Below the pieces are notes generated by a model. That model was not told where the DNA came from, did not search any database, and worked only from the letters and a program-made list of their open reading frames with translations. The position numbers were made by a program, and so were the translations under genes. Positions 1-64,000 of a DNA stretch of 64,000 nucleotides are shown here, piece after piece (positions within the stretch are counted from its first letter, which is position 1; each line of letters starts with the position of its first letter). The stretch is from Eleftheria terrae (GTDB taxonomy: Bacteria > Pseudomonadota > Gammaproteobacteria > Burkholderiales > Burkholderiaceae_C), in assembly GCF_030419005.1 (NCBI RefSeq), contig NZ_CP106951.1, positions 2,604,001 through 2,668,000 of the forward strand. The letters are read 5' to 3'.

Positions 1-9
1 TCAGCTTCA

Positions 10-387
10 TCAGGTCGAGAAACTGGAGCCGCAACCGCAGGTGGTGGTGGCGTTCGGGTTCTTGATCACGAACTGCGCGCCTTCGAGGTCTTCCTTGTAG
101 TCGATCTCGGCGCCCACCAGGTACTGCAGGCTCATCGCGTCGATCAGCAGGGTGACACCGTTCTTCTGCATCTGGGTGTCGTCCTCGTTGGTGATCTCGT
201 CGAAGGTGAAGCCGTACTGGAAGCCGGAACAACCGCCACCTTGCACGAACACGCGCAGCTTCAGGTCGGGGTTGCCCTCCTCCTCGACCAGTTCCTTGAC
301 CTTCGCGGCCGCGCTGTCGGTGAAGACGATGGGAGCGGGCGGCAGGTCGGTGTTGACGGGGGCGAGGGTCTCGGCGGCGGCAGTCAT
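10..387 (-). CDS. erpA: Iron-sulfur cluster insertion protein ErpA (A-type carrier)
   Basis: This 125-residue cytoplasmic A-type carrier passes Fe-S clusters to target apoproteins. The three family cysteines are visible: one in [11 protein letters not shown] near residue 53 and two in the C-terminal TTCGCGSSF motif. The first ~20 residues are the variable N-terminal tail usual for betaproteobacterial ErpA. An AGGAG ribosome site sits 5 bases before the ATG. It is the last gene of a minus-strand run argC, DUF6776, bactofilin, erpA, starting 35 bases after the bactofilin stop, so it is probably co-transcribed. ErpA is preferred over IscA because there are no isc neighbours and the tail is long; that choice is family knowledge, not proof. 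Confidence 0.93.
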
Positions 388-422
388 AAATTCTCCTGGG
401 GACTTCGGGTCCGACAGCGGAA

Positions 423-863
423 TTATCCGTTGTTGGACGCCAGCTTCAGCGCATTGGCCGATGCGGCGGAATTGCTGGTGCTGGCAAGGCTGGCAGTTGA
501 GGCCACGGCTTCACTCTTCAAGGGATGCACCTCGCCCTGGATCGTGGCGCCCTGGTGCATTTCCAGCGAGTGGTAGCGGACGTCGCCGAGGATGCGCGCC
601 TTCGGCTGCAGCTCCAGCAGTTCGTCCGATTCCACCGGGCCTTCAACAGTACCGTTGATGATGACATGCCCGGCCTTGACCTTGCCCTGCACCTTGGCTT
701 TTTCACTGATGACGAGCATGGTGCCGCCCTCGCCACTGGCGACCACGTCGCCGGAGATTTCGCCATCGATGCGCAGGCCCTCGCTGAACGAGAGACGACC
801 TTCGATGCGGGTGCCCTCGCCGATCAGCGTGCGGATGGGCGGCTGCTTTTTCTTGCCGAACAT
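423..863 (-). CDS. Bactofilin family cytoskeletal protein
   Basis: A 146-residue bactofilin, a polymer-forming beta-helical protein that scaffolds cell-envelope functions at the inner membrane. The middle of the protein (about residues 15-105) shows the family pattern of short repeated beta strands, such as [30 protein letters not shown] and ARILGDVRY. The N terminus MFGKKK is basic and the C terminus is a low-complexity Ala/Ser tail. I place the start at the ATG at 863 because GGAG lies 5 bases upstream; a TTG four codons earlier lacks such a site. It sits between a DUF6776 membrane protein and erpA on the same strand. Its specific cellular job cannot be read from the sequence. Confidence 0.93.
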
Positions 864-941
864 GTGTTTCTCCAACGAGTTTGAAGGCGGCTTGGCCGGG
901 GGGCAGTACCGCTCTCTTGATGACGCCAGCCCGCGCTGGGG

Positions 942-1652
942 CTAGAGCTTGATGGCTTGTTGTGCTCGCACGGCGCCGGCCGCGTCGGTGACGCGGACCT
1001 GGACTTGTTTTACCACGGCCTGCGCCGGGAAGTCGATGACACCTTCCACGCGCTGGTGCTGTTTGACCTGCAGCGGCCGGGCCCCGCCCGGCATCGGCAG
1101 GCTCCAGGGCCGGCCGTCCAGCGTGCCACTCAAGGTCACCTCATACCGGCCGTTGAATTCAGGCAGGGTCTTGCCGTTCTGCATCATCAGCAGCTGGTAG
1201 CGCATCTGGCCCGGGCCGGTGGGCTCGGCCTGCAGCGAACGCACCGCCAGCGCCTGCTGGCCGGACGAGGGCAACAGCCGCTCGAAAAAGCCGAGGTCGT
1301 TCTTCAGCGCCAGGTTCTCGGTCTCCAGGTCCTTGACCTGGTCGGCCAGCCGCTCCTGCGCCACCCGCTTGGCCGTCAGCAGGCTCTCGGCGGTGTTGGC
1401 GATGGACTGGGCCTTGTCGCGCTCCTCGCGCAGCTGCGCCACCTCGGCGCGCAGCCGGCGCAGCTCCTCGGGGTTGCCACGGTCCAGGCCGGCCAGCGAC
1501 TTGCCCAGCTCGAAGGCCCACAGCGCCAGCGCCGCCGAGAAGCCGAGCGTCAGCGCCAGCACCACCCAGCGCAGTGGCCAGGGCAGGTGGCTGCGCACCG
1601 TCATGCGCGGCGAGCTGATCGACAGCCGGCGGCGAATCAGCTTCCAGCGCAT
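942..1652 (-). CDS. DUF6776-type membrane protein with coiled coil
   Basis: A 236-residue protein of a family conserved in Burkholderiales next to bactofilin and erpA. It has a short basic N terminus, one membrane segment at about residues 27-46, then a heptad-rich coiled coil (about 60-125) full of Glu, Arg, Lys and Leu, and a C-terminal beta-rich region (about 135-236). The topology suggests a bitopic inner-membrane protein with the coiled coil and beta domain in the periplasm. It starts 28 bases after the argC stop and lies 78 bases before bactofilin, so it may work with the bactofilin polymer in envelope organisation; that is inference from position. No ribosome site stands out before the ATG. 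Confidence 0.75.
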   Translation of the reverse strand: MRWKLIRRRLSISSPRMTVRSHLPWPLRWVVLALTLGFSAALALWAFELGKSLAGLDRGNPEELRRLRAEVAQLREERDKAQSIANTAESLLTAKRVAQERLADQVKDLETENLALKNDLGFFERLLPSSGQQALAVRSLQAEPTGPGQMRYQLLMMQNGKTLPEFNGRYEVTLSGTLDGRPWSLPMPGGARPLQVKQHQRVEGVIDFPAQAVVKQVQVRVTDAAGAVRAQQAIKL

Positions 1653-1680
1653 GGCTCGGGGCTCGTCGACAGGTTCGCGC

Positions 1681-2721
1681 TCACGGCAGCACCGGCACCA
1701 GCATCAGGCCGGTGGTCTCGTCCAGGCCACACATGAGGTTCATGCACTGCACCGCCTGCCCGGAAGCACCCTTGGTGAGGTTGTCCTCCACCACCAGCAC
1801 CATCGCCAGGTCGGGCTGCGGCTTGTGCACCGCGATGCGCACGATGTTGGAAGCGCGCACCGAGCGCGTCTCGGGTGCGGAGCCCGGCGGCATCACGTCG
1901 ATGAAGGGCTCACCGGCGTAGAAGTCCTCGAACAGGCGCTGCAGGTCGGCCGCCTGGCCCTGCGGCGTCAACCGGGCATAGAGGGTCGAATGGATGCCGC
2001 GGATGGTGGGCAGCAGGTGGGGCACGAACAGGCAGTTCACCTGCTCGTGGCCGGCGATCATGCGCAGCTGCTGGTTGATCTCCGGACCATGGCGGTGGCC
2101 TTTGACGCCATAGGCCTTGAAGTTGTCGCTGGCCTCGGGGAACAGCGTGTGCACCTCGGCCTTGCGCCCGGCGCCGGACACGCCGGAGGCGCAGTTGGCG
2201 ATCAGCTGGGTGGCTTCGACGAGCCCGGCCGTCTTGAGCAGCGGCGCAAAGCCCAACTGCACGCTGGTGGGGTAGCAGCCGGGATTGCCCACCACACGGG
2301 CCCGCTTGATGGCCTCGCGATTCAGCTCCGGCAGGCCGTAGACCGCCTCGCCGAGGATGTCCGGGCAGGTGTGGGGCATGCCGTACCACTGCTCGAACTC
2401 GGCCACGTTCTTCAGGCGGAAGTCGGCCGCCAGGTCGATGATCTTGACGCCGGCGTCCAGCAGCTCGCGGGCCTGCGCCATCGCCACACCGTGCGGGGTG
2501 GCGAAGAAGACGACATCGCACTCGGCCAGCTTCGCCTCGTCGGGCGTCACGAAGGCCAGGTCGATACGACGGCGCAGCGACGGGTACATGTCGGCCACCG
2601 GCAGGCCGGCTTCCTTGCGCGACGTGATGGCCGTGATGTGCGCCTGCGGATGCTGCGACAGGATGCGCAGCAACTCCACCCCGGTGTAGCCCGTGCCACC
2701 GACGATACCGATCTTGAGCAT
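1681..2721 (-). CDS. argC: N-acetyl-gamma-glutamyl-phosphate reductase
   Basis: This 346-residue cytoplasmic enzyme catalyses the NADPH-dependent reduction of N-acetylglutamyl phosphate to the semialdehyde, the third step of arginine synthesis. The N terminus carries the nucleotide-binding [10 protein letters not shown] motif and the catalytic cysteine is in [10 protein letters not shown]. The length is normal for the type 1 family. The start is the ATG at 2721: GGAGG lies 5 bases upstream, whereas the TTG four codons earlier has no site. A possible promoter (TTGACA, 17-base gap, CAGATG) lies at about 2751-2779 on the minus strand; its -10 is weak. It appears to lead a minus-strand operon with DUF6776, bactofilin and erpA. 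Confidence 0.97.
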
Positions 2722-2831
2722 GTGAACCTCCAACGAGGGGCGCCGGCATCCATCTGGCAGCGGCGCCTCGGGCTGTCAAAAGAGGAAGGGATTTTAGGGT
2801 CTGCCCTGGGGAAGAACAGCCCGGGAAGGAC

Positions 2832-2855
2832 AAAGGCCGCCCGAAGGCGGCCTTT
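2832..2855 (-). terminator. Rho-independent terminator of rplM-rpsI
   Basis: A perfect 10-bp inverted repeat (AAAGGCCGCC with a 4-base loop) lies 28 bases after the rpsI stop. It is followed on the minus strand by a short T-rich stretch and separates the ribosomal operon from argC. Confidence 0.85.
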
Positions 2856-2883
2856 GAGGTACTGCCGGCAGGCAGTGTCGGGA

Positions 2884-3276
2884 TCAGCGCTTGCTGAACT
2901 GCTTGCGGCGACGTGCGCCGTGCAGACCGACCTTCTTCCGTTCGACTTCACGAGCGTCACGGGTCACGAAGCCGGCTTGGCTCAGCTGGGGCTTCAGGCC
3001 GGCGTCATAGTCGATCAGCGCGCGGGTGATGCCGTGGCGCACCGCACCGGCCTGGCCCGACTCGCCACCACCGTGGACGTTGACCTTGATGTCGAAGGCC
3101 TCGCCATTGCTCGTCAGCACCAGGGGCTGGCGAACGATCATGATCGAGGTCTGGCGACCGAAGTACTGGTCCACCGGCTTGCCGTTGACCGTGATCTGGC
3201 CGCTGCCCTTCTTGATGAAGACGCGGGCCACCGACGACTTGCGGCGGCCGGTACCGTAATTCCAATTGCCGATCAT
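2884..3276 (-). CDS. rpsI: 30S ribosomal protein S9
   Basis: The 130-residue S9 protein of the small ribosomal subunit; its C-terminal tail contacts tRNA in the P site. The family signatures are clear: [13 protein letters not shown] at the start, the [15 protein letters not shown] region in the middle, and the invariant C-terminal SKR. The length is exactly typical. AAGGAG precedes the ATG, and only 9 bases separate it from the rplM stop, the standard two-gene L13-S9 operon. A terminator hairpin follows. Confidence 0.99.
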
Positions 3277-3285
3277 CGCCGCTCC

Positions 3286-3714
3286 TTAGATTTCCAGCGC
3301 CTTGGGCTGCTGAGCGGTGTGCGGGTGGGTCGCACCGGCATACACCTTCAGCTTCTTGATCATGGCGTAGCCCAGAGGACCCTTCGGGAGCATGCCCTTG
3401 ACGGCCTTCTCCAGCGCGCGGCCAGGGTGCTTGGCCTGCATGTCCTTGAACTTGGTGCCATAGATGCCGCCCGGGAAGCCCGAGTGACGGTAGTACACCT
3501 TTTGTTCGGCCTTCTGGCCGGTGACACGGATCTTGTCGGCGTTGACGATGACGATGAAGTCACCGGTATCGACGTGAGGCGTGTAGATGGCTTTGTGTTT
3601 GCCGCGCAAACGGAGAGCGACTTCGCTGGCCACTCGTCCGAGCACCTTATCGGTGGCGTCAATCACAAACCACTCGTGCTTCACCTCGGCCGGCTTGGCG
3701 CTGAAGGTTTTCAT
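3286..3714 (-). CDS. rplM: 50S ribosomal protein L13
   Basis: The 142-residue L13 protein, an early-assembling part of the large ribosomal subunit. It begins MKTFSAKP and contains the family motifs [10 protein letters not shown], the [10 protein letters not shown] segment and [12 protein letters not shown] place the start at the ATG at 3714, which gives the usual family length; the 19 extra upstream codons do not match the family and fall in the leader. It is the first gene of the rplM-rpsI operon, driven by the promoter at 3931-3960, with a leader of about 210 bases that could hold an autoregulatory element, though I see no clear structure there. Confidence 0.99.
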
Positions 3715-3930
3715 GAGCAATTCCAAGTTGGTTTGTCCAACCCTGCGCGCCCTCGCATCTCGCAAGAGCACCGGTGCGGTCGGCGCTGCTTATTGGGCCG
3801 CGCCCCGGGGGACGCGACGGCAGCCTCTTAGGCACCTCTGCCACCGACCGCGGCATCGCCCACCGAAGTGGACAAGGACAAGCGAAGGCAGGGCAGATCT
3901 TCCCCGGGGTTGAGAACGGGAAAGCGCGCG

Positions 3931-3960
3931 AGTATATCCGCTAAACGTGAGGCAGAGCAA
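3931..3960 (-). promoter_or_regulatory. Sigma-70 promoter of rplM-rpsI
   Basis: On the minus strand TTGCTC (-35) and TATACT (-10) are separated by 18 bases, placing the transcript start near 3924, about 210 bases before rplM. The -10 is 5 of 6 to consensus. Confidence 0.65.
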
Positions 3961-3990
3961 ATGCGCATTGCATGGCGTGCAATTCTGCCG

Positions 3991-4018
3991 TTGTCACCTG
4001 TCTGACTTGTCATATGAT
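3991..4018 (+). promoter_or_regulatory. Sigma-70 promoter of the GNAT gene
   Basis: TTGTCA and TATGAT are separated by 16 bases, each 5 of 6 to consensus, and sit 39 bases before the ATG at 4057. The transcript start would be near 4025, at the edge of the perfect 12-base palindrome AGGGTTAACCCT (4028-4039). Confidence 0.7.
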
Positions 4019-4056
4019 TCGGCCATCAGGGTTAACCCTAGGGGTAGGAGAACAGC

Positions 4057-4788
4057 ATGGGCCTTTCCGCAGACGCACTCGGTGCGCCGGTTTTTGGATC
4101 GGCGGGACGGGATCGCAGCGAAGGCCTGGACGGCGGCCCCAAGCCGCGTCCCTTCGCGTGGGTGCCGATCCGCTCGCTGGCGCCTCGCCATCGCGGCCGC
4201 ATTCTGCAGCACCTGCTGGGGCTGGAACGGGGCGACCGCTACCTGCGCTTCGGCTATGCGGCCACTGACGAGCAGATCGAGAAGTACGTGGCCTCGCTGA
4301 ACTTCGAGCGCGACGAGGTGTTCGGCGTCTTCAACCGCCGCCTGGCCTTGATCGCGGTGGCCCACCTCGCCTACGACGCGCCGCAGCAGATCGTCGGCCG
4401 CCCGGCGATGGCCGAGTTCGGTGTGTCGGTGTCTGGCAGCGCACGGGGCCGCGGCCTGGGAGCGCGACTGTTCGACCGCGCGGTGATGCACGCCCGCAAC
4501 CGCCGCATCGATACGCTCTACATCCACGCGCTGAGCGAGAACACCGCGATGCTCAAGATCGCCCGGCGCGCCGGTGCGAAGGTCGAGCGCGACGGCAGCG
4601 AGTCGGCCGCCTACCTCAAGCTGCCGCGTGACACCCTGGCCACCCATCTCGAACAGATGCTGGAGCGCCAGGCCGCGGAGGTGGACTATCGCATCAAGGT
4701 CCACGCCAAGCGCCTGGAGAGCCTGCTCGAAGGCATTGCCGAGGTGCGGGCAGGCATCGGAGCCCGCAAGCGCAGCGTCATCGAGTGA
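4057..4788 (+). CDS. GNAT family N-acetyltransferase
   Basis: A 243-residue acetyl-CoA-dependent acyltransferase of the GNAT superfamily; the substrate is unknown. The fold's motif A is visible at about residues 128-148, with the pyrophosphate-binding RGRGLG loop, followed by motif B around HALSENTAML. The C terminus (about 195-243) is a charged helical extension, possibly a coiled coil, beyond the core domain. TAGGAG lies 6 bases before the ATG and a good sigma-70 promoter lies upstream. It is divergent from rplM-rpsI, with a palindrome in its 5' leader that may be an operator. GNAT enzymes act on amines of many small molecules or protein N termini, so no further function is claimed. Confidence 0.85.
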   Translation: MGLSADALGAPVFGSAGRDRSEGLDGGPKPRPFAWVPIRSLAPRHRGRILQHLLGLERGDRYLRFGYAATDEQIEKYVASLNFERDEVFGVFNRRLALIAVAHLAYDAPQQIVGRPAMAEFGVSVSGSARGRGLGARLFDRAVMHARNRRIDTLYIHALSENTAMLKIARRAGAKVERDGSESAAYLKLPRDTLATHLEQMLERQAAEVDYRIKVHAKRLESLLEGIAEVRAGIGARKRSVIE

Positions 4789-4950
4789 TCGCCCGGCCGG
4801 GCACTGTCCCGGCGGCTCGATCCCCGGGATGGGCGGTATTCGCCCCGCCAGTCGCGGCCTATGATGGGCCATCGATCTTCGCGCACACCGTGCGCACGCG
4901 ACTGGACTGATGAGAACCCCCACGACCCGCGGCATCCGCTGCATGACGCC

Positions 4951-5718
4951 ATGCAGACCGAGCTGCTGATCGCCGCCCTGGCGGGTGCCGCCCTGGTGAT
5001 GCTGGGCCTGGCCGCCGGGATGCTGTCCACCCGCCGTCGGCGCCGCCCGCTGCCCAAGGAATGGCACCTGATGCTGCGGCCCGTCTTCACCGCCGACGAG
5101 CGCCGCATGCACCGGCAGTTGCGCGACGCCTTTCCCCAGCATGTGGTGCTGGCCAAGCTGCCGTTGACGCGCTTCACCCAGCCCACCCAGCCGAGCCGTG
5201 TGAGCTACTGGCACGACCTGATCGGCTCCCTGCACTTCACATTTGCGATCTGCACGCCCAACGGCCGGGTGGTGGCGGCGATCGACATCGAAGGCCGGCA
5301 AGCTGCCTCTCGGCGGGCCACGGCCATCAAGACCGGCGTGCTCGAAGCCTGCCGCGTGCGCTACCTCCGGTTCTTCGCCGATGAGCTGCCCTCGCTGCAG
5401 GACGTGCAGCGGCTGGTCGAACCCGACCCGGCGGGCCTGGCCGCCGCCCCGGCGGGTTTTGCCGAAGCACGCGACACACTGGCCACCACCGTGCGCAAGC
5501 GCCGGGAGCAGCGCTCTGGTGGCTGGCAGGACTCCAGCTTCTCGCAGGACTCCTTCTTCGCGCCCGACAACCGCCTCGACGGCCTGGTGGAGAGTGGCTT
5601 CATGGACATTGCGCCCGCCACGGCGGCCGCACCTGCAGCCGGTCCGGCGCCGGCGCGTGCCGCCAGCACGGACACCGAAGCGGCTGCGCTGAGCCCGGCA
5701 CAGGCAGATCCCGCCTGA
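4951..5718 (+). CDS. DUF2726 domain membrane-anchored protein
   Basis: A 255-residue protein with one N-terminal membrane segment (about residues 5-26) followed by a stop-transfer RRRRR, then a DUF2726-like domain (about 42-150; note YWHDLIGSLHFTFAI and AAIDIEGRQAASRR). DUF2726 is distantly related to nuclease-like folds, but I cannot name an active site with confidence. The C terminus is Ala/Pro-rich and probably disordered. The start at 4951 (MQTELL) puts the membrane helix at the very N terminus; an in-frame ATG at 4861 would add 30 residues that look non-coding and neither has a convincing ribosome site. The function is unknown. Confidence 0.72.
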   Translation: MQTELLIAALAGAALVMLGLAAGMLSTRRRRRPLPKEWHLMLRPVFTADERRMHRQLRDAFPQHVVLAKLPLTRFTQPTQPSRVSYWHDLIGSLHFTFAICTPNGRVVAAIDIEGRQAASRRATAIKTGVLEACRVRYLRFFADELPSLQDVQRLVEPDPAGLAAAPAGFAEARDTLATTVRKRREQRSGGWQDSSFSQDSFFAPDNRLDGLVESGFMDIAPATAAAPAAGPAPARAASTDTEAAALSPAQADPA

Positions 5719-5749
5719 TGCCGGTGCTGCGGCTGGTTAGGATGGCGTG

Positions 5750-6781
5750 ATGCCGATCCCGACACCCCCTCCCCCGCCCGCCCCCGACGCCCTGCATCCT
5801 TACGCCGGCCTCACCCCCGACACCGTTCTCGACGCCCTCGATGCCGTCGGCCTGCGCGGCGACGGCCGCATGATCCAGCTCAACTCCTACGAGAACCGCG
5901 TGTTCCAGGTGTTCCTCGAAGAGGGGGCGCCGGTGGTCGCGAAGTTCTACCGGCCCGGCCGCTGGAGCGAGGCACAACTGGACGAAGAGCACCGCTTCGC
6001 GCTGGAGCTGGCCGAGGACGAGGTGCCGGTGGTTGCGCCGCTGCCGCTCGTTGGGCCGGCCAGCGGCAGCCATGGCACGCTGGGCCGCCATGACGGCTTT
6101 CACTTCGCCGTCTACCCTCGTCGCGGTGGCCGCGCCCCTGAACTGGAGGACCCGGCGACGCTCGAATGGATCGGACGCTTCCTCGGCCGCATCCACACGA
6201 TCGGCGCCCGGGAAGGCTTCGTGGCGCGCCCCCGCCTCGACCTCGAGAGCTTCGGCCTGGCCTCGCGCGACTGGCTGCTGCAGCACGACATGGTGCCGCC
6301 TGAAGTCCTGCCGGCCTGGCGCGACGCGGTCGACCGGGCACTGGAGAGCATCGACGAGCGCTTTCGCGAGGCCGGCGAGGTGCCCCACCTGAGGTTGCAT
6401 GGCGATTGCCATCTGGGCAACATCCTCTGGACCGAACAAGGCCCTCACTTCGTCGACCTGGACGACGCCCGCATGGGCCCTGCCGTGCAGGACCTGTGGA
6501 TGTTGTTGTCCGGCAACGCGGAAGCCATGGCAACCCAGCTGTTTTTTGTTTTGAAGGGTTACCGGAACTTCCGGCATTTCGACCCCCGCGAGTTACAGCT
6601 GGTAGAAGCGCTGCGCACTCTGCGGCTGCTCCATCACAGTGCATGGTTGGCGCGGCGTTGGGAGGATCCCGCATTCCCGCTGGCCTTCCCATGGTTCGGC
6701 AGTTCAGGCTATTGGTCTGAACAGGTGGTGCGCTTGCGTGAGCAGTTGCAAGCAATGCAAGAACCACCGTTGCACCTGTAA
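5750..6781 (+). CDS. srkA: Stress response serine/threonine kinase SrkA (YihE/RdoA)
   Basis: A 343-residue cytoplasmic kinase of the choline-kinase-like fold, the SrkA/YihE family that phosphorylates Ser/Thr and counters stress-induced death in E. coli. The catalytic loop LHGDCHLGNILW and the metal-binding VDLDDARMGPAVQDLW segment are intact, and the N-terminal glycine-poor ATP lobe with VVAKFYRPGRW carries the conserved lysine. The length matches the family. The ATG at 5750 follows AGGA by about 7 bases; the GTG one codon earlier is possible. It starts 31 bases after the DUF2726 gene, so they may share a transcript. Confidence 0.92.
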   Translation: MPIPTPPPPPAPDALHPYAGLTPDTVLDALDAVGLRGDGRMIQLNSYENRVFQVFLEEGAPVVAKFYRPGRWSEAQLDEEHRFALELAEDEVPVVAPLPLVGPASGSHGTLGRHDGFHFAVYPRRGGRAPELEDPATLEWIGRFLGRIHTIGAREGFVARPRLDLESFGLASRDWLLQHDMVPPEVLPAWRDAVDRALESIDERFREAGEVPHLRLHGDCHLGNILWTEQGPHFVDLDDARMGPAVQDLWMLLSGNAEAMATQLFFVLKGYRNFRHFDPRELQLVEALRTLRLLHHSAWLARRWEDPAFPLAFPWFGSSGYWSEQVVRLREQLQAMQEPPLHL

Positions 6782-6927
6782 CCCCGCCGCGAGAGCCGTG
6801 CCCACAATACCCCTAGAGATACCCTTACCCGGGGGCTGCATCTTCTAGCAGCTCTCTATACGCTCCTGACTGCCCCATGCGTTATCGCCCCAAGTGGGCT
6901 TTTACTTCCCTCAGGAGGATCTTAATA

Positions 6928-7539
6928 ATGAAACGTCATTTGCTCGCACTGGGCCTGGCGCTCGTGGCTGGCTCCGCCAGCGCGCAACTGTCTGCTGGAT
7001 CGGGCTCGAACATCACGTTCTCCGGCTACGACGGCGACGCGACGAGCTTCACCGGCACGCTGACCAGCGGCATCCGCAACGGCGCCCTTGACGCAGGTCT
7101 GGGCGGCAAGCTGACCGCTACGTTCCTGGGCAAGGACAACGCGTGGCACACCAACACGCTGTCCTTCGGCGATGTGGTCATCGACAACAAGGCAACCGCC
7201 CTGGGCCAAGCCTTCACCTTCGACGTGGCAGCTGGCAAGCTGGACTTCACGTTCAAGGACACCATCGATGGCGACACCGTGCCCAACGGCGGCCCGAGCT
7301 CCAGCTATGGCAGCTACGTCCTGATCGACGTCGCTTCCCTGGGCGAGACCTCGCCGGCCTATGGCAAGTTCCAGTACATCCTGGCCTTCAATGACGGCGC
7401 CACCACCGACGCCGACTACGATGACCTGGTTGTCGGTCTGAGCCTGGCTCCGGTGCCGGAACCCGAGACCTATGCCCTGATGCTGGCTGGCCTGGGCGCC
7501 CTGGGCTTCATGGCCCGCCGCCGCAAGCAAGCCGAGTAA
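6928..7539 (+). CDS. PEP-CTERM sorting domain secreted protein
   Basis: A 203-residue exported protein with a signal peptide (residues 1-20, cleaved after SASA) and a C-terminal sorting signal: VPEPETYALMLAGLGALGFMARRRK. This PEP motif, membrane helix and Arg cluster is recognised by exosortase in exopolysaccharide-producing Gram-negatives. The middle is a beta-rich domain with no recognised catalytic motif. AGGAGG lies 9 bases before the chosen ATG; a start 17 codons upstream lacks the signal-peptide form. A strong terminator follows the stop, so it is probably monocistronic. Its role is presumably extracellular or envelope-attached. A second PEP-CTERM protein lies at 43932-45161, but no exosortase gene is in the window. 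Confidence 0.88.
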   Translation: MKRHLLALGLALVAGSASAQLSAGSGSNITFSGYDGDATSFTGTLTSGIRNGALDAGLGGKLTATFLGKDNAWHTNTLSFGDVVIDNKATALGQAFTFDVAAGKLDFTFKDTIDGDTVPNGGPSSSYGSYVLIDVASLGETSPAYGKFQYILAFNDGATTDADYDDLVVGLSLAPVPEPETYALMLAGLGALGFMARRRKQAE

Positions 7540-7573
7540 GCTCCTGCCCTGACGGCCTGAGCCTATTCAGCGG

Positions 7574-7597
7574 AAGCCGCCTTCGGGCGGCTTTTTT
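7574..7597 (+). terminator. Terminator of the PEP-CTERM gene
   Basis: An 8-bp stem (AAGCCGCC, TTCG loop, GGCGGCTT) is followed by further T residues, making a run of six including the stem end, 34 bases after the stop codon. Confidence 0.9.
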
Positions 7598-7642
7598 CAT
7601 GGCCATGCAGCCCCGGCCGGCTCCACAGCCGCGCGTACAACG

Positions 7643-7666
7643 AAAAAGCCGCCCGAAGGGCGGCTT
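7643..7666 (-). terminator. Terminator of htpG
   Basis: A 9-bp inverted repeat (AAGCCGCCC, 3-base loop) ends in a T5 run on the minus strand, 23 bases beyond the htpG stop. Confidence 0.9.
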
Positions 7667-7689
7667 CGCGCGATGCGGCGCTACCTGGC

Positions 7690-9558
<1,869 letters not shown>

Positions 9559-9640
9559 GGCGTGTCCCAGAGAGTCTGTGTTGTGGCTGCGGCCGCAAAG
9601 GATAGGGTCGGATGGCGCAGTTTCAAGAGGGCCCGCCATG

Positions 9641-9665
9641 AAAAACGCCGGCACGAGGCCGGCGT
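9641..9665 (-). terminator. Terminator of the amino-acid ABC genes
   Basis: An 8-bp stem (ACGCCGGC, 5-base loop) with a T5 run on the minus strand lies 24 bases after the permease stop. Confidence 0.85.
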
Positions 9666-9688
9666 CGGGCAGCGGGCGGCAAGCGCCT

Positions 9689-10441
9689 TCAGCGGCCGCG
9701 CAGGTGGGCCGGGGCTTCCAGCCGCTTGGCGACGAGCGACAGCAGCAGGGTCAGCACCAGGTACATCAGCGAAATGGCGATGTAAGGCTCCCAGTAGCGC
9801 GAGTAGGCGCCGGCCACCGTGCGGGCGGCCAGCGCCAGCTCGGCCAGGCCGATGGCCGATACCAGCGATGAGTCCTTCACCAGCGTGACGGCCTCGTTCA
9901 CCAGCGGCGGCACCATGCGCCGCACCGCCTGCGGCAGGATGACATGGCGCATGCTCTGCACATGGGTCAGGCCCAGGCTGTAGGCCGCCTGGGTCTGGCC
10001 GCCATGGATGGACTGGATGCCGGCGCGGAAGATCTCGGAGATGTAGGCCCCCGCGTTCAGCGTCAGCGCCAGTGCCCCCGAGAAGAAGGCACCGTACTCC
10101 TGGCGAAAGGCGGTGGCCGATTCACCGGTCAGCAGCAGGCCGTGCTCCGGGTGCACCAGGGTCGGCATCAGCGCGAAGTGCACCAGCAGGATCTGCACAA
10201 ACAGCGGCGTGCCGCGGAAGAAGGTGACATAGGTCAGCGTCAGCCACTGCAAGGGCTTGAGCAGGGCCGCGGCGACCGCCGACTTCGGCGGCGGTGCCTG
10301 GCGCGAGCTACCGATCAGCCCGAGCACCAGGCCCAGCGCCAGGCCGGCCGTGATGGCCACGAGCGTCAGCTTGATGGTCATCCACAAGCCGGCGGTGAAC
10401 AGCGGCACGTAGCCGGACAGGATTTCCCAGCGCAAATCCAC
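9689..10441 (-). CDS. Polar amino acid ABC transporter permease
   Basis: A 250-residue inner-membrane permease of the His/Glu/Gln/Arg/opine class of ABC importers. It has an N-terminal helix within the first 40 residues, the [11 protein letters not shown] motif after the second helix, and the EAA loop around [22 protein letters not shown] that docks the ATPase. It starts with GTG, supported by GGAAGG 7 bases upstream, and lies 29 bases downstream of the binding-protein gene. A terminator follows, so the unit has only binding protein and permease; the ATP-binding subunit must be encoded elsewhere. The exact substrate cannot be told from sequence. Confidence 0.92.
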
Positions 10442-10470
10442 AACGATGCCTTCCGTGGCAGCTCAGCGCG

Positions 10471-11349
10471 TCAGTTCGAGGCGGCCGAGGCGGGTGCCGC
10501 GGCTGCGTCGGTCTTCTTGGCACCGAAGTACTTGGCGTAGATCTGATCGTAGGTGCCGTCGGCCTTGATGTCGGCCAGGCCCTTGTTCAGCTTCTCGAGC
10601 AGCTCGGTGTTGCCCTTGCGCACGGCGATGCCGTAATGCTCCGGAGCGAAGCCGGCATCGTTCACCGTCTTGAACTTGGCGCCCTGGTTGTTGGCGATGT
10701 AGTTCACCACCACGCCGTTGTCGGCCACCACCGCGTCAACACCGCCGGCCTGCAACTCCTGCAGGGCCAGGGGCGTGGATTCGAAGCGCTTGATGTTGGT
10801 GCTGTTCTTGCCGAGCAGCTTGGTGACTACCTCGTCGCCAGTGGTGCCGGTCTGCACGCCGACCTTCAGGGCCTTCAGGTCGTCGAACTTCGCAACCTTG
10901 GAGCTTTCGCGCACGGCGATGAGCTGCTGGGCATCGAAGTAGGGGTCGGAGAAGTCCATCGTCTGCTTGCGCTCGTCGGTGATGGTGATGGAGGAGACGA
11001 GCAGGTCACGATCGCCTTGGGCCAGGGTGTTGAAGATGCCTTCCCAGGGGGTGTTGACGAACTTCACCTCGATGCCGGCCTTGGCGGCCACGGCGCGCAC
11101 GACGTCGATGTCGAAACCGACGATCTCACCCGTGGAGTCCTGCGACTCGAACGGCGCATAGGCCGCGTCGGTGCCGACGGCGTAGACCTTGGCGGGGGTC
11201 GGTGCCGGGGCCGGGGCCGAGGCTTCGGTCGTCGCCGGAGCGGGCGCCGGCGGCTCGGCCTGCTTGCCGCAGGCAGCCAGGACCAGGCCGCACAGCAGCA
11301 TGCCTGCACGCTGCCACAGGGACGGGGAAGAGATGCTCAAGGTGCTCAT
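10471..11349 (-). CDS. Amino acid ABC transporter substrate-binding lipoprotein
   Basis: A 292-residue periplasmic binding protein of family 3 (polar amino acids). It has a lipoprotein signal with lipobox LAAC at about residues 24-27, a Pro/Ala linker, then the two-lobe domain starting YAVGTDAAYAPFES, with the ligand-contact motifs GFDIDVVRAV and SSITITDERK. Mature protein should be tethered to the outer leaflet of the inner membrane. The ATG at 11349 follows GAGGG by 4 bases; the 70-codon upstream extension is spurious. It is the first gene of a two-gene unit with the permease. Confidence 0.93.
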   Translation of the reverse strand: MSTLSISSPSLWQRAGMLLCGLVLAACGKQAEPPAPAPATTEASAPAPAPTPAKVYAVGTDAAYAPFESQDSTGEIVGFDIDVVRAVAAKAGIEVKFVNTPWEGIFNTLAQGDRDLLVSSITITDERKQTMDFSDPYFDAQQLIAVRESSKVAKFDDLKALKVGVQTGTTGDEVVTKLLGKNSTNIKRFESTPLALQELQAGGVDAVVADNGVVVNYIANNQGAKFKTVNDAGFAPEHYGIAVRKGNTELLEKLNKGLADIKADGTYDQIYAKYFGAKKTDAAAAPASAASN

Positions 11350-11661
11350 GAAACCCTCGTGAAAATCGGTAAACCTGCATTTTGACCGCAACGGACACCA
11401 AAAACGCCGGGCGGTCAGGGGCCGCAGCAGTGCAAGAGCAATGCCAAGGTGCAGCAAAACAACGTGCGGGATGCATTTTGGAGGACAGGCGCCGTGCCGG
11501 GCCGGACCCCGGGCGGCGCGGCGGCAGGCCTGCCGGGCGCGCCCCGGAGCAGGGATCACCGCTCGCGTGCGTCGCTGGCCGGCGGCCCGGGAAATGCGCG
11601 GGCGCGGCGCCCACCGCGCTGGCGCCCCCCCGATTTGGGGCGATCTAGGACATCCACCAGT
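11350..11661. other. Intergenic region, no gene seen
   Basis: This 312-base gap between the binding-protein gene and the VOC gene contains a stretch of AT-richer bases (11350-11420) that probably holds the promoter of the ABC unit, and GC-rich inverted repeats near 11590-11630. I could not assign a firm promoter or terminator. Confidence 0.4.
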
Positions 11662-12057
11662 TCACACCGGCGGCACTTCGTAGAACTCGATCGGCAGGTC
11701 GTCGGGATCGGCGCAGAAGAAGAAGCGCTGGCCGGTGTACTCGTCCACCCGCACCGGCTCGCAGTCGACGCCGCCGGCGGCCAGCCGGCTGCGGCAGGCG
11801 TCGACGTCAGGCGTCGCGAAGGCGAGATGGCGCAGCCCCTGCGCCTCGGGGCGGCTGGGGCGCGCCGGCGCGCCCGGGAAGGTGAACAGCTCCAGACGCA
11901 GGCCGCCGGGGCCTTCCAGGTCGACCTTCCAGGAATCGCGGGCCTCGCGGTAGTTTTCGGCGAGCACGCGCAGGCCCAGCAGGTCGACATAGAACCGCTT
12001 GGCGCGGGACAGGTCGGACGCGATCAGCGCCACATGGTGGATGCCCGACAGCTGCAT
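11662..12057 (-). CDS. VOC family protein (glyoxalase I-like, GloA2 type)
   Basis: A 131-residue single-domain vicinal-oxygen-chelate protein. The four metal-ligand positions of the glyoxalase I fold appear in order as His8 (IHHVAL), Glu56 (RLELF), His77 (LRHLAF) and Glu124 (PIEFYE), so it is probably an active metalloenzyme, possibly a lactoylglutathione lyase-like protein. The ATG overlaps the stop of the upstream YbdK gene (TGATG), which suggests translational coupling. Together with a glutamate-cysteine ligase-like gene the link is to thiol chemistry, but that is inference; the substrate is not known. Confidence 0.88.
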   Translation of the reverse strand: MQLSGIHHVALIASDLSRAKRFYVDLLGLRVLAENYREARDSWKVDLEGPGGLRLELFTFPGAPARPSRPEAQGLRHLAFATPDVDACRSRLAAGGVDCEPVRVDEYTGQRFFFCADPDDLPIEFYEVPPV

Positions 12058-13184
12058 CAGACCACCAGCTCCCCGCTCCAGCGCAGGCATTGCTGGCGCA
12101 CCACCTCGGCCAGCAGGTGCTCCTTCTGCTGCGCCTGGCGGGCCCAGGTGGCGTCGTTGCCGAAGCGCTGCAGCTCGCCGCGCAGGTAGCGCATGGCGGC
12201 ATCGGCCTTGAGGTCGATGGCGTGCTGCTCGATCGCGGCCATGGTGGCCATGATGTCCTCGCGCAGGCTGCGGTGCTCGCCGGTCTTGGGATCGACGAAG
12301 GTGCCCTCGGGCCCGAAGCGGCAGGCCTGGAAGCGGTTGAAGGTGTAGACGAGGTAGTCGTCCTCGGCCAGCGGGAAGGGCTTTTCCTTGGTGAGCCAGC
12401 TGGCCACGCACTGGATGTAGGCGGCCAGCGCAGCGGCCTTCTCGATGGTGAGCGGCGTGTCGAGCACGCGCACCTCGATGGTCCCGAACTCGGGCTTGGG
12501 CCGGATGTCCCAGTAGAAGTCCTTCATGCTCTTGACCACGCCGGTGCGGGTCATCTTGCCGAAGAAGACGCCAAAGTCGTCCCAGGTTGTGACGAAGGGC
12601 GCCCGGCCCGACAAGGGGAAGGCGAACACCGAGTTCAGCCGTGCCGAATGAAAGCCGGTGTCGGTGCCCTGCACATACGGCGAGGAAGCCGACAGTGCGA
12701 TGAAGTGCGGGATGAAGCGCGACATGCCGTGCAGCAGCACCAGCGCCTCGTCGGGGCTCGGGCAGCCCACGTGCACGTGCTGGCCGAAGATGGTGAACTG
12801 CTTGGACAGGTAGCCGTACAGCTCCGAGAGCATGTGGAAGCGCGGCGTGTTGAAGATGCGGCGCTCGCTCCAGTCCTGGAAGGGATGGGTGCCACCGCCG
12901 GTCAGGCCGACGTTGAGCTTGCGGGCGCAGTCCACCAGGGCGCCGCGCAGTTCGGTCAGCTGGCCGAGGGCGTCGTCATGGCTGTAGCAGATGCCGGTGG
13001 ACAGCTCGATCATGCTGTCGGTCATCTCGGGTTTCACATCGCCGGGGATCTTCCGCTTGGCCATCAGCCGCAGCAGGTCGACCGCGCTCGGCGACAGGTC
13101 GTAGTCGTGGGTATTGACGATCCCCAGCTCCAGCTCGACGCCCAGGGTGAGCGGCTGCGAGGTGGCGAAGGCTTCCAAGGTCAT
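12057..13184 (-). CDS. YbdK family carboxylate-amine ligase (GCS2 type)
   Basis: A 375-residue ATP-grasp-like ligase of the glutamate-cysteine ligase 2 family. It starts with the family's [16 protein letters not shown] segment and contains the [10 protein letters not shown] and FGQHVHVG motifs that form the active site. E. coli YbdK has weak glutamate-cysteine ligase activity; the true substrate of the family is unsettled. The ATG at 13184 has AGGAG 9 bases upstream; the in-frame extension of about 150 codons lies inside the antiporter gene and is spurious. It is downstream of the antiporter by 23 bases and overlaps the VOC gene, so the three form an operon. Confidence 0.92.
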
Positions 13185-13207
13185 GCGATCAGTCTCCTGC
13201 GAAGGTC

Positions 13208-14437
13208 TCAGGTGCGGCGCGCGGCAATCTCGTGGGCGCTGCGCAATGCAGCGAGCACGGCCAGGGCGCCCAGCAGTTCCATGATGGCGATCGAACTCAG
13301 CGCGATGGGCGCCAGCTGGCCGGCAAAGCTGCCGTGCGAGGCCTGCAGGTCCGAGTACATCACCAGTGCGGTGGCCGACAGCGGCGTCAGGGCCAGGCTC
13401 ACGCCGATCCCCTGGCGCACCGACTGTCCGCTGAACCATCCGAGCGTCAGCACCGCAGTGGCCTTGGCCGCGGCCCGGGCGGCCATGGCGACGAGCGCGA
13501 TCAGCCCGCCGGTGGCCAGGCCTTCGACCGACCACGACGAACCGACGATGACGAACATCATCAGCACCAGCACACCACCGGCGGTGCCGAAGTGGCGCGG
13601 CCAGACCCAGGGCCGCTCGGTGGAATTGCGCAGCCACAGGCCCGCCATCAGCGGCATCAGCAGGGTCGACAGGCCGAACATCTTCGTCAGCGCCAGCGCC
13701 ATCGTGACCAGCCCCAGCAGCAGCAGCGTGGAGTTCTCATTGCGCAGGTCCAGGCCGCGTGCCACCCGGGCGACCGCAAAGCCGAGCACGCCGGCGATCA
13801 GGAAGGAGCCGGCGAACACGTACAAGGGGTGCACCACCGCCTGCACGGGGTTCTGCCCGGTGTCCAGGTCGAGCCAGGCCAGCAGCAGCTTGCTCGCGAA
13901 CACGCCATAGAGGGTATTGAGCGCGGCCAGCATCGTCACACGCTCGGTCACCTGGCCTTCGGCACCGAACTCGGACGCCACCCGCGAGATGACTGCGGGC
14001 GAGGCGGGCACCGCCAGCACCGCGACGGCGGCCGAGGACGAGGCGTCGAGGCCCAGGTAGCGCATCGCCAGGTAGACGACGGCGAAGGTCAGCACCGCCT
14101 CCGCCAGGCTGGTCACCAGCAGGAAGGGATTGGTGCGCAGCCAGCGCAGGTGCACCCGCGCGCCCAGCTCGAACAGCAGCAGCGCCAGCGCCAGATCGAC
14201 CACCAGCCGCACCGGGCCGGGGATGGTGCCGCTGGCGACGCCCCAGCCGCCGGCGGCGACCAGCATGCCGACCAGCGAATAGCCCACGATGCGTGGCAGC
14301 CCCAGGCGCCGGAACACCAGCTCGCCGATCAGCGCGCCGGCGATCAGTACCAGCGAAGATCCGAGCAGCGCATTGGGCCCCTCCCACGAAAAGGCAGCGC
14401 CGAGAAAGGACAGGGCCTGGGTCAGCTCGTCCACCAT
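13208..14437 (-). CDS. CPA2-type cation/proton antiporter
   Basis: A 409-residue polytopic inner-membrane protein of the Na+/H+ exchanger (KefB/GerN-like) domain family, with about 12 predicted helices and motifs such as [17 protein letters not shown] and [11 protein letters not shown]. It lacks the C-terminal TrkA-N domain of KefB/KefC, so it may be an ungated exchanger. GGAGGTG lies upstream of the ATG. It is first in an operon with the YbdK ligase and a VOC protein; the co-occurrence with glutathione-like enzymes recalls glutathione-gated Kef systems that protect against electrophiles, which is an inference from context. The transported ion is not determined. Confidence 0.85.
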
Positions 14438-14794
14438 GTCTTACACCTCCGTCTTGTCGTCACGTTGACGCCGCAGGGGGCGGCGCCTTGTTGTGCAGGC
14501 CGGACCGGAGCCCGGCGTGGGCAGGCTCTAGCCCCCCGCAAGCGCCCCCTTCCAGGGCGCGGCCGGATCTCATCGCGAACCGGCGCACCGTCCGGTAGCA
14601 AACGGAATGCCTAAAACGGTGCATGCCGGCGGCTTGCGAGCGGCCACGGGTCGCTGGCCGGCTCCGCACAGCGGCCTGCCCAAGGCAGCGATGCCGGTGT
14701 CCGTTCGTGACATGCATCACGTCCGGGCCGCAAGCAGCGGGCATTCTGCACCATGCGCCGCCCCCGCAGCGCCGAGGCGAGCGAGCGCCAACCG
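14438..14794. other. Intergenic region, no gene seen
   Basis: A GC-rich gap upstream of the antiporter. I see no credible ORF, tRNA or terminator here. The promoter of the antiporter operon should lie in it. Confidence 0.4.
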
Positions 14795-14822
14795 CAAAAA
14801 AAAGCCCCCGAAGGACGGGGGC
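14795..14822 (-). terminator. Orphan rho-independent terminator
   Basis: A 7-bp GC stem with a 5-base loop and nine T residues on the minus strand. It cannot serve the antiporter operon, which is transcribed away from it. Confidence 0.85.
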
Positions 14823-14873
14823 AAGGCTTCTTGGTCGCTGCGCAACACCGGGAACTCCGAGGCGCCGCGCGGC
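14795..14873 (-). ncRNA. Candidate orphan small RNA
   Basis: A strong intrinsic terminator on the minus strand (stem GCCCCCG, 5-base loop, CGGGGGC, then a T9 run at 14795-14803) has no minus-strand gene upstream of it: the nearest gene to the right is on the plus strand. A weak promoter-like -10 (TAGGAT, 14880-14885 on the minus strand) lies about 80 bases before the terminator. Together they suggest a transcript of roughly 80 nt with a foldable GC-rich 5' part. No known RNA family was recognised. The ends are approximate. Confidence 0.4.
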
Positions 14874-15084
14874 GGACCCATCCTAGCCTGAAACAGTTGT
14901 ACCGATGTATTAACCGTTTTGCCAGGCGGGCCGGCTGCACAGCGGGCCGCGAAGCCGCTTGCCGCCTGCCGTCAAGTGCCGTCCCTGGTTTGGGGGAGGA
15001 AGCGGCCCCCTGAACGGGTGAGCAGCACACGCTGTTCGCATTGAGCGGGCAAAATCGCCTGCTCAATCAGGGAAGGAGCTGCAA

Positions 15085-15282
15085 ATGAGCGACAAGATGA
15101 GCAAGCACGAGTGGATCGAGCGCTGCGCGGCCCGCATGCTGGCCCAGCAGCCCGCGCTGCAGAGCAGCGATGCCCTGCACCTGGCAGAGCAGGTCTGGCA
15201 AGAAGCAGGCAGCGGTCTCGACCCGGAACAGGCGGCCGACGATGAAGGCCGCTTCCGCCAGCCCGCCCTGGACGCGGCCTGA
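15085..15282 (+). CDS. Small hypothetical protein
   Basis: A 65-residue acidic protein, mostly helical by composition, with no recognised domain. It is supported by a strong ribosome site (AAGGAG, 6 bases before ATG) and ordinary codon use. It contains the segment HEWIERCAARML followed by LAEQVWQEAG. A GC-rich hairpin at 15299-15322 follows the stop and could end the transcript, although its T run is poor. It stands alone between the antiporter operon and the convergent cobN. The function is unknown. Confidence 0.6.
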   Translation: MSDKMSKHEWIERCAARMLAQQPALQSSDALHLAEQVWQEAGSGLDPEQAADDEGRFRQPALDAA

Positions 15283-15556
15283 GGCCGCCAAAGGGTTCGC
15301 CGGGCCGCCGTCGCGGCCCGGCGCTTTACATCCGACACAAAGCAACACCGCCCTTTTGCCTGCCCCGCGGCGGGGCGACTCGAACCAAGGTCTGATGGCT
15401 CCCGTGGCCGCCGCAGCGGCGCACCGGGGCCACTACGGCGGGGCAGCCCGCGCCTCTGCCGCGCCCGGTGCCACGCCGGCGGGCCCAGCTTCCCGCCGCG
15501 GCGGAGCTTGGCGGCGCGGCCTCCTCGCCTGTTCCCCCTTTCCTCCGTGTTCCCCT

Positions 15557-18500
15557 TCACCCGGCGGCGGCCGGGCGGCGCAGCTGATACAGGGCACCGG
15601 CGAGCAAGATGCCGAGCGCCAGGGCCGCCAGGAAGAGCTGAAGCAGCCGGTCCGCCACTGCCTGGCCGGCGCCCGGGGTCTCCAGCGGGCGCAACCGGAT
15701 GCCGGTTTGCAGGGCGGGTGACGGCGCCGCCTGCTGCGGCGTGGCGGCCGGCCGCTGTGCCACGCCGGCTGCAGGCGTGCCGCGCAGGGACGCGCCTGGC
15801 CGGGCGGGGCGCTGGGCCTGCCGCCGGGCCCAGTCCCGCACTTCGCGCGAAGCGTCGGGGCGGGGCGCCAGGCGGTCCAGCGTCTGCAACAGGCCGGCCA
15901 GCTCGCGCCGCGTGCCGGCATCCGGACGCCAATAGCCGTGGCGGTCGGCCTGGGCCAGGCGCTCCAGGGCCTGCGCGTAGGCCTGCGGATGGCTGCGCAG
16001 CCATTGCGGCAGTCCCAGCCGGTGACGGTCGCGCACCAGCACCTCGAAGAAGCCTTGCCAGTGGTCGTCGCGCACGCTGTGACTGTCGACCTGCTGCCAG
16101 CCCCAGGCGAACTGCAGCGCCTTCACCACCTGGAGGGTGCCGGCGTAGCCCTCGTCCCGCTGCGCGGCCAGCCAGCCGGGATGGAGGTAGCGGGACTGCA
16201 TTTCCTGCGCGATGCCTTGCGCGGCGGTCTGCGTGTGCAGGTCGCCGGCGTCGGCGAGCTGGTTGACATAGAGCGGCAGCGGCTCCGGACGGCCGGCGCT
16301 GCGGGCGGCTGCGGCCAGGCCGCCGAGGTACTGGAAGGGATCGTCCGACGTCATCATCCCGTAGAGGTGCGAGCTGCGTGACAGCAGCGCGGCATCGGCC
16401 CGGCGCAGCTGGGCCGCGAACGCACTCCGGCCGCTGCCCTGCTCGCCGGCCTCGTCCTGTGCCAGCGGTGCGCCATCGAGAAAGGGCTGGCTCATGCGTT
16501 GCAGGAACAGCTCGCCGAGCCGGCTGTCCTGCCGATCCAGGCCATCGGACTGCACCGCCTCCGCCAGGCCGGTGCCGTAGTCGCCCGGCGCATTGCCGAA
16601 CACCCGCACCCGGCCCAGCCGCGCAGCCACCGCCGCCGGCAGCCCGCGGCCGGCCAGCTCCCCGGCCACCGCCTGGCTGGCACTGGCCACCGGGCCCTCG
16701 GGTTCGGCGGCGCTGACCGCTGCGACCGCCTGGTCCACCAGGGCCATCAGCGCCGGGAACTGGTCGCGGTAGGAGCCGGTGACCGACAGCAGCACATCCA
16801 CCCGGGGCCGGCCGAGCTGGTCGGCGGGAATCACACGCACCGCGGTGGGCCGGCCCGCGGCGTCCCAGACCGGCTCGACGCCCAGCGCCACCAGCGCCTG
16901 TGCCTCCTGCACGCCCTGGTGGCGCAAGGTCTCGCCGGCCCACAGCGACAGGGCCAGCCGCCGTGGCGGGCGGCCGCCGTGGTCGCGCTGCCAGCCGGCC
17001 AGCCAGTCCTTGAACAGGGCCTGGGCCGCCTGCCAGGCTTGGCGGGTGGGCAGGCGGCTGGGGTCCAGGCCGGTGAGGTTGCGGCCGGTGGGCAGGCTGT
17101 CGACATTGCGCAGCGGATCACCGCCATAGGCGGCCGGCACGAACCGGCCGTCCAGAGCACGCAGCAGGCCGGGGATTTCGCCCTCGGTGGACAGGCGCTG
17201 CTCCAGCACCTGGGCGCGCAGCGCCAGCTGGTGCAGCGCGTCGCGATCGATCGGGCGGCGGGCGGCCCGGTTTGGCACCGGGCCCTCGGGCAGCGGCGGG
17301 CGCAGGTCGAGCGTGGCGGCGGCGTCGGCATCGCGCAGCGCCACCTCCAGCCAGCGGGCCGGGCGCGAGTCGGCCACTTCGGCATGGTCGATCAGGAAGG
17401 CTTCGTCAATGTCCTCGCCCAGGGCCTCGATCAGCGGCTGGCGCAGGGCCTGCAGGATGGTGAGCCGGCGCTCGGCCGACGGCGGCACCCGACCGAACAC
17501 CGCCAGGCCGCGGGGCTGCGCGTCCTGCGCCAGCCGGTCCAGCCAGGGGTGCAGCAGCTCGAGGAAGCCGGCGAAGTCGGCCTGGATGCGCTCGGCGCTC
17601 CAGCCCAGGTCGCGGTGCAAGCCGTGCTCGACGAACTGCGCCAGCAGTGCGGCTTCCAGCGATCGCCTGGTCGGCCCGTGGCTGGCGGTCTCCCACTCAT
17701 GCATCAGCTCGTGCATGCGGGCCATTCGCACCTGGAAGCCGGCCGGCGCGAAGGACGGCGTGCGGTGGCTGATCATGGTGGCACGGCCGCGGCGCTTGGC
17801 CGTCAGGGCCTCGCCGAGGTTGTCGACGATGTAGGGGTAGATCACCGGCACGTCGCCCAGCGGCAGCAGTGCGTCGTCTTGCACGGCGAGTGCGCGCAGC
17901 TTGCCGTTGGCCCATTCCTGCGTCCCGTGCGTGCCGAAGTGGACCAGGGCGTGCGCCTCGCGCGCCCACAGGTAGACCGCAAGGTAATGATGCGACAGCG
18001 GCAGGCGGCTGCGGTGCGAGAACACGCGCTCGCCAGGCCGCCGGGTTTCCTCGCGGGGCGGCTGCGGCAGCACGCTGAGCCGGCCCACCTCCAGCCGTGG
18101 GATGACGAACACCGGCTCGCCGCCATGGCGCAGCACGAAGCGGCTGCGCTCGGGCGGCCCCCACTGGGCCAGGATGCGTTCGCGCACGGCGGCGTCCAGC
18201 GTGTCGAACCAGGCGCGGTAGCGCGCCAGCGGCAGGGCGGCTGCCGCGCCGCTGTCGAGCAGGCCCTGCAGGTCGGCCCCTTCGTAGTAGGCGGCGAGCA
18301 GCGGCGACAGCTGCCGTATCCATTCCGCCTCGGTGAGGCGGTGCGTGCGGTAGCCGGCTTCGGCGAGCGCCTGGCTGACCGTCTCGAGGCTGCGCGGCAC
18401 ATTGAGGAAGGAGGCGCCGAAGTTGCTCGCGCCGGCGGGGTAGTTGTAGACCATTGCGACCAGCCGCTTGTCGGCAGGGGCCGTGTCGCGCAGGGCCAGC

Positions 18501-19588
18501 AGGCGCTGCAGCTTGGCGATGACGGCGGCGGCCTGCGGCTCGATCAGGCGCCAGCCCTCCCGGGCATCCCCCCGGGCCGTCACCAGCATCGGATCGACCG
18601 TGCCGGCGGCCTCGGGCTGGGCCAGGTAGAAGGGCAGTTCGGCCAGCCCCAGGCCGGTGGCGTCGGCCTGCCAGGCGCCGCTGTCGCCGCTGCGGTAGGG
18701 CAGTGTGGCCAGCACCGGCACGTCCCAGCGCTCGAACAGCGGCTGCAGCGCGGCGCCGGGCGTGAGCAGCTGGTGGGTGACGATTGCCCGGGCCTGCAGG
18801 CGTCCATCCACCTCGAGCAGCGCCGCCAGCGAGGCGGCGTCCAGCGACTGGCTGAAGGCCGCATAGGCAGCGAGGCCAGCCAATTCGAACATGGCCAGCC
18901 AGCGATCCAGCCAGGCACTGCTGCCGTCCACCAGGTGATGGCGGTGAACCAGCAGCACGACCGCGGGGCGGCCGGCCAGCCCGGCATCGCTGGCCTGCCA
19001 CAACGCCAGCTCGGCGGCATCGCTGAACAGCCGGGGCGCGCGGGGATGGTAGAGCCCGCGGGCCGGCCAGGGCTCGGGCGGTGGCAGCGCGGGCACCGGC
19101 TGCCCGGCCGACACGGCAGCCGCCAGCTGCAGCGCCTGGCTCCAGGCCCGCGGTCCGCCCGCGCGCAGGTAGGCGGCGATGCGGGCGGCTGCATCGTCGC
19201 CCGCGGCGGCATCGGTGGCTGCCAGGCGGCCGGGCCGGCGCGCGGCGTGGCCGGCGAGCTCGGCGCCGAAGGCGGCGTCCAGCCGCGCCCGTGCCGTCGG
19301 GTGCGGCGCGTCGATCCAGACCCAGTCGGCCAGTGCCAGCGCCTGCTGCAGGGCTTGCCGGGGCAAGCGGTCGTCACCGGCCTGCAGCGGCAACTGCACG
19401 TGCTGCCACTCGAAACCGGCCTGCTCGGCCAGCTCGGCCAGCCGGGCGCTGCGGGTGGCCGGCGTCAGGTCGGTGCTCAGCCACAGCAGCCGGGGCGCGG
19501 CCTGCACTGCGGCGGCCCACAGCAGCCATGCGCACCAGGCCCATGCCAGCCAGCCGGGTCGCGGGCGCGTGCCGGCGCGCGGCCTCAG
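15557..19588 (-). CDS. cobN: CobN-like chelatase, probably exported and membrane-anchored
   Basis: A 1343-residue protein of the CobN/ChlH large chelatase family, which inserts Co2+ or Mg2+ into tetrapyrrole rings. Family motifs include AMVYNYPAGASNFGASFLN (about residue 380) and HFGTHGTQEWANGK (about 550). No ATG, GTG or TTG precedes a GTG at 19507, but the frame stays open. From a CTG at 19588 it encodes a basic n-region, a Trp/Ala/Leu-rich core and an AVQA cleavage site, a convincing signal peptide. GGGAG lies 6 bases before this CTG, which overlaps the TGA of the DUF2149 gene. One membrane helix is at about 1316-1337. The topology implies a periplasmic chelatase tied to the inner membrane, unlike cytoplasmic CobN. 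It is third in a cobalamin-riboswitch operon with no CobS/CobT partner, beside a proton-channel pair. The metal, substrate and CTG start are inferences. Confidence 0.85.
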   Translation of the reverse strand: MRPRAGTRPRPGWLAWAWCAWLLWAAAVQAAPRLLWLSTDLTPATRSARLAELAEQAGFEWQHVQLPLQAGDDRLPRQALQQALALADWVWIDAPHPTARARLDAAFGAELAGHAARRPGRLAATDAAAGDDAAARIAAYLRAGGPRAWSQALQLAAAVSAGQPVPALPPPEPWPARGLYHPRAPRLFSDAAELALWQASDAGLAGRPAVVLLVHRHHLVDGSSAWLDRWLAMFELAGLAAYAAFSQSLDAASLAALLEVDGRLQARAIVTHQLLTPGAALQPLFERWDVPVLATLPYRSGDSGAWQADATGLGLAELPFYLAQPEAAGTVDPMLVTARGDAREGWRLIEPQAAAVIAKLQRLLALRDTAPADKRLVAMVYNYPAGASNFGASFLNVPRSLETVSQALAEAGYRTHRLTEAEWIRQLSPLLAAYYEGADLQGLLDSGAAAALPLARYRAWFDTLDAAVRERILAQWGPPERSRFVLRHGGEPVFVIPRLEVGRLSVLPQPPREETRRPGERVFSHRSRLPLSHHYLAVYLWAREAHALVHFGTHGTQEWANGKLRALAVQDDALLPLGDVPVIYPYIVDNLGEALTAKRRGRATMISHRTPSFAPAGFQVRMARMHELMHEWETASHGPTRRSLEAALLAQFVEHGLHRDLGWSAERIQADFAGFLELLHPWLDRLAQDAQPRGLAVFGRVPPSAERRLTILQALRQPLIEALGEDIDEAFLIDHAEVADSRPARWLEVALRDADAAATLDLRPPLPEGPVPNRAARRPIDRDALHQLALRAQVLEQRLSTEGEIPGLLRALDGRFVPAAYGGDPLRNVDSLPTGRNLTGLDPSRLPTRQAWQAAQALFKDWLAGWQRDHGGRPPRRLALSLWAGETLRHQGVQEAQALVALGVEPVWDAAGRPTAVRVIPADQLGRPRVDVLLSVTGSYRDQFPALMALVDQAVAAVSAAEPEGPVASASQAVAGELAGRGLPAAVAARLGRVRVFGNAPGDYGTGLAEAVQSDGLDRQDSRLGELFLQRMSQPFLDGAPLAQDEAGEQGSGRSAFAAQLRRADAALLSRSSHLYGMMTSDDPFQYLGGLAAAARSAGRPEPLPLYVNQLADAGDLHTQTAAQGIAQEMQSRYLHPGWLAAQRDEGYAGTLQVVKALQFAWGWQQVDSHSVRDDHWQGFFEVLVRDRHRLGLPQWLRSHPQAYAQALERLAQADRHGYWRPDAGTRRELAGLLQTLDRLAPRPDASREVRDWARRQAQRPARPGASLRGTPAAGVAQRPAATPQQAAPSPALQTGIRLRPLETPGAGQAVADRLLQLFLAALALGILLAGALYQLRRPAAAG

Positions 19589-19923
19589 GGTCGGCTCCCG
19601 GAAGCCGCCGGCTCGGGCACGTACACCACGCTGCCGTCCTGCAGGCGGTAGGCGATGCCAGTGCGCACGCCGTTGCCGGCGCTGGCACTGCCATCGCCGC
19701 GCAGCCGCAGCTCGCGGCCGTGCTCGCGCACGACGATTTCCATGTCGGGCCGGCCGGCGTTGCGGATGACGGTCACCGTCTCGCCGGCCTCGCGCTCGGC
19801 CCTCAGGGTCAGCGCCACCAGCAGCGCTGCGACCACGACGAGGAAGACGTCCACCAGGTTGACGGCCGACAGCATCGGGTCGTCATCGTCGTCAGCCAGC
19901 GCGTCGAGATGGCGGTGTCGCAT
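19585..19923 (-). CDS. DUF2149 (ExbD/TolR-like) membrane protein
   Basis: A 112-residue DUF2149 protein with a short acidic cytoplasmic N terminus, one membrane helix at about residues 22-41 and a periplasmic C-terminal domain. The helix begins NLVDVFLVV, with an aspartate at residue 25 placed like the proton-carrying Asp of ExbD, TolR and MotB. With the preceding TolQ/ExbB-like gene (8 bases away) it would form a proton-driven stator pair. It is co-transcribed with the CobN-like chelatase, whose proposed CTG start overlaps this stop codon. The ExbD comparison rests on topology and the Asp position, not on a search. Confidence 0.8.
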   Translation of the reverse strand: MRHRHLDALADDDDDPMLSAVNLVDVFLVVVAALLVALTLRAEREAGETVTVIRNAGRPDMEIVVREHGRELRLRGDGSASAGNGVRTGIAYRLQDGSVVYVPEPAASGSRP

Positions 19924-19931
19924 GGCCGGCC

Positions 19932-20399
19932 TCACTGCGCCAGGCCACGGGCCTGCCGCACCGCATGCAGCTCGGCCAGCAGCCAGCGCCGCCGCTGTGA
20001 ATGCACGGCCAGCGCGATGGCGGCTGCGGCCAGCGCCAGCACCACGCCCGAGAAGGCATTGCCGAAGCCGAGCAGGGTGCGTCCGCCATCGCCCGAGGCG
20101 ACCCCGGCCAGGGCCGGCCCGAGCGGAATCATGGTGGCGATGAGGCCGAGCAGCGGCGCGATGCGCGCCAGCAGGCGCAGCGGCTCGAGCTGCTGCAGCG
20201 CGGCGAGCTCCAGCGCGTCGAGGCCGATGTGGTCCGCCACCGGCAGGGCACGCCAGCCGGGACGGCGCCAGCGTTGCCAAGCCTCGGCCAGCATGCGTCC
20301 GAGCGCCCACAGCGCGGCGGCGAACGTCGCCAGCACGCCGAGCGAGACGGGCCACAGCAGCCATTGCGCCAGCTGCGCCATGCCGGTTTCGATCATCAT
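19932..20399 (-). CDS. MotA/TolQ/ExbB-type proton channel protein
   Basis: A 155-residue inner-membrane protein with three hydrophobic segments (about residues 10-33, 76-96 and 113-133). The family signature lies in ARIAPLLGLIATMIPLGPAL and in FGNAFSGVVLALAAAAIAL, matching the two pore helices of ExbB/TolQ. It is first in the operon with DUF2149 and CobN and lies 115 bases after the cobalamin riboswitch. A GAGGGA site lies 5 bases before the first of two ATGs. It most likely supplies proton-motive energy to an envelope process connected with corrinoids or cobalt. No TonB or TonB-dependent receptor gene is in the window. Confidence 0.85.
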   Translation of the reverse strand: MMIETGMAQLAQWLLWPVSLGVLATFAAALWALGRMLAEAWQRWRRPGWRALPVADHIGLDALELAALQQLEPLRLLARIAPLLGLIATMIPLGPALAGVASGDGGRTLLGFGNAFSGVVLALAAAAIALAVHSQRRRWLLAELHAVRQARGLAQ

Positions 20400-20514
20400 C
20401 GCGGTCCCTCGGTGTCTGCAGGAAGGCGAGCCGGCCGGCTCGCGGGGAGGCACCCGGCCGCATCCCCGCCGCCGGGCACAGCGCGGCGCGCTCGCGCGCG
20501 GCCCGCGTGTTGGC

Positions 20515-20710
20515 CGGTCTCCGGGCTGGCGGCACAGCGCCCTGGCCCTTCCCGGCCGCAGGCGGCCAGTGGGCATCGGACAGGCACTGCAAGGGGCGAG
20601 GCCCCCTGGCTTCCGCTTACCGTTGCGGGGGCAGCTCAGCTTGCAGGCCGCCCAGGCGGCCCGGCGCTGATTCCCGTTTCACGGTGCCGGCAGATCGCCG
20701 GCACGCGCAC
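20515..20710 (-). promoter_or_regulatory. Cobalamin (B12) riboswitch
   Basis: On the minus strand, upstream of the proton-channel gene, the conserved elements occur in order: CCGTGAAACGGGAATC, the core GCTGCCCCCGCAACGGTAA (20617-20637), and the B12-box-like GCCAGCCCGGAGACCGGCC (about 20513-20532). Between them are paired GC-rich arms. Binding of adenosylcobalamin normally shuts off the downstream genes, so the operon should be on when B12 is short. The exact ends are approximate. The 115 bases between it and the first ATG contain the expression platform, which I did not resolve. Confidence 0.88.
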
Positions 20711-20879
20711 CAACGGGCGCCAATGTACCGCAGGCCGGCGCACCGAGCAGCCCCGGGCATCGCGGCGCGCCTGCGGTAGACAGGCCGCCGGGCCGGGCCG
20801 CATCGCGCCAGCCCGGCGCTGCAGCGGCCGGTGGTATACCCTCGTCCCCTGACCTTCACGCCTGCCGGGTGCGACTGCC

Positions 20880-23200
<2,321 letters not shown>

Positions 23201-23204
<4 letters not shown>

Positions 23205-24013
23205 GTGCCGACCCGGCCCTGCCGGCGCCGATCGGCGAGTTGCCGGTGGTCCGCAGCACGCCGTCGGGCCGCCAGGCGGCGCTCGACCAGGTGGCTGCCG
23301 AGGTGCCGGTGGCCCTGAGCCTCAACGGCATCAGCCATGCAGTGATGATGGCCACGCCGGCCGACATCGAGGACTTTGCGCTCGGCTTTGCGTTGTCGGA
23401 GGGGCTGATCGGTTCGCCGGCCCAGTGCTATGGCATCGAGGTGCGGGCGGTGGACGCCGGCGTCGACGTGCAGCTGCAGCTCGCCAGCCGCGCCTTCGAG
23501 GCCCTGAAGCAGCGCCGCCGGGCCTTCGAAGGCCGCACCGGCTGCGGCGTGTGCGGTGTGGAGAGCCTGGCCGCGCTGGACCTGCAGCCCGAGCCACTGC
23601 CCCCCGGCCGGGCCCTGCCGGCGCTCGGCCCCGCCGAGGTGTCGCGGGCCTTTCACGAGCTGGCGGGACGCCAGCCGCTGAACGCGCAGAGCGGCGCCTG
23701 CCATGCAGCCGGCTGGGCCGCAGCCGACGGCCGCCTGCTCGAGGTGGCCGAGGATGTCGGCCGCCATAACGCGCTCGACAAGCTGATCGGCCGGCTGGCG
23801 CGCACCGGCCGGCTGGCCGAGCCGGGCTTTGCCATCGTCTCCAGCCGCGCCAGCTACGAGCTGGTGCGCAAGTGCGCCCGGCTGCAGCTGCCGGCGCTGG
23901 CGGCCATCTCCGCGCCCACCACGCTGGCGGTGGACATCGCCCGTCGCGCCGGCCTGCGGCTGTTCGGTTTCTGCCGCGCGGACAGCACGGTCGAATACAC
24001 CGCCTCCAGCTGA
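23201..24013 (+). CDS. fdhD: Formate dehydrogenase accessory sulfurtransferase FdhD
   Basis: A 270-residue sulfurtransferase that moves sulfur from a cysteine desulfurase to the molybdenum cofactor of formate dehydrogenase-like enzymes. The catalytic loop TGCGVCG gives Cys115 and Cys118, and the EVAEDVGRHNALDKLIG segment binds the cofactor. It starts with a GTG whose last bases overlap the stop of the YdeP gene (GTGA), so the two are translationally coupled and the client is almost certainly that enzyme. Upstream in-frame codons inside the YdeP gene are spurious. Confidence 0.95.
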
Positions 24014-24217
24014 GCGAGGCCCGGCAGCCGGCCGGTCGCATGCCAGATGCCGCCGCCGCGCTGCCCGGTCGTCGTCCGAGCGCCGGCGAACCCCTGCGCC
24101 ATGGGCGCCCGGCCGGGGCCGCGTGCCCGGCCGGCGCGCGCCTTGCCAGCACCGGGGGACGGCGGCGCCCGCGCCTGCGGGCTCGGGCGCCCGCCTGACA
24201 GCAACAAGGAGGATGCG

Positions 24218-25720
24218 ATGCATGAACTTGAACTGAAATTCCAGGTGCCGCCGGAAGCCCGCGACCGGGTCGAAGCCGCCGTGCACCGGGGTGGCTGCGC
24301 CAGCACCCGGCTGCAGGCCCGGTACTTCGACACCGAGGACGGCCGGCTGGCCCGCGCCGGACTCTCGCTGCGGCTGCGCCGGGAAGGCCGGCTCTGGGTA
24401 CAGACGCTGAAGGCCGACGGCGACAGCCCGGTGCGCCGGCTGGAGCACGAGGTGGAAGTGCACCCCGCCGCGCGCGGCGAGCCGCCCGCCATCGATCCGG
24501 CCCTGCATGCCGGCACACCAGCCGGCGAGCGCCTGAAAGCCGCACTGCAGCCCGACCCGCCGGGCCCGCGGGCAGAACCGCCGATGCTGCTGCCCCGCTA
24601 CAGCACCGACATCACCCGCCAGACCCGCGAGCTGCGGGTGCCCGGGGGCGGCCGGGTGCAACTGGCCTTCGATGAGGGCCGCCTGCAGGCCGGCGGACGC
24701 ACCCTGCCGGTGTGCGAGCTGGAACTGGAGCTGCTGCAAGGCCCGGTGGCGGCGCTGATGAAGGTCGGCCGGCGCTGGGCGCTGCAGCACGGGCTGTGGC
24801 TGAGCGTGGTGTCCAAGGGCCAGCGCGGCGAGCGCTTGGCGCGCGGCAAAGACCTGGGGCCGGTGCTGAAGGCGCGCCCGCCGCGCCTGCCGCATCCGGC
24901 CTCCGGCGACGCCGAGCTGCGCGCGGTGGTGGCGGCCTGTCTGGAGCAGATCCTCGGCAATGCCAGCGAGGTCGGCCAGGACCGCTACAACGAGGACCAT
25001 GTGCACCAGCTGCGCGTCGGCATTCGCCGGCTGCGCAGCGCGCTGCGCGAGTTGGGCTCGCTGTCGGCGGAGGTGCGGCCGGACTGGGAAGCGCCGCTGG
25101 TGAAGGCCTTCCAGGCACTGGGCGACTACCGCGACCGCGACACGGTGCTGCGCTCGGTGCGGCCGCAACTGCAGGAGGCCGGGGCACCGCTGGTGGAGCT
25201 GCCCCCGGCCGCGACGGCGGCCGACCCGGCACAGGCGGTCCGCGAGGCCGGCTTCCAGGCGGCGCTGCTCGGGCTCATCGAATTCAGCCTGGCCGAGCCC
25301 GCGGGCGGCGAGGCGCCGCATGCCAGCCGCACCACGCGGCGCGAGGCGGCGGCGCGCCTGCGGCGGCTGCACCGCCAGGTGGTGCGCGACGGCCGGCGTT
25401 TCACGCGGCTCGACGTGCCGGCCCAGCACCGCGTGCGCAAGCGCCTGAAGCGGCTGCGCTATCTGGCGGAGTTCGTGGCCCCGCTGTTCGGCGAACGGGC
25501 GGTTGCCGCCTACCTCGACCGGTTGCGCCCCGCGCAGGACGCGCTCGGCCTGCACAACGACGATGCGGTGGCGCTGGAGCACTATCGTGCCGCCGCGGCA
25601 TCGGAGCCCGCCGCCTGGTTCGCCGTCGGCTGGCTCACCGCCCACCGCGAGGTGAGTGCGCGGCTGTGCCGCAAGGCGCTGCGCAAGGTGGCCGACGCGC
25701 CGCGCTTCTGGAAATCCTGA
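24218..25720 (+). CDS. CYTH and CHAD domain-containing protein
   Basis: A 500-residue protein joining an N-terminal CYTH domain (about residues 1-200; the triphosphate-tunnel motif ELELKF starts at residue 3) to a C-terminal CHAD domain (about 230-490; HQLRVGIRRLRSALRE and later HRVRKRLKRLRYLAEF). CYTH domains hydrolyse inorganic triphosphate or bind polyphosphate, and CHAD helices rich in His and Arg bind polyphosphate granules. AAGGAGG lies 5 bases before the ATG; the 57-codon upstream extension is spurious. It follows fdhD after a 204-base gap and is convergent with the next gene. Which phosphate substrate it uses is not shown. Confidence 0.92.
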   Translation: MHELELKFQVPPEARDRVEAAVHRGGCASTRLQARYFDTEDGRLARAGLSLRLRREGRLWVQTLKADGDSPVRRLEHEVEVHPAARGEPPAIDPALHAGTPAGERLKAALQPDPPGPRAEPPMLLPRYSTDITRQTRELRVPGGGRVQLAFDEGRLQAGGRTLPVCELELELLQGPVAALMKVGRRWALQHGLWLSVVSKGQRGERLARGKDLGPVLKARPPRLPHPASGDAELRAVVAACLEQILGNASEVGQDRYNEDHVHQLRVGIRRLRSALRELGSLSAEVRPDWEAPLVKAFQALGDYRDRDTVLRSVRPQLQEAGAPLVELPPAATAADPAQAVREAGFQAALLGLIEFSLAEPAGGEAPHASRTTRREAAARLRRLHRQVVRDGRRFTRLDVPAQHRVRKRLKRLRYLAEFVAPLFGERAVAAYLDRLRPAQDALGLHNDDAVALEHYRAAAASEPAAWFAVGWLTAHREVSARLCRKALRKVADAPRFWKS

Positions 25721-25731
25721 AGCCGCTGCCG

Positions 25732-27588
25732 CTATTGCCCGGCCAGGTCGTCCGCGGTGAAAGGCCGCGCCAGCGGCCCACCGGCCGCCAGCCGCAGCAC
25801 GGTGTTGAGGGTGTAGGGGTCGTCGTCGAAGCCGTTGTGCTGCGTGGCGCGGCACTGCTCGCGGTCTTCGGTGGCGGTGTAGAGGGTGAAGCGGCCCTGC
25901 TGCCGGAGCGCCTCGCGCTCGGCCTGCCAGTGCGGGTTGCAGGCCTGCAGCCCGAGCACCGGCGTGCCGCCTTCACGCGCCTCGCAGGCATTGGAGACGT
26001 AGTACAGCATCGACTTGCCGTACACCAGCGCCACGTTGTCGTCGCGCTCCAGCGCGTCGGGCAGCTGGAAGACGGTGAGCGCCTTCACCCAGCCGGCGGC
26101 CAGCGGCGGATGCAAGCGGCGGCGGTAGAAGTCCACGCTGCAGGCCGGGGCCATCAGCACCAGGTGGTCCACCGGGCGGCCCGGCAGCAGCCGGGCCCAG
26201 GCCTGCAGCGCCTCGCCCAGCCACAGCGACCCGGCGCTGTCGGCCAGCAGCGTGATGCGCACCGGCAGCCCGGCGGCCTGTGGCGCGGCCAGCGCCTCGG
26301 CCAGCAGGGCCAGTACCTGGGCGCCGGCGCCGTCGCCGGCGTGGGCGGCTGCCGCATCGCTTTGCATCTCGCGCCACAAGGCCTTGCCGAGCGGGCGTGT
26401 CAGGCGCTCCAGCAGCCGGTCCTTCCATTCGCCCAGGCCGGCCCGCTCGGTGGCGTAGCGGTCCTTGCCCAGCAGCACGTCGCCCAGCTCTTCGATGAAG
26501 CCGGTCTCCCACAGCCAGTGCAGGTGCTCGATGCCGTTGTCGTCGATGACATCACGCCAGGCCCGCACCCGGTTGGCCGCCCGGTTCAGCGTGTTGAGGC
26601 CGCCATGCGCGATCAGCAGCAGGTTCAGCGCACCGCGTGCCATGCCGGCCTGCACCTTGGCATGTAGCAGCTCACGCACCCCGGCAGCCGTGCTTGCATA
26701 GTCGCCATCGGGCACGAACTGCCCGTCGTCGATGTGCACCAGGTGCTGGGCCACCTCCGCAGGCCGTGGCCCGCCGACCAGCCCGCCGACCAGCCCGCTG
26801 ACGGCCGCGCGCGGCCGGCCGCCGTGCAGGGCCGCCATCTGCGGCACCGGCTGTGCGAGCGCGACGGCCCACACATCCCAGACATGAGCATCGAAGTCCT
26901 CATACGGCCACAGCGCCAGCCCGGGCCGTGCCAGTCCGGCCAGCGGCAGGCCGCCCCAGCCACCCCCCCCGGGCGCCAGCACCAGGAAGCCGCGCGGCTC
27001 GTAGCCCACCAGCGTCACTGCATGGCCGCCCTCCGGCCGCGCACCGGGTGCGGCCGCGATCAGCCCCTGCAGCGGCTGCCGCCAGCCGTCGTGGAAAGCC
27101 GCCGTGGCCAGCAGCGCGCCGCATTCGCACAGCGCCGCCTGCACCTCGCAGCGCCGCGGCAGCACCCGCCAGTACTGCCGCAGCGGCCATTGCAGCGCCT
27201 GGGCCTGGCGGTGCCGGTCAAGCGCGGTGTCCTGCGGATGATCGCTGGGCCACGCGGCCTCGCTGCACACGCCATGCTTGTGCCAGGCCTGCAACACCGC
27301 CCGGGCGCTGCTGCTGCGGGCGTCCAGGCCGGGCCAGCGGTCGTAGCGGCGGCCTGTCTCGACCAGCATGCGGGCACTGACGCTGCCGGCATGGCCGGCA
27401 CGTTGCAGCAGGCAGTCGATGGTGGTGGCCAGCGCGTAGCCGGGGCCGTCGCCCTCGGCCTGCTGCTGCCGGGCCGCCACCAAGTGGGGGAGCGGCAGCA
27501 AGGTGTCGGGCACTACCGGGCGGAAGGAGGTGTAGACCCGGTCGCGCGCATCGAAAGAATCGCGCCGGGTGTCGGCAAAAAGCATCAT
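25732..27588 (-). CDS. Papain-like (inactivated) plus alpha/beta hydrolase fusion protein
   Basis: A 618-residue protein. Residues 30-260 resemble a C1-type peptidase: the segment EGDGPGYAL lines up with the EGACVGFAL active-site motif of the group, but the catalytic Cys is Gly48. The His is kept (GGHAVTLVGYEPRG), while the Asn in the usual NSWG motif is lost (LAPGGGGWG). The C-terminal half (about 320-618) looks like an alpha/beta hydrolase, with LLLIAHGGLN and a nucleophile elbow LADSAGS, and HNGFDD near the end as a candidate His. No signal peptide or membrane helix is seen. The start is the first of two ATGs, with AGGAG 9 bases upstream. The function is unknown; a lipase-like toxin or effector is one possibility. 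Confidence 0.65.
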   Translation of the reverse strand: MMLFADTRRDSFDARDRVYTSFRPVVPDTLLPLPHLVAARQQQAEGDGPGYALATTIDCLLQRAGHAGSVSARMLVETGRRYDRWPGLDARSSSARAVLQAWHKHGVCSEAAWPSDHPQDTALDRHRQAQALQWPLRQYWRVLPRRCEVQAALCECGALLATAAFHDGWRQPLQGLIAAAPGARPEGGHAVTLVGYEPRGFLVLAPGGGGWGGLPLAGLARPGLALWPYEDFDAHVWDVWAVALAQPVPQMAALHGGRPRAAVSGLVGGLVGGPRPAEVAQHLVHIDDGQFVPDGDYASTAAGVRELLHAKVQAGMARGALNLLLIAHGGLNTLNRAANRVRAWRDVIDDNGIEHLHWLWETGFIEELGDVLLGKDRYATERAGLGEWKDRLLERLTRPLGKALWREMQSDAAAAHAGDGAGAQVLALLAEALAAPQAAGLPVRITLLADSAGSLWLGEALQAWARLLPGRPVDHLVLMAPACSVDFYRRRLHPPLAAGWVKALTVFQLPDALERDDNVALVYGKSMLYYVSNACEAREGGTPVLGLQACNPHWQAEREALRQQGRFTLYTATEDREQCRATQHNGFDDDPYTLNTVLRLAAGGPLARPFTADDLAGQ

Positions 27589-27807
27589 CGCGGGAAGCTC
27601 CTGGCTGGGCGTTGCCACGCTGCCTGCACATCACGGTCCTGCCGCCAGGCACCGGGCGGCAGGCCGCTTGGCACCTGTCCGATCGGCCGGGCTGCGCAAT
27701 GACGGCACATGAACCGTGAAATTTGCCTCATCCAGCCGCCCGGCCTGGTCGCTGTCGTCCCGCCGTCACGTTTGGTTTCTATCTTGGCGCCTCCACCGGG
27801 GCCTGAA

Positions 27808-28353
27808 ATGAGCGAGCTGACCCTCTCCCCTCTTGTCTATGCCAAGACCGATGCCGGCCGCCGCGCGCTGTCCGAACGCCGCTTTGCCGGCACGCCCGCC
27901 CAACGTGCGCTGTTCATCCTGCTCGACGGCAGGCAACCGCTGCGCCGGCTGGCGGCCGCTGCGCGGGCGCTGGGCGTGGGAATGCACGATGTCGAGGCCC
28001 TGGCCGCGCTGGGCTACATCGCGCCGGCGCAGGCCGCGGCGGCTCCCGGGGCGGCTGCCGCGGCGGCGCTGCCGCCCATCGAGCCGGCGCCGATGGTGTC
28101 GCGTACCACGCCGCGATCGCTCGCGGCCGCCAAGTTCTACGCGCTGGAACAGGTGGGCCGCATGCTGGGCCAGGCCGATGCCGCACTGCGCGAGGCCGCC
28201 CGCGAGGTGGCCGACCGCGATTCCCTGCTGCGCTGGCTGCAGGACTGCCGGCACGCGCTGCAGCAGGTGGCCGGCGAGGAGCGCGCCGGCCTCTTCCTCG
28301 CGCGGGTGCAGGAACTGCTGCCCGAGGAGGACGCGGCCGCCCTGCCTCGCTGA
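27808..28353 (+). CDS. Hypothetical protein
   Basis: A 181-residue soluble protein, Ala- and Leu-rich, with no domain I can name. The N-terminal 75 residues (MSELTLSPLVYAKTDAGRR onward) have the spacing of a winged-helix-like fold, then an Ala/Pro linker at about 78-98, and a helical C-terminal half. I chose the ATG at 27808 because the 33 residues before it look non-coding; the ribosome site is weak. It is divergent from the fusion protein at 25732-27588 and convergent with the ECF sigma gene. Its function is unknown. Confidence 0.55.
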   Translation: MSELTLSPLVYAKTDAGRRALSERRFAGTPAQRALFILLDGRQPLRRLAAAARALGVGMHDVEALAALGYIAPAQAAAAPGAAAAAALPPIEPAPMVSRTTPRSLAAAKFYALEQVGRMLGQADAALREAAREVADRDSLLRWLQDCRHALQQVAGEERAGLFLARVQELLPEEDAAALPR

Positions 28354-28398
28354 ATCCGTCGGTCAGCCTGGCCGAGCCGCTGCTGCCCCCCGGCCCGC

Positions 28399-29691
28399 TC
28401 ACTCCGGCGCGCCCGCCGCCGGGCCGAGTGCCCGGGCCCGCTCCTGCAGCAGCGCCCGTTCTCGTGCATTGCGGGCCAGTGCGGCGGCCTGCTCGAACTC
28501 GGCGCGCGCCTCCCCGTTGCGGCCCAGGCGGGCCAGCAGGTCGCCGCGCACGCTCGGCAGCCAGTGGTACTGGCGCAGGCTGGGCTCGCTGCGCATCGCA
28601 TCCACGATCTCCAGGCCGGCCGCCGGCCCGAAGGCCATCGCCACCGCCACCGCGCGGTTGAGCTCCACCACCGGCGAGGCGGCGACCTGGGCCAGCGCGT
28701 CGTACAAGGCGACGATGGCGACCCAGTCGGTGTCGCCCGCGGTGCGGGCCCGCGCATGGCAGGCCGCGATGCCGGCCTGCAGCGCATACGGCCCGAGCGC
28801 GCCGCCGAGCGACTCGGCGCGCTGCAGGGCGGCCAGGCCACGGCGGATCAACAGGCGGTCCCAGCGGGCGCGGTCCTGCTCCAGCAAAAGCACCGGCCGG
28901 CCGGCCGCATCCACGCGCGCCGCGGCCCGCGAGGCCTGCAGCTCCATCAGCGCCACCAGGCCGTGCACTTCCGGCTCGGCCGGCGACAGCTGGGCCAGGA
29001 TGCGGCCCAGCCGCAGCGCCTCGTCGCACAGCGCCGGGCGCATCCAGTCCTCGCCGGCGGTGGCGGTATAGCCTTCGTTGAAAATCAGGTAGATCACCTC
29101 GAGCACCGAGGCCAGCCGGCTCGCCAGCGCGTCGCCGCGCGGCAGCTCGAACGGCACCCGTGCCGCCGCCAGCGTGCGCTTGGCCCGCACGATGCGTTGG
29201 GCGATGGTGGCTTCCGGCACCAGGAAGGCCCGCGCGATCTCCAGGGTGGTGAGCCCGCCGAGCAGCTTCAAGGTCAGGGCCACCCGGGCGTCGGTCGACA
29301 GCACCGGGTGGCAGGCAGTGAAGACCAGCCGCAGCAGGTCGTCGCCGATTTGGTCGGCTCGGGCGGCGTCCAGCGCATCGACGAAGTCCGGCACGACGCC
29401 GGCTTCCTGAGCCTCCAGCTCATGGGCCAGCTGCTCGTGCTTGCCGGCCAGCAGCTTGTCGCGGCGCAGCCGGTCGAGCGCACGGTTCTTGGCGGTGGCC
29501 ACCAGCCAGGCGGCCGGATTGGCCGGCACGCCTTCGCCGGGCCAGTGCTCCAGGGCCGCGACCAGGGCGTCCTGGGCCAGCTCCTCGGCCACGCCGACGT
29601 CGCGCACCAGCCGTGCGACGGTGGCGATGATCTTGGCGCGCTCGATGCGCCAGACCGCCTCGATGGCAGCGTGCGGGTCGGCCTGCGGCAT
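28399..29691 (-). CDS. ECF42-type RNA polymerase sigma factor
   Basis: A 430-residue extracytoplasmic-function sigma factor of the large ECF42 group. Region 2 (AEELAQDALVAALEHWP) and region 4 (ALTLKLLGGLTTLEIARAFL) occupy about residues 1-185, and a long C-terminal helical, TPR-like domain (about 190-430; QYHWLPSVRGDLLARLG) replaces the usual anti-sigma control. In this group the sigma gene sits beside DGPF (YciI-like) genes, as here. The ATG at 29691 follows GAGGTG and lies 10 bases after the VOC-gene stop. The inducing signal is not known. Confidence 0.92.
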   Translation of the reverse strand: MPQADPHAAIEAVWRIERAKIIATVARLVRDVGVAEELAQDALVAALEHWPGEGVPANPAAWLVATAKNRALDRLRRDKLLAGKHEQLAHELEAQEAGVVPDFVDALDAARADQIGDDLLRLVFTACHPVLSTDARVALTLKLLGGLTTLEIARAFLVPEATIAQRIVRAKRTLAAARVPFELPRGDALASRLASVLEVIYLIFNEGYTATAGEDWMRPALCDEALRLGRILAQLSPAEPEVHGLVALMELQASRAAARVDAAGRPVLLLEQDRARWDRLLIRRGLAALQRAESLGGALGPYALQAGIAACHARARTAGDTDWVAIVALYDALAQVAASPVVELNRAVAVAMAFGPAAGLEIVDAMRSEPSLRQYHWLPSVRGDLLARLGRNGEARAEFEQAAALARNARERALLQERARALGPAAGAPE

Positions 29692-29701
29692 CACCGGCAC
29701 C

Positions 29702-30109
29702 TCATTGCGGCATGGCGGCGTTCGGGTCCATGTACACCAGCTCCCAGATGTGGCCGTCGAGGTCTTCGAAGCCGTGGGCGTACATGAAGCCGTGGTCCTG
29801 CGGCTCGTTCGGCACCGCGCCGCCGGCGTCGCGCGCCTTGGCGACCAGCTCGTCCACCTCGGCGCGGCTGGTGCAGCTCAGGCACACCAGCACCTCGGTG
29901 GTCTTGCTGGCGTCCGCGATCGGCTTCTTGGTGAAGGTCTGGAAGAAGGATTCCAGCAGCAGCATGGCAAAGATGTTCTCCTCGATCACCATGCACAGCG
30001 CCTTGTCGTTGCTGTACTCGGGATTGAAGCTGTAGCCGAGCGCGGTGAAAAACGTGCGGGTGCGCTCGATGTCCTTGACGGGCAGGTTCACGAAGATCTG
30101 GGTGGCCAT
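29702..30109 (-). CDS. VOC family protein (PhnB/glyoxalase-like)
   Basis: A 135-residue vicinal-oxygen-chelate fold protein beginning MATQIFVNLPVKDIERTR and ending with the DLDGHIWELVYMD segment typical of this group. The first metal-ligand position is not His, so it may not be a glyoxalase; members of the group bind antibiotics or lack a known function. AAAGGA lies 7 bases before the ATG. It sits between a DGPF gene and the ECF42 sigma gene on the same strand and is probably part of that regulon. Confidence 0.88.
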   Translation of the reverse strand: MATQIFVNLPVKDIERTRTFFTALGYSFNPEYSNDKALCMVIEENIFAMLLLESFFQTFTKKPIADASKTTEVLVCLSCTSRAEVDELVAKARDAGGAVPNEPQDHGFMYAHGFEDLDGHIWELVYMDPNAAMPQ

Positions 30110-30259
30110 GGATCGGTCCTTTCTGGAGTGGGCAACGGATGGGGACGGCTCAGGCGCGCCGGGCAGGCGCGCCGGTCGGGACATCGGAAGTGGCGGGCCA
30201 GGTGGCCGCTGGTGGGCCAAGGGCCGCCGGGGGCGAGGCGAACACGATGGCGGCCCCTG

Positions 30260-30673
30260 TCAGTGCTGGCCCACACCGATCTCGCGGAAGCGTTCGATCG
30301 CCTCGCCGGCGTCGAAATCGTCCAGCTCGTACATCTGCCGCACCTCGATCTCGCAGTCGACGGCATCGCCGTGCGGGGCCGGGAAGCGCCGCGTCCATTC
30401 CAGTGCCTCCTCGCGCGAGCGCACCTGGATCACGGTGTAGCCGGCCACCAGTTCCTTGGTCTCGGTGAAGGGGCCGTCGATCACCGTGCGACGGCCACCG
30501 GCATGGCGGATGCGCCAGCCCTTGGCGCTGGGCTGCAGGCCGGAGGCGTCGAGCAACACGCCGGCCTGCGCCAGTCGCTCGTGGTAGTCGGCCATGGCGG
30601 CCAGCAGCGCTTGCTGCGGCATCTCGCCGGCCTCGGACTGTGGCGTGGCCTTCACCAGGATCATGAATCGCAT
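30260..30673 (-). CDS. YciI-like DGPF domain protein
   Basis: A 137-residue ferredoxin-like-fold protein of the YciI/DGPF family, with the defining DGPF motif in RRTVIDGPFTETKELVAGY. These proteins accompany ECF42 sigma factors and their biochemical role is unknown. AAGGAG precedes the ATG. It lies between another DGPF gene and the VOC gene, all on the minus strand. Confidence 0.9.
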   Translation of the reverse strand: MRFMILVKATPQSEAGEMPQQALLAAMADYHERLAQAGVLLDASGLQPSAKGWRIRHAGGRRTVIDGPFTETKELVAGYTVIQVRSREEALEWTRRFPAPHGDAVDCEIEVRQMYELDDFDAGEAIERFREIGVGQH

Positions 30674-30807
30674 CTCGGTTCTCCTTCGGGGGACGGGGAG
30701 CCGGGCCTGGAACTGTGGAACCGGAACCCGGCGCTCATCACCACGACGAAGCGGGCCGCGAGATTTCGACAGCCGACAGATCAGTGGAAACCCGGATGCG
30801 ATGCCGC

Positions 30808-31173
30808 TCAGGCGGCCGCGTCTTCGTAGCAGGGCGCCAGCGCCCGCACTTCCACCGTGCACCACTCGGCGGCCGGGCACTCGGCGGCCAGGGCGATGGC
30901 CTGCTCGCGGCTGTCGCAGTCGAGCAGGAAGAAGCCGCCGACCATTTCCTTCGCTTCGGCGAAGGGGCCGTCCAGCACCTCGCGGCGGCCGCCGCGCACC
31001 GCCACCCGGGCGGCGCCGGCCTGCGACTGCAGCGACTCGCTGGCCAGCAAGAGGCCGCGCTCCTTCAGGCTGCGGCCGAAGTCGACCATGCGCTCGTAGG
31101 CGGCACGGCCTTCGCTTTCGTTCCGGGTGCGCCTTTGCCCCGGGGGCTCCATGATCAGCAGCATGTATGGCAT
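30808..31173 (-). CDS. YciI-like DGPF domain protein
   Basis: A 121-residue DGPF-family protein, shorter than and about as distant as a typical paralogue from the one at 30260-30673. The core motif REVLDGPFAEAKEMVGGFFLL is intact. AGGGGA lies 5 bases before the ATG. It is the first gene of the four-gene ECF42 cluster (DGPF, DGPF, VOC, sigma). Its function is unknown. Confidence 0.9.
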   Translation of the reverse strand: MPYMLLIMEPPGQRRTRNESEGRAAYERMVDFGRSLKERGLLLASESLQSQAGAARVAVRGGRREVLDGPFAEAKEMVGGFFLLDCDSREQAIALAAECPAAEWCTVEVRALAPCYEDAAA

Positions 31174-31255
31174 TGCGATCCCCTGCGCAGCGGGGCCGGA
31201 CGCGGCCTCGACGACGGGCGATTAGAACATGCAGCCCGTCGCCCGCGGTGCCGGA

Positions 31256-32434
31256 CTACGGCTTCACGTAGGCGTCGCGCGCCTTCACGCCGAGAAAGGG
31301 ATGGTCGGTGAAGAAACCGTCCAGCCCGAGCTTCAGGAAGGCGTGCACCTGGCCCGCCAGGTTGCCGATGGCGGCCGGGTCGCTGCCGGCGTCGAAGTCG
31401 TCGGGCAGGAAGCTGTTCTCGGCGCGGAAGGTCCAGGCATGCACCCGCAGGCCGGCGGCATGCGCGTCACGCACCAGCGAGGTGGGCGTGCCCAGCCGCC
31501 CCGCCACCAGCGGGATCAGCAGGCCGGTGTTGGCGCCGATGCCATCGGCGTAGCTGGCGATCTCGGCCAGGCCCTGCGGGCGGGCCAGGTCGGCGTAGCT
31601 GCGCGGATCGCCGCTCTGCACGAAGTCCCACGGCCGGCCGGAACCGTTGAGCAGCTGCACCAGCGGCAGCCGCGTCATGCGGCGCAGCTTGCGCAGGTTG
31701 GCCGTCTCGAACGACTGGATGAACACCGGCGCCTGCCGGCCGAGGTAGCCATGGCGGTGCAGCGTGCGCACCAGCGGCTCCTCCAGCGCCAGCCCGATGC
31801 CCTGGAAGTAGCTCGGGTGCTTGGTCTCCGGATAGACGCCCACCGGCCGCCAGGCGAAGGGCCGGCCCGCCCGGCGCGCTTCCTCGCGGCGGCGCTCGTT
31901 GGCCTGCTGCACGAGCTGCAGCACCTCTTCGAAGGTGGGCACCTCGAACATGCCGTCGAAGCGGGTGTTGGCGCTGCGCAGCTGCGGCAGGCGCTCGCGG
32001 GCCTGCAGCGTCTTCAGCTCGGCCAGCGTGAAGTCCTCGGTGAACCAGCCGGTGATGGCCGTGCCGTCGATGGTCTTGGTCGTCTTGCGGCTGGCGAACT
32101 CGGCCCGCTCGGCCACGTCGGTGGTGGCTTCCTTGATGCTGCCGTCGGCATTCAGGATGGCGATGGCGTTCTCGTGGCGCGCCACCAGCGCACCGTCCTT
32201 CGTGCTCACCAGGTCCGGCTCGATGTAGTCGGCGCCCTGCTCGATGGCCAGCCAGTAGGCCGCCAGCGTGTGCTCCGGCAGGTAGCCGCTGGCGCCACGG
32301 TGGGCAATGACGATGGGCCGCGGCGAGGCGGAGGCAGGGGGCGACGGGCGGTGCTCGGCCGGCGTGGCCACGGCGGCGGCCGACAACATCAGGGCCGCGG
32401 TGGCGGCCAGCAGGCGGGTGCGGAAAGTCAGCAA
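31256..32434 (-). CDS. Periplasmic glycerophosphodiester phosphodiesterase
   Basis: A 392-residue GlpQ-type enzyme that hydrolyses deacylated phospholipids to glycerol 3-phosphate and an alcohol. A signal peptide covers about residues 1-24 (cleaved near AVA). The TIM-barrel active site shows HRGASGYLPEHT and EPDLVSTKDG, with the conserved His, Glu and Asp. The best start is a TTG at 32434 because GAGGAG lies 6 bases upstream and it gives an ideal signal peptide; there is no nearby ATG. It lies 82 bases upstream of the ECF42 cluster on the same strand, so read-through is possible. Confidence 0.9.
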   Translation of the reverse strand: MLTFRTRLLAATAALMLSAAAVATPAEHRPSPPASASPRPIVIAHRGASGYLPEHTLAAYWLAIEQGADYIEPDLVSTKDGALVARHENAIAILNADGSIKEATTDVAERAEFASRKTTKTIDGTAITGWFTEDFTLAELKTLQARERLPQLRSANTRFDGMFEVPTFEEVLQLVQQANERRREEARRAGRPFAWRPVGVYPETKHPSYFQGIGLALEEPLVRTLHRHGYLGRQAPVFIQSFETANLRKLRRMTRLPLVQLLNGSGRPWDFVQSGDPRSYADLARPQGLAEIASYADGIGANTGLLIPLVAGRLGTPTSLVRDAHAAGLRVHAWTFRAENSFLPDDFDAGSDPAAIGNLAGQVHAFLKLGLDGFFTDHPFLGVKARDAYVKP

Positions 32435-32560
32435 GCAGGTCTCCTCTGAGGGGCGGGAATGCGGGCCGGCACCGGCCTGCCACGCAGCGCGCACCCTAGT
32501 GCGACGCCATGACAGGCCCATGACGGGCCGCCGCGCGGCGCCGCTGGTGGGCGCCTGGCC

Positions 32561-33451
32561 TCACCCTAGCCGCAGTGTCTCGGCCAGCCAATCCACGAAC
32601 ACCCGCACCCGCGGCGACAGCTGCCGGCTGTGCGCATGCAGCACCGACACCGGCATGGGCGCCGGCCGCCAGGCCGGCAGCACCTCTTCCAGCTCGCCGC
32701 TGTCGAGCAGGGCCTGCAGGCCGTGGCGCGGCGCCTGCATCAGGCCGAGCCCGGCACGGCAGCACGACAGGTAGGCCTCGGAGCTGCTGACCGAGATGCG
32801 CGAGCGCAGCTTCAGCAGGCGGGTTTGCCCGTTCTCCTCGTATTCCCAGTCGAGGTCGCGGCCGGTGCGGCTGGAGAAGAAGTTGACCGCCCAGTGCGCG
32901 GCCAGGTCGGCCGGCTGCTGCGGCCGGCCATGCCGCTCCAGGTAGCTGCGCGCCGCGCAGTTGACCTGCGCCAGCGAGCCCAGCCGCCGGGCCACCAGGC
33001 TGGAGTCGCGCAGCGGGCCGATCCGCACGACGCAGTCGATCGCCTCGCCCACCGGGTCCACCAGCCGGTCGGTGGTGCCCAGGCGCAGCTGCAGCTCGGG
33101 ATAGCGCTCGAAGAAGGCGGGCAGCGCCGGGATCACGTCCAGGTGCGCCAGCCGCTCCGGCAGGTCGACCCGCACCACGCCCTGCGGCCGCAACCGCCCG
33201 GCGATCAGGTGCTCGGTGTCGGCCAGCTCCTGCAGCAGCCGCGTGCAGCGCTCCAGGTAGAGGCCGCCCTCCTCGGTGAGCGAGACCTTGCGGGTCGTGC
33301 GGTGCAGCAGGCGCACGCCCAGGTGACGCTCCAGCTGCTGCACCGCGCCGGTGACGCTGGCGCGCGGCAGGTCGAGCTGGGCCGCCGCCTTCGAGAAGCT
33401 GCCGTGCTCAGCCACCCGGCAGAACACCTTCATCGCGTCGAGACGGTCCAT
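32561..33451 (-). CDS. LysR family transcriptional regulator
   Basis: A 296-residue LysR-type regulator with an N-terminal winged HTH (about residues 1-60; GSFSKAAAQLDLPRASVTGAVQQLE) and a C-terminal effector-binding domain. It is divergent from an aldo-keto reductase with a 110-base gap that contains a dyad (TTCG, 7 bases, CGAA at 33465-33479) fitting the LysR T-N11-A box. By family habit it controls that neighbour and itself. The effector is unknown. Confidence 0.93.
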   Translation of the reverse strand: MDRLDAMKVFCRVAEHGSFSKAAAQLDLPRASVTGAVQQLERHLGVRLLHRTTRKVSLTEEGGLYLERCTRLLQELADTEHLIAGRLRPQGVVRVDLPERLAHLDVIPALPAFFERYPELQLRLGTTDRLVDPVGEAIDCVVRIGPLRDSSLVARRLGSLAQVNCAARSYLERHGRPQQPADLAAHWAVNFFSSRTGRDLDWEYEENGQTRLLKLRSRISVSSSEAYLSCCRAGLGLMQAPRHGLQALLDSGELEEVLPAWRPAPMPVSVLHAHSRQLSPRVRVFVDWLAETLRLG

Positions 33452-33464
33452 GCGGGCTCGATTG

Positions 33465-33479
33465 TTCGTAATCCTCGAA
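33465..33479. promoter_or_regulatory. Candidate LysR-type operator
   Basis: The inverted repeat TTCG-N7-CGAA lies between the divergent LysR and aldo-keto reductase genes, close to the LysR start. Its position and T-N11-A form match LysR regulatory boxes. Confidence 0.45.
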
Positions 33480-33561
33480 TAGTAAAGCCAAGCTCAACCA
33501 CTTTATGCAAAGCCGCCGCACAGCGACCATGACGCCATTCCCACCCACCCGGAGTTTTTCC

Positions 33562-34560
33562 ATGGAACGCACCCCACTCGGCGCCGCCGGCCCCCACGTG
33601 TCCGTCCTCGGCCTCGGCTGCATGGGCATGTCCGACCTCTACGGCCCGGCCGACGAGGCCGAAGGCATCGCCACGCTACAGGCGGCGCTCGACGCCGGCA
33701 TCACGCTGCTGGACACCGGCGACTTCTATGGCATGGGCCACAACGAACTGCTCATCCGCGACGCGCTGAAGGGCCGGCGCCGCGAGCAGGCGGTGCTGAG
33801 CGTGAAGTTCGGCGCGCTGCGCGACCCGGCCGGCGGCTGGAACGGCTACGACTCGCGGCCGGTGGCGATCAAGAACTTCCTGGCCTACACGCTGCGGCGG
33901 CTGGGCACCGAACATGTCGACATCTACCGCCCGGCACGGCTCGACCCGCAGGTGCCCATCGAGGACACGGTGGGCGCGCTGGCCGACCTGGTGAAGGCCG
34001 GCTGGGTGCGCCACATCGGCCTGTCGGAAGTCGGCGCCGACACGCTGCGGCGGGCCCAGGCAGTGCACCCGATCAGCGACCTGCAAATCGAGTACTCCCT
34101 GTTGTCTCGCGACATCGAGGCCGAGATCCTGCCCACCTGCCGTGAGCTGGGCATTGGCATCACCGCCTATGGCGTGCTCTCGCGCGGGCTGATCAGCGGC
34201 CATTGGGACGCCTCACGCCGCCTGCCGGCGGGGGACTTCCGCAGCCGCAGCCCGCGCTTCGAGCCGGGCAACCTCGACCGCAACCTGACGCTGGTGGAAG
34301 CGCTGCGCAGCATCGCCGAGGCCCGCGGCTGCACGGTGGCACAACTGGCGATCGCCTGGGTGCGCTCGCGCGGGACGGACATCGTGCCGCTGATTGGTGC
34401 CCGCAGCCGTCCCCGGCTGGCCGAATCGCTCGGCGCCCTGCAGGTCACGCTGTCGCCGCACGAGCTGGCCCGCATCGAAGCCGCCGTGCCGGCGGGCGCC
34501 GCGGCCGGCACCCGCTATCCGGCCGCGCAGCTGGCGCACATGGACAGCGTGCGCAGCTGA
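33562..34560 (+). CDS. Aldo/keto reductase
   Basis: A 332-residue NADP-dependent oxidoreductase with the AKR TIM barrel. The Asp and Tyr of the catalytic tetrad are in DTGDFYG and the Lys in SVKFG. The usual His is replaced: the motif reads IYRPARLDP, as in a known subfamily related to pyridoxal/aldehyde reductases. GGAG lies 7 bases before the ATG. It is divergent from a LysR regulator that probably controls it. The substrate is not known. Confidence 0.93.
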   Translation: MERTPLGAAGPHVSVLGLGCMGMSDLYGPADEAEGIATLQAALDAGITLLDTGDFYGMGHNELLIRDALKGRRREQAVLSVKFGALRDPAGGWNGYDSRPVAIKNFLAYTLRRLGTEHVDIYRPARLDPQVPIEDTVGALADLVKAGWVRHIGLSEVGADTLRRAQAVHPISDLQIEYSLLSRDIEAEILPTCRELGIGITAYGVLSRGLISGHWDASRRLPAGDFRSRSPRFEPGNLDRNLTLVEALRSIAEARGCTVAQLAIAWVRSRGTDIVPLIGARSRPRLAESLGALQVTLSPHELARIEAAVPAGAAAGTRYPAAQLAHMDSVRS

Positions 34561-34569
34561 GCGACCGGC

Positions 34570-37500
34570 TCAGGCCGGCAGCGCGGCGCCGGCCGGCTGC
34601 CGCAGTGCCTGCAGCTCGCCGTCCAGCCGCTGCAGCGTGCCCTGCGGATCGATCCACCAGTCGGTCGACCACAACCGCAGCAGCCGCCAGCCGAGGCCGC
34701 GCAGCACCTGTTCGCGCAGCTTGTCGCGGTCACGCGCCGTGGCGGCGCGGCGGTAGGTGAGGCCGTCGCATTCGATCGCGGCCAGGTAGTGGCCGGGCCG
34801 CTGCGGATCGACCACCGCCAGGTCGACCTTGAAGGCCGAGACGCCGACCTGCCGGCGCACCTGCCAGCCCCGGCTGGCCAGCGCGCTGGCCACCACCGAC
34901 TCGAACAGCCCGTCCGCGGGGTGGCCCGCGGCGGGCACCGGCTCACCGAACGCGGCCGCCCCGCGCTCGGCGAACTCCATGAAGTGCTTCAGGTCGCGCA
35001 CCCCGGCCGAGGCGGTGCGCGACAGGTCCATCTGCTCCGGCCGCAGGCTGGAGAACACCCGCAGCTCATGCCGTGCGCGGGTGATGGCGACATTGAGCCG
35101 TCGCTCGCCGCCCTGGCGGTTCATCGGCCCGAAGTTCATCGACACCGCGCCGCCGGCCCCCGGGCCGTAGGTCAGCGAGAAGTACATGATGTCGCGCTCG
35201 TCGCCCTGCACGCTTTCCAGGTTCTTCACGAACACGGGCTCCAGGCGGTCCTCGGCGAAGCAGGCCTCGATGGCCGGATCCTGGCGGCGCTCCTCGTCCA
35301 GCAAGTCCTCGATGAGCGTCTGCTGCTCGGCATTGAAGGTCACCACGCCCACCGTCATGCCCGACTCGCGGAAGGCCGGCGACTTCAGCCGGCCCACCAG
35401 CTCCCGCACCAGCGCCACCGCTTCGGGCCGGTTGGTGCGCGAGCCGCCCTTCTCGTAGAGGCCATCGGCCACATGGTGCAGGCTGACCGCCCGGTCTTCG
35501 GTGACCGGCGACGGGAAGGTGACCAGCTCGTTCCCGTAGTAATGCCGGTTCGAGAAGGCAATCAGGCTTTCATGGCGGCTGCGGTAGTGCCAGGCCAGCT
35601 TCATCGTCGGCAAATTGGCGCCGATGCATTCGTCGAGGATGCTCTCGAGGTCGGCCTCGACATCGGCATCGGCCTCGTCATCGGCTTCCGCGCGGTCGAA
35701 GAAGCGGGTGGGCGGCAGCTGCTTCGGATCGCCCACCATCACCACCTGCTTGCCGCGGGCGATGGCCCCGATGGCATCCCACACCGGGATCTGCGAGGCC
35801 TCGTCGAACACCACCAGGTCGAAGTTGGCGGTGTCGGCCGACAGGTACTGCGCGATCGACAGGGGGCTCATCAACAGGCAGGGCGTCAGGCTCAGCACCG
35901 CTTGCGGCGCCCGCCGCATCAACTCGCGCAGCGGCAGGTGGCGGGTCTTCTTCTGCATCTCGTAGCGCAGCAGGCCCCAGTCGGTGTTCTTGCCCACGCT
36001 GTCGGGCGCCGGCAGCGCGGCACACAGCCGGGCCCGCACCCACTCCTGCGTCAGCCGGGTGAAGCGCTCGTCCAGCGCCTGGAAGTCGCGGATGCGCTTC
36101 TCGTGCACCGCCGAGACAAAGCTGCGCAGCCCTTCGTCCGCATCCACCACCGCGTTCAGCCACCAGCGGCTGTAGTCGGTCTCGAAGGCGTGCCGCAGCG
36201 TGCCGGGCAGCAGGCGGCCCTGCTCGGCCGCCTGCACCAGCGCGCCCAGCCCGAGGGAGGCGGCCTGCCGGCTGGCGGCCCGCCAGGCACACCACAACGG
36301 CAGCTTGCCGGCCGAGGCCAGCAGTGCCGCGGCCAGCTCCGACAGCGCCGCCGGCGGCTGCCACTCGAAGGCCTGCCGGCTCGCGGCCGGCATCTCGGCC
36401 AGCTCGGCATAGCGGTGCCAGGCGGCCTCCAGCGCGGCCAGGGCGTCCAGCCAGCCGCGGGCGGCCGCCGCCAGTGGCCCTGCGGCCTGGAGCAGCACAC
36501 CGGCGTCGCCCAGGCGCTGCTCGAGCGAGCGGCGCACCGCCGTGGCAGCCTGCGCACTGGTGGCCAGCCCGGCCAGGCCTTCGGCCACGGCCGCCTGGAA
36601 GGCCAGCGCGGCAGCCAGCGCATCGACCGGCGTCGACGCGCCTTGCCACACGGTGGGAACGGCCGCCGCCAGCGGAGCGAGGCCGTCGAGCCGCCGTTGC
36701 AGCGCGGACAGCTCGCGCAGGTGCTGCAGCGTCGCGGCTGCGGCGGCGCCGCAGCGCCCCGCCTCCACCGGCGCCAGGCCCTCGTCCTGCCACGCTTGTC
36801 CGGCCTGCACCGCCTGCAATGCACGGTGTAGCCGCAAGGCCGCCGCCGCGGCCGGGGCCTCGGTGCGCCAGCCGGCCCACACCTCGCCGGCCGCGCCCGC
36901 CAGCAGCGGCTGCAGTGCGGCCAGCTCGGCATCGATGGCGCGCAGCTCACGCAGCCGGCGCAGGTCTTCGCCAAGCGCCGGGCCACACAGGCCTTCGGCC
37001 AGCGGCTCCAGCCCGGTCTCGTCCCAGGGCTGGCCGGCCAATGCCCGAGCGGCCGCCGCCTGGTAGGCGAGCGCTGCCCGCGCGGCTTCCAGCGAGGTTG
37101 CCATGCCGGCCCACAGCCGGCCGGTGCGCAAGGCCAGCGTGTCGAGCGACTCGACCTCCGTCTGCAGCGCGCGCATCTTCACCAGCCGCTCGATGTCGCC
37201 CGCCAGGTCCGGCTCGCCGGCGCCGCCGGCCGCTGCCTGCAGCTGCCGGCTCAAGCGGCGCCGGCGCCACCAGCCCAAGGGCCAGACGGCCTGCTGTGCC
37301 CGCTGCCAGTCACGCTGCAGCTGCCGGGCATCCAGCCCGCCTGCCGCATGGCCATAGGGCAGCGACAGCTGCCGGTGCAATGCCGCATGGGCCGCCAGTG
37401 CGGCCACCCCGCGAGCCAGTTCCTCCACCAGCGCGGCCGACCAGGCCGGCCCCAGCTGGCCGACGAGGGCCTGGCGGCGCGCCAGCAGATCCAGGCCCTG

Positions 37501-40464
37501 GCGCATGCGCTCCTGCACCGCCGGCTCCCAGGGCGGCGGCAGCTGCTGCAGCACCGCCTGCCGGGCCAGCAGCAGCGCATGGCCCTGGCGCAAGCCTTCC
37601 ACCAGCGCGGCCGCGTCCGGCCGCAGCACGAAGCGCCAGTCGTGCCCGGCCGCCTGCGGCAGCGCGGTGGCCAGCGCCCGCAGGCCTGCGCGCACCGGCG
37701 CTTGCAGCGGCCAAGTGGGCAGGTCGAGCTGTTGCAGCCAGGCAGCGCCCGCCGCCTCGGCCGCCTGCGCCGAGGCCTGCAGCGCGCGCGCCGCCTCCAG
37801 CAGGCCGGCCTGCCAGGTGGGCGACCAGTCCGCCCGGCCCACCGCCTGCAAGCCGGGCGCCGCCAGCGCTGCGCTGCCGGCCGCCTCGGCGTTGACCTCG
37901 AGCAGGTCCACCACCTCACGCAGGCGCGCCAGCCCGACGGCATCATGGCTGTCCGGCGACGGCCAGCCCAGGTGCTGGGCCGGCACCTCGGGCCCCGCCA
38001 CCACCCGCGAGAGCGCCTCGTGCACGCTGAGGCCGTTGGCATGGCGGCGATGCAGCCGCTCGACATGACCGTTGAGCTGAGCCCGCAGCGCGGCGAGCCG
38101 CTCGGCCTCGGCCTGCCAGGCCTCGGCATCGGCGCTGCCGCCGGCCTCCCAGGCGCGACGCAACTGGGCCAGCACCTCGGCCTTGCGGGCCTTGCTCGAA
38201 TGCAGCTCCAGGCAGAAGTCGCCCAGCCCCACATCGCGCAAGCGTCGCCACACCACGTCGAGCGCCGCCATCTTCTCGGACACGAACAACACCCGCTTGC
38301 CTTCGGCCAGGCACTGCGCAATGAGGTTGGAGATGGTCTGGCTCTTGCCCGTGCCCGGCGGGCCGAACAGCACGAAGTCCTTGCCACGCGAGGCCGCCAC
38401 CACCGCGGACAGCTGCGACGAGTCGGCCGGCAGCGGGCAGAAGGTCTCGCGCGGCGCCAGTTCCTGGTCCAGCCGCTGCGGCTCGGGAAAGGCCACCGCA
38501 CCGGCATAGGACTCGCGCGGCGTCTCGATCAGGTGGCGCACCACCGGGTTGTGCTTGAGCTGGCCGGTGCGCTCGGTCAGGTCCTTCCACATCAGGTATT
38601 TGGCGAAGGAGAAGGTGGACAGCACCACGTCCTCGACCACCTCCCAGCCGGGCACCTCCTTGATGGCCGCCGACACCTGGCGCCAGACACCGGCAATGTC
38701 CAGCCCCGCCTCGTCGCGCGGCAGCTCGCCGTCATGCAGGCCCAGGTGGAGCCGGAAGTCCTGCCGCAGCATCTCGATGAGGGTCGGGTTGAACCGCGGC
38801 TCGTCGTCATGCAGGCGCAGGCTGAAGCCCGAGCGCACGCTCTTGCGCTCCAGCAGCACCGGCACCAGCAGCAACGGCGCCTTGAAGCGGCGGCCCTCGC
38901 GGTCGCCGCGGGTCCAGGACAGGAAGCCCAGCGCCAGGTACAAGGTGTTGGAGCCGCCCTCCTGCAAGGTGGCGCGGGCCGACCGGTACAGCTCCACCAG
39001 GCGCGCCTCGAGTTCCGGCGCCGGCAGGCCGACGAACACCTCCTTGCGCTCCAGCGCCTCCAGCGCGTGCTGGCGCCGCAGGTCCTCGCGCTCGCGGCTT
39101 TCGTGCAGCGCCTGGCTGCGCGGATCTGCCCCCTCCATCAAGCCCGGCCGGGGCAGCAGCTTCACCGCCTGGCCTGACGCCAGCAGGTCTTCCAGCCGGC
39201 TGGCCTCCGGCGCGTCGAGCGGCAACGACTTCTTGCCCGCCTTGAAGCTCAGCAGGTTGTTGCGCAGCGACAGGTCGAGCAGCTTGCGTTGCCAGCGTGT
39301 CAGCCGGTCCTGCGGTGTTTCGGGCAGCGGCTCGTCGGTGGCGGGCCGGTCGTCCGGCCCGTCGGGTGCCGCCTCGAACCCCGGCTCTGCCACGGTGGCC
39401 TCGCTGCTCGGCAGTGCAGAGGCAAGGGCGGCCTCGGCGCTGGCCAGGGGCTTGATGCGTTGCAGCCGCGCCCGGCGCACGTCCACCGCCAGCTCGAAGG
39501 CCTGCCCGCGGTCCTCGGCCACCTGCTGCAGCGCGCGCTCGATCGCATGGCTGAAGGGCGGCAAGGGGCGCTGCGTGAGCAGCGTGGTCTCGAACAGCAC
39601 CAACTCCTTCAGCCGCACCCGCTTGCGCAAGGCGGTCGGGTCGTCGACCACGCAGCTGCTGAATTCCTCCGGCTGCAGCCAGGCCCCGGCGAAGGCATGC
39701 CCCTCGGTGAAGACCAGCAAGGGATGCAGGCCCGCCTGCTCGGCCGCGGCACAGAACAACAAGGCCAGGTCCAGGCAGGTGGCGAGGCCCGCCTCCACCA
39801 CCTGCGACGGGCTGCGCACCTTTTGGCCGCGGTGCTCGAAGCTGGCCGGCGGCAGCGCATAGTCCAGCCCCAGCCCACCGAGCGCGCTCCACAATGCCGA
39901 CAACAGCTCCCACGCCCTGCGGCTGCCCTGCCGGTAGCCGTCCAGGTCACTGCCCCGCCCGGCCTGGCGCAGCACCTCTGCGGCCCGCTTGAGCAGGCGG
40001 TCCACCGCCGGATCGTTCGGCTGCACGAAGGCCGCAACCATCTCCGGCAGGCCGGCCAGCCCGCCCCACTGATGGCGCGGCAGCAGCTCGACCTCCGTGC
40101 GATGGCTCGCCAGCACCACCGAGGTGTCGCCCCGCCGGCGCAGCGAGAACTCGACCGTTGCGCGCTCCGCCTCGGTCAGGCGGCTGAACAGCGTCCCGTC
40201 GAGCCGCAGGTCGAGATCGTCGATGCGCAGGCGTTCTCCGGCGGCCAGGGCGTCGATGCGCCAGCAGCGCTCCAGCAGGAAGGCCGGCTCGGCACTCACC
40301 ACCAGCTCCACCTCCTGCAGGCTGGTCTCGCCGGCGTTCAGCACCGCCAGCTCCCGCAGCACCGGCACCGCGTTCAGGAAGTCGGCCAGGTTGAGCCGGG
40401 CGGCCAGCGTCGCGTCGATGCGGGCGCTGCCCGGCGAGGCCGGTGCACGGTCGGTGGGGGTCAT
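34570..40464 (-). CDS. DUF4011 helicase with transglutaminase-like and nuclease domains
   Basis: A 1964-residue multidomain protein. An N-terminal transglutaminase-like domain has Cys230 (ATCLDLALLF) and His256 (GHAFAGAW). A DUF4011 segment starts near residue 391. A superfamily 1 helicase follows, with Walker A GPPGTGKS near 700 and Walker B VVFDEASQIP near 1549; a long variable alpha-helical insert lies between. The C terminus (about 1850-1964) is a PD-(D/E)XK nuclease of the Vsr/DUF559-like type with FKVDLAVV and AAIECDG. AGGAG lies 5 bases before the ATG. Proteins with the DUF4011-helicase-Vsr order have been reported in anti-phage defence; I recall the name Hhe. It lies 105 bases downstream of a macro-domain gene and is convergent with the aldo-keto reductase. 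A role in defence is inferred. Confidence 0.85.
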   Translation of the reverse strand: MTPTDRAPASPGSARIDATLAARLNLADFLNAVPVLRELAVLNAGETSLQEVELVVSAEPAFLLERCWRIDALAAGERLRIDDLDLRLDGTLFSRLTEAERATVEFSLRRRGDTSVVLASHRTEVELLPRHQWGGLAGLPEMVAAFVQPNDPAVDRLLKRAAEVLRQAGRGSDLDGYRQGSRRAWELLSALWSALGGLGLDYALPPASFEHRGQKVRSPSQVVEAGLATCLDLALLFCAAAEQAGLHPLLVFTEGHAFAGAWLQPEEFSSCVVDDPTALRKRVRLKELVLFETTLLTQRPLPPFSHAIERALQQVAEDRGQAFELAVDVRRARLQRIKPLASAEAALASALPSSEATVAEPGFEAAPDGPDDRPATDEPLPETPQDRLTRWQRKLLDLSLRNNLLSFKAGKKSLPLDAPEASRLEDLLASGQAVKLLPRPGLMEGADPRSQALHESREREDLRRQHALEALERKEVFVGLPAPELEARLVELYRSARATLQEGGSNTLYLALGFLSWTRGDREGRRFKAPLLLVPVLLERKSVRSGFSLRLHDDEPRFNPTLIEMLRQDFRLHLGLHDGELPRDEAGLDIAGVWRQVSAAIKEVPGWEVVEDVVLSTFSFAKYLMWKDLTERTGQLKHNPVVRHLIETPRESYAGAVAFPEPQRLDQELAPRETFCPLPADSSQLSAVVAASRGKDFVLFGPPGTGKSQTISNLIAQCLAEGKRVLFVSEKMAALDVVWRRLRDVGLGDFCLELHSSKARKAEVLAQLRRAWEAGGSADAEAWQAEAERLAALRAQLNGHVERLHRRHANGLSVHEALSRVVAGPEVPAQHLGWPSPDSHDAVGLARLREVVDLLEVNAEAAGSAALAAPGLQAVGRADWSPTWQAGLLEAARALQASAQAAEAAGAAWLQQLDLPTWPLQAPVRAGLRALATALPQAAGHDWRFVLRPDAAALVEGLRQGHALLLARQAVLQQLPPPWEPAVQERMRQGLDLLARRQALVGQLGPAWSAALVEELARGVAALAAHAALHRQLSLPYGHAAGGLDARQLQRDWQRAQQAVWPLGWWRRRRLSRQLQAAAGGAGEPDLAGDIERLVKMRALQTEVESLDTLALRTGRLWAGMATSLEAARAALAYQAAAARALAGQPWDETGLEPLAEGLCGPALGEDLRRLRELRAIDAELAALQPLLAGAAGEVWAGWRTEAPAAAAALRLHRALQAVQAGQAWQDEGLAPVEAGRCGAAAAATLQHLRELSALQRRLDGLAPLAAAVPTVWQGASTPVDALAAALAFQAAVAEGLAGLATSAQAATAVRRSLEQRLGDAGVLLQAAGPLAAAARGWLDALAALEAAWHRYAELAEMPAASRQAFEWQPPAALSELAAALLASAGKLPLWCAWRAASRQAASLGLGALVQAAEQGRLLPGTLRHAFETDYSRWWLNAVVDADEGLRSFVSAVHEKRIRDFQALDERFTRLTQEWVRARLCAALPAPDSVGKNTDWGLLRYEMQKKTRHLPLRELMRRAPQAVLSLTPCLLMSPLSIAQYLSADTANFDLVVFDEASQIPVWDAIGAIARGKQVVMVGDPKQLPPTRFFDRAEADDEADADVEADLESILDECIGANLPTMKLAWHYRSRHESLIAFSNRHYYGNELVTFPSPVTEDRAVSLHHVADGLYEKGGSRTNRPEAVALVRELVGRLKSPAFRESGMTVGVVTFNAEQQTLIEDLLDEERRQDPAIEACFAEDRLEPVFVKNLESVQGDERDIMYFSLTYGPGAGGAVSMNFGPMNRQGGERRLNVAITRARHELRVFSSLRPEQMDLSRTASAGVRDLKHFMEFAERGAAAFGEPVPAAGHPADGLFESVVASALASRGWQVRRQVGVSAFKVDLAVVDPQRPGHYLAAIECDGLTYRRAATARDRDKLREQVLRGLGWRLLRLWSTDWWIDPQGTLQRLDGELQALRQPAGAALPA

Positions 40465-40569
40465 GTCCTCTCCTGGAAACAATGGTGTTTTGGTGGCGGG
40501 CTGCTGAAGCCGCGCAGCCTCGCTGGCCGCCTGGCGCCGGCTCAGGGCCGGCCTCGGGAACAACGGCAC

Positions 40570-41088
40570 TCAGCCCGGCGTCCGCGCCAGCAGCGCGAGG
40601 TAGCGGGCCAGGTCGGCGGCCGAGAAGCAGCAGAAGCGCACCCGTTCGATCCCGGGCAGTCCGGGCAGGGCTTGCTGCACGGCTGCCAGCGCGACCTCGG
40701 CCGCCGCGTCGGCCGGATAGCCATACACCCCGGTGCTGATGGCGGGGAAGGCGATGCTGCGGGCCCCGGCCGCGGCCGCCACTTCCAGCGAGCGCCGGTA
40801 GCACGATGCCAGCAAGCCGGCTTCGCCCTGAAGGCCACCACGCCACACCGGCCCGACGGTGTGCACCACGAAGCGCGCCGGCAAGCGGAAGCCGGGCGTC
40901 AGTTTGGCCTCGCCCGTCGCGCACCCATCAAGCAGCCGGCAGGCTTGCAGCAGCTCGGGCCCCGCCGCGCGGTGGATCGCGCCGTCCACGCCACCGCCGC
41001 CCAGCAGGGACGGCTTCGCTGCATTGACGATGGCATCCACGGCCAGGGTGGTGATGTCAGCGTGCAGGGCGTCGAGCGTGGCGGGCAT
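40570..41088 (-). CDS. Macro domain protein (O-acetyl-ADP-ribose deacetylase-like)
   Basis: A 172-residue macro domain of the YmdB type, which binds or hydrolyses ADP-ribose groups. The ligand loops are intact: [22 protein letters not shown] and [13 protein letters not shown]. The ATG at 41088 matches homologues; there is no clear ribosome site, and an ATG 14 codons upstream is also open. It lies 105 bases upstream of the large helicase-nuclease gene on the same strand, so they are likely co-transcribed. Whether it serves ADP-ribose signalling in that system is unknown. Confidence 0.93.
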
Positions 41089-41265
41089 GGAAAGGAAGCG
41101 GCTGTGTGGAAGGTGGAACCCATTGTCCATCGACCGGCGCGACTGTGCGCCGCGGCAGACGGCGGGCGCCGCTGAAGGCCGGCGTTGCCTGCTTTCCTTT
41201 AGCATCGCGCTCCATCGGCCGCTGCCCGATGTCCGGGCGCGGCACATTGCCCTGAAGGAGCCTCC

Positions 41266-41580
41266 ATGAACTACACGTCCCTGTCGATGGCCTTGCTGCT
41301 GGCCGTCGCAAGCGGCTGGGCTGCAGCCCAGGACAACGCCCCCGCCGCAGCAGCATCCGCCGCCTCGGCCACCGCGCCGACCGCCCAGCAGAACAAGATG
41401 GCCGTCTGCAACCAGGAGGCCGCCGGCAAGAAGGGCGAAGAGCGCAAGGCGTTCATGAAAGACTGCCTCACCGACAAGAAGAAGGCGCAGCAGAACAAGA
41501 TGACGCGCTGCAATGCGGAAGCCAAAGGCATGAAGGGTGACGAACGCAAGGCCTTCATGAGCGAGTGCCTGAAGAAATAG
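41266..41580 (+). CDS. PsiF repeat-containing exported protein
   Basis: A 104-residue protein with a signal peptide (residues 1-21, cleaved after AAA) and two tandem PsiF repeats, each starting QQNKM and ending ERKAFMxxCL, with two cysteines per repeat. E. coli PsiF is phosphate-starvation inducible; its function is unknown. AAGGAG lies just before the ATG. It is divergent from the macro-domain gene and convergent with tRNA-Arg. I see no Pho box. Confidence 0.88.
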
Positions 41581-41681
41581 CCTCGCGCCATTGGCTGTCG
41601 GCTTCATCGCGGCTCTGCAGCGACGGGCGGCCGCTTCGGCCTGTGACGTCGGCTGCAGGTGCCGCCCGTCACACCAGCGAT

Positions 41682-41724
41682 AAAAAGACAAAAGGGTCAG
41701 CAAGCTGGAGGCTTGCTGACCCTT
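41682..41724 (-). terminator. Terminator of tRNA-Arg
   Basis: A perfect 14-bp stem (from AAGGGTCAGCAAGC, 5-base loop) ends in a T-rich stretch on the minus strand, 8 bases beyond the tRNA CCA end. Confidence 0.88.
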
Positions 41725-41731
41725 GTCGATT

Positions 41732-41808
41732 TGGCGCGGCTGGCAGGATTCGAACCCACGACCCTTTGGTTCGTAGCCAAATACTCTATCCAACTGAGCT
41801 ACAGCCGC
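41732..41808 (-). tRNA. tRNA-Arg (ACG)
   Basis: A 77-nt tRNA with encoded CCA. The acceptor arms are GCGGCTG and CAGCCGC, the D arm is normal, the anticodon loop is CTACGAA (anticodon ACG), and the T loop is TTCGAAT. It has its own promoter and terminator. The A34 is converted to inosine to read CGU, CGC and CGA. Confidence 0.98.
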
Positions 41809-41818
41809 GAAGCGCGAG

Positions 41819-41846
41819 AGTATAGCAGTGACTTCTCTCTTCGCAA
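41819..41846 (-). promoter_or_regulatory. Promoter of tRNA-Arg
   Basis: On the minus strand TTGCGA and TATACT are separated by 16 bases, ending 10 bases before the tRNA 5' end, so the leader would be only about four bases. Confidence 0.75.
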
Positions 41847-42592
41847 TGGGGAAAGCCGGTCCGCGACGAAAAATCCTGGAGTGCGGTCGGTAGGAGGCTG
41901 CAACGGCGGGCAAGGTGGCGGGTATCACGCACAGCCGCCGGCCGCGAAGCCAAGGGCTGGAGCGCGTCTTTGGAGGCGGCAGGCGCCTGGCCCTGTCCGG
42001 GCGCCTGCCTTGCTGCCGGCCCGGGCGGGCGCGCACCTTTACAGCGTGCCAGGCGCTCACACCGAAGCCGCGCCCGCCCAACCCGATGCAATGCTGGGGC
42101 CGCTGCAGCGGCCGGAGTGCTCGCCCTGACCCCGGCACCGGGGTCGGCCGGCCGCAAGACATGGCGCCGCTGGAGCGCCCCCTGTGCGGCATGCGAGGCA
42201 ACCCGCCGCCACCTAGTGCCGCTGGCAGCGGAGATTCGCGGCCGCTGCGCGGCCCCGGGCCTGCCCCCAGGATGGTGCCATTTACCTCTGGCCAAAATTG
42301 AAAAGTTTACTTACAAAACATGGGGCGGGCCTGACAGCAGTTTTTCACGCAGCTCAGAGCTCTTCAAAAATGCCGCCATCACACTGCCACGGTGCCATTA
42401 CAGAATGCAACACAGGCGCGGCATGGCGAATACATCTAAAAGGCGCTGGAGACGCGAGCGGAGCCACCGGCAGTCGCCGAATATCAGGCCGCCGGCCAGA
42501 CACGCCCGTTCGCAACCCTTGACAGATGATTCGCCGGAGCGCCTGGCATATAAGAAAAAAGGGACGGCAATTCTGAAAACAAGGGTCACGCC
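41847..42592. other. Long intergenic region without a convincing gene
   Basis: About 745 bases. The first two thirds are GC-rich with no ORF that has a ribosome site. The last 310 bases (from 42280) are clearly more AT-rich and precede the rhodanese fusion gene; they contain TTGACA (42519) and TATAAG (42549), but the 24-base spacing is too long for one promoter. The composition change suggests a regulatory or acquired segment. I could not define it further. Confidence 0.4.
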
Positions 42593-43738
42593 ATGAAGAA
42601 TATCAACGCGCTTTTCTTTTCTGCCCTGTTGCTCGCGCCCGCATTGTCGCGCGCTGACATTTCCGCTCTGGTGGCCGTCGAGCCCACTTCCCGCCAGGAC
42701 GCGTTTCTGCTGTCGCGCAGCGGCCTGGAGTCGAGCCTCGGTGGCGCCGTGAGCCAGGCGGTGAGCGTGAGCAAGAGCGAGGACCTTGCCGACGCGATGC
42801 GCGCCACCCGCAGTGCCGAATACGACGTGTTCATCGCACCCGCGCAGGTGGCGGCGTCGGCACTGCTGCGCGGCTACGAGTTGATCGGCGCCACCGACTC
42901 GGCAGAGCAGTTCGTGCTGGTGGGCCGCAAGCGCCTGGCCTCGCTGCAGGATGTGCGCGGTGCCAAGCTCTACCTGCCGCAGCAGGACTCCATCTACACC
43001 TACATGGCGCGCGGCATGCTGAACGCCAGTGGCCTGTCGTTGAAGGACACGCTGGTGCAGCACGAGCGCTATCCGCAGGCCGGCCTCACCGCCTTGATGA
43101 TCGGCACCTCCGACGCCACCGTCGTGCGGCGCAGCGACTGGGAGGCCTGGAACAAGGACAACCCCGGCGTCGGCAAGGTCCTGGCCAGTTCCGGCTCGGT
43201 GCCTGGCGGGTTTTCGGTGGTGGTCAAGAAGGTGCTGCCGGCCGATATTCGCAGCCGCCTTGCCAAATGGTTCACCACCTCCGCCGGCGTGGCCGGGTTG
43301 AAACCGGTGACGCTCAAGCCCGAGTCGGGCGAATACAAGGCGGTGGCCGAACTGGGCCTGTTCACGCCCACTCACCTGCCGGGCGCCAAGCTCGTCACCG
43401 CCGCTGACGTGCGGCAGCTGCTCGCGCAGGGCGCCGTGCTGGTCGACACTCGCACCGAGAAGGAATACAAGGCCAAGCGGGTGCCACAGGCCGTCTTCGT
43501 GCCCTATGTCGAGAAGAGCCTCAAGGACGTGGCCTTCGACGCCAGCCAGGACAGCTTCACCGGCCTCGACAAGCTCGACAAGAACAAGCCCACCATCTTC
43601 GCCTGCAACGGCGCCGAATGCTGGAAGTCGTACAAGGCCAGCAAGATGGCCACGCAGAAGGGCTTCCGCCAGGTGTACTGGTTCCGCGGCGGCCTGCCGG
43701 AGTGGGAAGTGGCCGGGCTGGAAGTGGCAAGCAACTGA
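42593..43738 (+). CDS. Exported binding-protein domain fused to rhodanese
   Basis: A 381-residue protein with a signal peptide (about 1-21, cleaved after SRA), a PhnD-type substrate-binding domain (about 25-255; note FIAPAQVAASALLRGYE and GTSDATVVRRSDWEAW), and a C-terminal rhodanese domain (about 265-381) with the active-site loop CNGAECWKS carrying the catalytic Cys. Rhodanese domains move sulfur or bind anions; here it would act in the periplasm. It is a single-gene unit between tRNA-Arg and the convergent sugar dehydrogenase. No transporter partners are nearby, so a sensing or redox role is possible. I am confident of the two domains, not of the function. Confidence 0.82.
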   Translation: MKNINALFFSALLLAPALSRADISALVAVEPTSRQDAFLLSRSGLESSLGGAVSQAVSVSKSEDLADAMRATRSAEYDVFIAPAQVAASALLRGYELIGATDSAEQFVLVGRKRLASLQDVRGAKLYLPQQDSIYTYMARGMLNASGLSLKDTLVQHERYPQAGLTALMIGTSDATVVRRSDWEAWNKDNPGVGKVLASSGSVPGGFSVVVKKVLPADIRSRLAKWFTTSAGVAGLKPVTLKPESGEYKAVAELGLFTPTHLPGAKLVTAADVRQLLAQGAVLVDTRTEKEYKAKRVPQAVFVPYVEKSLKDVAFDASQDSFTGLDKLDKNKPTIFACNGAECWKSYKASKMATQKGFRQVYWFRGGLPEWEVAGLEVASN

Positions 43739-43931
43739 CGTCCGCCCACCGGTCGCGGGCTGCCGTCGGCAGGCAGCCGGCGCGGCCCTGGAAATCGACG
43801 CCCGCGGTTCCAGGCCGTGGGCATCCCACCTGCAGTCACGCGCAAGCCGATCCCGCCCGCGGATCCTGCAGGGAGCGGCGCCAAGCGGCCTTCGGTACGC
43901 CGGCTGGGGACCGCCCCTTGATCCGCTCGGC

Positions 43932-45161
43932 TCAGTCCCGGGCGCGGCGGCGCCGCATCACACCCAGCAGCATCATGCCGCCCAGGCTGATCATCAGCCA
44001 CTGCCCGGGCTCCGGCACCGCCCCGGCAATGCGGTAGATCTCGCCATTGAGGCCCACTGCGTACAGCGCGCCGAAACCGTCCTCGCCGAACGATGCCAGC
44101 TGCGAGGCGCCAAACGGCGTGCCAAGCTCGGCCGTGCGGTCGATGAAATCGACAAAGCTGTTGCCCTGCCGCCTGAGCGAGAAAATCTTGCCCGAGACGA
44201 AATCGCCGAAGAAATAGGTGCCGTCCAGGCCGGGCTCCAGCCCGCCGCGGTACACATAGCCACCGATCACCGAGCGCCCCAGTTCGCCATGCTCGTAGTC
44301 GAACAGCGGATCGACGGCATCGGCTGGAGCCGGGTCCGGCACGTCGGGGTTGTCGACCGAACCTTCACGCGGCCGCCACCCGTAGTTGCGGCCACCGGGG
44401 GTGCCGGCCGCCTCGAAGTCGATCTCCTCGCGGGTGCCCTGCCCCACATCGGCGATCCAGAAGTCGCCCGTCTGCCGGTCGAAGCTGGCGCGGAAGGGGT
44501 TGCGCAGGCCATAGGACCAGATCTCGTCGTTGCCCGGCGTCGCGCCGGCATACGGGTTGTCGGACGGCGCGGTGTAGCCGCCCTCGGCACCCGGGGTAAT
44601 GCGCAGGATCTTGCCGAGGTTGCTGTCGAGGTTCTGTGCCCGGTTGCCCGGATCGTTGGCACCGCCGCCATCGCCGGTGGCCACATACAGCTGGCCCGGG
44701 TCGGTGGACCGGAAGCCGATCCAGCCCGCCTTGTGGTTGCCGAAGTCCGGCTGCTCCACGGTGATCACCGTGCGTGCCGAGGCGGCGTCGGCGGTCGACG
44801 AACCGGCGCTCGGCGCCCGATAGGACGCCACCACGGTGTTCTTCGTGGTCTTGTCGATGTAGTTCACATAGAACTTGCCGTTGCTGGCAAAGCCGGGATC
44901 GAAGGCCAGGCCGAGCAGCCCGCGCTCGCCGGTGGTGTCGACCTGCGCGCTCAGGTCGAGGTAGGTGGAGACGCTGCCGTTGTTCATCAACTTGATGCGT
45001 CCCGTCCGCTCCACCACGAACAGCCGGCTGTCGCCGCTCGGCGCGGTCACGAACACCGGCTGATCGAAGCCCGAGCCGACCAGTTCGGCATCGAGCGCCA
45101 GGGCCGGGCCACAGGCAGCGAGGGCGCACAGCGCCACGCCTCGGAACAAGAGTCTCTTCAT
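43932..45161 (-). CDS. PQQ-dependent sugar dehydrogenase-like protein with PEP-CTERM
   Basis: A 409-residue exported protein: signal peptide (about 1-22), a six-bladed soluble glucose dehydrogenase (GSDH) domain (about 25-375; FVVERTGRIKL, GERGLLGLAFDPGF, YGLRNPFRASFD, YGWRPREG), and a C-terminal exosortase signal VPEPGQWLMISLGGMMLLG with RRRR. Members use PQQ and Ca2+ to oxidise aldose sugars, though substrate scope varies. AGGGGTG precedes the ATG. It is the second PEP-CTERM protein of the window and would be sorted to the cell surface. The PQQ-binding residues were not checked one by one. Confidence 0.9.
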   Translation of the reverse strand: MKRLLFRGVALCALAACGPALALDAELVGSGFDQPVFVTAPSGDSRLFVVERTGRIKLMNNGSVSTYLDLSAQVDTTGERGLLGLAFDPGFASNGKFYVNYIDKTTKNTVVASYRAPSAGSSTADAASARTVITVEQPDFGNHKAGWIGFRSTDPGQLYVATGDGGGANDPGNRAQNLDSNLGKILRITPGAEGGYTAPSDNPYAGATPGNDEIWSYGLRNPFRASFDRQTGDFWIADVGQGTREEIDFEAAGTPGGRNYGWRPREGSVDNPDVPDPAPADAVDPLFDYEHGELGRSVIGGYVYRGGLEPGLDGTYFFGDFVSGKIFSLRRQGNSFVDFIDRTAELGTPFGASQLASFGEDGFGALYAVGLNGEIYRIAGAVPEPGQWLMISLGGMMLLGVMRRRRARD

Positions 45162-45383
45162 TCGTCACCCCTGAGTGAGAGTTCGCGAAAAGTACTGCAG
45201 CGAGACGCGGCCTCCGTGCCCGCAAGGGCCGCCGCGAAGTGGCGCGATCATTGCGCTGGCGTCCCGTGAGCGTCAAGGTCGTGCGCAGCAATCCCCGGCC
45301 GGCGGAGCGGATAAGGTGCGGCCCAGCCCGCCCGCGGGCCTTGGGCCTTGGGGTCGTGCACGGGCGCTGCAGCGGCGCGGCCC

Positions 45384-46229
45384 TCAGCGCGGTGCCAGCT
45401 CCATCACTGCATCGAACAGGAGTGCATCCAGCGGCTCCATAGGCGGCCGGCCCACGGCGGGCTGCGCCTCGGCGAGCCGGGCAAGCAAGTGCTCCAGGTA
45501 GGCATTGAGGCGCGGCCGGGCCGGCAGCCAGGCCTGCTCACCACTGGCCCGCTTCAGCACGAGCAGCTGGCGGATCTCATCGCGCACCTCCGGCTCGTGC
45601 ACCAGGGCGTCCACCAGGGCCTCGAAGGCCATCGGGGGTGCGGCCTCGCGCTCCAGCACCCAGCATGCGGCCAGCAGCGGCCGCAACACGTACAGGTACT
45701 TCTTCGCGCGCACCTGGTCGCCGCACAGATATGTGCGCAGATTGCCGCGTCCCATCGAGTAGTAGTGATGGAAGGAACGCACGGGCTGGTAGACCGCCGC
45801 GGCCACCTGCCTCAGGCGGCTGACAAAGGCTTCATCTTGGCGGTAGACCACCGGTGAACTGAGCCATTCCACCAGCGTTGCATTGCCGTTGGCCAGCAGT
45901 TGCAGGGCCTTGCGCAAGTCCCAGCCGTTCACGTCGAAGACCGGCCCGGGCGTTTCCTCGATGACGTCGCGCACCGGCGTGATCCGCAGGTAGTCGCTGA
46001 GGCGGCGCACATAGATGAAGCGCACGTCGTAGTCCGAGTCCGGCGAGGCGAAGCCCCAGCCGCGGCTGCCCGATTCACAGGCGTAGAGGATGCGCACCCC
46101 TGCCTCGTGTTCGAGCGCGGCCAGCTTGCCGAGCACTGCGGCGCGCACGGACACGTCGATGGGGTGGGCCGCGTCGAGAGCGGGGGAAGCGGGGGAAGCG
46201 GGGGAAGCGGAAGGATCGGTCTGGGTCAT
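45384..46229 (-). CDS. RlaP-like nucleotidyltransferase
   Basis: A 281-residue protein of the RlaP/YcgL-type pol-beta nucleotidyltransferase family (pfam10127). The catalytic motif is at about residues 53-72: ESGSRGWGFASPDSDYDVRF, with two Asp as metal ligands. Bacterial members are linked to RNA repair, often near rtcB, but no such gene is here. GGAGA lies 4 bases before the ATG. Near the N terminus a 9-bp tandem repeat gives three in-frame Ser-Pro-Ala units. It stands alone upstream of an unusual tRNA block. Confidence 0.82.
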   Translation of the reverse strand: MTQTDPSASPASPASPALDAAHPIDVSVRAAVLGKLAALEHEAGVRILYACESGSRGWGFASPDSDYDVRFIYVRRLSDYLRITPVRDVIEETPGPVFDVNGWDLRKALQLLANGNATLVEWLSSPVVYRQDEAFVSRLRQVAAAVYQPVRSFHHYYSMGRGNLRTYLCGDQVRAKKYLYVLRPLLAACWVLEREAAPPMAFEALVDALVHEPEVRDEIRQLLVLKRASGEQAWLPARPRLNAYLEHLLARLAEAQPAVGRPPMEPLDALLFDAVMELAPR

Positions 46230-46279
46230 GGCGGTCTCCGTCGGGCGGCAGGCAGGCACGCACCCGTGACAGCCATGAA

Positions 46280-46366
46280 ATCCACAGCGCTTGTGGATGG
46301 GCTTGTGGACAAGCTGTAGGCCGATGTTGCGGAGCCGCTGCTGGAGCGGCTCGTCATCACTCTGCC
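46280..46366. repeat. Intergenic repeat copy A (inverted partner at 63780-63868)
   Basis: This segment has several TGTGGA and TCCACA boxes and an exact 21-base stretch (46304-46324) that recurs in reverse orientation at 63819-63839. Weaker similarity extends to both sides, including CTCNTCA and CTGCC blocks. The role is unknown. The boxes look like degenerate DnaA boxes, but no origin genes are near. Confidence 0.55.
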
Positions 46367-46432
46367 ATTTTCTTGTGCATTCGGCCTTCTGGCGTCAGAA
46401 ATTCGGTGCTTCCCGGCTTTTTCCCGAGTTTT

Positions 46433-46588
46433 TCAATGCATGGACGACAACTCCCGCCGCAGCGCCCGCTTGCAGGACTGTCGTTCATGCGTCTCGGTCT
46501 TGCGGTGGCTGCCGGCCTTGCGTTGCCGGCTCGGCGCCACCAAGGGGTTGCGCGGCGGGCGGGGACTGTTTTGCTTGGGCTTTCTCAT
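46433..46588 (-). CDS. Small basic hypothetical protein in tRNA block
   Basis: A 51-residue, very basic ORF (Arg, Lys, Pro, Ser rich, starting MRKPKQNSPRPPR) with a good ribosome site, GGAG 5 bases before the ATG. No family recognised. It lies 48 bases downstream of the tRNA-Trp gene on the same strand, so it would be in the same transcript. Coding status is uncertain; support comes only from the ribosome site and the context of similar small ORFs between the tRNAs. Confidence 0.35.
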   Translation of the reverse strand: MRKPKQNSPRPPRNPLVAPSRQRKAGSHRKTETHERQSCKRALRRELSSMH

Positions 46589-46635
46589 CGCTGCTCCTGC
46601 ACGGTTGCCGGCATGGCAAGCCGGTGGGGGAAAAC

Positions 46636-46711
46636 TGGCGGGCACGCACGGACTCGAACCGCGAACCGCTGGATTTGGAATCCAGTGCTCTGCCTATTGA
46701 GCTACGCACCC
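46636..46711 (-). tRNA. tRNA-Trp (CCA)
   Basis: A 76-nt cloverleaf with encoded CCA. The acceptor arms GGGTGCG and CGTGCCC pair with two wobbles. The anticodon arm CTGGA-TTCCAAA-TCCAG gives anticodon CCA, and the T loop is TTCGAGT. It begins GGG rather than the usual AGG of bacterial tRNA-Trp, and the wobble pairs and context suggest an extra, possibly acquired, copy. It lies 44 bases downstream of the odd tRNA at 46756-46859. Confidence 0.88.
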
Positions 46712-46755
46712 CGGACGTTCGCGCCGTCGGGCGCGAACAGGACTCATCGTCGAAA

Positions 46756-46859
46756 TGGCGCGGATGGCACGAATCGAACGCGCAACCGCCTGCCCCAAGG
46801 CCGTGGTGCGCATCGGCCCACCGCCGTCGGCAGGTGCTCTGCCACAGAGCTACACCCGC
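46756..46859 (-). tRNA. tRNA-like gene with 29-nt insertion in the anticodon loop
   Basis: A 104-nt molecule with a normal acceptor (GCGGGTG and CATCCGC), D arm, variable loop (CGGTT), T arm with TTCGATT and encoded CCA. The anticodon stem CCTGC/GCAGG is perfect, but it encloses 36 nt instead of 7. The extra sequence folds into a further hairpin (GGTG/CACC, extended by GGC/GCC), so no standard anticodon loop exists. The insertion is far too short for a group I intron, the usual bacterial tRNA intron. It may be a tRNA pseudogene, a tRNA-shaped RNA, or need unusual splicing. No amino acid identity is assigned. Confidence 0.7.
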
Positions 46860-47124
46860 ATCTGATCTGTTGTTCGGTCTCTTGCTGTGTCTGCTGGCGC
46901 AGGCGGCGAGCCGGAGCGTTCCGGCCCGCCGCCGCGTTGCATCATCGGTATGGATCCGACCAGTCGCGCGACCATCTTGCGCGACCGTTTTCCTTGGATG
47001 GCGGCAGGCATCGAGTTGGCGCCGTCTATCGTGACGACTGCGCTCGACCGCGGTGCGATCCTTCTCCACTTCACTGTCACCACCGTGGAGCCGGGTGGCT
47101 ACGCTTGCAACGCGCTTGTTCTTT

Positions 47125-47277
47125 CTAGAGGCCCGCTTCACGCAGGCGCTGCAGCAGGTCCTTGGGCCCTGCCGGACCGGGCGCGGCGGCGCGCGCGGCG
47201 CGAGCCGGCACCCACCAGGCTCGCCGGGGACGGCGCTTGAGTGCCGCCACGCAACGGGCAAACGTGAACTTCATCAT
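47125..47277 (-). CDS. Small basic hypothetical protein in tRNA block
   Basis: A 50-residue basic ORF (MMKFTFARCVAALKRRPRR onward, ending LLQRLREAGL) with GGAG placed 6 bases before the first of two ATGs, 52 bases downstream of the tRNA-Arg. The C-terminal 12 residues look like an amphipathic helix. No family recognised. It shares its basic character, and its place right after a tRNA, with the ORF at 46433-46588, but I see no sequence identity between them. Confidence 0.45.
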   Translation of the reverse strand: MMKFTFARCVAALKRRPRRAWWVPARAARAAAPGPAGPKDLLQRLREAGL

Positions 47278-47329
47278 GGCGACTCTCCTTTTCTGGTGGC
47301 CGGCTGTTCTGCCGTCCGGATCGATCGGT

Positions 47330-47406
47330 TGGCGCCTCCTGCACGATTCGAACGTGCGACCCCCGGCTTCGTAGACCGGTGCTCTGTTCCACTGAGCTAA
47401 AGAGGC
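47330..47406 (-). tRNA. tRNA-Arg (ACG), second copy type
   Basis: A 77-nt cloverleaf with encoded CCA. The acceptor arms are GCCTCTT and AGGAGGC (one wobble), the anticodon arm is CCGGT-CTACGAA-GCCGG (anticodon ACG), and the T loop is TTCGAAT. Its sequence differs greatly from the tRNA-Arg(ACG) at 41732-41808, so it is not a recent duplicate. It is first in the minus-strand tRNA block. Confidence 0.92.
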
Positions 47407-47457
47407 GGTGTCTCATGGCAGCCCTGCCACCCTGGCTTGCAGGGCCGTGCTGCACCT

Positions 47458-47608
47458 TCTCATTGCGGTTGTGCTCCAGCGCGAGTGCGGTGTCCCGCCC
47501 AGCGCTCTCGCTGCACGATGCCGGAGGGCTCTCCGGCAGCGCACATCCCGGCCGCCCCTCGCTGATGGGCTTGGCTGGCCGTGGTGCCCGAACACACCCG
47601 CAATGAGA
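47458..47608. repeat. Imperfect inverted repeat, 19-nt arms
   Basis: The arms 47458-47476 and 47590-47608 match in reverse complement at 17 of 19 positions and enclose 113 bases, just upstream of the tRNA-Arg. A transcript on either strand could fold into a long hairpin. It lacks the core sites of an integron attC. No function is assigned. Confidence 0.45.
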
Positions 47609-47702
47609 CGTCGTGGTGACGCTGTCGACTGCTGCTGCTTGCTTCTTTCTTTCCCTCCTTCATTCTTCGGTGGCTGGCCTGCTGCTCCGTTCGCAGCTGA
47701 CA

Positions 47703-47738
47703 AAACAAAAAGCCCGGGTTCCTTGCAGAAACCCGGGC
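47703..47738 (-). terminator. Rho-independent terminator of small minus-strand gene
   Basis: A perfect 9-bp stem (GCCCGGGTT, 9-base loop, AACCCGGGC) is followed on the minus strand by a T5 run and more T-rich sequence, 27 bases after the stop of the 55-residue ORF. Confidence 0.88.
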
Positions 47739-47765
47739 CTCGACTGATCGAGCTTGGAGGGAGCG

Positions 47766-47933
47766 CTAGGCGGCGCAGTCCTCTCCCGGTGGCAGGCAAT
47801 GAACAGGGTTTCGCGACCACTCGCCTTGCAGGCTGGACACCGGCATGCGAATCTCCGTGACCGTTGCCAGCGCCAAAGCACGGCCCGCTGCCAAAGACAG
47901 CAGGTGAATGGTGGTGGGACGCTTGGCTTTCAC
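47766..47933 (-). CDS. Small hypothetical protein with own promoter and terminator
   Basis: A 55-residue ORF starting GTG (KAKRPTTIHLLSLAAGRAL onward, ending PPGEDCAA) with no recognised domain. A near-consensus promoter lies upstream at 48066-48094 and a strong terminator downstream, so the region is surely transcribed on this strand. The start is uncertain: the GTG lacks a good ribosome site, while an internal ATG at codon 30 has GGAG 6 bases before it. The leader of about 125 bases contains two tiny ORFs of 27 and 24 codons. The product could also be a regulatory RNA. Confidence 0.45.
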   Translation of the reverse strand: MKAKRPTTIHLLSLAAGRALALATVTEIRMPVSSLQGEWSRNPVHCLPPGEDCAA

Positions 47934-48065
47934 GGTGTGGTCTCGGATGAAGGTCAGCGGTACGCGGTTCAGTTCAGTGGCTGTTGCAGCAGGCCCGGCA
48001 CAAGGCCAGGGACCGGCTTCTGCGATTTCGGCATCGGTGCCATCTCATTGGCACCATGGGGATGG

Positions 48066-48094
48066 ACTGTAAAGAGTCTTAACCCTCGCGTCAA
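48066..48094 (-). promoter_or_regulatory. Strong sigma-70 promoter
   Basis: On the minus strand TTGACG and TACAGT are separated by exactly 17 bases, with a start expected near 48059. It faces away from the XRE regulator gene at 48141, whose own promoter must overlap it, so the regulator could control both. Confidence 0.7.
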
Positions 48095-48140
48095 GCAGGT
48101 GCGACAATATTTCTTTCGACCTCGTGTATCGAACACAACA

Positions 48141-48503
48141 GTGTCCAACCCCACCGTCATCCGAAGACAGAACGTCCTGAACCTTTTCCAGCAGTTCGCG
48201 GAGGAGCAGATGCGTGCCGGCGTGCCGCCCAAGGGCCTGGAGCAGGCCTTCGCGCAGAAGCTGCAGATCAGCCCGAGCATGTGGAGCCAGATCAAGAGCA
48301 GCCGCCCCATCGGAGACAAACTGGCGCGCCAGATCGAATCGGCCTGCGCACAACCCGTGGCTTGGCTCGACGAAGAACGCCAGCCGCAAGGCCTGAGCAG
48401 TGCCGAGCAGCAGTTCATCGCCATGGCCCTCAAAGCCTGGCGCGCCACCAATGCCGAGGGCCGCAAGCGCCTCAAGCTGCTGATGAAGGAGTTCATCGGC
48501 TAG
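48141..48503 (+). CDS. XRE-like helix-turn-helix regulator
   Basis: A 120-residue DNA-binding protein. The region about 30-70 (AFAQKLQISPSMWSQIKSSRPIGDKLARQIE) is an XRE/Cro-type HTH and the C terminus is a short helical tail (WRATNAEGRKRLKLLMKEFIG). I chose the GTG at 48141, since the frame upstream is poor. There is no ribosome site, so it may be translated from a very short leader. Its promoter region overlaps a strong divergent minus-strand promoter, which suggests self-regulation and control of the small gene at 47766-47933. Confidence 0.75.
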   Translation: MSNPTVIRRQNVLNLFQQFAEEQMRAGVPPKGLEQAFAQKLQISPSMWSQIKSSRPIGDKLARQIESACAQPVAWLDEERQPQGLSSAEQQFIAMALKAWRATNAEGRKRLKLLMKEFIG

Positions 48504-48918
48504 GACCCCCGCCTGCCCGGGAAGGATCGCTGCCGCCGGCGATCGGGGCTCGACGACGCGTGGCTGCCGGCGGGGAAGCGGCTCACGCGACGCTCGATCC
48601 GCGCCACCCGTGCCAGCGCTGGCGGTTCGCAAGGCCGAGGACGCCAGGCCGCCTGGCCGCCCGCTTGCGTCGATGCAGTCCGGCGAAGTGGTGATGCCGG
48701 GTAACACCCGGCGCGCCACCGCCTCAAGCCCTGCGCCGGCTCCCACGGGGCTGCACCGTCGGCGCCTGCTGCCGCTTGGCAAGGAGCTCACAAGCCGCGA
48801 CTTCCTCTGCAACATGAACGCCTTGTCACCAAGCTGACACTGCCGTCGGGTGATGCTTCGCGATTCCCGGCCGGGCCGCAGGCCTCGCCGCTCCCCACGC
48901 CCTCAGAGGATTGCTTCC
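48504..48918. other. Intergenic region, no gene seen
   Basis: A 415-base GC-rich gap between the XRE gene and the extracellular nuclease. An open frame at 48610-48837 has no ribosome site and unusual composition. I see no terminator with a T run, RNA gene or repeat. Confidence 0.4.
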
Positions 48919-51606
48919 ATGACGAGACCCATCGAGACGCGCCTGGTGTTGCTGGCCTCCCTGGCTGCGCTGTCCGGACTGCTGCCCGGCTGCGGCGGCT
49001 CGGACGGCGCGTCGGCCGCCGGCACGTCCAGCCCAGCCACCGCGCAGGACTGCGACAGCGGGGCCGGCTGCCACACCGAGCCCGAGCGCGATGAGGTCGA
49101 GGCCATCGCTGCCAAGCTGCCCGCCTGCCCTGCGGCCGCGCAGCCCTTGCACGACATCACCGCCGTGCAGGGCCCGGGCGCACAGAGCCCGCTGGCGGGC
49201 CAGACCGTCACGGTGCGCGGTGTCGTCACGGCCGACCTGCAGGCGGCGGATCAGCTCAAGGGCTTCTTCATCCAGCAGCCGGTGGCGGACAAGGACCCCG
49301 CGACCTCCGAAGGCCTGTTCGTCTATGCCGCCCATGCGGCCGACGTGAAGGCCGGCGACTACGTGCAGGTGAGCGGCAAGGTGGTCGAGTTCAAGAGCGG
49401 CAGCGATGCATCGCAAACGCTCACCGAGCTGACCGAGCTGAGCCAGCTCGACATCTGCGGCCCCGGCCCGCGGCCGGCCGTGCGCAAGCTCAAGCTGCCG
49501 CTGCAGAGCCAGGAGGCGCTGGAGCCAGTGGAAGGCATGCTGGTGAGCCTGCACCAGAAGCTGGCCGTCACCGAGGTGTACCAGCTCGGCCGCTACGGTG
49601 AGCTGAGCCTGGCGGCGGGCGAGCGGCTGTTCCACCCCAACAACGATGCGCGCGGCCGGCACGACGAGACCGAGCGGGCCCTGCGTCGCATCGTCCTCGA
49701 CGACGGCCGCAGCGTGCAGAACCCCTCGCCCATCCCCTACCTCAGCGCGGCCGACACGAGCGGCACCCGCCGGGTCGGCGACCGCGTCGACAGCGTGCGC
49801 GGCGTGCTGACCTGGGGGGCCGACGCCTGGCGCATCCACCCGGTGGAGGCGCCGATCTTCAAGCCCGCCAACCCGCGGCCGGCCGCACCCGACGCGGTCG
49901 GCGGCAGCCTCAAGGCCGGCAGCCTCAATGTGCTGAACTACTTCACCACGCTGGGCCAGCGTGGCGCCAACACTGCAGCCGAGTTCGGCCGCCAGCGCGC
50001 CAAGCTGGTGGAGACCATCGCCGGACTGGATGCCGACGTGCTCGGTTTGATGGAGATCGAGAACAACGGCAGCACCGCGCTGTCCGACCTGGTCGCTGCG
50101 GTCAACGCGAGGGTGGGGGCCGACACCTATGCCTGGATCGATGGCGGCCGTCCCGGCACCGACGCCATCACGGTCGCGATGATCTACAAGCCGGCACGGG
50201 TGCAGCCACTCGGCAATGCCGAGGTGCCCAACGACCCCGGCTTTGAAGTGGACGGCGGGCTCCGTCCGCCGGTGGCGCAGCGTTTCGTCTCGACAGCCAA
50301 CAACGGCAGCTTCTGGCTGGTGGTGAACCACCTGAAGAGCAAGGGCTCCTGCCCCTCGGGCAGCGACGACCCCAATCGCGACCTGGGCCAGGGCTGCTGG
50401 AATGCGGCCCGCACGGCGCAGGCGCAGGCGCTGCAGCGCTGGGTCGGCCAGTTGGCCAGCCAGTCGGGTGAAGCCGATGTGCTGATGGTGGGCGACTTCA
50501 ACTCCTACCTCGAGGAAGACCCGATCCGCACGCTGGAAGCCGCCGGCCATGAAGACCTGCTGAAGCGCCTGCCGCCGCGGCAGCGCTATACCTATGTGTT
50601 CTCGGGCGAGTCGGGCGCGCTGGACCATGCCTTTGCCAGTGCCTCGCTGCGTCGGCAGGTCAGCGGCGTGACGGTGTGGCACGTGAATGCGGATGAGCCG
50701 CTGGTGCTGGACTACAACACCGAATTCAAGACGGACGACCGCTATGCGGCGACGCCCTTCCGCTCCTCCGACCACGACCCGGTGCTGGTCGGCCTGCAGC
50801 TCAAGGCCGACCCCGTCGCGCCGCTGCCGCGCCTGGCGGCCGTGCTGCCGGCCTCCGGCAGCGTCGGTACGGCGGTGCAGATCACCGGCATCGTGGCGAG
50901 CGCCGGCACCGAGCTGAGCGTGGACTGGGGCGATGGATCGCCCGTCGAGTCGCTGGCGCTGGACACCGGCAGCGCCAGCCACAGCTATGCACAGCCCGGC
51001 AGCTACACCGTAAGCCTGCGGTTGCGTGACGCCCGCGGCCAGCAGGCGGAACGCCGCGGCCCCCTGCGCATCGCGGCAGGCCCTGGCGAGGGCGGCGCGG
51101 CCGAGTTGTTCTTCAGCGAATACGTCGAAGGCAGCGGCAACCACAAGGCGCTGGAGCTGTACAACCCGACCGGGGCGGCGCTGGATCTCGGTGCCTACAC
51201 CCTCAAGCTCTACGCGAACGGCGGCACCGCGGTGAGCCAGTCGCTGGCCTTGAGCGGTTCCTTGCCGGCAGGCGGCACGCTGGTGATCCTGCATCCGAGC
51301 TTCGCCACCGAATTGCCGCTGGCCGCGCCCCTGCGCAGCCAGGTCGCCAACTTCAATGGCGACGACACGCTGACCCTGGAGAAGTCCGGTACCGTGGTGG
51401 ACGCCATCGGCCAACTGGGCTTCGATCCGGGCACCGCGTGGAGCAACGCGACCCACAGCACCCAGGACAGGACCCTGCGGCGCAAGCCTGGCCAGCAGCG
51501 CGGCAGCGTGCCCCCGGCAGCACCCGCCACCTGGGACCTGGCGGCCGAATGGACCGCACACGCTCAGGACAGCTTCGACGACCTGGGCCGCCACACCGCC
51601 CGCTAG
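48919..51606 (+). CDS. ExeM/NucH family extracellular endonuclease (lipoprotein)
   Basis: An 895-residue secreted nuclease. It has a lipoprotein signal with LPGC near residue 26, an OB-fold region (about 80-200), an endonuclease/exonuclease/phosphatase domain (about 335-630; LNVLNYFTT, GLMEIENNG, NHLKSKG, GDFNSY and SSDHDPV hold the catalytic Asn, Glu, Asp and His), a PKD-like domain (about 640-720) and a lamin-tail domain (about 735-860). Such enzymes degrade extracellular DNA for nutrients or biofilm release. AGAGGA lies 8 bases before the ATG; the 23-codon extension is spurious. It is a single-gene unit. Confidence 0.9.
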   Translation: MTRPIETRLVLLASLAALSGLLPGCGGSDGASAAGTSSPATAQDCDSGAGCHTEPERDEVEAIAAKLPACPAAAQPLHDITAVQGPGAQSPLAGQTVTVRGVVTADLQAADQLKGFFIQQPVADKDPATSEGLFVYAAHAADVKAGDYVQVSGKVVEFKSGSDASQTLTELTELSQLDICGPGPRPAVRKLKLPLQSQEALEPVEGMLVSLHQKLAVTEVYQLGRYGELSLAAGERLFHPNNDARGRHDETERALRRIVLDDGRSVQNPSPIPYLSAADTSGTRRVGDRVDSVRGVLTWGADAWRIHPVEAPIFKPANPRPAAPDAVGGSLKAGSLNVLNYFTTLGQRGANTAAEFGRQRAKLVETIAGLDADVLGLMEIENNGSTALSDLVAAVNARVGADTYAWIDGGRPGTDAITVAMIYKPARVQPLGNAEVPNDPGFEVDGGLRPPVAQRFVSTANNGSFWLVVNHLKSKGSCPSGSDDPNRDLGQGCWNAARTAQAQALQRWVGQLASQSGEADVLMVGDFNSYLEEDPIRTLEAAGHEDLLKRLPPRQRYTYVFSGESGALDHAFASASLRRQVSGVTVWHVNADEPLVLDYNTEFKTDDRYAATPFRSSDHDPVLVGLQLKADPVAPLPRLAAVLPASGSVGTAVQITGIVASAGTELSVDWGDGSPVESLALDTGSASHSYAQPGSYTVSLRLRDARGQQAERRGPLRIAAGPGEGGAAELFFSEYVEGSGNHKALELYNPTGAALDLGAYTLKLYANGGTAVSQSLALSGSLPAGGTLVILHPSFATELPLAAPLRSQVANFNGDDTLTLEKSGTVVDAIGQLGFDPGTAWSNATHSTQDRTLRRKPGQQRGSVPPAAPATWDLAAEWTAHAQDSFDDLGRHTAR

Positions 51607-51699
51607 GCAAGGAGCCCCGGCGGCCACTCGCGGCCGCCTGGCACGGGCCTTGCCCGCCTTCTGGCTGGTTCAACAACCACCGCTCAGAAGGACACGACG

Positions 51700-51954
51700 A
51701 TGCTAGACGCCGACCGTTCCCCGAATCCTGAAGAACTGCGGGAGATTCTTCAACAGCTGAAGAAGGGCCTGGGCCACGACCGCGTGAACGACGGCAACGT
51801 TGATGCCCTCATCGACCTGGCGGCGCAGTACGGCCACACGCAGATCGAGCAATTGCTGCGTGAATGGCAGTCGCCGTGCAGCGACGGTTCCGAAGGCGTG
51901 CCCAGCACCATCCCGCCCACGCCGGGATTCAATCGCGAGAACGTCAAGCACTGA
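51700..51954 (+). CDS. Small hypothetical protein
   Basis: An 84-residue acidic protein; no named domain, but residues 10-58 are helical and Leu-rich (PEELREILQQLKKGL, DALIDLAAQYGHTQIEQLL). AAGGA lies 9 bases before the ATG. It is between the nuclease gene and a convergent small gene. Its function is unknown. Confidence 0.6.
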   Translation: MLDADRSPNPEELREILQQLKKGLGHDRVNDGNVDALIDLAAQYGHTQIEQLLREWQSPCSDGSEGVPSTIPPTPGFNRENVKH

Positions 51955-51996
51955 GTGCCGCGCGCCCTGCGCACGGCCCTGGCCGCGCCGGCGGGG

Positions 51997-52185
51997 TCAG
52001 TGCAGGGGCTGCGGCTCGTCGTCCGGGTACATCAAGGCATCCGCATGCAGCATGGCCTGCCACAGGTGGGCCGGCATGGCCGTGATTTGCTCCGGGCTCG
52101 GATGGCTCATCACATAAGCACGGATCTCCAGGTACTGCTCCTGCGTCAGCAAGCCCAGTTGGCGCATTTCCTTCAGCGTCTGCAT
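51997..52185 (-). CDS. Small hypothetical protein
   Basis: A 62-residue protein (MQTLKEMRQLGLLTQEQYLE onward) with GGGAGG 6 bases before the ATG, so very likely a real gene. It looks helical and resembles short SHOCT-like modules (LGLLTQEQYLEIRAYV), but no family is claimed. It is convergent with the 84-residue gene. Confidence 0.65.
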   Translation of the reverse strand: MQTLKEMRQLGLLTQEQYLEIRAYVMSHPSPEQITAMPAHLWQAMLHADALMYPDDEPQPLH

Positions 52186-52407
52186 GATCGGCCTCCCATT
52201 GCCGGACCCTCCGGCCGGTCCACGATAACACTGTCTTCATCGGCAAGCGGCAGGCCGGGCTTCAAGGAAGCCGTACAGCAGCAATTGCAGCACGCTGCCC
52301 ACGCGCCTGAGCGCCGCCGGCAGATCGGACCGCTCCGCTAAGATCGGCCGCGTCCTGCGGGCGGCGCCTGTCGGCTGCCGCTGCCTTCCGTCTTCCACCG
52401 AGAAAGA

Positions 52408-53484
52408 ATGCCGATGCCTGCTGTGTGGCCCCTGCTTGTTCCACCCGGCGCCTGTGCCGTGCTGCTGGCGGCTTTCATGCTGCCAATGAGCGGCGTGCTG
52501 ACAGTCGTTTGCGTGGCCGGCCTGATCGGCGCCGTGCTGGCGGCCGTGCACCATGCCGAGGTGGTGGCGCATCGCGTGGGCGAACCCTTCGGCACCCTGG
52601 TCCTGGCGGTCGCGATCACCATCATCGAGGTGGCGCTGATGGTCTCGCTGATGCTCACCGGCGGCCCGGACAAGGCCGCCCTGCCGCGCGACACGGTGTT
52701 CTCGGCAGTCATGATCATCTGCAACGGCGTGGTCGGGCTGTGCCTGCTGGCCGGCGGCATCCGCCACCGCGAGCAGTCCTTCCGCATCGAAGGTGCCAGC
52801 TCGGGGCTGGCGGCGCTGGTGGCGTTGTCCACGCTGTCGCTGGTGCTGCCGAGCTTCACCACCAGTTCGCCGGGGGCCACCTACACCACGATGCAGCTGG
52901 CGTTCGCGGCGGTGGCCTCGCTGGTGCTGTGGGCGGTGTTCGTCTTTGTGCAGACGGTGCGGCATCGCGACTACTTCCTGCCGGCCCAGGACATCGCCAA
53001 TGAAGACGCCCATGCCGTGCCGCCGACGCCGCGGCAGGCCTGGATCAGTTTCAGCCTGCTGATGCTGGCGCTGGTCGCGGTGGTGGGACTGGCCAAGGTG
53101 CTGTCACCTGGCATCGAGTCCGCCGTGGCGGCGGCTGGCGCGCCCAAGGCAGTGATCGGCATCGCGATCGCCCTGCTGGTGCTGCTGCCCGAGACCTGGG
53201 CGGCCGTGCGTGCGGCCCGGGCCGACCGGCTGCAAACCAGCCTGAACCTGGCGCTCGGCTCGGCCCTGGCCAGCATCGGCCTGACCATTCCCGCCGTCGC
53301 GGCCGCCTCGGTGGTGCTGGACATGCCGCTGGAGCTGGGCCTGGCGCCCAAGGACATGGTGCTGCTGGCCCTCACCTTCCTGGTGGGCACCATCACGCTC
53401 GGCACCGGCCGCACCAATGTCATGCAGGGTGCGGTGCACTTGGTGCTGTTCGCGGCCTTCCTGTTTCTCGCGCTTGCACCTTGA
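52408..53484 (+). CDS. Calcium/proton antiporter (ChaA-like, CaCA family)
   Basis: A 358-residue inner-membrane cation/proton exchanger with about 11 helices. The two alpha repeats are visible: HRVGEPFGTLVLAVAITIIEVALM (about residues 54-77) and NLALGSALASIGLTIPAVA (about 280-298), both holding the conserved acidic or polar residues. ChaA exports Ca2+, Na+ or K+ at high pH. A second ATG two codons in is also possible. It is a single-gene unit. Confidence 0.9.
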   Translation: MPMPAVWPLLVPPGACAVLLAAFMLPMSGVLTVVCVAGLIGAVLAAVHHAEVVAHRVGEPFGTLVLAVAITIIEVALMVSLMLTGGPDKAALPRDTVFSAVMIICNGVVGLCLLAGGIRHREQSFRIEGASSGLAALVALSTLSLVLPSFTTSSPGATYTTMQLAFAAVASLVLWAVFVFVQTVRHRDYFLPAQDIANEDAHAVPPTPRQAWISFSLLMLALVAVVGLAKVLSPGIESAVAAAGAPKAVIGIAIALLVLLPETWAAVRAARADRLQTSLNLALGSALASIGLTIPAVAAASVVLDMPLELGLAPKDMVLLALTFLVGTITLGTGRTNVMQGAVHLVLFAAFLFLALAP

Positions 53485-53607
53485 CCGCGAGGCCCGCCGG
53501 GACAGGTGGCACAGTGACCGGGCTGCCCGCAGGGCGCTCGGCTTTGCAGACCGCCCGGGCGGGTGGCCGGCCGTGCGCCTCCTGATGCAACAAGGAGGTA
53601 CCCCGCC

Positions 53608-54795
53608 ATGACCGTGACCCCTGAGAGCCGTGGCGCGCTGCTCGACAGCGTGCGCGAACTGGCCCCGCTGCTGAGCCAGCATGCCGCCGGCGCCGAACAG
53701 GAGCGCCGGCTTTCGCCCGCGGTGGTCGAGGCACTCGCCAGGGCCGGCCTCTACCGGCTGTGGGTGCCGCGAGAGGCCGGCGGCCTGGAGGTCGACCCGC
53801 TCACCGCCCTGGCCGTGTTCGAAGCCATGGCCCGCATCGACAGCGCCGCGGCGTGGAACCTCACCGTCTCGGCGTCGGCTGCACCGTTTCTCTCCTGGTT
53901 GCCGGACGACGGCGTGCAGGAGATCTTCCACGGGCCGGCGACGCCGGTCTTCAGCGGCGGCCTGTTCCCGCCGGGCCAGGCCGTGGCGGCGGACGGCGGC
54001 TGGCGCATCAGCGGCCGCTGGAGCTTCCACAGCGGCTGCCAGGCGGCCGATTGGCACCTGGTGTCGGCCCTGGTGATGCAGGACGGGCAGCCGCGCATCG
54101 GCCCGGCCGGCCAGCCCGAGCAGATCATTGCCGCGCTGCCGGCGCGCCAGGCCCGCGTGCTCGATACCTGGCACACGCTGGGCATGCGCGGCACCGGCAG
54201 CCATGACGTGACGGCCAGCGATGTGTTCGTGCCGGCCCGGCGGGCGGCGCCGCTGCTGCCACCGCAGCGGCTGGCGTCCGCCTTCCAGGGGCCGCTCTAC
54301 CGGATCGGCATCTGGCTCGCGGTGGTGGGGCTGGCGCCCACCGCACTCGGCATCGCCCGCGCAGCCATCGACGCCCTGCTGGCGCTGGGCCGCACCAAGA
54401 CGCCCAACTACACCCAGACGCCCCTGCACCACCGCCCGGTGGTGCAGGCCCAGGCGGCCCGTGCCGAGGCCTGGCTGGGAGCCGGCCGGGCCTATCTGCA
54501 CGAGGCCGTGCGCGAAGCCTGGCAGGCAGCCCAGGCCGGCGAGCGCCTGCAGCTGCCGCAGAAGGTGAAGCTGCAACTGGCGACCACGCATGCCATCCGG
54601 GCTGCGGCCGAGGCGGTCGACCTGGTGCATGAGGCCGCCGGCACCACGGCCATCCGCGAGGAACAGCCGTTCGAACGGCACTTCCGGGACGTGCATGTGG
54701 TGACGCAGCACGCCTTCGGCTCGACCAGCCGCTACGAATCGGCCGGCCGCCTGCTGTTCGGGCTGGAGCCGGACTGGGCCTTCTTCGGCTACTGA
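53608..54795 (+). CDS. Acyl-CoA dehydrogenase-like flavoprotein
   Basis: A 395-residue protein of the acyl-CoA dehydrogenase type 2 fold, closest in form to flavin-dependent monooxygenases such as HpaA/DszC-like enzymes. The N-terminal helical domain, the central beta domain (WRISGRWSFHSGC and MRGTGSHDVTASDVFVP) and the C-terminal helical domain are all present. AAGGAGG lies 9 bases before the ATG. No reductase or sulfur-metabolism gene is next to it, so the substrate is unknown. Confidence 0.85.
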   Translation: MTVTPESRGALLDSVRELAPLLSQHAAGAEQERRLSPAVVEALARAGLYRLWVPREAGGLEVDPLTALAVFEAMARIDSAAAWNLTVSASAAPFLSWLPDDGVQEIFHGPATPVFSGGLFPPGQAVAADGGWRISGRWSFHSGCQAADWHLVSALVMQDGQPRIGPAGQPEQIIAALPARQARVLDTWHTLGMRGTGSHDVTASDVFVPARRAAPLLPPQRLASAFQGPLYRIGIWLAVVGLAPTALGIARAAIDALLALGRTKTPNYTQTPLHHRPVVQAQAARAEAWLGAGRAYLHEAVREAWQAAQAGERLQLPQKVKLQLATTHAIRAAAEAVDLVHEAAGTTAIREEQPFERHFRDVHVVTQHAFGSTSRYESAGRLLFGLEPDWAFFGY

Positions 54796-55024
54796 AGCGC
54801 GCCTGGGCGCCACACCGGCCGGCCCGCAGGGGGCGCCCCGGCGCCGCGGTGCCTGGACCAAGACCGTGGCAGCCACGACGACGGTCGCTGTGCGCATCGC
54901 GTCGGCCTCCGTCCGACGCCCAGGCCCGCCGCTCGCTGCAACAATCGTCGGCATGCCGTGCATGGGGCGGCCTGGCCGGCGGCCCGCATACACTTGCGTC
55001 CCTGCATCCACTTGTGCCAACGCC

Positions 55025-55894
55025 ATGTCCGACCGCCTCGCCGTCCTCCATCAATACCTGTTGCCCAAGCAGGCACTGACGGCATTGGCGGGCCGGATCG
55101 CGTCGGCCCAGGCCGGTGCACTGACGACGCAGATCATTCGCTGGTTCGTGCGCCACTATGGCGTGGACATGAGCGAAGCGGTGGACGAGGACATCCGCAG
55201 CTACAAGAGCTTCAACGACTTCTTCACCCGGGCACTCAAGCACGGCGCCAGGCCGGTGGCGCCGGCCGACCTGATCGTGCCGGTGGACGGCGCCATCAGC
55301 CAGTTCGGCCGCATCGAGCGGGACCAGATCTTCCAGGCCAAGGGCCACCATTACTCGACCACCGCCCTGCTGGGCGGCGATACGGCGCTGGCCGCCCAGT
55401 TCGAGGACGGCAGCTTTGCGACGCTCTACCTCAGCCCGAAGGACTACCACCGCATCCACATGCCGTGCGCCGGCCGGTTGCTGCGCATGATCCATGTGCC
55501 GGGCGACCTGTTCTCGGTCAACCCGACCACCGCGCGCGGCGTGCCCGGGCTGTTCGCCCGCAACGAGCGGGTGGTCTGCCTGTTCGACGGGCCGCGCGGG
55601 CCCTTTGCGCTGGTGCTGGTGGGCGCGACCATCGTCGGCAGCATGGCCACCGTCTGGCATGGCGTGGTGAACCCGCCGCGCCCGGGCCGCATCCGCGAAT
55701 GGACCTACCAGGACCAGCAGGTGGTGCTGCAGCAGAACGACGAGATGGGCCGCTTCCTGCTCGGCTCCACGGTCGTGCTGCTGTTTCCGAAGAGCCCGCT
55801 GCGCTTCAACCCTGCCTGGGCCCCGGAGCGGCCGGTCTCGCTTGGCCAGGCGATGGCCAACTACCCGGAACATCCGGTGCCGCCGGCGGTGTGA
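55025..55894 (+). CDS. psd: Phosphatidylserine decarboxylase
   Basis: A 289-residue proenzyme that makes phosphatidylethanolamine at the inner membrane. The self-cleavage motif LGST (Gly247-Ser248) near the C terminus generates the pyruvoyl cofactor, and the DYHRIHMP motif holds a catalytic His. The length is normal. The ATG at 55025 matches homologues; the 53-codon upstream extension is spurious. It is followed by decayed DNA. Confidence 0.96.
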   Translation: MSDRLAVLHQYLLPKQALTALAGRIASAQAGALTTQIIRWFVRHYGVDMSEAVDEDIRSYKSFNDFFTRALKHGARPVAPADLIVPVDGAISQFGRIERDQIFQAKGHHYSTTALLGGDTALAAQFEDGSFATLYLSPKDYHRIHMPCAGRLLRMIHVPGDLFSVNPTTARGVPGLFARNERVVCLFDGPRGPFALVLVGATIVGSMATVWHGVVNPPRPGRIREWTYQDQQVVLQQNDEMGRFLLGSTVVLLFPKSPLRFNPAWAPERPVSLGQAMANYPEHPVPPAV

Positions 55895-55899
55895 GCCAC

Positions 55900-56290
55900 G
55901 GCAGCGCGGCGTCGTGTTCCCGGCCGACCTCGTCGGCGACGGATCTTCCCGGTGCGCGACCGCAAGGCTTCCCCGCGAAGTCGGGGCGTTGGAGATCGCC
56001 GGCTTGGGGCATGCACGCCGCGGCCCCCTTGTGGCGGCGGGCCTTGAGCTGCACGCAGCTGTCGTGGCCGCGGTCCGCAGTAGCCTGCGCTGGGTCGTGC
56101 CCATCGCTTCACGCGAGCGTGACCACCGCCATCTTGCCCAGCTGTGCCCGGTCACTGCTGTGGTGGGCCACCTCATGCACGACAAGCAGGTGGTGCTCCA
56201 CGTCCACTGCAGCGCGGGCATTGCAGCCAATGACCGAGGAACCGCGGCGGCTGCTCGCCATGGCGCAGGGTCAGGACCAGTCGTCGCAGC
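55900..56290 (-). pseudogene. IS1182-family transposase remnant
   Basis: In one minus-strand frame (about 56120-56260) the sequence reads MASSRRGSSVIGC followed by ARAAVDVEHHLLVVHEV, the hallmark GYNVQTAVDxEHHL-like core of IS1182-type transposases. That frame ends in a stop, and other frames carry a later conserved block, PKPAISNAPTSRG. There is no intact ORF, so the element is frameshifted and truncated. It lies directly against the cut C terminus of the NADP oxidoreductase pseudogene. Confidence 0.65.
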
Positions 56291-56296
56291 GGTCCA

Positions 56297-57037
56297 TCAG
56301 TCTCCGCGCCAGCTGCGCCCTGACCTGATCAGCCGCTGCATGCGTTGACGCCGCTGCTTGAGCACCCGAAGGGACTTGTCCAGCGTCTTGCCATCCTGGC
56401 TGTGCAGAACGACGTCATAGTCGCGCAAGGCGTCTTCGAACTGCTGGCTCTTGTAGTCGACCGCGACGTCTGCGCCCAGGCCCTTCACCAGAGCGGCATT
56501 GGCCACGCTCGTTGTCGTCGCGACACTTGCGCCCAACTGCTTGGCCAGCTGGATCGCGAAGGTGCCGATGCCGCCGGAGCCGGCCTGGATGAAGACCTTC
56601 TGGCCTCTTTTCAGGCCGGCCTTCTCGACAAGTGCCTGCCACGCAGTCAAACCGACCAGAGGAATGGAGGCGGCCTCCTCCATCATGAGGCCGCGCGGCT
56701 TGAACGCGAGCGACGACGCCTGGACGGGGCGAATTCCGCGAATGTGCCGATCCGCGAATCATCGACTCGCGCGTAGACCTCGTCGCCCCACCTTGAACTT
56801 CCGTACCTGCGGACCGGCCTTGACCACGACACCCGCCACGTCGTGGCCGAGGATGAAGGGCAGGTGATAGGGCAGGATGCGCTTGAACTCACCGTCCCTG
56901 ACCTTGACGTCCAGCGGGTTGACACCCGCGGCGTGCACCTCGGCCAGGACCTCGTCATCGCGCAGTGGCGAGGTCGGCATCTCGGTCGGCGACAGCGAGC
57001 GCTTCCTGCCGTAGCGCTCGAGAGCAAATGCTTTGAT
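56297..57037 (-). pseudogene. Broken NADP-dependent oxidoreductase (quinone reductase type)
   Basis: Two reading frames together give most of a zinc-independent MDR-family oxidoreductase: KAFALERYGRKRSL, EVHAAGVNPLDVKVRDGEF and HDVAGVVVKAG in one, then GDEVYARVDDSRIGTFAEFA and GSGGIGTFAIQLAKQLGA (the NADPH-binding loop) in others, so there are at least two frameshifts. The expected ATG before KAF is ATC. The C-terminal third is missing, cut at about 56300 where a transposase remnant begins. The gene is non-functional. Confidence 0.8.
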
Positions 57038-57054
57038 GAGGTTCCTGTTCTTGT

Positions 57055-57270
57055 TCAGGCGGCGAGACGCAGGTCCTTGCGTACACCGGCATCCAGCACG
57101 CTGGCGGGCGCAAATCGACGCAGCATGCACATGCGCTTGGCGGGTCCGGGGGCATAGCGGATCTTCGGGTGAGCCGCCGTGTCCGCCTTCAACGCCATCG
57201 CGGCCACCACGCCCAGGCCCTCGGCGCTGACGATCACCTCCCTCACTCGCTTCTCGACGCCCGGGCGGAC
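57055..57270 (-). pseudogene. C-terminal fragment of a short-chain dehydrogenase
   Basis: The last ~70 residues in this frame (GVEKRVREVIVSAEGLG onward, ending with a stop) resemble the tail of short-chain dehydrogenase/reductases, in the order EARVREL-xxA-LKAATAA-PKIRY-LRR. The N-terminal catalytic part is absent upstream. It sits 17 bases before the broken oxidoreductase on the same strand, so the two look like remains of a former operon. Confidence 0.45.
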
Positions 57271-57505
57271 CTCCCGCGATGCAGCACCCCGAAGTGCCAG
57301 CATGCTGGGGCATGCCCGGCGGTTCGGGCGAGGCGGCTGACCGGCGGCACGCCGCCGCCAGCCAAGGCATCAGCTTTCGCAGCAGAAGGGTCCTTCCGCG
57401 GCGCTGGGGATCGCGGACTTCATCGGCGCGCATCGAACTCGAAGGCACCAAAGACACGCCGCACCATGCCCCGTGGGCGAGGCCGCTAGCGCGCTGCCAG
57501 TCGGT

Positions 57506-58075
57506 TCATTCGCCGGCGTACAGCCAGCCGCCGGCCTGCACTTGGTCACCGGCCACCACAAACACCAACCGGTCATGCCGGCCGCGCCAGTCATAGATCC
57601 AGAGGCTCGCCCCGGTCGTCTGCTTCAGCGCGCTGCCGACCGCTTCGCGGCCCCAGCCGGCCGGCGCCATCGATGTGGCCGACGACTCACCGCCCTCCCT
57701 CAGCCCCGACACGATGGTGCTGCAGCCGGCCGACGGGCAGGCCGTCACTTCGTCCGGCTGCTGCATCAACCGGCGCAGCCCGGCTGCGGTGGTGGGCCGG
57801 CCCAGCACTTCGGCGGCCAGCTGTTCCATCACCCGCTGCTTGCGGCCGCCCCAGCCGTCGACCTCGGCGTTCCAGCGGCCACCATTGAAATGGCCGGGCG
57901 CCTTGCGCAGCGCCAGGTAGCTGCGGGAGAGGGCCTGCGCGTCGGCTGGCCCTTCTGCAGGCGCGTCAGCGGCGGGAGCCATGGGCGCCTGCGCGGTCGG
58001 TGTGGCCGACGCCGCTGCTCCAAGAAGGCACAGCACCAGGGCGATGCCCCGGTGGTCTTTCAGGGTGTTTGCCAT
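57506..58075 (-). CDS. Hypothetical exported protein
   Basis: A 189-residue protein with an N-terminal signal peptide (about 1-26, SATPTAQA region), a short Pro/Ala linker and a domain with two cysteines (ACPSAGCS at about 115-122). The C terminus has a beta-rich segment (LWIYDWRGRHDRLVFVVAG). No family recognised. AAGGA lies 7 bases before the ATG; the 43 upstream codons are spurious. It is divergent from the carboxypeptidase. Confidence 0.6.
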   Translation of the reverse strand: MANTLKDHRGIALVLCLLGAAASATPTAQAPMAPAADAPAEGPADAQALSRSYLALRKAPGHFNGGRWNAEVDGWGGRKQRVMEQLAAEVLGRPTTAAGLRRLMQQPDEVTACPSAGCSTIVSGLREGGESSATSMAPAGWGREAVGSALKQTTGASLWIYDWRGRHDRLVFVVAGDQVQAGGWLYAGE

Positions 58076-58193
58076 GAGCCAGTCCTTCCTCCCGGAGAAT
58101 CGGCGCTCCACGTGGGCGGCTGCCGACGATGAACCCTGATGCCGGCGACTGCCGCCCAGTCCGGCGCTGTGGAGCGTCACTGTAAGGAGCCAC

Positions 58194-60185
58194 ATGAAGT
58201 CCATTCATCCCCACCTCGGGGCGGCACTCGCCGCGCTTGGCCTGACCCTGGCCGCCACTGCCGCCTGCGCCGGCCCGGCCGGCGCTGCGGAGGAACTGCG
58301 GGCACTGCACGACCAGGAACGCCAGCGGGTCCAACTGTACAAGGCCTATTTTCCAGATGCGGCCACCGGACGCAAGGCGGCTATCAGCTTCCATGCCAAC
58401 CTGCTCGAAGCCAACTACGGGCAGGGCTTCCTGGTGCTGGAACTCGACGGTGCGGAAATCGCGCAGCTGCGGCAGTTCGGCTTCCGAGTGGAGCATGCGC
58501 CGGACTATGTCGCCAAGCGCGATGAACGACTGAAGGCGATTGCGGCGGCGGCCCAGCAGCGCAGCCGCGCGGGCCTCATGGCCGACACGCAGTCCATCCC
58601 CGGCTTCGCCTGCTACGAGACGGTGGCCGAGACCTTCGCCGCCGGCGACGCGATGGTTGCCAGCCATCCCAAGCTGGCCCGCTGGGTGGACATCGGCGAC
58701 TCGTGGGAGAAGACCCGCGGCCTGGGCGGCGAAGACATGCGGGTGCTCAAGCTCGGCAATGCGGCAGTGGGCGGGCGCAACAAGCCCAAGCTGTTCATCA
58801 ACAGCGCCATCCATGCGCGTGAGTACACGACGGCGCCGCTCGCCCTCGCCCTGGCCCGCTGGCTGATCGACGGCTATGGCAAGAATGCCGACGCCACCTG
58901 GCTGCTGGATCATCACGAAGTGCATCTGCTGCTGCACAGCAACCCGGATGGCCGCAAGCTGGCGGAGACCGGCCTGTCCTGGCGCAAGAACACCAACCGC
59001 GACTACTGCGGCGCCACCAGCAACCAGCGCGGGGCCGACCTGAACCGCAACTTCAGCTTCACCTGGAACAGCACCGGCGGTGCTGGCTCCAGCGGCGACG
59101 AATGCGCGCCGACCTATCGTGGCCGATCTGCCGCGTCGGAGCCGGAAGTGAAGGCGATGGAGCACTACATCCGCTCGCTGTGGCCGGACCGCCGCGGGCC
59201 CGGCCTGACCGACCCGGCACCGGCCGACACCAGCGGCCTGCACCTCGACCTGCACAGCTACAGCCGCCTGGTGCTGTGGCCCTGGGGCGAGACGGCCACC
59301 AAGAGCGGCAATGCCGACCAACTGCAGACGCTGGGCCGGCGCTTCGCCTACTACAACGGCTATTCGCCACAGCAGTCCATCGGCCTGTATCCGACCGAAG
59401 GCACCACCGACGGCCCGAGCTATGGCGAGCTGGGCGTGCCGTCCTACACCTTCGAGCTGGGCGACAGCTTCTTCGAAAGCTGCGAGGACTACAACCGCAC
59501 CATCAAGCCGGACAACCTGCCGGCGCTGATCTATGCGGCCAAGGTGGCCGGCGCCCCCTACATCACGCCCGCCGGTCCCGACGTGCTGCAGCCGTCGCTC
59601 GACAAGGACGCCAGCGGCGCCGGCGTGCCCGCCGGCGAGCGGGTGACGCTGACGGCCTCGGTCACCGACACGCGCTTCAACAACAGCAACGGGGTGGAGC
59701 CGACGCAGGCCATCGCGGCCGCAGAGGCCTACATCGACACGCCGCCCTGGCTGGAAGGTGCCACGCCGGTGCCGCTGGCCGCGGCCGATGGCGGCTTCGA
59801 CACCGCCACGGAAACGGTCCGCGGCACGCTGGACACGGCCAGCCTGAAGCCCGGGCAGCACATCGTGTTCGTGCGGGGCCGCGATGCCGCGGGCGTCTGG
59901 GGACCGATCTCGGCGGTCTTCCTGAAGGTAGCGGGTGGACCGCCGGACGGCATCCGGCTGTCGCTGGCGAGCCAGCGGCGCCCCTGGGGCGGCTGGCAGG
60001 TGGATGTGTCGTGGAGCGGCGCGCGCGGCTCCAGCGTCGACCTCTACCGCAACGGGGTGTCGCTGGGGGCCAGCCGCAATGACGGCAGCCACCGCGAGAT
60101 GCGCAGCAGCGGCACCTGGCGCTACCAGGTGTGCGAGAGCGGCGCCCGCAAGCGCTGCTCGGCCGAGCAAAGCATCCGCTTCTAA
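58194..60185 (+). CDS. Secreted M14 zinc carboxypeptidase
   Basis: A 663-residue exported metallocarboxypeptidase. A signal peptide (about 1-26) and a propeptide-like region (about 30-135) come first. The M14 domain (about 140-460) has the zinc ligands HARE (His207, Glu210) and a later His in LHLDLHSYS, the substrate-binding NTNRDYCG and LNRNFSF, and the catalytic Glu probably in SYTFELGDSFFE. A beta-rich C-terminal extension of about 200 residues follows. AAGGAG precedes the ATG. A shared terminator lies between it and the convergent cellulase. It probably digests external protein. Confidence 0.93.
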   Translation: MKSIHPHLGAALAALGLTLAATAACAGPAGAAEELRALHDQERQRVQLYKAYFPDAATGRKAAISFHANLLEANYGQGFLVLELDGAEIAQLRQFGFRVEHAPDYVAKRDERLKAIAAAAQQRSRAGLMADTQSIPGFACYETVAETFAAGDAMVASHPKLARWVDIGDSWEKTRGLGGEDMRVLKLGNAAVGGRNKPKLFINSAIHAREYTTAPLALALARWLIDGYGKNADATWLLDHHEVHLLLHSNPDGRKLAETGLSWRKNTNRDYCGATSNQRGADLNRNFSFTWNSTGGAGSSGDECAPTYRGRSAASEPEVKAMEHYIRSLWPDRRGPGLTDPAPADTSGLHLDLHSYSRLVLWPWGETATKSGNADQLQTLGRRFAYYNGYSPQQSIGLYPTEGTTDGPSYGELGVPSYTFELGDSFFESCEDYNRTIKPDNLPALIYAAKVAGAPYITPAGPDVLQPSLDKDASGAGVPAGERVTLTASVTDTRFNNSNGVEPTQAIAAAEAYIDTPPWLEGATPVPLAAADGGFDTATETVRGTLDTASLKPGQHIVFVRGRDAAGVWGPISAVFLKVAGGPPDGIRLSLASQRRPWGGWQVDVSWSGARGSSVDLYRNGVSLGASRNDGSHREMRSSGTWRYQVCESGARKRCSAEQSIRF

Positions 60186-60226
60186 GGCGCGGCCGGGGCG
60201 GCCGGCCGGCCCCATGCTGGAAGCAC

Positions 60227-60258
60227 AAGGGCCCGCGGCATCACTGCCGCGGGCCCTT
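60227..60258. terminator. Shared bidirectional hairpin between convergent genes
   Basis: A perfect 14-bp inverted repeat (from AAGGGCCCGCGGCA, loop TCAC) lies midway between the carboxypeptidase and cellulase stops. The T runs are short on both sides, but position and symmetry suggest it terminates both transcripts. Confidence 0.6.
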
Positions 60259-60286
60259 CTCACTGCTCAGGCCAATGGCAGGCGGG

Positions 60287-63200
60287 TCACTTCACCACGA
60301 CCTTGCAGTCGCGGCCTTCCCACTTCACCGCGCTCGGCGTCGGCTTGCTGCCCGAGTAGGCGACCTGCACGCCGAAGGACACGCTGCCGTTGGCCGGCAC
60401 CGTGGCATTCCACGCGGTGGGCTTGGCGACCACCGTGCGGCCGCTCTGCGTCACAGTCGAGTTCCAGGAGTTGGTGACCTGGAAGTCGCTGGCCGCGGTC
60501 CAGCTCACCGACCAGCCCTCGATGGCGCTGGCGCTGCCGTTCTGCAGCGTGATGGCCTGGGTCTGGCCGGAGCCCCAGTCGCTGCTGGCGTCGAAGACCA
60601 CGGTGCAGGCGGCGGCCACAGCATCGTTGTCCTGCTCGCTGGCTTGCACGGTGGCGCTCAGGCCGCCACTGCCGCTCAGCGAGAAGGTGGCACTGCCGTT
60701 GCTGCCGTCAGCGTCCTCGGCGGCGGCCAGGGTCACCGCCTGGTTGACGTTCCAGTTGGCCGGCGTGAAGGTGAGCGTCGCGCCGGACGCCACCGACAGG
60801 TCGGCGTCGCCGCCGGTGCGGGCCACCTGCACCGTGACGTTGCCGGCCGGCTTGGCTGCCAGGCGCGCCTGGAAGCTGCGCGTGCCGCCTTCGGGCACCG
60901 CCACCGGCGTGCCGGACAGCACCAGCGTGACCGGCACGACCACGTCGTTGTCCAGCTCGGTGGCCGAGACGCGGACAGCCGTGTGGCCGGGTGCCGAGAC
61001 CGTGAAGGCCGCGCTGCCGTTGGCCTGGTCCTCGTCCTCCGCCGCCTGCACATACACCGGCTGCGCCACGTTGTAGTTGGCCGGCGTGAAGCCGAGGGTG
61101 GTGCGCGAGGCGTTCAGGTCGGCGTCGCCGCCAGCGGCCTTGGCCACCGTCACCGTGACGTTGCTGGCCGGGGCTTGCGACAGCGTCACGAAGAAGCGGG
61201 CATTGCCGCCTTCGGGCACGCGCAGCGCGGTGTTGTTGACCTTCACCGCGGCCGTGCCGCCGGTGCCGTCCAGCAGGTGGGCATAGTCCGCCATCGCCAG
61301 GGCGATGTCGGCCTGGGCCCAGAAGCGGTGATACGTCCACTTGGGCGACGGGCCGCCGTCGAGGTAGGCCTTCAGTTTGGGCCACTGCGGGTCCTGCTCG
61401 TACTTCGGCCGGATGCTCAGGAAGGTCGAGTTGCTGTCGATGGTCGCGCCTTGCGCATTGGTGCCCACCCAGCCCTGCGGCACGAAGATGCCGTCACCGG
61501 TGGCGGGGTTGAACTTGTCGTCGAAGCGCTTGTAGTCGGTGCGCTCTTCCTCGACCGCCACGCCCTTGGCATCCTGATGCTTGGTCCACATGCGGTCCAG
61601 CAGCTGCTTGGCCATCGCCTTGGATGCCGCGTGGTTCGCCTTGGCCGAGTAGTAGATCAGCGTGCGGGCAAAGGCGGCCGCGGTGCCGACGTCGTTCGTA
61701 TGGTCGACCACGCTGACCCGCAGGCCGCTGTTCGCGCCTGGGCTGTCGGGGTTCCAGGTGTCGGGCTGGCCGCTCCACTTCAGCGTGTTGGGGATGCGGT
61801 AGGTGCCGTCGTCCTTCAGCGTGGTGTTGGCCAGCGCCCAGCCGACCCACTTGTCGAGCAAGGCCTTGGCCTTCGCATCACCGGTGGCGTAGTAGTACTC
61901 GGCGACCCGCTGCATGGACCAGACCTGGAAGCCGAACCAGGTGTTGGACGCCGGGTCGTGGTAGACCGGCTTCTCGTCATAGAACATGCCATAGAAGGTC
62001 GCGGTGCCGGCCGGCGGGGTGCCATGGTTGCCGCCCCAGCTGTTGGTGGCCCCGCCGGCGATGGCGCCGTCGGCCGACTGCAGCCAGCGGTAGAACTCGA
62101 CCTGGCGGGTCAGGCTCTTGCCCCAGTCGCTCGCGCCGGTGGCCGAGACGGGCTTGAACTCGGGCTGGCTCGACAGCACCCAGGCCGCAAACGGGTTCTG
62201 GTAGCCGAAGTGCGCGTGGCTGGAGCTGATGCGCCAGGCCCAGCCGGCGCCCTGGTCGACCGCGCCACCCCAGGCGTAGTACCAGCTCAGCAGGTAGTGC
62301 TGGTTGTCGCGGAAGCCGCGTGCGTCGGGCGTGCCCGAGCCGCCCTGGCAGTTGTAGGCGCCGACGCAGTTGCCGACCTTCTTGAAGTACTTGTCGAACA
62401 TGGCGTACCGCAGGTAGTCGCCCATCTTCGACGCCTTCTTCACCAGGTCGGCCACCTCGGCGCCCTTGCCTTGCTCCTTGGCCCACACCGAGGCCCAGTA
62501 GATGGCCTGCACCGCGCGGGCATCAGCGTCCGGTGCATTGGTGTAGCGCCATTGGCGGGCATAGCTGCTGTCGCCGGTGAACAGGCTCAGGAAGCCCTGG
62601 TTGCCGGTGTTGCGGCCCCATTTGAAGGTTTCGCAGGACGGGTGGGGCACCGTCTCCCAGACCGATTCCTGCGCGCCGCGCTGGAAGGTGTTGATGTACG
62701 CCGGCTTGGTGACACCGTCGCCGCAGCGGCCAAAGCCGTACCAGTTGTCGACGTCGAGCAGCCAGTGCATGCCGTAGATCTCGCGGGTGCCGTAGGCCGC
62801 CGCCAGTTCATTGGCCAGCGGGTCCTGGCCCACCGGGACGGAGCTGTCGATGCGCGAGGGGTAGTTCTCCGGCAGCGGGTGCTCGGCGGCATAGGTGGCC
62901 GGCCTGCCGGGGTTGTAGAAGCTGTTGGTGGGCTGGTCCTGGGTGGACGGGATGATGTACTTCTCCATGTTGGCCCAGGCCTTCTTCAGCGGCTGCCAGT
63001 CGCCGGTGGCGCGACCGTACTGCGCTTCGAGCCACAGCCAGAAGCTGTAGGCCTCGGAGGTGGTCTCGTGGCCATGGTCGGGCGCCTCGACCATCAGGGT
63101 CTCGACGGAGTGGTAGGGCACCCCCTCCGGGCTGAAGTAGCCGTTCGCGGGGTTCTTGATCTTGTTGTACTGGGTCAGGAAGCGCTGGGCGTACTCGGCA

Positions 63201-63349
63201 TCGGCGGCTTGGGCCGACGTGGCGAGCGACGCGCTCAAGAGGGCCACCGAGGCCCCGAGGCTGGAGCAGGCCAGCAATCCGCTGGCTGCGGTCTTCGCCC
63301 AACGCTTCAGGCGTGGGGTGCGGGAAGGTGCGGGAAAGGGCGTTCTCAT
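60287..63349 (-). CDS. GH48 cellulase (cellobiohydrolase) with repeats and CBM2
   Basis: A 1020-residue secreted enzyme. After a signal peptide (about 1-48) comes a GH48 domain (about 50-690), the processive cellobiohydrolase family; the catalytic acid is probably Glu99 in HETTSEA. Two tandem repeats of about 95 residues (about 700-890), each with VPEGG, NVTVxVA, GGDADL, FTPANxNV and AAEDxD, look like Calx-beta-type linkers. A CBM2 domain (about 910-1020; [26 protein letters not shown]) binds crystalline cellulose. The enzyme acts outside the cell on cellulose. AGGA lies 7 bases before the ATG. GH48 is mostly found in Firmicutes and Actinobacteria. A LacI-type palindrome lies upstream at 63515-63528. 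The GC content resembles the host, so a transfer would not be recent. Confidence 0.93.
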
Positions 63350-63514
63350 GGTTGTTTCCTACCGGCAGAAGAATGGCGCGCGTCCTGTGGAGCGACGCCA
63401 TGGCAATCCACCCCTCGTCTCCTCGTTCTCGACGTCGGGTGGGCACTTCAGGAGGTCCGCGCACGGCTCCTGTTCAAGCGCTGGCCGCCGTCCGACGGAG
63501 CCGGCCGACAGTCA

Positions 63515-63528
63515 TGAAAGCGCTTGCA
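63515..63528. promoter_or_regulatory. Candidate LacI-family operator upstream of the cellulase
   Basis: TGAAAGCGCTTGCA contains the perfect 8-base palindrome AAGCGCTT (63518-63525), the core of many LacI/GalR-type carbohydrate operators. It lies 166 bases upstream of the GH48 start. No LacI regulator gene is in the window. Confidence 0.4.
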
Positions 63529-63779
63529 TGGGCGCTAGCTTCCTGTCGAACCGACCGGATGTAAACCTGCTATGAGTAACAGTAGAAGTAGGGCCGAACA
63601 GGCACTCTGATTGCTCTTTGAGCCTTTACAAAGAAGGTGCGATCGGGCCAGCCACTGCCCTTTTCGCGGGGTCTGAACGCATGGGCGAGATGACCTTTTC
63701 GCGCATTGAAAGCTGAGACTTGGCTTGCAATCTGCCTTGCAGGCCGCCTGGCAGGCGGGCATCTGCCTCAGAAGGAGGC

Positions 63780-63868
63780 AGATTGAGGAGCAGCCGCATG
63801 AACAGCGGCCTGGCGGCCTCGGCCTACAGCTTGTCCACAGCTCCTTCCACAGGAGCTGTGGATGAAGT
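63780..63868. repeat. Intergenic repeat copy B (inverted partner at 46280-46366)
   Basis: This segment carries the reverse-oriented 21-base exact match at 63819-63839 to copy A, with several TCCACA and TGTGGA boxes on its right side. It lies upstream of the GH48 gene, in a region without genes. Confidence 0.55.
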
Positions 63869-63958
63869 GACAGGTAGATACTTTTCCAGGCCCGGTGTGG
63901 GCCGGCGCCCACGCCCCCGTTGGTCGTCCGGCCTCGTCCGCAGGTCGGAAGCCCGGAT

Positions 63959-64000
63959 TCAGCCCGGGATGATGCGGGCCTCGGTGCTCGGGGCGAGGGG
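63959..64000 (-). CDS. Possible 3' end of a gene running off the window
   Basis: From the window edge a minus-strand frame reads the last 13 residues PLAPSTEARIIPG and then a stop. The composition is coding-like and a GC-rich hairpin follows at 63949-63968, but too little is visible to name a product. It could be chance. Confidence 0.2.
   Translation of the reverse strand, partial: PLAPSTEARIIPG

Follow-up and report, generated by a model that had tools for sequence, protein, structure and literature searches.

What stands in for the AAA+ ATPases of cytoplasmic chelatases in a relative of CobN that carries export signals? This question is raised by an operon within the window, a stretch of 64,000 nucleotides of the Eleftheria terrae genome, in which all elements of a gene trio were located, every one on the minus strand. 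At the head of the operon is, as the preliminary description had claimed, a cobalamin riboswitch aptamer (RF00174, 20509..20714, 50.8 bits vs a gathering score of 31.5), one of six RF00174 aptamers in the whole genome. The genes that follow encode an ExbB/TolQ-like stator subunit of 155 aa with three hydrophobic helices (19932..20399), a HmuV-like and ExbD-like DUF2149 protein of 112 aa with a single helix (19585..19923; PF09919, 74.3 bits) and an exported CobN/HmuS-family chelatase of the BtuS type (15557..19588; 1343 aa when read from CTG 19588). Between riboswitch and chelatase there is no gene other than the stator pair, and CobS/CobT or ChlI/ChlD genes are missing from the operon. We propose that the stator pair may power the exported chelatase at the periplasmic face, a model to which, taken as a whole, we give an even chance.

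The chelatase belongs to the CobN/ChlH/HmuS class I superfamily, with a PF02514 match over the cut-off (826.4 bits vs 24.5, aa 139-1225) and the histidine of the FGTHG motif, His554. It also scores over NF004644, an NCBIfam model likewise named CobN (1430.9 bits vs a cut-off of 1248), and stays below the cut-off of the cobalto_cobN equivalog TIGR02257 (410 bits vs 822). Translation probably begins at CTG 19588. We accepted this start because it overlaps the DUF2149 stop (CTGA), is preceded by GGGAG and agrees with the N-termini of the clade to which the window protein belongs, where 34 of 37 members have a start codon and a hydrophobic N-terminus. The first ATG, GTG or TTG in the frame is GTG 19507, just upstream of the cleavage site, and the predicted signal peptide MRPRAGTRPRPGWLAWAWCAWLLWAAAVQA (19499..19588, minus strand; cleavage site placed by eye, with no prediction program) is present only with the CTG start. 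At the other end, a C-terminal membrane anchor (aa 1315-1333, 15590..15646, minus strand) is followed by Arg-Arg, and a C-terminal hydrophobic segment was found in 88/88 exported relatives. The export and anchoring signals claimed in the preliminary description are supported, the signal peptide on condition of the CTG start.

CobN-CobS-CobT and ChlH-ChlI-ChlD use the same PF02514 catalytic protein but are cytoplasmic and driven by AAA+ ATPases, unlike the window chelatase, whose signals predict another location and whose operon lacks the CobS/CobT or ChlI/ChlD partners of a canonical CobN. The name of the NCBIfam model and the presence of the corrin-ring marker CbiC in this genome would point to the usual cobaltochelatase that serves B12 synthesis de novo. 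However, the same genome encodes a second, canonical CobN (TIGR02257 score 1539) adjoining ChlI/ChlD-like partners, the window protein bears export signals, and CbiC is missing in 24 of the 27 named genomes of its clade that were searched. These three points argue against the de novo reading, which we rejected as highly improbable. The second CobN also narrows the earlier statement that CobS and CobT are absent: this holds for the operon but not for the organism, where ATPase-type partners sit with the other CobN. The operon is therefore an addition to a cytoplasmic chelatase. Among the PF02514 copies of the named window-clade genomes searched, no canonical CobN was found; 31 of 38 named loci were taken into these genome-level searches for DUF2149 and PF02514 copies.

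The stator ORF had no Pfam match at E<=0.001. Four of five related stators tested, from clades X, Y and P, passed the MotA_ExbB (PF01618) cut-off, and the tested stator from the window protein's own clade fell below it; the window stator aligns with the relatives that passed and belongs to the MotA/TolQ/ExbB ring family through these relatives only. With its 155 aa and three helices it agrees with the TolQ/ExbB-like gene proposed earlier. Its Thr89 (codon 20133-20135) occupies the position of ExbB T148 and is invariant across the stators compared, and the motif PxxGLxxT occurs in 95/95 sequences. In the sole helix of the DUF2149 protein Asn22 and Asp25 are invariant (Asp25 codon 19849-19851), with the Asp exactly at residue 25 as the preliminary description had it, and the helix Asn and Asp were found in 96/96 DUF2149 sequences. 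The pair thus combines an Asp at the start of the partner helix with a Thr in ring helix 2. Both conservation sets keep four weak DUF2149 loci (L112, L113, L115 and L084) and were counted with a rebuilt DUF2149 profile, the earlier profile having taken in shadow reading frames. Two of the weak loci, L112 and L113, were rejected as DUF2149 loci on reading of their genes, which are plain ExbB/ExbD operons. L115 shares genus and weak score with these two, and L084 has no gene calls.

In ExbBD the helix Asp and the ring Thr are essential, and ExbB is larger than the 155-aa ring protein of this operon. As far as the available passages of PMC9389320 describe them, ExbB-ExbD, TolQ-TolR and MotA-MotB likewise consist of a three-helix ring protein with a Thr at the ExbB T148 position and a single-helix partner, which here carries Asp25. 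The operon pair differs in its smaller ring protein, in its different small periplasmic domain, DUF2149, and in being tied to a chelatase, whereas the known pairs serve TonB, TolA or the flagellum. We infer that the stator pair would be a dedicated proton motor of the 5:2 type.

Conserved linkage of the three genes, a check that the preliminary description had proposed, is supported. Of the 88 exported CobN-like proteins examined, 83 have a stator gene and a DUF2149 gene no more than 12 kb away, compared with none of the 28 cytoplasmic ones (0/9 and 0/19 in two sets); in all 28 of these class I chelatases no export signals and no stator genes were seen. The neighbourhood table was made with the earlier DUF2149 profile, and the rebuilt profile finds stator and DUF2149 genes in the same loci. 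Two of the five exported proteins without a nearby stator pair are at contig ends. Acidovorax (L128) and Giesbergeria (L139) have kept the CobN of the B12 operon with no stator genes nearby and carry DUF2149 elsewhere in the genome, and exported L160 has no stator genes nearby. Conversely, the stator pairs L105 and L170 lie next to another exported protein and no CobN, and no CobN-family gene was found in the genome that L105 comes from (G424). Across an order sample, 26 of 27 genomes with DUF2149 had a CobN-family gene compared with 90 of 399 overall (p about 1e-17, the genomes not being independent), and in a class sample this was the case for 20/20. DUF2149 was also present in 17 of 18 genomes with an NF004644-type protein over the cut-off. 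Gene content, topology signals, linkage, regulation and the invariant proton-motor residues are all computed results. A single ORF that joins DUF2149 and CobN (P0117) was given little weight as proof of contact; a lost stop is equally likely, because the inner hydrophobic stretch is retained and the source is a MAG.

The same genes could instead be read as an accessory ExbB/ExbD for TonB and an outer-membrane receptor, BtuB or other, with the chelatase an independent periplasmic operon-mate. A receptor lies within 12 kb at 20/29 loci of clade P, 27/37 of the window clade (W), 9/18 of clade X and 3/3 of clade Y. Moreover, published models assign HmuU/V of Bacteroides to TonB-driven import (available passages of PMC10100974), and such a role has been suggested for PA1924 of P. 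aeruginosa (likewise from passages of PMC4542158). The window operon, however, holds neither a receptor gene nor a TonB gene, and the TonB gene and five ExbD-family genes of this genome lie elsewhere. No receptor was found near L116, L121 and L150 with more than 21 kb in view and three reference receptors as queries, and DUF2149 closely tracks the chelatase across genomes. Finally, the control genome of Methanosarcina acetivorans, an organism without an outer membrane, matches both the DUF2149 and the CobN family (presence in the genome only). This archaeal point is drawn solely from the control-genome matches, because no archaeal name appeared among the 120 matches listed of 2280 in the DUF2149-alignment search. 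Taken together, we consider a service to TonB rather unlikely.

The closest described system is HmuS-HmuU-HmuV of the hmuYRSTUV operon of Bacteroidota. As described in PMC12583661, PMC10100974 and PMC13227078, it has the same CobN-family chelatase with membrane segments at both ends, an ExbB-like HmuU and a DUF2149 protein HmuV in one operon and the catalytic His of FGTHG, as here, but is iron-responsive, includes the hemophore HmuY and HmuT, and has heme as substrate, from which HmuS makes protoporphyrin IX with NADH. The window chelatase shares this topology, its N-terminal part again depending on the CTG start, as well as HmuU/HmuV-like partners. HmuS, which also has a Met79/His254 heme site and a methionine-rich insertion, both beyond the segments compared (283-648 and 930-1373), has its catalytic His538 at the position of His554, a residue kept in 88/88 exported proteins. 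The window protein could thus, like HmuS, be a de-chelatase that takes the metal out of heme or some other porphyrin, its switching by B12 being incidental. Nevertheless, HmuS has His1209/Glu1212, whereas the window chelatase has Asp1083/Gln1086 in these positions and a B12 riboswitch. The Asp/Gln pair is found in 37/37 window-clade proteins and is common to canonical CobN (3/3), clade X has Asp/Asp (18/18), and the His/Glu pair of HmuS occurs in only 7 of the 29 clade P proteins of the set. The CobN-family tree (MAFFT and FastTree) was built from 97 of 102 proteins, with fragments <1000 aa left out. In a tree with HmuS, that protein fell outside every clade of the set, the window clade included, a placement that is uncertain. 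Together with the control by a cobalamin riboswitch and the B12 genes around, these differences make a de-chelatase unlikely.

The window clade is mostly found in riboswitch-led corrinoid-salvage operons. Among the 24 window-clade loci whose upstream region is in view, 23 have a riboswitch there; this count omits 13 of 37 loci, 12 of them cut off upstream and one (L125) on a contig that starts inside CobN. L103, in full view, has no riboswitch. The Rfam model confirmed the riboswitch in 4/4 window-clade and 3/3 clade X loci checked, which together with the aptamer of the window supports the B12 control claimed earlier. B12-salvage genes are near 33 of 37 window-clade loci. Two of the loci, L106 and L149, are one genome fetched twice (same position), and the window-clade, exported and riboswitch counts therefore each hold one duplicate. 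In clade P, an exploratory look in which 10 of 29 loci could be judged showed Fur-like boxes upstream at L090 and L096, and Zur-like boxes upstream at L100 and L104.

In most window-clade operons btuB, btuF, btuC and btuD-like genes surround the chelatase. This arrangement would also suit a non-catalytic relay that binds a corrinoid or metal and, pushed by the stator, hands it from BtuB to BtuF, and a non-substrate heme is bound between head and neck of HmuS (PMC12583661). A pure relay would not need the catalytic His that all 88 exported proteins have kept, and we regard it as distinctly unlikely. As an enzyme, the window-clade chelatase is unlikely to remove cobalt, because most of these genomes (the 24 of 27 named above) lack CbiC. 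Metal insertion or metal correction fits better; these readings of direction and substrate are drawn from genome context and general chemistry. Cobalt exchange, the idea of the preliminary description, is a conjecture.

Under the proton-motor model, B12 shortage would lead the riboswitch to release the operon for an inner-membrane machine, in which the chelatase of the CobN/HmuS superfamily, once exported and anchored through its C-terminal helix, would act from the periplasmic side on the metal that a corrinoid or similar tetrapyrrole carries at its centre. The ExbB-like ring and the DUF2149 axle with Asp25 would form a dedicated motor of the 5:2 type, replace the AAA+ ATPases (CobS/CobT or ChlI/ChlD) of cytoplasmic chelatases and drive domain movement and product release, enabling enzyme turnover. 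For the B12 clades, its most probable function may be to supply cobalt to corrinoids that lack a metal or contain the wrong one, ahead of import by BtuFCD. Energy coupling as well as substrate and direction of the chelatase are what we infer here. Recombinant HmuS alone halts after 1-2 turnovers and requires NADH (PMC12583661), as if a part were missing. Since purified HmuS performs these turnovers without HmuU/V, one round of reaction can proceed in the absence of the motor. A more far-reaching proposal is made only tentatively: class I chelatases may fall into two power classes, cytoplasmic with AAA+ ATPases and exported with a dedicated proton motor, the machine of the B12 clades inserting cobalt periplasmically into metal-free or wrongly metallated forms of the corrinoids scavenged by bacteria unable to make the corrin ring. 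Such an enzyme would be the first for metal insertion, to our knowledge, to draw its power directly from proton motive force.

The gene content of the trio is not new: it is that of HmuS/BtuS proteins accompanied by HmuU and HmuV (PMC12583661, PMC10100974, PMC6460266). BtuS corresponds to the third type of CobN that PMC6460266 cites from Rodionov et al. 2003; the passages there describe the family as CobN-like, predicted periplasmic and membrane-attached, and distinct from CobN and ChlH. By tree and topology our chelatase corresponds to this description; the comparison is by description, the tree containing neither a Bacteroides BtuS nor P. aeruginosa PA1923. The passages on BtuS deal with heme iron in Bacteroides, unlike the proteobacterial B12-salvage clades, and do not mention such clades, the stator residues or a split from ATPase-linked CobN. 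In B. fragilis, a Hmu-like operon under a B12 riboswitch is described in PMC10100974. In Pseudomonas aeruginosa, PA1922-PA1925 cluster a TonB receptor, a CobN-like, an ExbD-annotated and a DUF2149 protein; according to PMC4542158 and PMC9431628 they are Zur-regulated and induced by zinc shortage, unlike the window operon.

New are the split into exported chelatases with a stator and cytoplasmic ones with an ATPase, the metal-site pair of the B12 clades, which resembles that of CobN and not that of HmuS, and the interpretation of the motor as driver of the chelatase itself. The operon suggests a possible ATP-free way of powering metal-handling enzymes. If the motor serves the chelatase, it would be the substitute for the ATPases among exported relatives of CobN and might account for the stalling of recombinant HmuS. 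An enzyme would then join the few jobs of 5:2 proton motors, which comprise import, envelope upkeep, motility and secretion, and many genes annotated as CobN would have a role other than B12 synthesis. It would also show that the preparation of corrinoids can take place outside the cytoplasm in bacteria that do not produce B12, a point relevant to how B12 is shared in microbial communities.

In the window, a cobalamin riboswitch had been described before genes for a TolQ/ExbB-like, a DUF2149 and a CobN-type protein, and all of these parts were found in this order on the minus strand. The riboswitch (20714-20509) scored 50.8 bits against a gathering score of 31.5. Three genes follow it: the first encodes a protein of 155 aa in which three helices are hydrophobic (20399-19932), the second a DUF2149 protein of 112 aa (19923-19585; PF09919, 74.3 bits) and the third the CobN-family chelatase (19588-15557; PF02514, 826.4 bits). 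The 155-aa protein had no Pfam match at E<=0.001. We read it as a ring protein of the ExbB/TolQ type. It aligns over the full length with five related stators, four of which (L085, L078, L083, L066) passed the MotA_ExbB cut-off; the fifth, from L131, reached 14.0 bits with a cut-off of 22.9. Divergent to the operon lie genes for an FdhF/YdeP-family molybdopterin oxidoreductase and FdhD (20880-24013, plus strand), and similar-looking genes occupy the same place in the nearest named relative (L116:4451-7575, minus strand).

The first ATG, GTG or TTG start of the chelatase frame is the GTG at 19507, which would lose nearly the whole signal peptide. The CTG at 19588 shares the bases CTGA with the DUF2149 stop codon, is preceded by GGGAG and yields MRPRAGTRPRPGWLAWAWCAWLLWAAAVQA-AP, a plausible signal peptide; we infer that translation starts there and accept this CTG as the start. 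An ATG, GTG or TTG start together with a hydrophobic N-terminus was present in 34 of the 37 members of clade W, the clade of exported CobN-like proteins that includes the window's chelatase as well as the L131 locus (the other clades are called X, Y and P). Given the CTG start, the proposed signal peptide is plausible, and the proposed C-terminal membrane anchor agrees with a helix at aa 1315-1333 followed by Arg-Arg, the pattern expected for an anchor with its tail inside.

The triad was conserved in the genome search. For 83 of the 88 exported CobN-like proteins (82 when orientation was counted strictly), both stator genes, ring protein and DUF2149, lay no more than 12 kb away; this was the case for 0/9 cytoplasmic relatives. 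Most were immediate neighbours of the exported chelatase gene; some P loci had a receptor or a few kb in between. Exported proteins without both genes nearby were L118 and L125, at contig ends, and L128, L139 and L160, whose genomes contain DUF2149 elsewhere. At L160 (genome G523, contig C92), no stator genes accompany the exported, anchored CobN-like ORF (12224-16270), and a canonical CobN-ChlI-ChlD-like set follows immediately downstream. In P0117, a protein of a Xylophilus ampelinus MAG, DUF2149 and CobN share one open frame of 1684 aa; an internal hydrophobic stretch is kept, which points to a fusion or a lost stop codon.

For the reverse test, 20 chelatase loci were fetched from genomes without a DUF2149 match. 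Nineteen had neither stator gene, and their proteins showed no C-terminal helix (maximum 1.0; 1.5 needed to count) and no signal peptide by eye (the start of L179 was not settled); a chlI-like gene was in view in 14 of these loci and 5 were BchH-like by motif. The remaining one, L186, encodes an exported protein; its contig is 5.2 kb long and ends near the gene. In the order sample, a CobN-family gene was present in 26 of 27 DUF2149 genomes versus 90 of 399 genomes overall (p ~1e-17, only indicative since the genomes are related), and in the class sample in 20/20 DUF2149 genomes. DUF2149 in turn occurred in 17 of the 18 genomes with a protein over the cut-off of NF004644, the NCBIfam model named CobN that the window chelatase passes; the 18th, G560, is the source of L186. 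The exception among the 27, G424, holds an orphan stator pair beside an exported protein of unassigned family and two-component genes, and Azohydromonas has a second stator pair in the same setting (L170). At L105 (7468-9175) and L170 (8192-9747), the stator/DUF2149 pairs keep the helix Asp and have no CobN nearby; the adjoining exported protein has no NCBIfam match, two-component genes are also there, and the motor may have another client at these loci.

The ExbD-like Asp noticed earlier in the DUF2149 helix was kept, together with an Asn, in 96/96 sequences, and the PxxGLxxT motif of the ring protein in 95/95, its Thr standing at the position of ExbB T148. These sets contain four weak loci (L084, L112, L113, L115), L112 and L113 being plain ExbB/ExbD; alignments made separately without these four, with 50 DUF2149 sequences and 43 ring proteins, agreed. 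The Asn/Asp and Thr positions are the working residues of ExbB/ExbD. ExbB has a second polar residue in helix 3, T181; among the alignment rows printed, X and Y sequences keep it and W and P sequences do not.

The preliminary description had stated that CobS and CobT are absent. This applies to the surroundings of the window chelatase but not to the genome, where ATPase-type partners stand beside a canonical CobN. The E. terrae genome (7.03 Mb, four contigs, six cobalamin riboswitches) encodes two PF02514 proteins. The one outside the window operon belongs to a cluster with a riboswitch of its own, after which come genes for a HupE-like protein (by eye), CobW, CobN, a ChlI-like protein and a VWA protein, in this order. 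CobW and the VWA domain exceeded their cut-offs; the ChlI-like protein matched chelatase-ATPase models strongly, yet below cut-offs. With TIGR02257, the equivalog for canonical CobN, this second CobN scored 1539 bits versus 410 for the window chelatase (cut-off 822). Since export pairs closely with the stator and the cytoplasm with ATPases, the exported chelatases have most likely swapped their power source, a stator for the ATPases.

Related systems are described in the literature. HmuS was reported as a membrane-bound, NADH-dependent heme de-chelatase whose recombinant form made 1-2 turnovers (PMC12583661). Its N- and C-terminal membrane helices were described in a study that left an influence of HmuT, HmuU and HmuV on activity possible (PMC13227078). 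The likeness of HmuU and HmuV to ExbB/ExbD and an Hmu-like operon behind a B12 riboswitch in B. fragilis are covered in PMC10100974, the hmu gene products in PMC10434189 and cobalt in B12 in PMC7689651. BtuS was presented as the third CobN type, after Rodionov 2003, and a multi-protein complex was imagined (PMC6460266); Methanosarcina barkeri has two BtuS (PMC10846266). Nowhere in the portions of the open-licence literature searched was the motor said to drive the chelatase, and the word 'chelatase' has 0 occurrences in PMC12505986, which like PMC9389320 deals with 5:2 motors. The stall of HmuS after one or two turnovers would fit an absent energised release step; its authors also list other causes, and they depict HmuU/V as the power source of HmuR (PMC12583661). 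A motor that serves TonB and not the chelatase is a weakened explanation, as there are operons without a detected receptor, TonB and ExbD genes are present elsewhere in the genome (in E. terrae five ExbD-family genes and four TonB_C matches, three over cut-off, none near the window operon) and Methanosarcina acetivorans matches both families.

The catalytic His538 of HmuS (9d26) was kept in 97/97 proteins, as His554 in the window. At HmuS His1209/Glu1212, we observed Asp/Gln in 37/37 W proteins and 3/3 canonical CobN, Asp/Asp in 18/18 X and His/Glu in 7/29 P proteins (L070, L071, L094, L162, L099, L100, L104). As W and canonical CobN share Asp/Gln, the W-clade pair is, by alignment, CobN-like and not HmuS-like. 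Zur-like boxes lie upstream of L100 and L104, and Fur-like boxes upstream of two other P loci (L090, L096); together with the His/Glu subset this hints at clades that serve different metals. PA1922-PA1925 belong to the zinc response (PMC4542158, PMC9431628).

Many W loci are corrinoid-salvage operons with a riboswitch, btuB, cobU, btuF, btuC, btuD, cobB, the three genes of the trio and then cobO or a second receptor. Among the reference genes, CobU, CobB and CobO exceeded NCBIfam cut-offs; BtuB, BtuF, BtuC and BtuD were named by best or near-best models below cut-off. Salvage genes (cobU, cobB, cobO, btuF or btuC) lay near 33/37 W, 14/18 X, 0/29 P and 0/3 Y loci. Of the 37 W loci, 13 are truncated upstream; 23 of the other 24 had a riboswitch upstream, 22 of them through a same-strand motif match and L106 through an Rfam match cut at the end of the stretch, while L103 had none by Rfam. 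By motif on either strand within 12 kb, riboswitches were found at 10/18 X, 1/3 Y and 0/29 P loci. Rfam detected them in 7/7 chosen loci (four W, three X), in 3/7 additional W loci (three of the four without a match, L117, L136 and L102, are truncated upstream, and L103 is complete there) and in 0/9 P loci searched.

Elsewhere in the E. terrae genome, at L011:4931-7469 (C2:681930-684468, minus strand), genes for an acyl-CoA dehydrogenase (nearest to the NCBIfam model for acryloyl-CoA reductase, without reaching its cut-off) and a 3-hydroxyisobutyrate dehydrogenase (over cut-off) follow the genome's best-scoring cobalamin riboswitch (92.8 bits) at a distance of ~150 nt; they possibly form a B12-independent route for when methylmalonyl-CoA mutase is without cofactor. 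At L013 (4818-8659; C2:910818-914659), a riboswitch at C2:910417 is followed by what by eye are genes for a TonB receptor and a membrane protein of the PepSY type, which may be a second system for the uptake of corrinoids or cobalt.

The corrin-ring marker CbiC was found in 15/77 trio genomes; of the 27 named W genomes searched, three carried it (G767, G768, G776). The PF02514 copies of these 27 are of W type, seven genomes also holding BchH-like or P-type copies, and canonical CobN was not found among them; W genomes having it are that of the window, which also has CbiC, and G715 (L161). In the B12 clades, stripping cobalt from corrinoids would make little sense for cells unable to rebuild the ring, and cobalt is very hard to take out of an intact corrin. 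The chelatase of these clades would rather insert cobalt into corrinoids that lack a metal or carry the wrong one. This direction, the weakest step, fits the neighbours CobB and CobO, which flank the cobalt step of the aerobic pathway.

The trio of ring protein, DUF2149 protein and CobN-family chelatase is a real, conserved and little-described machine. Related systems were already known; what is new is a testable reading of its power source.
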